IMG/VR virus record: IMGVR_UViG_3300018412_000060
Span: 1-21,385 of that record
DNA: 21,385 nucleotides
Source of the DNA: a virus
Strand: one strand, 5' to 3'
Shown: positions 1 to 21,385 of the stretch, in pieces
Layout: each line of letters opens with the position of its first letter
Position numbering within the stretch: the first letter of the stretch is position 1
Made by a program: the position numbers and the translations under genes
Notes under the pieces: generated by a model
The model's database searches: none
Seen by the model: the letters and a program-made list of their open reading frames with translations, nothing else
Told to the model about the DNA's origin: nothing

Positions 1-199
1 GATTAATAAGAGCTCTAATATCATTTCCTAAGGTTTCATTAAAAGCTAAGGCGTCTATTTCTTCATAAGCTCCTTTCCAAAGTTCAGTTTGCTTATTGAA
101 AACTGCAAAATATCCCTCTATTATCATTTCACCTTCTTGCTCTGCCCTGGTTTTTAGTTCTGTTTCTAAGCTTCTAGTTAATCTTTCTTTTCTACTCAC
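1..199 (-). CDS. HK97-family prohead protease, N-terminal part (cut by window edge)
   Basis: Reading the minus strand from a GTG at 197-199 gives an open frame to the window edge (about 66 residues). It begins MSRKERLTRSLETELKTRA and continues IIEGYFAVFNKQTELW, YEEIDALAF and NDIRALIN. The pattern 'I.GYF..FN..TEL...YEEI...AF...L..DIRAL.NH' is the typical N-terminus of the S78/U35 phage prohead proteases, which cut the scaffold and the major capsid N-terminus during head maturation. The active-site residues lie outside the window. An AGGTGG ribosome binding site lies upstream, and the GTG shares one base with the TAG stop of the portal gene, so the two are probably translationally coupled. Gene order portal-protease (capsid expected next) fits an HK97-type head module. 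Confidence 0.85.
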   Translation of the reverse strand, partial: MSRKERLTRSLETELKTRAEQEGEMIIEGYFAVFNKQTELWKGAYEEIDALAFNETLGNDIRALIN

Positions 200-1386
200 T
201 ATTTCTCACCACCTTTCAATTTATTCTGGTCTCCTATTTTTTCTAAAGGTATATAGTTTTCAAGAATTGTAAGCTCTGTTAATTCTTCTTTTGGAGATAA
301 TCCTATCCAGTCTCTAACTTCATTTCCTGTCATCAATCCTTTTACAAATAAATTAGACCCTACATCTGCCATGTCTTTTAGGTCATAGGCATACAAGGAT
401 CTACCGTTAAATTTAAAATATAAATCAGGGCTGTACAAAAGCTTTTTAGAAAGTTCCTGCTCCATACCTTTTGCTATTGGCATTATTGTTGAATTAATAA
501 AAGAGTTATACTCATCTTTGTTATATGATCCAACTCCTAACATAAAAGCAGGCACCCCTATCACTCCTGCTACTGTCTTTTTATCAATATCTACTGCTTC
601 ATTTATCGCTATATCATTTAGTGTCAGTGGCTTTACTTGCTCTACTTCTATCATCTCTGCTGGTATAATCCAAGGTTCTCCAGCTTGTGTACTCTTTAGA
701 TACTTATTAAATACCTCTGCTCTACCTTCATCTGAACTTAGCTCTGCTGTAAGTGCATCAACCTTCACAATTAGAGAAGGCATATACTTGCCTGTCATAA
801 AGCTATTCTTTGTCGCAGTAGCTTGTTTTAAATTATTTGCTATGTCTTTCAAAACAACTTTATAACCTTGTCCTATATATGGTTTTTCTGGATTTGGGTT
901 AATAATAAAATGTAAAATTTCATCATTTTTATATATCTTTGAATCTATTCTTACTGCGTAGCCGTTTGTCGCTTCTAAGAAGTTCACTTTACTTGGCGGA
1001 ATAGGTATCAAATCTTCAATCAAACCATTTCTTATAACTGGATAAACTATCGCGTTTCCTTCTCCTGGCAATAGCATTGAGTAAACTATGTTATATACCC
1101 AAGCCTTTCTTGTAAGAAGACTATACGGACTTATATCAATTTTTTTCGATAGTTCATTTCTTACCCTAACATCTCCATTTTCTGTATTTTGCATTAAGTG
1201 AATTGTCATTGATGAAACTAATTCAGCTATTTTTCCTACTGCTATTCTCACTTCTGGGTTATTTGCAAGAGTTGTGTAACCAGAAACACAGAGAGATTCA
1301 TACGCGTCAGTTGTTAAAAACCAGCTACTAGGAGTTTCTCTTGTGCTAGGAGCTGCTCTTGTGCTTCTTTTAAAAAGTACTCCCAT
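199..1386 (-). CDS. HK97-family phage portal protein
   Basis: This 395-residue protein forms the dodecameric portal at the head vertex through which DNA is packaged. Recognisable stretches are [20 protein letters not shown] (about residues 99-118), a proline-rich [11 protein letters not shown] loop (about 126-136), DEILHFI...P (about 154-164) and the C-terminal half with VPAFMLG (about 277-283) and [15 protein letters not shown]. All are typical of the Phage_portal family, and the length is usual. The start is ATG at 1384-1386 behind GGAGG with 10-nt spacing; an ATG four bases upstream is out of frame and closes after six codons. It lies between the small membrane protein gene and the prohead protease in one minus-strand operon. 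Confidence 0.93.
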
Positions 1387-1389
1387 CCA

Positions 1390-1551
1390 TTATTCACCTC
1401 CTCCCTTGAATGCAAGTAAAGCCATAACCATTAATAATATTCCTAAAACCAAAAAACCAATCCTTATATTCGTAAGGAAGGCTGCAGTAGAAATAAAAAT
1501 AACTCCTAAAATAAAAAGTATCTCTATTATATTTTCTTTAATTGTTTTCAT
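1390..1551 (-). CDS. small single-span membrane protein between terminase and portal
   Basis: This 53-codon minus-strand frame starts with ATG at 1549-1551, directly after the TAA of the large terminase, and ends with TAA at 1390-1392. The ribosome binding site is an AAAGGGGG run inside the end of the terminase gene. The product begins MKTIKENIIEILFILG and is mostly hydrophobic through about residue 46 (IGFLVLGILLMVMALLAF), with a charged lysine/glutamate start and a GGGE end. That predicts one or two membrane segments. Small hydrophobic proteins at this position occur in other phages of this type, but I know no assigned function. Its last bases contain the GGAGG that serves the portal gene. 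A plus-strand frame over the same bases (1343-1555) is a shadow. Confidence 0.7.
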   Translation of the reverse strand: MKTIKENIIEILFILGVIFISTAAFLTNIRIGFLVLGILLMVMALLAFKGGGE

Positions 1552-3327
1552 TTAATCATCGCCCCCTTTAAGCCACTTACTAGCTGTTCCGCTTTTCTCC
1601 ATACTTTTTATTTTTCTGACTGCAGCGAATACACTAGCATCAAATAAATCTATTCTTTGTGTGCCTCCATCTCCATCAACTTTTTCATATTGAATCATAT
1701 CATCGGTTTTTTCTATAGCCCTAACATTCTGTAAACAATACTCATATGCTTGTGAGTGTAAATAGTATAAATCTCCATCTTTTGCTTTCTTTTCTATTCT
1801 TCTAAACCCTTGAGATTTATTAATATATAACTGAGGTTCATCGATAACTCTAAAACCTGACTTTCTCATACCAATATAGAATTCTTGCCCAAATTTTCTA
1901 TCAAATCCTACTTGTTTAATATTGAATCCTTTTTTCTTCATTAATATAAACCAATTTATTATGTCCGAATAGTTAACAGTTGGAGTATTACACATTGTAA
2001 GATGCCCATCATCTTTCCAGCCAAAAAGAGGAATGTTGTCTTCTTCTGCTTTCTTGTAGGCCATTATCACTGGAAACCATGCATGAGTTATTACTATGTC
2101 CACATCTCTATATGTCCCGTTTTCATCTTTGTACGCATTCGCATAAGTTCCGTATAGTGCTGCAGCCGTTAAGTCATGTAGCTTAGATAAGTCTGCTCCT
2201 CCAAACCATTCTATTGGCAATCTTGCTAACTGATCTAAAGTCCAATTATATTTTTTATCGCTGTTTCTAAATTCATCCACATTAAAATATGCTCTCATTG
2301 CAGAAGTATAAATATTTAATTCTTTTGAAAAAAAATCTTTTCTTTGTTGTGGATCATTTTGAGCTTGATATGCCTCACTTACCATATCCTCTGGCCTTAT
2401 AGTTACTCCATAATTAGGGTTTGCTTTTTCATGCTCTATTGGATTTGTATAATCTACTTCTCCTTTTTCATCCTCATCTGCTTTAGTTATAAAAACAAAA
2501 TAAGCTTCATCAGTTGCAGTCTTATCTAATATTTTTTGACAATACTTAAGCCGGTTATAACAAAATGAATTCATGTTATCCCCGGCTGTGGTTATGCCTA
2601 TCATTAATTTATTTGTATAAGCTTTCATAGCTTCTTTGATTATGTTGTACTGCTTTGGACTTTTATATGCATGAACTTCATCTGCTATGCCTACATTACA
2701 GTTAAGTGAATCTTGTCTATCCGGGTTAGCCGCTAAGGCTTTTATATATATTGAGCCATCTCCTAAATCTCCAGATATTGAATGTTCTTGATTATTATCT
2801 AAAATCCTAAAGTTTTCTTTCTCTCCCATTTTTTCAAGGTTGAAGTTTATAAAATTCCAACTTTGTAAAGATTGTTCAAGAGCAGCTCCAACTATATAAA
2901 TTTTGGAACCTGATTTTCTTCCTAGTAATCCTAGCGCCCAAGTAAGGGCACCTACAAATCTCGTCTTACCATTTTTTCTAGGAATAAATATAAAGGCTTC
3001 TTTGAATCTTCTTATCACAGTTCCTTTAAGATAGAATCCTAACAAATTATATACTATAAATTTTTGCCACGGTTCTAATAAAAAGGGCTCTCCTCTGAGC
3101 GGAGTTCCATCTAATTTTTCTCCTTGGTCATGCACAAAAGTTTTTTCAATTATTTGGATTACAAATTCTGCATCTTTAGGGTTGAAATCATACTGTGTAT
3201 TTTCTAAATCATTAATAAATCTATTACAGGCTTGAATAAGTTCTTTACAAGCAACTTTTTTCCCATTGACTATACTTGTAGCATAGTCTAATACTGTAGA
3301 ATAATTTTTATATTTGTTATAATTCAT
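1552..3327 (-). CDS. terL: phage terminase large subunit
   Basis: This 591-residue packaging motor has an N-terminal ATPase and a C-terminal nuclease. The Walker A-like motif is FIPRKNGKT (residues about 114-122), Walker B with catalytic Glu is NVGIADE (211-217), and the nuclease acidic positions fit [10 protein letters not shown] (about residue 380), VGFDRKFG and the late LFDASV motif. The sequence matches the Terminase_1 family in length and order. The start ATG immediately follows the TAA of the small subunit gene, with only a weak Shine-Dalgarno sequence, so translation is probably coupled to terS. The protein works with the P27-type small subunit and, by family knowledge, with the nearby HNH endonuclease in cos-type packaging. 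Confidence 0.95.
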
Positions 3328-3684
3328 TTATTTCAACTCACTTAATATGCTGGCTAGTTTAGATTTGCTAGCTTTCTCTGCCGTGACATTCTCCAGGGAC
3401 TTTGGATTGAGACAAAGTATATTTGAGTATGTTGCTATATCCATCCTTAGTTTTTCCATCGCAGAAAATAAAGGAGTCTTTCTCATATTAGTAGCTCCAG
3501 CTTTGTTTGTATATTCTTCTTCAATTTGATAACCGTCATCCATAAACATTTCTTCAAAGTATTCATATTGGTGAAGCATACCTGCAAAAATATTAATCAC
3601 ATTTTTATATTCTGGCTTATAGATGCCCAAGGTTTTCATCTGTTTAATAATTTCATTTTTTATTGTCACTTGCTTCCTTGCCAT
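3328..3684 (-). CDS. terS: phage terminase small subunit, P27 family
   Basis: This 118-residue protein is expected to recognise the packaging site and load the large subunit. The start is ATG at 3682-3684 with GGGGTG five bases upstream. The features fit P27/Terminase_4: a short charged N-terminus (MARKQVTIKNEIIKQMK), a helical middle with YFEEMFMDDGYQIEEEYTNK, the motif NMRKTPLFSAMEKLRMDIATY and a C-terminal LCLNPKSLE with a lysine-rich tail. The NP.....M.K.....Y...LCL.P..R/K layout is what identifies this family. Its TAA abuts the ATG of the large subunit. The neighbours on both sides (HNH nuclease upstream, large terminase downstream) agree with the call. Confidence 0.85.
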   Translation of the reverse strand: MARKQVTIKNEIIKQMKTLGIYKPEYKNVINIFAGMLHQYEYFEEMFMDDGYQIEEEYTNKAGATNMRKTPLFSAMEKLRMDIATYSNILCLNPKSLENVTAEKASKSKLASILSELK

Positions 3685-3760
3685 CTCATCACCCCATTTC
3701 TAAAAATTATCACTCTATTGGAGAGAGTTTTCCTTCCCCGATTCCTTTAAGTCTATTATT

Positions 3761-4051
3761 TTATGTCAAGACAGGGGGGCTATGCTTATATATTCGCTCT
3801 ACTAGTTGCAATCCCTTATCTGTAAGTCCGTCAGTGTTTCTGTCATGGAAAGTATTATGGCAATTTGCGCAACAGCTATATAAGTTATTTATATTAAATC
3901 TTAACTCCGGATATTTAGATGCAGGTTTAATGTGGTGAACTGTATTTGCTAATGTAGTCTTCCCATATCTTTTACACTCTCTACATAAATATTCATCTCT
4001 TCTTAGCGCCTTGGCTCTTATCTTTTTCCATTTCATACTTTTATAATCCAT
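3761..4051 (-). CDS. phage HNH endonuclease (packaging-associated)
   Basis: This 96-residue protein carries a complete HNH fold signature: CRECKRYG (zinc CxxC, about residues 23-26), VHHIKP with the catalytic histidine pair (about 38-43), NLYSCCANCHNTFH with the central Asn and a second CxxC (about 56-69). The start is ATG at 4049-4051 behind GAGAGG with 10-nt spacing. Small HNH proteins encoded next to the terminase genes are known parts of many cos-phage packaging machines, where they stimulate the terminase nicking activity; the position here, directly upstream of terS, fits that. The 76 bases between this gene and terS hold only a weak ACTCT/AGAGT hairpin (3711-3727). Confidence 0.9.
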   Translation of the reverse strand: MDYKSMKWKKIRAKALRRDEYLCRECKRYGKTTLANTVHHIKPASKYPELRFNINNLYSCCANCHNTFHDRNTDGLTDKGLQLVERIYKHSPPVLT

Positions 4052-4080
4052 TAATCAAATACCTCTCAAAATAATTTTAA

Positions 4081-4123
4081 ATAAAATATCCCACATGCTG
4101 TTAAGCATAATGGGATATTTTAT
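4081..4123 (-). terminator. strong hairpin terminator downstream of the Ltp-type gene
   Basis: A 13-bp perfect inverted repeat (arms 4081-4093 and 4111-4123, ATAAAATATCCCA and its complement) holds an inner 5-bp stem ATGCT/AGCAT. It is AT-rich at the base, so either strand would give a U-rich tail. It follows the stop codon of the minus-strand Ltp-type gene by only a few bases and separates it from the HNH/terminase operon. Confidence 0.8.
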
Positions 4124-4127
4124 TAAT

Positions 4128-4631
4128 TTAATTTAAATTGTCTATAGCATATTGGGCTTCTTCAGCTGTAAATTGTTCGCCGTGTTCCGATGTTAATTGA
4201 TCATATATACCTGAATTAGACATAGACATAGTTTCAGCATATGTTTCTGCTTTCTTTAGCGCATTTGCTTTCCAGTCTGCTTTCATATTATCAATTGCAT
4301 ACTGCGCTGCGTCTTCAGGAAACTTTTCTCCATACTCTGAAGTCAATTGTTTAAACACCCCCGCCTTTGACATATACATTGTTGACGCATATAATTCTGC
4401 CTTCTTTAGTGCTGCTTTATATTCTCTTGGGACATCTTCAACTACTTCGGTTGCTTCTTCTACTGGCTCTGCTTGTGGTTCTTCTACTTTTTTATCAGTG
4501 CTTGCGGCTTCATTTATTGTTGGTTCAACATCATCTTTCCCTAAGCTACCTAGAAGACTAATTAAAAAAATAACCACTAAAATTATAAACCACCATCTTT
4601 TGAAAATAGGTTTTTTCTTTTTTACATCCAT
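4128..4631 (-). CDS. Ltp-type membrane protein, candidate superinfection-exclusion moron
   Basis: The frame is open further upstream, but the real start is ATG at 4629-4631, nine bases after GGGGG, giving 167 residues beginning MDVKKKKPIFKRWWF. The protein has a basic N-terminus, one membrane segment (FIILVVIFLISLLG, about residues 15-28), an acidic proline/glutamate linker, then two copies of an about 40-residue repeat. These begin ALKKAELYASTMYMSK and ALKKAETYAETMSMSN, and each ends AQYAIDN. The repeats match the Ltp/'host cell surface-exposed lipoprotein' family (PF07553), whose phage TP-J34 member blocks DNA injection by related phages. There is no lipobox cysteine, so anchoring here should be by a membrane helix, with the repeats outside. 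The gene has terminators on both sides and its own candidate promoter: a classic moron layout. The function is inferred from the family. Confidence 0.8.
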   Translation of the reverse strand: MDVKKKKPIFKRWWFIILVVIFLISLLGSLGKDDVEPTINEAASTDKKVEEPQAEPVEEATEVVEDVPREYKAALKKAELYASTMYMSKAGVFKQLTSEYGEKFPEDAAQYAIDNMKADWKANALKKAETYAETMSMSNSGIYDQLTSEHGEQFTAEEAQYAIDNLN

Positions 4632-4662
4632 TACAATATTCCCCCTTATATTTGATACCTCT

Positions 4663-4691
4663 ATAATACCAAATATTTGAAATATTATAAA
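4663..4691 (-). promoter_or_regulatory. candidate promoter for the Ltp-type gene
   Basis: On the minus strand TTTATA (4686-4691) and TATTAT (4663-4668) are separated by 17 bases, about 30 bases upstream of the start codon. The -10 box is good and the -35 weak. The surroundings are AT-rich, so chance matches are possible. Confidence 0.4.
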
Positions 4692-4765
4692 ATATTTTCC
4701 ATGTTCCATGAACCAACCCAAATGACCGTATGTATAGGATATACTTTTCACTCGACCTATGAATT

Positions 4766-4802
4766 AAAAATATAAATCCCATCTACATAGTAAATGGGAT
4801 TT
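4766..4802 (-). terminator. hairpin terminator upstream of the Ltp-type gene
   Basis: A 9-bp inverted repeat (AAATCCCAT at 4774-4782, complement at 4794-4802, 11-base loop) is followed on the minus strand by a T-rich run ending at 4766. It would stop minus-strand transcription coming from the late-promoter region or the ArpU-like gene and so insulates the Ltp-type gene. A second small hairpin (CCAGG/CCTGG, 4809-4824) lies just upstream. Confidence 0.6.
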
Positions 4803-4860
4803 CAGTTCCCAGGTTTCGTCCTGGATTGTTAGGATGATTTTATGAAGTAACCCACTTACA

Positions 4861-4866
4861 ATTATA
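4861..4866 (-). promoter_or_regulatory. -10 box of candidate activator-dependent late promoter
   Basis: A perfect TATAAT on the minus strand (4861-4866) has no recognisable -35 hexamer at 16-18 bases. Instead, a triple 11-bp repeat covers roughly -38 to -70. This is the arrangement expected for a promoter that needs an activator, and the ArpU-like regulator is encoded immediately upstream. Confidence 0.5.
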
Positions 4867-4891
4867 ACTCACAATTACCTAAAAATACTGC

Positions 4892-4924
4892 CATAAAACT
4901 GACATAAAACTGACACGAAACTGA
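4892..4924. repeat. three tandem 11-bp repeats upstream of the late-promoter -10 box
   Basis: Plus strand CATAAAACTGA (4892-4902), CATAAAACTGA (4903-4913) and CACGAAACTGA (4914-4924), followed by a partial CATT. On the minus strand the core reads TCAGTTTTATG. The spacing of one helical turn would place a bound protein on one DNA face. The likely binder is the ArpU-like regulator or the small terminase. Confidence 0.85.
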
Positions 4925-4929
4925 CATTG

Positions 4930-5403
4930 CTAAATAGATCTAATAATAGGCATGTCCTCTTCAAGTGCTCTAATTCCAAATAAACCTATCTTTATTTTAT
5001 TAATTGCATTATGTTTTATTCTGTGTGCTTGCCTCTCAGAGATGTTTATTTTATCTGATATTTGAATCCAGTTCATGGAGTCAAAGTACTTCATCTGAAT
5101 AATTTCTCTTTCTTCATCACTAAGTAAAGATAAGCTCATTTCTATGCTATTTATTTTAGATTTAAGCTTTTTAATGTTTTGTGTAATGCTATTTATCATT
5201 TCTAGATTTAAAATGGCTGCAGCCTCAATTGGTTGTGAAATTTTATAGGTTTTACAGGTAGAAACTCCCTCATAGTTTATAGCAATTACTCCATCATCTA
5301 ATTGAATCTCATGTAGCTCCTTTAACTTAATCTCAAGATTAGCCTTAAGATAGTTGTAATTGTATAGAATCTTCTCAGTCCCTTTATAGTAATCAGCCTT
5401 CAT
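4930..5403 (-). CDS. ArpU/sigma-region-4-like phage late transcription regulator
   Basis: This 157-residue protein has a C-terminal helix-turn-helix of sigma-70 region 4 type: LSDEEREIIQMKYFDSMNW (about residues 94-112) leading into IQISDKINISERQAHRIKHN (about 113-132). The N-terminal half is helical and lysine-rich, with a conserved-looking YNYLKANLEIKLKEL. This is the architecture of the ArpU/RinA/DUF1492-type regulators that clostridial and other Firmicute phages place between the early genes and the terminase genes to activate late transcription. The start is ATG at 5401-5403 behind GGAGGG. It lies just downstream of the early-operon terminator (5419-5457), so it is made by read-through or from an unseen promoter. 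It reads towards the triple repeats and TATAAT box at 4861-4924. Confidence 0.8.
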   Translation of the reverse strand: MKADYYKGTEKILYNYNYLKANLEIKLKELHEIQLDDGVIAINYEGVSTCKTYKISQPIEAAAILNLEMINSITQNIKKLKSKINSIEMSLSLLSDEEREIIQMKYFDSMNWIQISDKINISERQAHRIKHNAINKIKIGLFGIRALEEDMPIIRSI

Positions 5404-5418
5404 ATCTAGCCCTCCCTC

Positions 5419-5457
5419 AAAAAAGAAAAATCCCAGGAAGAATTACTTATCCTGGGA
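5419..5457 (-). terminator. intrinsic terminator of the early operon
   Basis: Minus strand: stem TCCCAGGA (5450-5457) and its complement (5431-5438), 11-base loop, followed by five T, one C and six T. The stop codon of the Com-like gene lies in the loop. This is the strongest terminator of the early region and separates it from the late regulator. Confidence 0.88.
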
Positions 5458-5610
5458 CTCTTGGTCCTCTGTCTTTTTAATTTTAACTTTATATTTATAT
5501 TGAAACTTGCATCTTGGACATTTTATTTCAATATCAAAATCATTATGTTTAGTAATAACATTAACTCTCCCCAAAAGCTTATTACAGCTCCTACACTTAA
5601 TTTCTGTCAT
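5443..5610 (-). CDS. Com-like zinc-finger protein
   Basis: A 55-codon minus-strand frame starts with ATG at 5608-5610, which overlaps the TGA of the RusA gene (ATGA), with AGGAGG upstream. The product begins MTEIKCRSCNKLLGRV and continues FDIEIKCPRCKFQYKYK, giving two CxxC knuckles (residues 6-9 and 31-34) and a charged tail. This matches the Com family (PF10122), named after the Mu regulator that binds the mom mRNA. No mom-like gene is visible, and free-standing Com-like proteins in Firmicute phages have no assigned target. A role in RNA or DNA binding is inferred from the zinc ribbon. It is the last gene of the early operon. Confidence 0.75.
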   Translation of the reverse strand: MTEIKCRSCNKLLGRVNVITKHNDFDIEIKCPRCKFQYKYKVKIKKTEDQESQDK

Positions 5611-6110
5611 ATAGCCTCCTGAATAAGTACTTCAACACGAGCATTTTCTGAATAAAATTTACTAACACTAATATCAACTAGTTGACTATCATCATGATAT
5701 GCAAGCTTATTAAGAGCATCAGTAACAATCTTAATAATATTATCTCCATCAGGCTTCTTAACAGGTCTAACTTCTCCTGCTGCCATCATAGCCTTAATCT
5801 TATTACTCTTAGACTTAGGAATACTAAAATATGCAACAATACTAGCTCTAAGCTGACCTTCTAGTGGAACAAATGAATTACCATAACTTAAAACAAAACA
5901 TTCCTTAACCCAGTTTTCATAATTTAGCGTCTTTTGTGGAGTAAATGTTCCAAATCGTGTTACTCGTGGTCTAGCTTTAGCAACAGGCTCTCCCTTAATT
6001 TCAAATGCTATGATAGGCATATTTATATTTTCGCATTCAGCAGCATCAGCTTGCTCTTTTTTTCTTATTAGATAATCTTGGTATTCTTCCATTGTCATTC
6101 TTATGGCCAA
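5607..6110 (-). CDS. rusA: RusA-family Holliday junction resolvase
   Basis: This 167-residue protein cuts four-way junctions left by recombination or replication, so that DNA can be packaged. The RusA core begins at IIAFEIKGEPVAKARPRVTR (residues 33-52) and includes the catalytic acidic cluster KPDGDNIIKIVTDALN...HDDSQLVD (about 118-146), matching the three essential aspartates of the family. About 30 residues precede the core. The frame opens with TTG at 6108-6110, nine bases after AGGGG; the first ATG (6096-6098) is too far from any Shine-Dalgarno sequence, so I choose TTG. The gene overlaps the end of its upstream neighbour by 65 bases and the Com-like gene by four. Confidence 0.9.
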   Translation of the reverse strand: MAIRMTMEEYQDYLIRKKEQADAAECENINMPIIAFEIKGEPVAKARPRVTRFGTFTPQKTLNYENWVKECFVLSYGNSFVPLEGQLRASIVAYFSIPKSKSNKIKAMMAAGEVRPVKKPDGDNIIKIVTDALNKLAYHDDSQLVDISVSKFYSENARVEVLIQEAI

Positions 6111-6297
6111 TGTTTCTCACCCCTCTAGTTTGCTTAAGTGCTAATTCTGCTAGTAACCTTCTAAGAGTAGTACTTTCAACTTTGCCCCAGCTACCATCTT
6201 CTCTTTTTCTTTGTGCGAAGCAGTCTGGCTTTCCATTTTCTAAGATTGAAACCTTGCTGATTCTATATTCAAAACTCTTAGTCTTAACACTAATCAT
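6046..6297 (-). CDS. conserved-type phage protein, unknown function
   Basis: I do not recognise this 83-residue protein. The start ATG at 6295-6297 (MISVKTKSFEYRISKVS) lies seven bases after GGAGG, and the longer upstream reading is unsupported. The N-terminal half looks like a small beta-rich module (SILENGKPDCFAQRKREDGS) and the C-terminus is very basic (GRIPRLSNKKKRAS). It sits between a 50-residue protein and RusA in the early operon, overlapping RusA by 65 bases. The basic tail may bind nucleic acid; this is only an inference. Confidence 0.6.
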   Translation of the reverse strand: MISVKTKSFEYRISKVSILENGKPDCFAQRKREDGSWGKVESTTLRRLLAELALKQTRGVRNIGHKNDNGRIPRLSNKKKRAS

Positions 6298-6298
6298 T

Positions 6299-6451
6299 TC
6301 ATTTCCTCCTAGCATGTTTGAATTTATGAGTGAACTTAGCACCCTTTGAATCCCTAGTATAGTAATCTATTTCTTTTTCAATCATTCTTTTATTTAACTT
6401 ATTTAAGTACTGCATATGTGAAACTCTAGAAACAAATTCTTCTTTAGTCAT
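6299..6451 (-). CDS. small basic phage protein, unknown function
   Basis: This 50-codon minus-strand frame starts ATG at 6449-6451, overlapping the TAA of the upstream 80-residue gene, and ends TGA at 6299-6301. GAGGTG lies about 12 bases upstream, a loose fit. The product begins MTKEEFVSRVSHMQYLNKLN and ends KFKHARRK: helical, strongly basic, no cysteine. The last codons carry the AGGAGG that serves the next gene, an arrangement repeated across this operon, which supports its being translated. No family recognised. Confidence 0.6.
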   Translation of the reverse strand: MTKEEFVSRVSHMQYLNKLNKRMIEKEIDYYTRDSKGAKFTHKFKHARRK

Positions 6452-6686
6452 TTGTATTCACCTCTGATTTACTGTCATACATAGCCTGAGCAGTTTCTCT
6501 TAGCTTAGTAATTCTTTTATCACCAAATTTAAATTCTTTTCTTAGTGCAGCTTCGATAAGTTCCTCAGTCTCATCGACATGTTGCTGTACTAATGATTCA
6601 AGAAATATTTCAAACTGTCCTAGAGACATTTTGTTTATTTGCTTATACCAGTTTCTTGTTTTCTCTCTCTTCTGGGTTCTGTTCAT
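6444..6686 (-). CDS. small helical phage protein, unknown function
   Basis: This 80-residue protein starts at ATG 6684-6686 behind AGGAGG. It is predicted all-helical and highly charged: NRTQKREKTRNWYKQINKMS, then LGQFEIFLESLVQQHVDETE and LRKEFKFGDKRITKLRETAQ. No motif or family is recognised. It follows the dUTPase/MazG-like gene by nine bases and overlaps the next gene by eight, so it is clearly part of the early operon. Confidence 0.6.
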   Translation of the reverse strand: MNRTQKREKTRNWYKQINKMSLGQFEIFLESLVQQHVDETEELIEAALRKEFKFGDKRITKLRETAQAMYDSKSEVNTND

Positions 6687-6695
6687 GATATCCTC

Positions 6696-7049
6696 CTAGT
6701 ATCCGTTTTCCTGCCTTCTGAGGTTCTCTTGAAACTTTTCTAGGTAAGCTGTTTCCAAGTCAGCTCCTGAATAACCTAATGTATGAGTTATCGATAATAG
6801 AAAATGAAGAACATCTGCTAACTCTTCCAATGTGTTACCACCTACTTTTTTATTATTTTTCCAGTACTTATGTAAATCTTGCTCATTACACACTTCTGCA
6901 AGTTCTACTACAAGTCCAAGAAGTCTATGAGTTATAAAATCTTTATGATCTAAATAAAATCCTAGTTTATCCGAGTGATTACTGTTGTAATTCTTAATAA
7001 CAACATCATCCAGGTATTTCTGTTTTACAACTAATTGATTAAGGTCCAT
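6696..7049 (-). CDS. all-alpha dUTPase / MazG-like nucleotide pyrophosphohydrolase
   Basis: This 117-residue protein fits the phage dUTPase_2/MazG-like all-alpha NTP pyrophosphatases, which hydrolyse dUTP or similar nucleotides to the monophosphate and keep uracil or damaged bases out of phage DNA. Visible motifs are HRLLGLVVELAEVCNE with the metal-binding E..E(N/E) pattern (about residues 41-56), HKYWK (about 60-64) and EELADVLHFLLS with the second acidic motif (about 75-86). The family is known to work as a dimer with magnesium. The start is ATG at 7047-7049 behind an AAGGAGT-like site. It lies next to SSB, a usual neighbourhood. Whether dUTP is the true substrate cannot be told from sequence. 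Confidence 0.8.
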   Translation of the reverse strand: MDLNQLVVKQKYLDDVVIKNYNSNHSDKLGFYLDHKDFITHRLLGLVVELAEVCNEQDLHKYWKNNKKVGGNTLEELADVLHFLLSITHTLGYSGADLETAYLEKFQENLRRQENGY

Positions 7050-7063
7050 ATTCTACTCCTTAT

Positions 7064-7480
7064 CTAAAAAGGTACATCAGCATCATCAAGAGCACGAAAT
7101 CCATCTGAATCTAAACCCTCAGGTTCATATGTGTTATTTGTTTCAGGAGCCTTATTCTTATCTCCCCATTCTAGGAACTGTACATTTTCGGCAACTATTT
7201 CAGTAATGTATCTCTTTTCTCCTTCAGTAGTCTCGTAGCTCCTATTTTGAATAGAGCCTTTTACTGCTACTAGTCTTCCTTTAACAAGATAGTTAGCACA
7301 GCTTTCGGCCTTCTTACCCCAAACTTGAATCTTAAAAAAATCAGTCTTTTTATTTCCATCATTACCTTGGTATGAGCGGTCAACAGCTATATCAAAATTA
7401 GTAACAGCGTTGCCAGATGAAGGAATGTATCTAAGCTCTGGGTCCCTCGTTAGTCTTCCAATAAGTATCACACTATTCAT
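7064..7480 (-). CDS. ssb: single-stranded DNA-binding protein
   Basis: This 138-residue OB-fold protein begins MNSVILIGRLTRDPELRY, the canonical SSB N-terminus. It continues with FFKIQVWGKKAESCANYLVK (about residues 47-66) and YITEIVAENVQFLE (about 90-103), and ends in DDADVPF, the acidic tip by which SSB recruits replication and repair partners. The linker is shorter than in host SSB. The frame is open four codons further upstream (GTG), but ATG at 7478-7480 has GTGAGG six bases before it and the correct N-terminus, so I use that. It overlaps the end of the upstream 71-residue gene. It would act with RecT, YqaJ and the initiator in replication. Confidence 0.94.
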   Translation of the reverse strand: MNSVILIGRLTRDPELRYIPSSGNAVTNFDIAVDRSYQGNDGNKKTDFFKIQVWGKKAESCANYLVKGRLVAVKGSIQNRSYETTEGEKRYITEIVAENVQFLEWGDKNKAPETNNTYEPEGLDSDGFRALDDADVPF

Positions 7481-7688
7481 TAGATGCCTCACTTTCTAAA
7501 TACAAAGGATGCTTTCCAGAAATGAAAGCTTCACATGTTTCATCAGAATATTCCATAGGATTTATTTTCAATGGTCCATCTTCGAATAAGTACATACATG
7601 AATCCTCAAAGTAATTTATGCATTTATGATTTGTGCAATAAGGCATCTGTTTGTTCAAGCTATCTGCTATTTCATTTTTAGTATGCAT
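7473..7688 (-). CDS. small cysteine-containing phage protein, unknown function
   Basis: This 71-residue protein has ATG at 7686-7688 behind GGAGG. Four cysteines, in CTNHKC (18, 23), SC (31) and TCEAF (52), could bind one zinc ion or iron-sulfur centre; the spacing does not match a family I know. The rest is acidic and aromatic (MYLFEDGPLKINPMEYSDE). It lies directly upstream of ssb, overlapping its start by eight bases, suggesting coupled translation and perhaps a role in DNA metabolism. Confidence 0.65.
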   Translation of the reverse strand: MHTKNEIADSLNKQMPYCTNHKCINYFEDSCMYLFEDGPLKINPMEYSDETCEAFISGKHPLYLESEASNE

Positions 7689-7714
7689 AGAAACCTCCTC
7701 AATGTTAATTTTTG

Positions 7715-8203
7715 TTAATCGATTGCATTTAGTAAATCCGAAATATTAGTTGGGTGTTCGTTTTGCCACTTAACCATTTTGAATAAGTTTGTAAAAGTAA
7801 AATTAGCAGCATATTCAGCACTCCAATAATCATGTACTCTTATAGGCCTATCCTTAAATATTGCTATTTCTTCATCTTTATCTCTTGCAATATATTTATA
7901 TTCCTTATCTATATTCATTAATATAACTCTCTCTACATCTGATAATTCTGGCTTGCGCTCCCAAATTAACTTTAATCCCTGCTTAATAGTTAATATTAAC
8001 TCAAGACTATTGCAATTTTTTATCTCATAAATTTTTACTATATCTAATCTTTCATCAATTTTGTGAGCTAAATTAGGCATAATTGATTCAGCTAGTATAA
8101 AATCTTTAAGAGATACAAATCTATCTCCTATAAATAAAAACATTTTTCCAGAATATCTAATCTCTACTACATGCTTTCCACTTACCAAATCTCTTTTCTC
8201 CAT
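7715..8203 (-). CDS. two-part phage early protein, unknown function
   Basis: This 162-residue protein starts ATG at 8201-8203 behind AGGAGG. The C-terminal about 75 residues, LSDVERVILMNIDKEYKYIA then RDKDEEIAIF, a W, FTNLFKMVKW and PTNISDLL, follow a pattern I recognise as recurrent in Firmicute phage early regions ('Y.YIARD......F...P......W......F..LF....W....P..I.DLL'). It has no assigned function. The N-terminal about 60 residues (SGKHVVEIRYSGKMFLFIGD) look like a small beta-barrel module often found alone in such phages, so this may be a fusion of two small phage modules. It is soluble, without a signal peptide or membrane segment. Confidence 0.65.
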   Translation of the reverse strand: MEKRDLVSGKHVVEIRYSGKMFLFIGDRFVSLKDFILAESIMPNLAHKIDERLDIVKIYEIKNCNSLELILTIKQGLKLIWERKPELSDVERVILMNIDKEYKYIARDKDEEIAIFKDRPIRVHDYWSAEYAANFTFTNLFKMVKWQNEHPTNISDLLNAID

Positions 8204-8235
8204 CTTTATTCCTCCTTTGTATTTTGGTTATTGCT

Positions 8236-8385
8236 TTACTCTTCCTCTTCTATAACATAAAATTCTTTCTTACACTCTTCACATCTGTGTTTTGCCTTTA
8301 AAGGCTTATAGGATATATTATCGCTTCCACAAAAAGGACAATTTTCAACATGATCAGCAGTGTACCCTTCAACATAGAAATTCAT
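8236..8385 (-). CDS. small zinc-ribbon protein
   Basis: A 49-codon minus-strand frame runs from ATG at 8383-8385 (GAGGG six bases upstream) to TAA at 8236-8238. The product begins MNFYVEGYTADHVENCPFCG, then KHRCEECKKEFYV and an acidic end. Two CxxC pairs (residues 16-19 and 35-38) form a classic rubredoxin-like zinc ribbon. Such small ribbons are common in phage early operons, where they probably mediate protein or nucleic acid contacts, but no function is established. Confidence 0.7.
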   Translation of the reverse strand: MNFYVEGYTADHVENCPFCGSDNISYKPLKAKHRCEECKKEFYVIEEEE

Positions 8386-8418
8386 TATTTTCCCTCGCTT
8401 TTTGGTTATATTGCGTTA

Positions 8419-8610
8419 TTACAATTTTAATAATTTCTCACTTATTAATGAATCATCTGCTATCACATATTTATAACCTTTGCTTGATAACAATTGTTGT
8501 ATCAATGCTTTTATCTCTGCTTCTTCATTTATTTGCTCTAAAGCATTATCATTTTTGAAAAGATAAGAAATTAATAAATTACCTTTTCCGTCTCCATTAG
8601 TAGAGCTCAC
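8419..8610 (-). CDS. small phage protein, unknown function
   Basis: This 63-residue protein starts at GTG (8608-8610), seven bases after GGAGG that lies in the end of the upstream DUF551 gene. No family is recognised. A glycine/serine start (SSTNGDGKGNLL) precedes two amphipathic helices (LEQINEEAEIKALIQQLL and the C-terminal SLISEKLLKL). No cysteines or membrane segment. The spacing and Shine-Dalgarno sequence support translation; function open. Confidence 0.55.
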   Translation of the reverse strand: MSSTNGDGKGNLLISYLFKNDNALEQINEEAEIKALIQQLLSSKGYKYVIADDSLISEKLLKL

Positions 8611-8612
8611 TA

Positions 8613-8993
8613 TTATTCCTCCTCTAAATATTCGTCCATTTCGCTTTCGACATAATGTTTTCCCATATAGTCACATACTCCAAGGTTTTTAAAATCTTCT
8701 TCAGTAAGAATGTGCTCTCTATAGCCTTTTCCATCCTCTGCGTCCCAATATCCCAAGGAATAAATTTTGAAAGGTCTTGGCATTGGCATCCAAGCAACCA
8801 CTGGATTTTCAGTAAGCTCTTCTTTTTTCGTTCCCTCAAGTCTAAAAAAGTTTTCGTTGGCTCCACCCCACCACATTTCAAGAACACATCCATTTTTTAA
8901 TGTCGCTATAACCGCTTGGTGATTATAAAGAATCCCATCTTTACAATATTTTTCTGGCAATTTCTCAGTTACTGGTATCCAATTCATCTCCAT
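8613..8993 (-). CDS. DUF551 domain protein
   Basis: This 126-residue protein has the DUF551 layout: N-terminal MNWIPVTEKLPEKY (WIPV.E.LP), a strand with AVIATLKNG (about residues 27-35), EMWWGG, and the signature VVAWMPMPRPFK (about 64-75). DUF551 domains are frequent in phages and prophages, with no known biochemical activity. About 50 residues follow the domain, rich in acidic and aromatic residues (LGYWDAEDGKGYREHILTEE). The start is the first ATG (8991-8993), overlapping the TAA of the upstream gene, with GAGGGAG just before it. Confidence 0.8.
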   Translation of the reverse strand: MEMNWIPVTEKLPEKYCKDGILYNHQAVIATLKNGCVLEMWWGGANENFFRLEGTKKEELTENPVVAWMPMPRPFKIYSLGYWDAEDGKGYREHILTEEDFKNLGVCDYMGKHYVESEMDEYLEEE

Positions 8994-9391
8994 TACTCTC
9001 CCTCGCTTTCTTTTCCAGTTTCAAGATTATACTTACTAATTTTCATAAACTTTCCAAAGCTAGGACTATTATTAGTTTCCACTAGCCAATCAATTAAAAC
9101 TTTGTTTAATCTCTCTTCTAATATCTCTTCTTGTTCTTTTTTGAGTCCATCAAGCCAACCTTCGCAACATTCTCCACATTCTTCGTATGCTTGTTCTCGC
9201 ACGCTGTCTATTAAATAATCAGCATAAACTATAGGTTTATAAGGCTCTGCTTCCCCTATAAAGACATGATTCTCTGCTATTTCTCTATCTTTTTTTTCCC
9301 ATTTGGCTTCTTCTATGCAATCCTCAATCGTTGGGCAAGAGTTTTGCCAAACTTCCTCATGCTCGTTAAAGTTCCAAAAGTATTTATTCAT
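8993..9391 (-). CDS. conserved-type phage early protein, unknown function
   Basis: This 132-residue acidic protein starts ATG at 9389-9391 behind AAGGAGG. It begins MNKYFWNFNEHEEVWQNSCP and has FIGEAEPYKPIVYADYLIDS (about residues 44-63), a helix with YEECGECCEGWLDGLKKE (about 69-86) and a final FGKFMKISKYNLETGK. Similar small proteins ('GEAEPY.P.V.AD..ID') occur in other Firmicute prophages, but I know no function. Three close cysteines (C72, C75, C76) could bind metal. Confidence 0.6.
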   Translation of the reverse strand: MNKYFWNFNEHEEVWQNSCPTIEDCIEEAKWEKKDREIAENHVFIGEAEPYKPIVYADYLIDSVREQAYEECGECCEGWLDGLKKEQEEILEERLNKVLIDWLVETNNSPSFGKFMKISKYNLETGKESEGE

Positions 9392-9420
9392 ACATTTTCC
9401 TCCTTCTCAATATCAACCTA

Positions 9421-9597
9421 TTACGAAACTTTTGAGCTTAGTTCTTTCCACTTCTTAAGCTGTGCAGCTACTTTATCTTTTACTGCCTGCTCAGTAGGTC
9501 CATATATCATCTTTATATCTGGATAGTTAACATGTGGATTTCTTAGTACAAAATAATATCTATCTTTCTTTGTGGTAGTATCTTTTTTAATTTCCAT
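9421..9597 (-). CDS. small lysine-rich phage protein, unknown function
   Basis: A 58-codon minus-strand frame runs from ATG at 9595-9597, behind GGAGGG, to TAA at 9421-9423. The product begins MEIKKDTTTKKDRYYFVLRN, continues PHVNYPDIKMIYGPTEQAV and ends in a basic helix (KDKVAAQLKKWKELSSKVS). The first half looks like two short strands, the second a helix. No family recognised. Part of the early operon. Confidence 0.6.
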   Translation of the reverse strand: MEIKKDTTTKKDRYYFVLRNPHVNYPDIKMIYGPTEQAVKDKVAAQLKKWKELSSKVS

Positions 9598-9627
9598 ATA
9601 AACCCTCCTACTAAAATTTCATTCTCC

Positions 9628-9648
9628 TTTGATGGTCGTTTGATGGTC
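9628..9648. repeat. two GACCATCAAA direct repeats, possible outlying iterons
   Basis: On the minus strand GACCATCAAA occurs twice (9639-9648 and 9628-9637) with an exact 11-bp period, in a short non-coding gap. The GACCA core and the 11-bp period are the same as in the six-unit array at 10217-10282 inside the initiator gene. Confidence 0.7.
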
Positions 9649-9658
9649 ATTTGTATTA

Positions 9659-9781
9659 TCAATTTAATCTATTAATAGCTGATAAATAAGCTTTCCCTGC
9701 CTGAATTGCTTTATCTAGCGGTAAATTCTTCTTAAAATACAGTTTGTCTATATATCTAAGTGCCTTATCTAAATTACTCAT
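9659..9781 (-). CDS. 40-residue phage protein, unknown function
   Basis: The ATG at 9779-9781 overlaps the TGA of the DnaD-type gene (ATGA), so translation is probably coupled. The frame ends TGA at 9659-9661. The product begins MSNLDKALRYIDKLYFKKN and ends LDKAIQAGKAYLSAINRLN: two short amphipathic basic helices, no motif. Small proteins after a phage initiator sometimes help load the helicase; here that is only a positional guess. Confidence 0.55.
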   Translation of the reverse strand: MSNLDKALRYIDKLYFKKNLPLDKAIQAGKAYLSAINRLN

Positions 9782-10614
9782 ATAGAATCCTCACTCCTTG
9801 AACGATCTCTTTTATTTATAAGCAGGTTCTCTAAGTCATCATTACTAACTGATTTATATGCTCCCTGCAAATTTTGATTATTTTTATTCTTTGCTTTATC
9901 TGAAGCTCCATTATTCATATAGGTTCCTTCAAGAACTTTTAAGAAGTTATTAGGCTTAATAAACCAATCAAAAGTAATTATCCAACCACTTTGGCTTTGT
10001 CCTAAAAGGAATGGACAATGTTTAATGGTTTCTATTGCTTTAATAACTTCGGATTCTCCATATTCTCTGACCCTAACATTTAGTAACTTAAATCTATTTG
10101 TATTAGGTTTAATTGATTTAATTTGAGTTAGCTTTAAATCATTCCATGCATCGATAATATTTTGCATAGAGTACTCTATATCTTTATTATTTACATTATT
10201 ATCATTATTTACATTATTGATTGTGTCTTTTTGTGGTCTTTTTGTGGTCTCCGTATGGTCTTTTTGTGGTCTCTGTGTGGTCTCTCCATCTTGGTAATCG
10301 TTGTAGTTTACTATTGTTAAAGTGGTCTTTTTTTTGTCACTTTTTTTCAAAATCATTTTGTCTTCTTCCAATAAATTTAAAAAGTTTCTAACTTTAGCTT
10401 TTGACCATCTCCATCTATCCATGAGTTTTAATTCAGATGTAATAAAACTGCCTCTTTTAACTTCAACCAATTCCTTGCCTAGCAGAAACCTATTATCTTT
10501 ATGGCTGGCCATCATTATCATGTCAATCCATGCTTCATATTTACTAAATACTCTTCGTTCTTGATACAACCAATGTTCTTGTATACTTCTGTGTAAACTA
10601 ATCCATCCTTCCAG
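9778..10614 (-). CDS. DnaD-type phage replication initiator (replisome organiser)
   Basis: From the chosen start the protein has 278 residues. The N-terminal about 105 residues (EGWISLHRSIQEHWLYQERR, GSFITSELKLMDRWRWSKAK, ending VNYNDYQ) form the winged-helix origin-binding domain of phage replisome organisers. A low-complexity linker follows, with an 11-residue near-repeat (TTQRPQKD, TTKRPQKD) and an Asn/Val run. The C-terminal domain (IIDAWNDL, then SGWIITFDWFIKPNNFLKVL) is a DnaD/phage replication-like helicase-recruiting module. The frame opens at GTG 10621-10623, but that codon overlaps the AGGAGG itself. CTG at 10612-10614 is eight bases after it and gives the usual MEGWISLHR start, so I infer a CTG start. 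The linker DNA carries the iteron array, as in lambda O. It lies between recT and a 40-residue gene. Confidence 0.85.
   Translation of the reverse strand: MEGWISLHRSIQEHWLYQERRVFSKYEAWIDMIMMASHKDNRFLLGKELVEVKRGSFITSELKLMDRWRWSKAKVRNFLNLLEEDKMILKKSDKKKTTLTIVNYNDYQDGETTQRPQKDHTETTKRPQKDTINNVNNDNNVNNKDIEYSMQNIIDAWNDLKLTQIKSIKPNTNRFKLLNVRVREYGESEVIKAIETIKHCPFLLGQSQSGWIITFDWFIKPNNFLKVLEGTYMNNGASDKAKNKNNQNLQGAYKSVSNDDLENLLINKRDRSRSEDSI
10184..10218. repeat. AT-rich duplicated segment next to the iterons, candidate unwinding element
   Basis: The 15-base word ATTATTTACATTATT (plus strand) occurs at 10186-10200 and again at 10204-10218, period 18, almost without G or C. It encodes the Asn/Val-rich linker (NNVNNDNNVNN) but directly adjoins the 11-bp iterons, the layout of iteron origins with an AT-rich melting region. 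Confidence 0.6.
10217..10282. other. candidate replication origin: six 11-bp iterons inside the initiator gene
   Basis: On the minus strand the core GACCA recurs at exact 11-base steps (first bases 10282, 10271, 10260, 10249, 10238, with a degenerate sixth GACAC at 10227). Three units are identical (GACCACAAAAA) and two others differ by a few bases. Since 11 is not a multiple of three, the period cannot come from codon repetition alone; it points to selection at DNA level for initiator binding on one helix face. Confidence 0.75.
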
Positions 10615-10622
10615 GGTATTCA

Positions 10623-10651
10623 CCTCCTTTTAAGGGAGGATAAACCTCCCT
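10623..10651 (-). promoter_or_regulatory. alternative hairpins covering the initiator ribosome binding site
   Basis: On the minus strand AGGGAGG (10645-10651) can pair with CCTCCCT (10633-10639) across a 5-base loop. Alternatively CCTCC from the same arm can pair with the GGAGG of the Shine-Dalgarno sequence (10623-10628) across CTTAAAA. The two pairings exclude each other. No U-run follows, so this is not an intrinsic terminator; it may set translation of the initiator. Confidence 0.5.
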
Positions 10652-10657
10652 GTCAGT

Positions 10658-11509
10658 TTATTTAGTTTCTTCTTGATTTATAACTTCATAATCAGTTTCT
10701 TCAGCTTCAAATACATTTTGATTTTCTATTTCTATATCTTCACCAACAACAGTCTTAACTGTAGTAATCGTAGTATCTTGAACAACTTGTTTTGCAAATT
10801 CTGCTTTAATTGGAGCATACTTTAATACCTTTTTCAAAACTGTTTTCTTTGCCATTTCATCATAATTTTTACTCCAAGGTGTTTTATCATTTCCAAATGA
10901 TTTTGAATATTTTTTAGCATGATTTTCTATATCTGACTTTGACATAACCTCAAAACCAAAACCTCCATTTGTAAGTTTAAATACTGCATAATAAGCTATT
11001 ACTTCTCCTCTGTTACCACTAGCAGGTTTATGTTTAAGAACTGGCTCAAGACCAAATTCATATTCAAAATCATCATTTTCAAATACTTCTTTAGCATAAA
11101 TATTTGTAAATTCTCCACTTCTATAAGCAAGTTCAATAAGCCCTTTGTATCCTATTTGAAATTGAACTTCTGAAATTTTTACATATTCTCCATTAATTTT
11201 CCTATTATTATCAAAAGGTATTAGATAAGCTTGTCCAAGTGGTGTATTTGGTTCAAGTCCTAGCTGAGCAGCATTCATAAGGGCACCTATAAAACTTTGA
11301 GGAGTACATTCAGCAAGCTTAGGGTTTACTGATATAGCTGTAAGAGCAATTCTGCTAAATCGTTCTGCTGTAATTACGCTTGGTAGGGCTTTTTTAAAAG
11401 CTGGCTCCATAACCTTAATCCAGTCTTTAATTGTCTGAGGCTCTTTATTTTTATTATCTGTCACACTATTATTTGCTTTCTTTGCAAGTTCATTTTTTAA
11501 ATTTGACAT
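10658..11509 (-). CDS. recT: RecT-family single-strand annealing protein
   Basis: This 283-residue protein anneals complementary single strands and promotes strand invasion together with the YqaJ nuclease encoded just upstream. The typical RecT stretches are visible: LPSVITAERFSRIALTAIS (about residues 44-62), AECTPQSFIGALMNAAQLGL (about 70-89), PLGQAYLIPF, VQFQIGYKGLIELAYRSGEF (about 117-136) and WSKNYDEMAKKTVLKKVLKY (about 211-230). The C-terminus is acidic. The frame is open five codons further upstream, but ATG at 11507-11509 lies eight bases after GGAGG and gives the family start MSNLKNELAKKAN, so I use it. The upstream gene ends only 15 bases away, so the pair is co-translated. Confidence 0.95.
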   Translation of the reverse strand: MSNLKNELAKKANNSVTDNKNKEPQTIKDWIKVMEPAFKKALPSVITAERFSRIALTAISVNPKLAECTPQSFIGALMNAAQLGLEPNTPLGQAYLIPFDNNRKINGEYVKISEVQFQIGYKGLIELAYRSGEFTNIYAKEVFENDDFEYEFGLEPVLKHKPASGNRGEVIAYYAVFKLTNGGFGFEVMSKSDIENHAKKYSKSFGNDKTPWSKNYDEMAKKTVLKKVLKYAPIKAEFAKQVVQDTTITTVKTVVGEDIEIENQNVFEAEETDYEVINQEETK

Positions 11510-11524
11510 ATTATCATCCTCCAT

Positions 11525-12457
11525 TTATTTAATTTGAAATCTTCTACTTGAAGATTTATTAGTGTATTTTTCATATATGTTAGGTAGTTCAGCTTTTAAC
11601 TTCTTAGAATCTAATCTATTTGATTCAACTGTTTTCCAAATCACTGTCCTATCAGATATAATTGCTTTTTCCGCTTCTTTCATTTGCATTTGAATATCTT
11701 GCTTAATAAGTTCCTGTTCTTTTTCTAAAGTCTTAATAAGCTCATTTATTTGGTCATATCTATTAACCATCTCTACATATTCATTCTTATCTATCACAAC
11801 AGTCTCACTTGCATCACTATCTGGATACATCATCTTTATTAAATCAGAAGCATCACTTGATCCATCAGGAGCTGGCATCTCATTTTTCAATATATGATTC
11901 TCATAGAAATCTTTTTCTATATTTATGAGATAATTTATAATCTCTTCATCTCTTTTAATTTCATGTATAGAAACTGCTTCATTTCCAATCAGTGCTGCAA
12001 TATACCACTTATCTAGGCCAGTAACAGCCATATAATGATGGCATTGTAATTCATACATTGGTGGAATACCTTCTTCCCACTGCTTTTTAGCATATGAATT
12101 AGTAACCTTACACTCAAGTCCAGCACTTTCGCCTACTACTAATCTATCTACATTTGCAAGCATCCATTCATGTTCTGGATGCTGAAGTATAGCATTTCTT
12201 TTTCTTACTTTCTTACCTAGCATTTCTTCAAATCTTTTAGCTACATAGTCCTCTAAATCCCTTCCTATTCTCATTCTTTCAGAATCTATAGGTTCGCACT
12301 TAGGCTCAGTCTTATCAATAAAGACTGAAATAGCACTTTTAAAAGGACTAAGTCCTGCTATGGCTGCAGCATCACTACCCCCTATTCCTTTTTTTCTATA
12401 CTCAAGCCACTGCTCATAATTTAAATCTAGAGTTTGAATTAGTACCTTAGCTATCAT
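11525..12457 (-). CDS. yqaJ: YqaJ-family viral recombinase (lambda exonuclease-like)
   Basis: This 310-residue protein should be a 5'-3' double-strand DNA exonuclease that makes the single strands used by RecT. YqaJ signatures are EYRKKGIGGSDAAAIAGLSP (residues about 19-38), RIGRDLEDYVAKRFEE (about 63-78), and the PD-(D/E)xK core MLANVDRLV (the D) with GLECKV (the E.K) around residues 98-117. These are followed by PMYELQCHHYMAVTG. The C-terminal part (about 225-285) is a coiled coil (YDQINELIKTLEKEQELIKQ) ending in a basic strand. The start ATG at 12455-12457 overlaps the TAA of the upstream gene; GGAG lies ten bases before it. Full length for the family. Confidence 0.94.
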   Translation of the reverse strand: MIAKVLIQTLDLNYEQWLEYRKKGIGGSDAAAIAGLSPFKSAISVFIDKTEPKCEPIDSERMRIGRDLEDYVAKRFEEMLGKKVRKRNAILQHPEHEWMLANVDRLVVGESAGLECKVTNSYAKKQWEEGIPPMYELQCHHYMAVTGLDKWYIAALIGNEAVSIHEIKRDEEIINYLINIEKDFYENHILKNEMPAPDGSSDASDLIKMMYPDSDASETVVIDKNEYVEMVNRYDQINELIKTLEKEQELIKQDIQMQMKEAEKAIISDRTVIWKTVESNRLDSKKLKAELPNIYEKYTNKSSSRRFQIK

Positions 12458-12582
12458 TACTCATCATCTCCTTCATCTTCTGTATCATCTTCATATGAAT
12501 CATCAAAATAATCGTATCCATTTATTTTCTTGTAATTGTCTAAGCAATATTGGTTATACATTTCATCAAGATTTTGGTTCAT
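12457..12582 (-). CDS. small acidic phage protein, unknown function
   Basis: The frame is open to 12654, but the start with a proper Shine-Dalgarno sequence (GGAGG, eight bases) is ATG at 12580-12582. It gives a 41-residue protein beginning MNQNLDEMYNQYCLDNYKK and ending in a strongly acidic stretch (DDSYEDDTEDEGDDE). The upstream part of the open frame overlaps the end of a different broken gene. No family recognised. Acidic tails of this kind can mimic DNA or bind SSB-type proteins; I cannot say more. Confidence 0.55.
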   Translation of the reverse strand: MNQNLDEMYNQYCLDNYKKINGYDYFDDSYEDDTEDEGDDE

Positions 12583-12613
12583 TTTATATTCCTCCTGTAT
12601 TTGTAATTTATGT

Positions 12614-12747
12614 TTAGGCCCAAGTACCGTTTTCATAGTAGTGGTACCATTCACAGTTTCTAAGTCTTACGCAAACTGTATTATTTTCATCTATCCAACC
12701 TTTATTTCTCTAAGTTCTTTTAAAATTTCAGCTAATAATTTTTTCAT
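12614..12747 (-). pseudogene. small phage gene split by a -1 frameshift
   Basis: An ATG at 12745-12747 with AAGGAGA upstream opens a frame MKKLLAEILKELREIKVG that stops at TAG 12691-12693. The -1 frame continues with protein-like sequence, GWIDENNTVCVRLRNCEWYH then YYENGTWA, to TAA at 12614-12616. That frame has no start codon of its own after an in-frame TAG. Joined, they would give an about 45-residue protein. Either the gene is broken by a one-base change, or the ribosome shifts near AAATAAAGG; no strong slippery heptamer is seen, so I favour a broken gene or sequence error. Confidence 0.5.
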
Positions 12748-12765
12748 TTCTATTCTCCTTTCAAA

Positions 12766-12951
12766 TTATTGCAAGAATTCGATTATTTTTTTATTCTCAT
12801 AATCGAATATCACGCCTCTTGTATTAAATGCCATTCCGTTATTCAACCAGTGCATATATTCCTGCTCAGATTCAAAATTTATAATTACCACCTTTTCTCC
12901 ACTAAGAATTTCAACTCGAAATTTGTTGTAGCCAACCACATCCCCTATCAT
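12766..12951 (-). CDS. small phage protein, unknown function
   Basis: This 61-residue protein starts ATG at 12949-12951 behind GGAGGG. It looks like a compact beta-rich fold: KFRVEILSGEKVVIINFESE, then YMHWLNNGMAFNTRGVIFDY and a basic helical end. No cysteines, no membrane segment, no recognised family. It follows the antirepressor gene by 16 bases in the early operon. Confidence 0.6.
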   Translation of the reverse strand: MIGDVVGYNKFRVEILSGEKVVIINFESEQEYMHWLNNGMAFNTRGVIFDYENKKIIEFLQ

Positions 12952-12967
12952 TTAAATCCCTCCTCTC

Positions 12968-13774
12968 TTAATTCAATTCAGTAGTAGAATAAGCTAGAAT
13001 TTCATCATTAAACACAACTTCTGTATCTTCTCTTTCAATCATTGGAATTATGCCTTTAGTTTTCAGTAGCTCATATAAGAACAATCTTCCTTTTTGGGTC
13101 CAATACATATGAGATTTACTACCTACTGTCCCATCACTTTTAGAATAAGGATGTGTCTTAGTTGATGTGTATCCTTTATCTTGAAATTTTGAGTAAAGGA
13201 ACCATACACCACTTTGATTAAACTGAACTCCCATACCTGCTAGTTTCTTATTCAGAGCAGTAGCACTCATACCATAATCCTTAGCAATCATAGTTGTTGA
13301 TAATAAATCTTTACACTGCAGAACCAAATCATAGTAAGTAGCTTTAGGCTGAAGTTCTGCTATCTGTTGGTCTTTAATCTTGTTTTCTAACATTAGTTTT
13401 TGTGTTTCCTCTGCTTTATCTGCCAATGCTCTAAGTGCTGATGGATAATCTTGAGGTAACTGATTTAAAAGTTTATTCTCTAGCTTGTCTATATAGGCAA
13501 TTACCGCTTTCCTTACAAACTTTGATTCTCTAACTAAGACCTGTCTTGATTGGGATAAATTTAGGATATACATTGGATATTGTTGTCTATTCTGAGGATG
13601 TGTATATTGGGCTTCCAAAATATTTTGGAGACCTATTTCTTCTTCAAATTCATCCCTTATTATTCCTAGCATAGTGTCATGTCTTAATGGAGTCTTATTG
13701 CCTTCTTGTTCCCTGTACTGGTTAATTAGGTCTACCAATTCCAAACTTGTGAAATTATCTTTGTTCATTAACAT
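12968..13774 (-). CDS. phage antirepressor, Rha-like N-terminus with KilAC/ANT C-terminus
   Basis: This 268-residue protein has two domains. Residues about 5-95 (NKDNFTSLELVDLINQYREQ, RHDTMLGIIRDEFEE, YPMYILNLSQSRQVLVRES) fit a Rha-type regulatory domain. Residues about 140-250, starting LQPKATYYDLVL, with LLSTTMIAKDYGMSATALNK, GVWFLYSKFQDKGYTSTKTH and YWTQKGRLFLYELL, are the KilAC/ANT antirepressor domain. Antirepressors bind phage repressors or host regulators and push the phage to lysis. Being the second gene after the early promoter fits that. The frame opens with TTG, but ATG at 13772-13774 has GAGGAG eight bases before it. A coiled stretch (LADKAEETQKLMLENKIKDQ) links the two domains. 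Confidence 0.88.
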   Translation of the reverse strand: MLMNKDNFTSLELVDLINQYREQEGNKTPLRHDTMLGIIRDEFEEEIGLQNILEAQYTHPQNRQQYPMYILNLSQSRQVLVRESKFVRKAVIAYIDKLENKLLNQLPQDYPSALRALADKAEETQKLMLENKIKDQQIAELQPKATYYDLVLQCKDLLSTTMIAKDYGMSATALNKKLAGMGVQFNQSGVWFLYSKFQDKGYTSTKTHPYSKSDGTVGSKSHMYWTQKGRLFLYELLKTKGIIPMIEREDTEVVFNDEILAYSTTELN

Positions 13775-13796
13775 TTTCAAAGCTCCTCTCTAATTT

Positions 13797-14018
13797 TTAA
13801 TTTTGTTTCGTTTGCGTTAACTCAGACTCTAAAAAAATTTCTTCAATTGTTTTCCCAAAATAAGAGCTAACAATTCTAGCTTCTTTTAACGAAAAATCTG
13901 TTTTACCATTAATTTTATCATTGAAAGTTCTTAGTGTAATTCCAAGATGTTTAGCCAATTGCTTCTGTGATAACCCAAACTCTGCTATTAGTCCTTTTAA
14001 CTTAGATTGTACTGGCAT
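13797..14018 (-). CDS. Cro/CI-like helix-turn-helix regulator
   Basis: This 73-residue protein is almost entirely one HTH domain: IAEFGLSQKQLAKHLGITLR (residues 11-30) and TFNDKINGKTDFSLKEARIV (31-50), then a short tail ending TQTKQN. It is the first gene after the early promoter, so it has the position of Cro: binding operators in the divergent region to shut off the repressor. The start is ATG at 14016-14018 behind GGAGG. Its last codons coincide with a sequence nearly identical to the operator-like repeat at 14038-14058. Confidence 0.85.
   Translation of the reverse strand: MPVQSKLKGLIAEFGLSQKQLAKHLGITLRTFNDKINGKTDFSLKEARIVSSYFGKTIEEIFLESELTQTKQN
13803..13823. promoter_or_regulatory. operator-like repeat inside the end of the Cro-like gene
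   Basis: The plus-strand bases here (TTGTTTCG followed by GTTTGCGTTAAC at 13810-13821) match 14038-14058 at about 17 of 20 positions, and share the GTTTGCGT core with the early promoter spacer (minus strand of 14065-14076). This suggests a further repressor-binding site downstream of the promoter. Confidence 0.55.
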
Positions 14019-14174
14019 TTCTTAAGTTCCTCCTCTCTTGTTTCGTTCTTGTTAACTAATTATAGTACACGCAAACAAAACTTGCAACCCTTTTTTTGAA
14101 AAAAGTTTCCTCTTTTGTGAACTATTGTTCTTTTTATGTGAATAAGAAATATAATTAAGCTAGAGGTGTAGAAT
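14019..14174. promoter_or_regulatory. divergent lysis/lysogeny control region
   Basis: This 156-bp gap lies between the minus-strand Cro-like gene and the plus-strand repressor. It holds the early promoter (14059-14087) and a candidate repressor promoter with TATAAT at 14150-14155 and a poor -35 (TTGTTC, 19 bases). There are operator-like words GTTCTTGTTAAC (14045-14056) and GTTTGCGTGTAC (minus strand, 14065-14076), and a GAAC-TATT-GTTC palindrome near 14120-14130. The GTTTGCGT word lies inside the early promoter spacer, where a bound repressor would block polymerase. Confidence 0.75.
14059..14087 (-). promoter_or_regulatory. early (lytic) promoter
   Basis: On the minus strand TTGCAA (14082-14087) and TATAAT (14059-14064) are separated by exactly 17 bases, a near-consensus sigma-A promoter. 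It reads into the Cro-like gene and the long early operon, and operator-like sequence fills the spacer. Confidence 0.85.
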
Positions 14175-14552
14175 ATGAATAAATTTGGAAATATATTTAA
14201 AGCGCTTAGAGAAGAAAAAGGATTAACTCAACAAGAACTTGTAGATTTATTCAACAAACAATATCATTATAAATTTGGAAAATCCGCTATATCTCAGTAT
14301 GAAAATAATAAGCGAATACCTGAGGTAGAAGTACTGCAAAAATGGGCAGAGTTTTTTCAGGTCGGACTGGACTTTCTCTTAGGTAACTCCGACATAAGAA
14401 ACCCATATAAAGAAGCTCCCGAACAAAAAACGGATGAAGATATAGACCTCTGGCTTTCTAAAACAGATGGGTATAAAGAGCTTCCAGAAGAAGAGAGAGA
14501 AATTATTTCTAGCATAGCTAAGAAATTACTTGAGAAGCATAGGAAAGAATAG
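14175..14552 (+). CDS. CI-like phage repressor without peptidase domain
   Basis: This 125-residue protein has an N-terminal HTH (FKALREEKGLTQQELVDLFN, residues 8-27, and SAISQYENNKRIPEVEVLQK, 37-56). An acidic linker and a helical C-terminal tail follow (YKELPEEEREIISSIAKKLL). It lacks the LexA/CI autocleavage domain, so SOS-type self-cleavage is not expected. Short repressors of this type are paired with an ImmA/IrrE metallopeptidase, and one is encoded at 15699-16214. The start is ATG 14175 with GAGGTG upstream. It should hold down the early promoter and control its own transcription. Confidence 0.88.
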   Translation: MNKFGNIFKALREEKGLTQQELVDLFNKQYHYKFGKSAISQYENNKRIPEVEVLQKWAEFFQVGLDFLLGNSDIRNPYKEAPEQKTDEDIDLWLSKTDGYKELPEEEREIISSIAKKLLEKHRKE

Positions 14553-14580
14553 ATTAGGTATAAAAGGGGATGATTCATTT

Positions 14581-15444
14581 ATGAAAAGATTTGTTTATAT
14601 GGATACCGATACAATTAATTCCTATCTTTCACAGATTGATGATGGATTATTAGAAGCATCAAAGAATTTATTTATAAAGAATAATTCTGAATCAAAAAGT
14701 GAATCAGAAACTGAAACTAACCATACCAATAGCATTCAGTTAGGCATTCCTGCTGTTGCATCTTTGGGTATGACCGCCGGAGGAAATTCATCAGAAACTG
14801 TTCGCTCAATTTATAATTCTCAAGTTGGCGGAGATATTCTAACAAAAAAACTTCATGATAATGCCTATAGTCTTCTTTATAATCATTTAAACAGTCAAAA
14901 ACCTATTAAAACTGATATTGCAAATGCTGAAATTGGAGATTATGTACTTATTAAATCTAATTTTTATGTAGTTGATTTAGACTATTTTATTAAAGAAAAT
15001 TTTATGAATATCTTTATGAAAGTATATCCGCGCCTTATAAATCCAGAATCAACTAACCCTAACATTAACAAAAGTAAACTTAAGAAAGAATTTTCTGATA
15101 TTGAGCATAGTCTTAATTTGCTTAAAATTATATCTCATGTTCTTCCTTCAAATAAATTTATTCTTTCTAACGGTTTTTTTATTCCATTAGAAGATAAATT
15201 TTTTAGAGAAAATATTAACTCAATTAAATTTAAATATCCTGGGGAATCTTATATCTTTGCTGAAAAAACTGGAACTATAGGAAATATTCTTCATGACCAA
15301 AAAAACCTCCCCGGAAGTGGAGAGGTCTTGACTACTTTAACAGATGCATTTGACAGCTTCAATTTATCTATATTTAATTTAGTTGGAATAAATAATGGTG
15401 ATTCGGTACTAAATCCTATTTCTTGGTATTATGAATGGAACTAG
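14581..15444 (+). CDS. DUF6414 family protein in the lysogeny operon
   Basis: This 287-residue protein starts ATG 14581 with GGGG 11 bases upstream; the frame is open 17 codons earlier but without support. The N-terminus FVYMDTDTINSYLSQIDDGL (residues 4-23) is the hallmark I associate with DUF6414. A serine/glutamate-rich stretch (SESKSESETETNH) and a small-residue region (IPAVASLGMTAGG) follow, then a helix and a core that begins IGDYVLIKSNFYVVDLDY (about 120-137). No catalytic motif or confident membrane span is seen. DUF6414 proteins are of unknown function and turn up in prophages and accessory regions. Placed 28 bases after the repressor, it should be expressed in the lysogen, which suits lysogenic conversion or phage exclusion. 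Its 3' end is overlapped by a convergent antisense unit. Confidence 0.7.
   Translation: MKRFVYMDTDTINSYLSQIDDGLLEASKNLFIKNNSESKSESETETNHTNSIQLGIPAVASLGMTAGGNSSETVRSIYNSQVGGDILTKKLHDNAYSLLYNHLNSQKPIKTDIANAEIGDYVLIKSNFYVVDLDYFIKENFMNIFMKVYPRLINPESTNPNINKSKLKKEFSDIEHSLNLLKIISHVLPSNKFILSNGFFIPLEDKFFRENINSIKFKYPGESYIFAEKTGTIGNILHDQKNLPGSGEVLTTLTDAFDSFNLSIFNLVGINNGDSVLNPISWYYEWN
15299..15326 (-). terminator. minus-strand intrinsic terminator inside the DUF6414 gene
   Basis: On the minus strand ACCTCTCC (15319-15326) pairs with GGGGAGGT (15305-15312) across a 6-base loop, then six to seven T. The minus-strand RNA pairs in all eight positions (one G-U), whereas the plus-strand version has a C-A mismatch and no U-run. 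It would end the transcript of the 15416-15604 gene inside the opposing gene. Confidence 0.75.
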
Positions 15445-15604
15445 ACTTTTTTTTAATATAATCATTAGTTTCTCTTACATTTTTATTAAAAGATTCATCA
15501 AATTGCTTATTGAACAATTCATTATCTTTAGGAAATTTTTTTTTATTTTTCATTATATAACTCATATTTTTTTCCATTAAGTTGAATATTCTTACTATCA
15601 ACAT
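15416..15604 (-). CDS. small basic protein on an antisense transcription unit
   Basis: This 62-residue protein is convergent with the DUF6414 gene and overlaps its last 29 bases. It starts ATG at 15602-15604, eight bases after GAGG; the ribosome binding site is nearly identical to that of recT. A near-perfect minus-strand promoter lies at 15640-15668 and a terminator at 15299-15326. The product begins MLIVRIFNLMEKNMSYIMK, continues KKFPKDNELFNKQFDESFN and has a basic serine-rich end; predicted helical and soluble, no family recognised. It may be a real small regulator, or the RNA itself may be the active part, since about 140 bases of the transcript are complementary to the DUF6414 message. 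Confidence 0.6.
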   Translation of the reverse strand: MLIVRIFNLMEKNMSYIMKNKKKFPKDNELFNKQFDESFNKNVRETNDYIKKKSSSIHNTKK

Positions 15605-15639
15605 ATTATCATCCTCTTTGCTTTAAATATATTGTTATC

Positions 15640-15668
15640 ATTATACTTTCTAAAAAAAAATATATCAA
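15640..15668 (-). promoter_or_regulatory. near-consensus promoter for the antisense unit
   Basis: On the minus strand TTGATA (15663-15668) and TATAAT (15640-15645) are separated by exactly 17 bases; eleven of twelve hexamer positions match consensus. It lies in the gap upstream of the ImmA-type gene but points away from it. Confidence 0.8.
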
Positions 15669-15698
15669 TAAGTATATTGTAATCACAAAGGTGTAGTC

Positions 15699-16214
15699 AT
15701 GGGAAAATTAGAAAAATTATACAAATTAATTGAAAAAGAAAATATCAAGCTAGAAATTCTAAATTCTCTTCCTGATCATATAGATGGAATGTATTTAAAA
15801 TCTGAATCTAGCTATCCAATAATTGTGATAAATAAAAAATTAGAAAATGACTCCATGAAATTTAAAATAGTTTTGGCTGAAGAGCTTGGCCATCATTTCA
15901 CTAGTGTTGGAGACTCTAGGGTTATGTTTAACTCTTATACTAGAAGATTGCAGCTGGATAAATCAGAAATAACAGCTTTAAAATGGGCCACTGAATTTTT
16001 ACTTCCTATCGACAGACTAAAAGAAGCTTTCTTAAAAATGCATAATAGACAGATTGATGGTGTGACTCAGGAACTTGAGGTTCCTCATGAGTTTCTACTG
16101 GCTAGACTTAAGTTTCTATCTCATAAGTTCGATTACATTGACTTAGATGATAAGAAAGCAATATTACTTACTACTTTGCCTAACATATGTACAATAGAAA
16201 AGATAGCTGAGTAA
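15699..16214 (+). CDS. ImmA/IrrE-family metallopeptidase
   Basis: This 171-residue protein has the family's short form. The active-site helix is [12 protein letters not shown] (residues 59-70), an H-E-x-x-H variant in which the first histidine position is Glu, as I recall from other Firmicute phage members. The region after it, [20 protein letters not shown] (about 88-107) with LPIDRLKEA, is the usual second half supplying the further metal ligand and repressor contacts. The known role of ImmA is to cut the partner HTH repressor (ImmR/CI type) on a DNA-damage or antirepressor signal, starting prophage induction; the partner here should be the repressor at 14175. The start is ATG 15699 behind AAAGGTG. 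The DUF6414 gene separates the usual pair. Confidence 0.88.
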
Positions 16215-16249
16215 TCATCTATATAAATATACTACTAGGAGGAAATCAA

Positions 16250-17074
16250 TTGATACTTTTCTTTGAAAAATTCGGTCCAGTTGAACAAGCCCTCATAGGA
16301 ACTCTATTCACTTGGGGCGTTACAGCTCTTGGCGCATCACTTGTTTTCTTTTTTAAATCAATAAATAAAACTATTCTTAATGGAATGCTTGGATTTGCTG
16401 CTGGGGTTATGATAGCAGCAAGCTTTTGGTCATTACTTTCTCCTGCAATAACTATGGCTGAAGAACTCGGACAAATAGCATCTCTTACTGCTGCAATTGG
16501 ATTTTTAGGTGGAGGAGCATTTTTATATTTAGTTGATAAATTATTACCCCATCTACATATGGGATTAGAAACTTCACAAGCTGAAGGTGTTAAAACAAAT
16601 TGGCAAAGAAGTGTATTGTTAGTTTTAGCAATTACCCTTCACAATATTCCAGAAGGACTTGCTGTTGGAGTTGCATTTGGAGCCGTAGCTGCAGGAACTG
16701 GAAGTTCAGCTTCACTAGCTGGAGCTATAGCTCTTGCAATTGGTATCGGTTTACAGAACTTTCCAGAAGGAGCAGCTGTTTCAATACCGCTCAGAAGAGA
16801 AGGTTTCAGCAGAACAAAATCATTCTTATATGGTCAAGCATCTGGGATAGTTGAGCCTATTGCAGGTGTAATCGGAGCCTTTGCTGTTGTGAAGATGCAG
16901 CCTATCTTACCTTATGCTCTAGCATTTGCAGCTGGAGCGATGATTTATGTTGTTATTGAAGAACTTATTCCAGAAGCCCAACGTGAAGAAGGTGGCTCAA
17001 AAACTGATATAGCTACAATAGGTTGTATGATTGGATTTACTATCATGATGGTTCTAGATGTTGCTCTTGGTTAG
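16250..17074 (+). CDS. ZIP-family divalent metal transporter
   Basis: This 274-residue protein has about eight membrane segments with the ZIP metal-site motifs HNIPEG (131-136) in segment IV and QNFPEG (169-174) in segment V, plus [10 protein letters not shown] near the end. A histidine loop (LPHLHMG, 99-105) lies before them. This is the GufA/ZupT-like bacterial branch, which brings zinc, iron or manganese into the cytoplasm. It starts at TTG (16250-16252), seven bases after AGGAGG. Such genes are normally chromosomal. Here it follows ImmA by 35 bases inside a prophage and is visibly richer in G and C than the genes after it, so it looks like captured host cargo. Which metal it carries cannot be told. 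Confidence 0.93.
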
Positions 17075-17193
17075 ATTCATATTTTAAGTATAGATAGCTA
17101 TTCTAATAATAGCTAAGTTGGGTTTTAAAAAAAATTAAAAAATATATTAATTAACTTTGATATAAGTATATTATCCAGGGGGGTGGATGCTAT
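17075..17193. other. AT-rich gap with a hairpin after the ZIP gene
   Basis: The gap holds an 8-bp inverted repeat TAGCTATT/AATAGCTA (17095-17102 and 17108-17115, 5-base loop), followed by AGTTGGGTTTT. This could be a weak terminator of the ZIP transcript. The rest is a very AT-rich tract (17123-17175) that may hold the promoter of the next genes, but no clear hexamer pair is seen. Confidence 0.4.
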
Positions 17194-17279
17194 ATGGAAA
17201 TTAATGAGTTTACTTGAAAACAGATTTAAATAACGTGCAAACGATTAAAGTCTGTCTAAATTCTAAAATCGAGGAATAA
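17194..17279 (+). pseudogene. remnant of a small ORF with nonsense and frameshift changes
   Basis: A strong Shine-Dalgarno (GGGGGGTGG) precedes ATG 17194, but the frame closes after seven codons. Read with one base skipped after the ATG, the sequence gives KLMSLLENRFK, then TAA at 17231-17233, then RAND. Skipping one more T (17245-17246) gives KVCLNSKIEE and a TAA at 17277-17279. Such protein-like continuity across three lesions suggests a decayed about 27-residue gene or leader. I cannot name the family with certainty. Confidence 0.35.
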
Positions 17280-17283
17280 ATAT

Positions 17284-18042
17284 ATGTCTAACTTTATAAA
17301 CGAAAATATAGAGCTATTAATAAATAATTACTTTTTTTTAAGCATATATTTTATTGTATTATCTTTATATTTAGGTGCTACATTTGGTGTTCTATTTAAT
17401 ATACTCAGTTCAATAAAAAAGATGAATTTTATTTATATAAGAAAAAACTATAAAATTATTATTATAATTGCTATTTTCTCTTACATACTAGCTTTAATCA
17501 TGAAACACTCACCTTTTTTATTAGATTTTAATTTAAGTATATTAATTCTAATTTCATTTAGTTTTATTATTATTTTTATAACAAAAAAAATAATTAAAAA
17601 TGAAATAAATGATAAAATTTCAACCTCATATGACCATAATCTCCAATGTAAGAAAATCAATAAATTTCTTGATCTGCAAATCAAAAAGTATCCAGCAACA
17701 ATATATAGCAATGTTTCATATTTTAGAGAACTTTCGAAATATCCGCAATGTAAAATAATACTACTAAAAGAAATTCTTGAAGATATATCTAATAATTATA
17801 AAACTCATACATCTTCTACACTTTTATTTCTAACAGGAGCTACTACTACAAAATTAATACCAGAATGGCCCAATGAAGGAATGTATCCTGATTCTATTAT
17901 TTTCATATTAAAGCTTTTATTTATTGGTACAATTCTAAGATTATTTCTTTTATCTTTCTATCATTTTACTAATAATCCATCCGAAATTGAAAAGAAAATT
18001 AATATACTAAATTACTATTTAAGAATTGTAAGGAGGCCTTAA
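17284..18042 (+). CDS. multi-span membrane protein of the putative defence cassette
   Basis: This 252-residue protein starts ATG 17284 nine bases after GAGG. Membrane segments are seen at about residues 17-41, 57-74, 84-101 and 204-226. A central soluble part (about 102-203) is lysine-rich and contains YSNVSYFRELSKYPQCKIIL (141-160) and LLFLTGATTTKLIPEWPNEG (180-199). No known family is recognised. Codon use is extremely AT-rich. It is followed 32 bases later by the ATPase-TOPRIM gene in the same direction, so the two are probably co-transcribed and may work together, with this one as the membrane effector or anchor. That role is inferred from defence systems that pair an ATPase sensor with a membrane effector. 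Confidence 0.7.
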   Translation: MSNFINENIELLINNYFFLSIYFIVLSLYLGATFGVLFNILSSIKKMNFIYIRKNYKIIIIIAIFSYILALIMKHSPFLLDFNLSILILISFSFIIIFITKKIIKNEINDKISTSYDHNLQCKKINKFLDLQIKKYPATIYSNVSYFRELSKYPQCKIILLKEILEDISNNYKTHTSSTLLFLTGATTTKLIPEWPNEGMYPDSIIFILKLLFIGTILRLFLLSFYHFTNNPSEIEKKINILNYYLRIVRRP

Positions 18043-18074
18043 GATTATTGTTATCATGACAAAGGGGGATTAAT

Positions 18075-19712
18075 ATGGATAAAAATAATATCCAAGACAA
18101 TAAAGATATAAAATTCAAGAAAATTAATAGCATAAAAATAAGTAATTTTAGAAGTTTAAAAAATAAAGAAATTACTTTAGGAAATAATCTAACAGTCATA
18201 TCTGGTAAAAACGGTACTATGAAATCTACATTATTAGGATTAATTGCTCATCCATTTAGCAGTCCTAGTGATGCTAAAGATATTTTTGGTAAACAACTTA
18301 AAACTACATTAAAAGAAGTTTTTAACCTAAGTTTAGAAAAAGACAATAAACAATATATTTACTACTTAAATGCTAAAGATATAGATGGAAATGATTTTGA
18401 AACTCCAATTCGTGTTTATCCAAGTTCTGATAATACAAGACACCGTATAACTGTTGGTAAATCAAATGAAAAAGGATTGGGGAATTTTTCTCTTAATACC
18501 AGCTATTTAAACTTTAAAAGATTATATCCAATTGTTGATACTAATTCTAAGCCTTTGCAAGAAATTTTAACTGAAGAATATAAAAAATTTATTGATCGAG
18601 GATATTACAAAATTCTGCAAAAACAAACTTTTAATAATCCTGTATTAGTTGAGGATAAATCTATAAAAACTACTTTTGGTCCTACTGAAACATATTATGA
18701 TTATGCCTCTATATCCTCTGGTGAAGACAATTTAGGTCATATATTAAGTAAATTATTTGCGTTCGAGAAGAATTCTCTTGGAAAGGATTGTCTTAATGGA
18801 ATATTGTGTATTGATGAAATAGAAGCTGGTCTTCATCCAATTGCCCAAAAAAAACTTATTGAATATTTATATACTTGGAGCGCTAAAAATAAAGTACAAG
18901 TAGTTCTAACTTCTCACTCACTATATCTTATTCAATGTATAATCGAAATGCAAAAAAAGAAAAACTGTGACGATATAGTTTTGAATATCATCAGCACTCA
19001 ATTTGTAGATGATAATAATTATAATATTATACTAAATCCAACTTATTCAGATGCCTATAAAGAACTTACTTTCCGTGATAGCGAAGAAAACAACATTCTA
19101 TTTAAACCCGTTATAATAATGGAAGATAAATTAGCTATAACTTACTTAAAGCGTATAATAAAAACTCGTGATATCATAAATAAAGTTGATTTTTTAACAG
19201 GATTAACATCAAATGAAACTAATGATGGTATGAGTTATAAAAATATTTTTTTGTTAATAGATAATGGAAAGAAGCTTTTCACAGACACCATTTTTGTTTT
19301 AGATCCAGATGTTAATATAGACAAATATAAAGATAATTTAAATGTCCTAAAATTACCATCCATTGAAGACTTATGTATAGAAAAAGCTATCGTTTTCTTT
19401 ATTTATTCTTTAAAAGGAAGTGACCATTTCTTTGTTAAATATAACAAAGAAAGAGATTCTTTTATATCTGACTTTTCAGATTATAATATTCAGTCTTTTA
19501 CAATAGTTGATTTACAAAAATCTCCTGCAAAAAATTATAAAAAATGGGCAGCTTCAGATAAAAACTTTGATACATATATAACTTTTTTTATTAATAGGCA
19601 TTCTAGAGATGAAAATTTTGTAAATTTTAGAACTAATTTTGTAAAGTCTCTAAATAACCTATATGAAAAAAAATCTTTGCCTTTAATTCAATATAAGGCT
19701 GGCCAAGAATAA
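18075..19712 (+). CDS. OLD-like AAA ATPase with C-terminal TOPRIM-type domain
   Basis: This 545-residue protein begins with the RecF/OLD-type strand IKISNFRSLKNKEITLGNN (20-38). It has Walker A GKNGTMKST (44-52), where Met replaces the usual second Gly; ABC signature-like SISSGEDNLG (212-221); Walker B ILCIDEIEAGLHP (243-254); and switch histidine VVLTSHS (276-282). The C-terminal part has the TOPRIM pattern: Glu in IIMEDKLAITYL (348-358), then VLDPDV (408-413) with D410 and D412, then LPSIEDL. OLD-family proteins couple ATP binding to DNA or RNA nicking and act in phage defence (P2 Old, GajA). The start ATG 18075 follows AAGGGGG by six bases. The gene sits between the membrane protein and an adenine methylase. 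The specific system is not one I can name. Confidence 0.82.
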   Translation: MDKNNIQDNKDIKFKKINSIKISNFRSLKNKEITLGNNLTVISGKNGTMKSTLLGLIAHPFSSPSDAKDIFGKQLKTTLKEVFNLSLEKDNKQYIYYLNAKDIDGNDFETPIRVYPSSDNTRHRITVGKSNEKGLGNFSLNTSYLNFKRLYPIVDTNSKPLQEILTEEYKKFIDRGYYKILQKQTFNNPVLVEDKSIKTTFGPTETYYDYASISSGEDNLGHILSKLFAFEKNSLGKDCLNGILCIDEIEAGLHPIAQKKLIEYLYTWSAKNKVQVVLTSHSLYLIQCIIEMQKKKNCDDIVLNIISTQFVDDNNYNIILNPTYSDAYKELTFRDSEENNILFKPVIIMEDKLAITYLKRIIKTRDIINKVDFLTGLTSNETNDGMSYKNIFLLIDNGKKLFTDTIFVLDPDVNIDKYKDNLNVLKLPSIEDLCIEKAIVFFIYSLKGSDHFFVKYNKERDSFISDFSDYNIQSFTIVDLQKSPAKNYKKWAASDKNFDTYITFFINRHSRDENFVNFRTNFVKSLNNLYEKKSLPLIQYKAGQE

Positions 19713-19754
19713 TTATATTTGATATCCTTATAAGAGTAGAAAGTAGGTGGTACT

Positions 19755-20600
19755 ATGCCCATAACTCATTCTCCCTTAAGATATCCTGGAGGAAAAACAA
19801 AACTATATAAATATACTAAAGAATTAATCAGATTAAACAATCTTAGTGGATGTACTTACGTGGAGCCCTTTGCTGGTGGATGTGGCCTTTCACTCCAACT
19901 TCTATATGATAATGTTGTTAGTAAACTGGTATTAAATGATATTGATACATCTATTTACTCATTTTGGAATACAGTTCTTAATAATGCATCTGAACTATGT
20001 AAAAAAATTCAAACAACAGAAGTTACTATTGATGAATGGAAGCTTCAAAAAAATATTCAAAACAAAAAAGATATAGTAACTGAATTTGAATTAGCTTATT
20101 CAACATTATTTTTAAATAGAACCAATAGATCTGGAATAATATCTGCTGGCCCAATTGGAGGATATGAGCAAACTGGTAATTATACTCTAGATTGTAGATT
20201 TAATAAAAAGGATATTATTAATAAGATTATGAAAATATCATCAAATAAGAAAAAAATTCATTTTTATAATCTTGATGCAGAAATTTTTATAAAAAATATT
20301 GTATCAAGACAAAAACAAAAAACATTTATTTTTTTAGATCCTCCATATTTTGCAAAAGGTCCAGAATTATATACTAATTTTTACAATGAAGATAATCATA
20401 CCTCATTGAGAAACACTACTTCTAAAATTAATAAGCATTGGATTGTAACATATGACAATGTCAATAAAATAAAAGAACTTTATAGCGATTACCACATTGA
20501 AGAATATAATATTAACTATAGCGCTCAGAAGGTTTATAAAGGTAAAGAAATAATGATATATTCAAAAAAAATAGCTCCAATAATTCATCCTATATCATAA
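19755..20600 (+). CDS. D12-class N6-adenine DNA methyltransferase (Dam-like)
   Basis: This 281-residue enzyme carries the class signature LRYPGGK (8-14), SAM-binding motif EPFAGGCG (37-44), NDID (61-64), the conserved LFLNRTNRSGI (118-128) and catalytic FLDPPYF (193-199). It transfers a methyl group from SAM to N6 of adenine at a short site; the site (GATC or other) cannot be read from sequence. The start ATG 19755 follows AGGTGG. It lies 42 bases after the ATPase-TOPRIM gene in the same direction, with a terminator 12 bases after its stop, so it closes the cassette. It could mark self DNA for the neighbouring nuclease or act as an orphan phage methylase that evades host restriction. No cognate restriction endonuclease is visible. 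Confidence 0.9.
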   Translation: MPITHSPLRYPGGKTKLYKYTKELIRLNNLSGCTYVEPFAGGCGLSLQLLYDNVVSKLVLNDIDTSIYSFWNTVLNNASELCKKIQTTEVTIDEWKLQKNIQNKKDIVTEFELAYSTLFLNRTNRSGIISAGPIGGYEQTGNYTLDCRFNKKDIINKIMKISSNKKKIHFYNLDAEIFIKNIVSRQKQKTFIFLDPPYFAKGPELYTNFYNEDNHTSLRNTTSKINKHWIVTYDNVNKIKELYSDYHIEEYNINYSAQKVYKGKEIMIYSKKIAPIIHPIS

Positions 20601-20611
20601 TTTAACTGTTC

Positions 20612-20635
20612 AAAAGCCCTAGGGCTTTTCTTTTT
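20612..20635 (+). terminator. intrinsic terminator after the methylase gene
   Basis: A perfect 18-bp palindrome (AAAAGCCCT followed by AGGGCTTTT, 20612-20629) with a C and five T following. It ends the cargo transcript and separates it from the integrase gene. Confidence 0.88.
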
Positions 20636-20690
20636 AAATTTATAACGAACTTACGTTTGCTAAATCATTTAGAAAGGAAGATTATAATCA

Positions 20691-21385
20691 ATGAGTATAG
20701 ATAAGAGAGCTCCTGGAGTATTTAGATTTAGAAAAATGCATAAAGGTAAAGCTTATACAGATACATTTTATGGAAGTGAAAAAGAAGCTAAAAAAGCACA
20801 CGAAGAATTTATTTACGGAGTTAGAAGAGGAGACTATGATAGACCTAAAAATTTAACATTTCAGGAGCTAACTGATATAGTATGGGAAAATCATATAAAT
20901 AAAAATTTAGAACCTAATACTGTAATAACATACAGAAACTGTTTAGATAAATTACTCCCAGTTTTCGGTAAAAAAGAAGCTATAAAAATAGAACCTATAA
21001 CTATAGAGAAGTATTTAAATAAACTCTCTAAAACATATGAACCAGACTCAATTAAATTGTTTTTAGCAGTATTTATGCTTATCTACAACAAAGGTGTACT
21101 ATGGAGGCTTATTCCTAACAACCCATTTAGTGGAACAATAAGTAAACCTAAAAATAATAAAATGAAAAGAAAAAACAACATGGACGAAATATTATCTATA
21201 GAACAGATATCCACTCTAATCAATGCATATAAAGAAAAAAATGTATATCAAAGAGCTGGAATATATTTAGCATTAGGATGTGGACTTAGAAAATCTGAGA
21301 TTAGAGGATTAAAAACAACTGACATAGACTTTGAAACTAACACTATAAAAATAGAAAGACAAATAAACTCGATTTCAAAAGACAA
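20691..21385 (+). CDS. int: tyrosine-recombinase integrase (cut by window edge)
   Basis: The open frame starts ATG 20691, ten bases after AGGAAG, and runs to the window edge, about 231 codons. The N-terminal AP2-like DNA-binding arm (GVFRFRKMHKGKAYTDTFYG, residues 9-28, with EAKKAHEEFI) and the SAM-like core-binding domain (LTFQELTDIVWENHINKNLE, LEPNTVITYRNCLDKLL) are complete. The catalytic domain begins at SIEQISTLINAY and shows the box I arginine in LALGCGLRKSEIRGLKTTDI (about 198-217). The later H-x-x-R and Tyr residues lie beyond the edge. It would catalyse integration and excision at the att site. The gene has its own transcript behind a terminator, as is usual for phage int next to attP. 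Confidence 0.93.
   Translation, partial: MSIDKRAPGVFRFRKMHKGKAYTDTFYGSEKEAKKAHEEFIYGVRRGDYDRPKNLTFQELTDIVWENHINKNLEPNTVITYRNCLDKLLPVFGKKEAIKIEPITIEKYLNKLSKTYEPDSIKLFLAVFMLIYNKGVLWRLIPNNPFSGTISKPKNNKMKRKNNMDEILSIEQISTLINAYKEKNVYQRAGIYLALGCGLRKSEIRGLKTTDIDFETNTIKIERQINSISKD

Follow-up and report, generated by a model that had tools for sequence, protein, structure and literature searches.

A convergent pair of DUF6414 and small-protein genes, probably a two-gene cargo module of Bacillota prophages

We analysed a 21,385-base virus record from IMG/VR, called the window below, in which the 3' end of a DUF6414 gene meets a 62-codon gene on the opposite strand. The same face-to-face pair is present in prophages of many Gram-positive bacteria, and it therefore looks like a two-gene module rather than a one-off regulatory RNA. 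In our reading it is probably a conserved prophage cargo module of Bacillota phages, made up of an effector-like DUF6414 protein and a small partner protein. At the level of sequence, the evidence comprises the recurrence of the pair, its insertion, the coding signature of the small gene, promoter-like and terminator-like signals, and the defence genes beside which DUF6414 lies in cellular genomes; the function of the module, the interaction of its proteins and its regulation are what we infer. In the literature searched (mainly open-access journal papers) there is no description of this pairing, and the term DUF6414 itself had no match.

The insertion and its minus-strand unit

Close relatives of the window phage include three IMG/VR contigs (L005-L007), whose ImmA is 95-97% identical to that of the window. 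A fourth is Acetoanaerobium phage ANDSL2_ph1 (PP197248.1), and these relatives make Acetoanaerobium, or a bacterium close to it, the probable host. In 4/4 of them cI is followed directly by immA, with a gap of 58-59 nt; in the window 1.1 kb separate them, and this additional DNA consists of the DUF6414 gene and the opposing ORF (Table 1). Because the four relatives lack the whole ~1.1 kb, the two genes are, by this comparison, a joint insertion in this phage family.

Table 1. Features in and around the inserted segment (window coordinates)
Feature	Position	Strand	Basis or detail
cI-type repressor gene, 5' of the insertion	14175..14552	+	HTH_3 and phage repressor families
Segment missing from four close relatives	14553..15687		blastn breakpoints 14549 and 15688; exact ends approximate
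DUF6414 gene, 287 codons	14581..15444	+	PF19952, phrog_16607
Intrinsic terminator of the minus-strand unit, within the DUF6414 gene	15299..15329	-	fold, U7, synonymous shuffles; hairpin ~15329-15302, U-run to 15300
Small partner gene, 62 codons, product basic and probably helical	15416..15604	-	same position in 16 other lineages; ATG at 15604, stop ending at 15416
Tail-to-tail overlap of the DUF6414 and small-gene coding regions, 29 nt	15416..15444		coordinates
Small-gene ribosome binding site GAGG	15613..15616	-	sequence
Small-gene promoter TTGATA-17-TATAAT	15640..15668	-	11/12 consensus bases; -35 at 15668-15663, -10 at 15645-15640, spacer 17 nt
immA/IrrE-type metalloprotease gene, 3' of the insertion	15699..16214	+	Peptidase_M78, phrog_87

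A sequence-only reading of this DNA had described a complete transcription unit facing the DUF6414 gene, with promoter, ribosome binding site, 62-codon ORF and terminator in order on the minus strand; all of these are present, and at the sequence level the unit is well supported. Promoter-like matches as a class are not enriched in the region (15 found versus 11.5 +/- 3.8 expected), and the small-gene promoter is the best among the 15; over the whole window, three sites fit the pattern with at most one mismatch, versus 0.95 expected. The terminator lies inside DUF6414 and is asymmetric, as had been claimed: the minus strand folds at -15.9 kcal/mol and is followed by UUUUUUU, and the plus strand folds at -10.1 kcal/mol without a U-run. 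Among synonymous-codon shuffles of DUF6414, 0/60 contain a terminator of this strength on the minus strand, and the hairpin thus does not simply follow from the encoded protein. The predicted RNA would start at about 15633 and end at about 15300; its recomputed length of ~334 nt, of which 145 nt are complementary to the coding region of DUF6414, agrees with the roughly 330 and 140 bases given before. The unit has no Rfam match for a known RNA.

The DUF6414 gene starts 28 nt downstream of cI, which makes joint transcription with cI the simplest assumption; in the lysogen the cI transcript would be its source of expression, with the small gene read from its own promoter. A search of the 330 nt downstream of DUF6414 gave no plus-strand terminator, and read-through into immA would thus cross the whole antisense unit. 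That the minus-strand unit also faces any cI/DUF6414 read-through into immA is a point absent from the earlier reading.

A ZIP-type metal transporter gene (window 16250-17074) lies directly after immA inside the prophage; its DNA is 96-99% identical in L005-L007, the closest genome-contig copies are about 83-84% identical, and the gene appears to be cargo of the phage. Between immA and the ZIP gene, L006 (6563-7642), L007 (6563-7642) and L188 (5775-6854) have a 359-codon gene, annotated ‘endonuclease’ in PP197248.1, and the window has nothing at that site; by this comparison, the immA-ZIP interval is a second cargo site beside the DUF6414 site. At the right end, an AAA/OLD-like ATPase gene (window 18075-19712; PADLOC AriA, E 6e-22) precedes a Dam-type DNA methyltransferase gene (window 19755-20600; PD-Lambda-5_B model, E 9e-119), and the two are candidate defence cargo in common with L006.

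Recurrence and coding character of the small gene

Among viral contigs, the window's DUF6414 and small-ORF queries returned only one identical contig (IMGVR 3300018405_000008); a DUF6414 scan of genome contigs gave no confirmed match; and the phages collection yielded only a distant DUF6414 at 25% identity (MT836674) and no match to the small ORF. A small-ORF search of 71 Tepidibacter-family genomes gave two weak matches within 524-residue frames, which were judged to be chance. Cellular DUF6414 relatives led to two prophage-like loci of the same arrangement (L183 and L184), and a scan of viral contigs with two degenerate DNA patterns representing the N-terminal motif of DUF6414 gave a larger set.

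In 17 phage lineages of Bacillota, the 3' end of DUF6414 faces a convergent ORF of 50-69 codons (Table 2). The coding regions overlap by 13-53 nt in 15/17 lineages and abut in the other two (JNU_P5 and LR1). In the viral-contig set, all full-length phage-type DUF6414 genes with enough downstream sequence have the convergent small ORF. Judged by its recurrence across lineages, the overlap with DUF6414 is not accidental, and of all the evidence that the window's unit is real, this conservation weighs most. Both genes of the pair are annotated in IPP24 and R24.2, as hypothetical proteins. In LR1 (L239, MH837542.1), the DUF6414-like gene (2986-3843) is annotated ‘recombinase’ (AYN56707.1), which is unsupported by sequence match, and the small convergent frame is unannotated.

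Table 2. Convergent small ORF and coding overlap in 17 phage lineages
Lineage	Small ORF (codons)	Overlap (nt)	Remark
Window	62	29	
L183 (= L225)	69	17	
L184 (= L235)	65	53	
L207	67	23	
L211	64	17	
L213	64	23	
L217	66	17	
L191 group	68	33	includes Lacticaseibacillus phage R24.2
L194-L216 group	68	33	
L228	65	17	
L229	67	23	
L231	56	17	
L233	62	17	
L234	54	17	
Streptococcus phage IPP24	68	13	
Lactobacillus phage JNU_P5	51	none	GTG start; abuts DUF6414
Lactobacillus phage LR1	50	none	TTG start; abuts DUF6414

The flanks of the pair differ. According to the translations read, most pairs lie in the lysogeny region, beside cI, immA or integrase, and those of L217, L233 and L234 lie nearer lysin-like genes. 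This bears on the idea that the small gene is independent cargo with a function of its own, merely travelling beside DUF6414. That it has a promoter and a terminator to itself in the window, and that small-protein sequences diverge strongly, would fit such a gene, but its place and orientation are constant in 17 lineages despite different hosts and flanking genes, and searches with two small proteins, whose reach is close relatives only, returned no record that does not also carry DUF6414; we regard independent cargo as quite improbable.

How often would such an arrangement arise by chance? As a criterion we used an opposite-strand ATG ORF of 55-75 codons, with a ribosome site, extending 10-60 nt over a gene end, and as controls the remaining genes with 150 codons or more in the phage loci analysed. 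Such an ORF is found at 5/631 control genes, and at 0/303 in contigs with <36% GC, compared with 17/17 full-length phage-type DUF6414 loci from nine lineages. The small-ORF stop is usually a TAG read against the DUF6414 C-terminal motif P-I-A-[IV]-Y, and the reading phase of the overlap is identical in 12/15 cases. The DUF6414 motif can therefore supply this stop passively; left needing explanation are the open frame of the small ORF, its length and its ribosome site.

The ORF behaves as a gene. Its codon score falls among those of the window's real small genes. Comparison of lactobacillus alleles over the part beyond the overlap gives a pS of 0.24 and a pN of 0.07-0.09; where alleles vary, pN/pS is ~0.3, which places the small ORF, where measurable, under purifying selection. 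Promoter-like matches are common in the region, and an AT-rich stretch might offer both a promoter match and an ORF, but the control rate, the coding score and pN/pS all tell against chance, a reading already contradicted by the conservation seen across lineages and one to which we give hardly any credence. The earlier interpretation is right in part, but its emphasis on an antisense RNA was misplaced: what is conserved is primarily a gene for a protein, which has a ribosome binding site and, where measurable, is under purifying selection.

All of the small proteins examined (15/15) have a net charge of +5 to +13 and a GRAVY of -0.9 to -1.6, and contain no hydrophobic stretch of membrane type. 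The window protein is modelled as two helices (pLDDT 81, pTM 0.38) and is probably helical. A first guess, a Spo0E-like phosphatase, was dropped when no Pfam match was obtained, and there is no NCBIfam match either. In leave-one-out profile tests across the strongly divergent lineages, the correct ORF came top of its contig in 5/7, with E-values of 0.04-9. These E-values are weak, and we therefore restrict the claim to a positional family, defined largely by position, size and composition; sequence homology among its members is likely.

Two further observations concern small genes. Near cro, L005 (5017-5193) and L006 (3192-3371) have small minus-strand genes that share a FDE[SG]FNK stretch with the 62-codon product; at E about 0.1, distant relatives or chance are both possible. 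In the lactobacillus prophage L243, the small-gene allele (2501-2704) is, by eye, like that of L208 and the DUF6414 allele (2675-3682) like that of L216, which suggests recombination between the two genes of the pair.

There are also exceptions to the pairing. L186, nested among paired genes and 70% identical to L211, has an intact DUF6414 without the small ORF, which is also missing from L164, an unverified scaffold from the phage collection; L219 has a truncated DUF6414 beside an intact small ORF. A tree built from 31 DUF6414 proteins shows clustering of the paired state (4 changes versus 10.5 in shuffles), but not a single clade. As far as the loci compared here go, pairing is strong in phages and not obligatory.

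DUF6414 and its defence associations

The window DUF6414 protein matches PF19952 at 70.8 bits (cut-off 25). Aligned viral-contig members are 18-31% identical to it, and between the two lactobacillus groups the DUF6414 proteins share 74% identity. Net charges of -4 to -20 make the paired DUF6414 proteins acidic; the single zero comes from a mis-started reading of L233. The structure model of the window protein (pLDDT 69, pTM 0.62) gave no Foldseek match at E <= 0.001 against the PDB and viral models, and no PDB sequence relative was found. The MCM N-terminal domain was considered as a fold relative and rejected, the best VIA-align Z of 4.7 being too weak.

Cellular DUF6414 genes keep company with defence genes. 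L165 is DolA, a component of the Dodola anti-phage system (PADLOC DolA E 9e-79; PF19952 E 8e-46), and DolB follows DUF6414 in both L165 (E 6e-133) and L167 (E 2e-136). Other cellular neighbours are HerA (L173), the candidate nuclease PDC-S02 (L182) and PDC-S60 (L168), and in L164 the genes upstream of DUF6414 read, by eye, as type I restriction HsdM/HsdS. By association, this supports a conflict role for DUF6414. The reported targets of Dodola are a phage of Bacillus subtilis (PMC11514479) and streptococcal phages, and its mechanism is listed as unknown (PMC12322248).

DolA and the window protein are both DUF6414 family members, but the partner in Dodola is the ClpB-like DolB, adjoining dolA on the same strand, whereas the partner gene in the window is small, basic in its product and convergent. 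The window protein matches PADLOC DolA only in part (residues 2-89, E 0.0025), the other phage-type DUF6414 proteins scanned with that model gave no match, and the window contains no DolB, the neighbours of DUF6414 being cI, the 62-codon ORF and immA. Given the partial DolA match and the missing DolB, we do not file the window protein as Dodola.

How the pair may work

In the two-gene cargo module that we favour, the DUF6414 protein would be a defence or exclusion effector, and the small protein would bind or modulate it. The 145-nt overlap may in addition couple the two genes through RNA duplexes or polymerase collision. Antisense regulation of DUF6414 is plausible but would be secondary.

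One narrower form of the same explanation is a toxin-antitoxin pair, in which a toxin-like DUF6414 protein is neutralised by binding of the small basic protein, or the reverse, and the convergent overlap is an extra layer of control. The tight pairing, the prophage location and the opposite net charges of the products are consistent with it, and L219, with its intact small gene beside a truncated DUF6414, is what an antitoxin model would predict. The two genes of most toxin-antitoxin pairs run in the same direction, however, and DUF6414 is intact yet lacks the small gene in L186 and at several cellular loci; as pairing is not obligatory (L186, L164, L219), a strict antitoxin model is weakened. 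We consider a toxin-antitoxin pair unlikely.

The layout also recalls prophage type I toxin-antitoxin loci such as yonT/SR6, txpA and bsrG, which are convergent prophage units with a 3'-overlapping antisense RNA (PMC5848175, PMC6563280); convergent units, overlapping 3' ends and a small ORF are found here as well. In those loci, however, the small ORF encodes a hydrophobic toxin and the RNA facing it serves as antitoxin, whereas the small protein of the window is highly charged and the opposing transcript is that of a 287-codon gene. The GRAVY values given above are not those of a small hydrophobic toxin peptide, and instead of a non-coding antisense RNA antitoxin there is a protein gene on both strands.

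A likeness in gene order is offered by the noncontiguous operon, or excludon, in which collision and RNase III couple opposing mRNAs (PMC7154746). The gene order of the window fits this layout: the small gene opposes the surrounding cI-DUF6414-[small]-immA order, overlapping mRNAs are predicted, and the 330 nt after DUF6414 are free of a recognised plus-strand terminator. It differs in that the coding regions themselves overlap, and co-transcription of cI, DUF6414 and immA is proposed from the genes.

Could the antisense RNA nevertheless be the main element, tuning DUF6414 (perhaps also immA) in cis or by colliding transcription, with the small peptide incidental? The 145-nt antisense stretch of the predicted RNA and the strength of the window terminator relative to synonymous shuffles would fit, as would the minus-strand terminators within DUF6414 in L207, the lactobacillus group, IPP24 and JNU_P5. 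That every lineage has such a terminator was rejected, clear cases being limited to about five lineages, and the length of the RNA overlap therefore probably varies. Against a mainly antisense role, no minus-strand terminator is recognisable within DUF6414 in several lineages, the coding regions of two lineages do not overlap, and the reading frame is kept in 17 lineages with purifying selection; we think it improbable.

Taking the two-gene cargo module a step further, and tentatively, it may be a widespread defence or exclusion module, in which a DolA-related DUF6414 effector is under the control of a tiny basic partner and of the 3' gene overlap. If so, the coding sequences and the mRNAs of effector and partner would constrain each other. 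The comparison also illustrates that an apparent antisense RNA in one genome can prove to be a conserved overlapping gene when relatives are compared. DUF6414 is a family without known function, for which Dodola is the one tested defence system found here to have a member, and the conserved small partner gene provides a concrete handle on it; as the pair is present in phages of lactobacilli that any ordinary laboratory can handle, its function is open to direct test.
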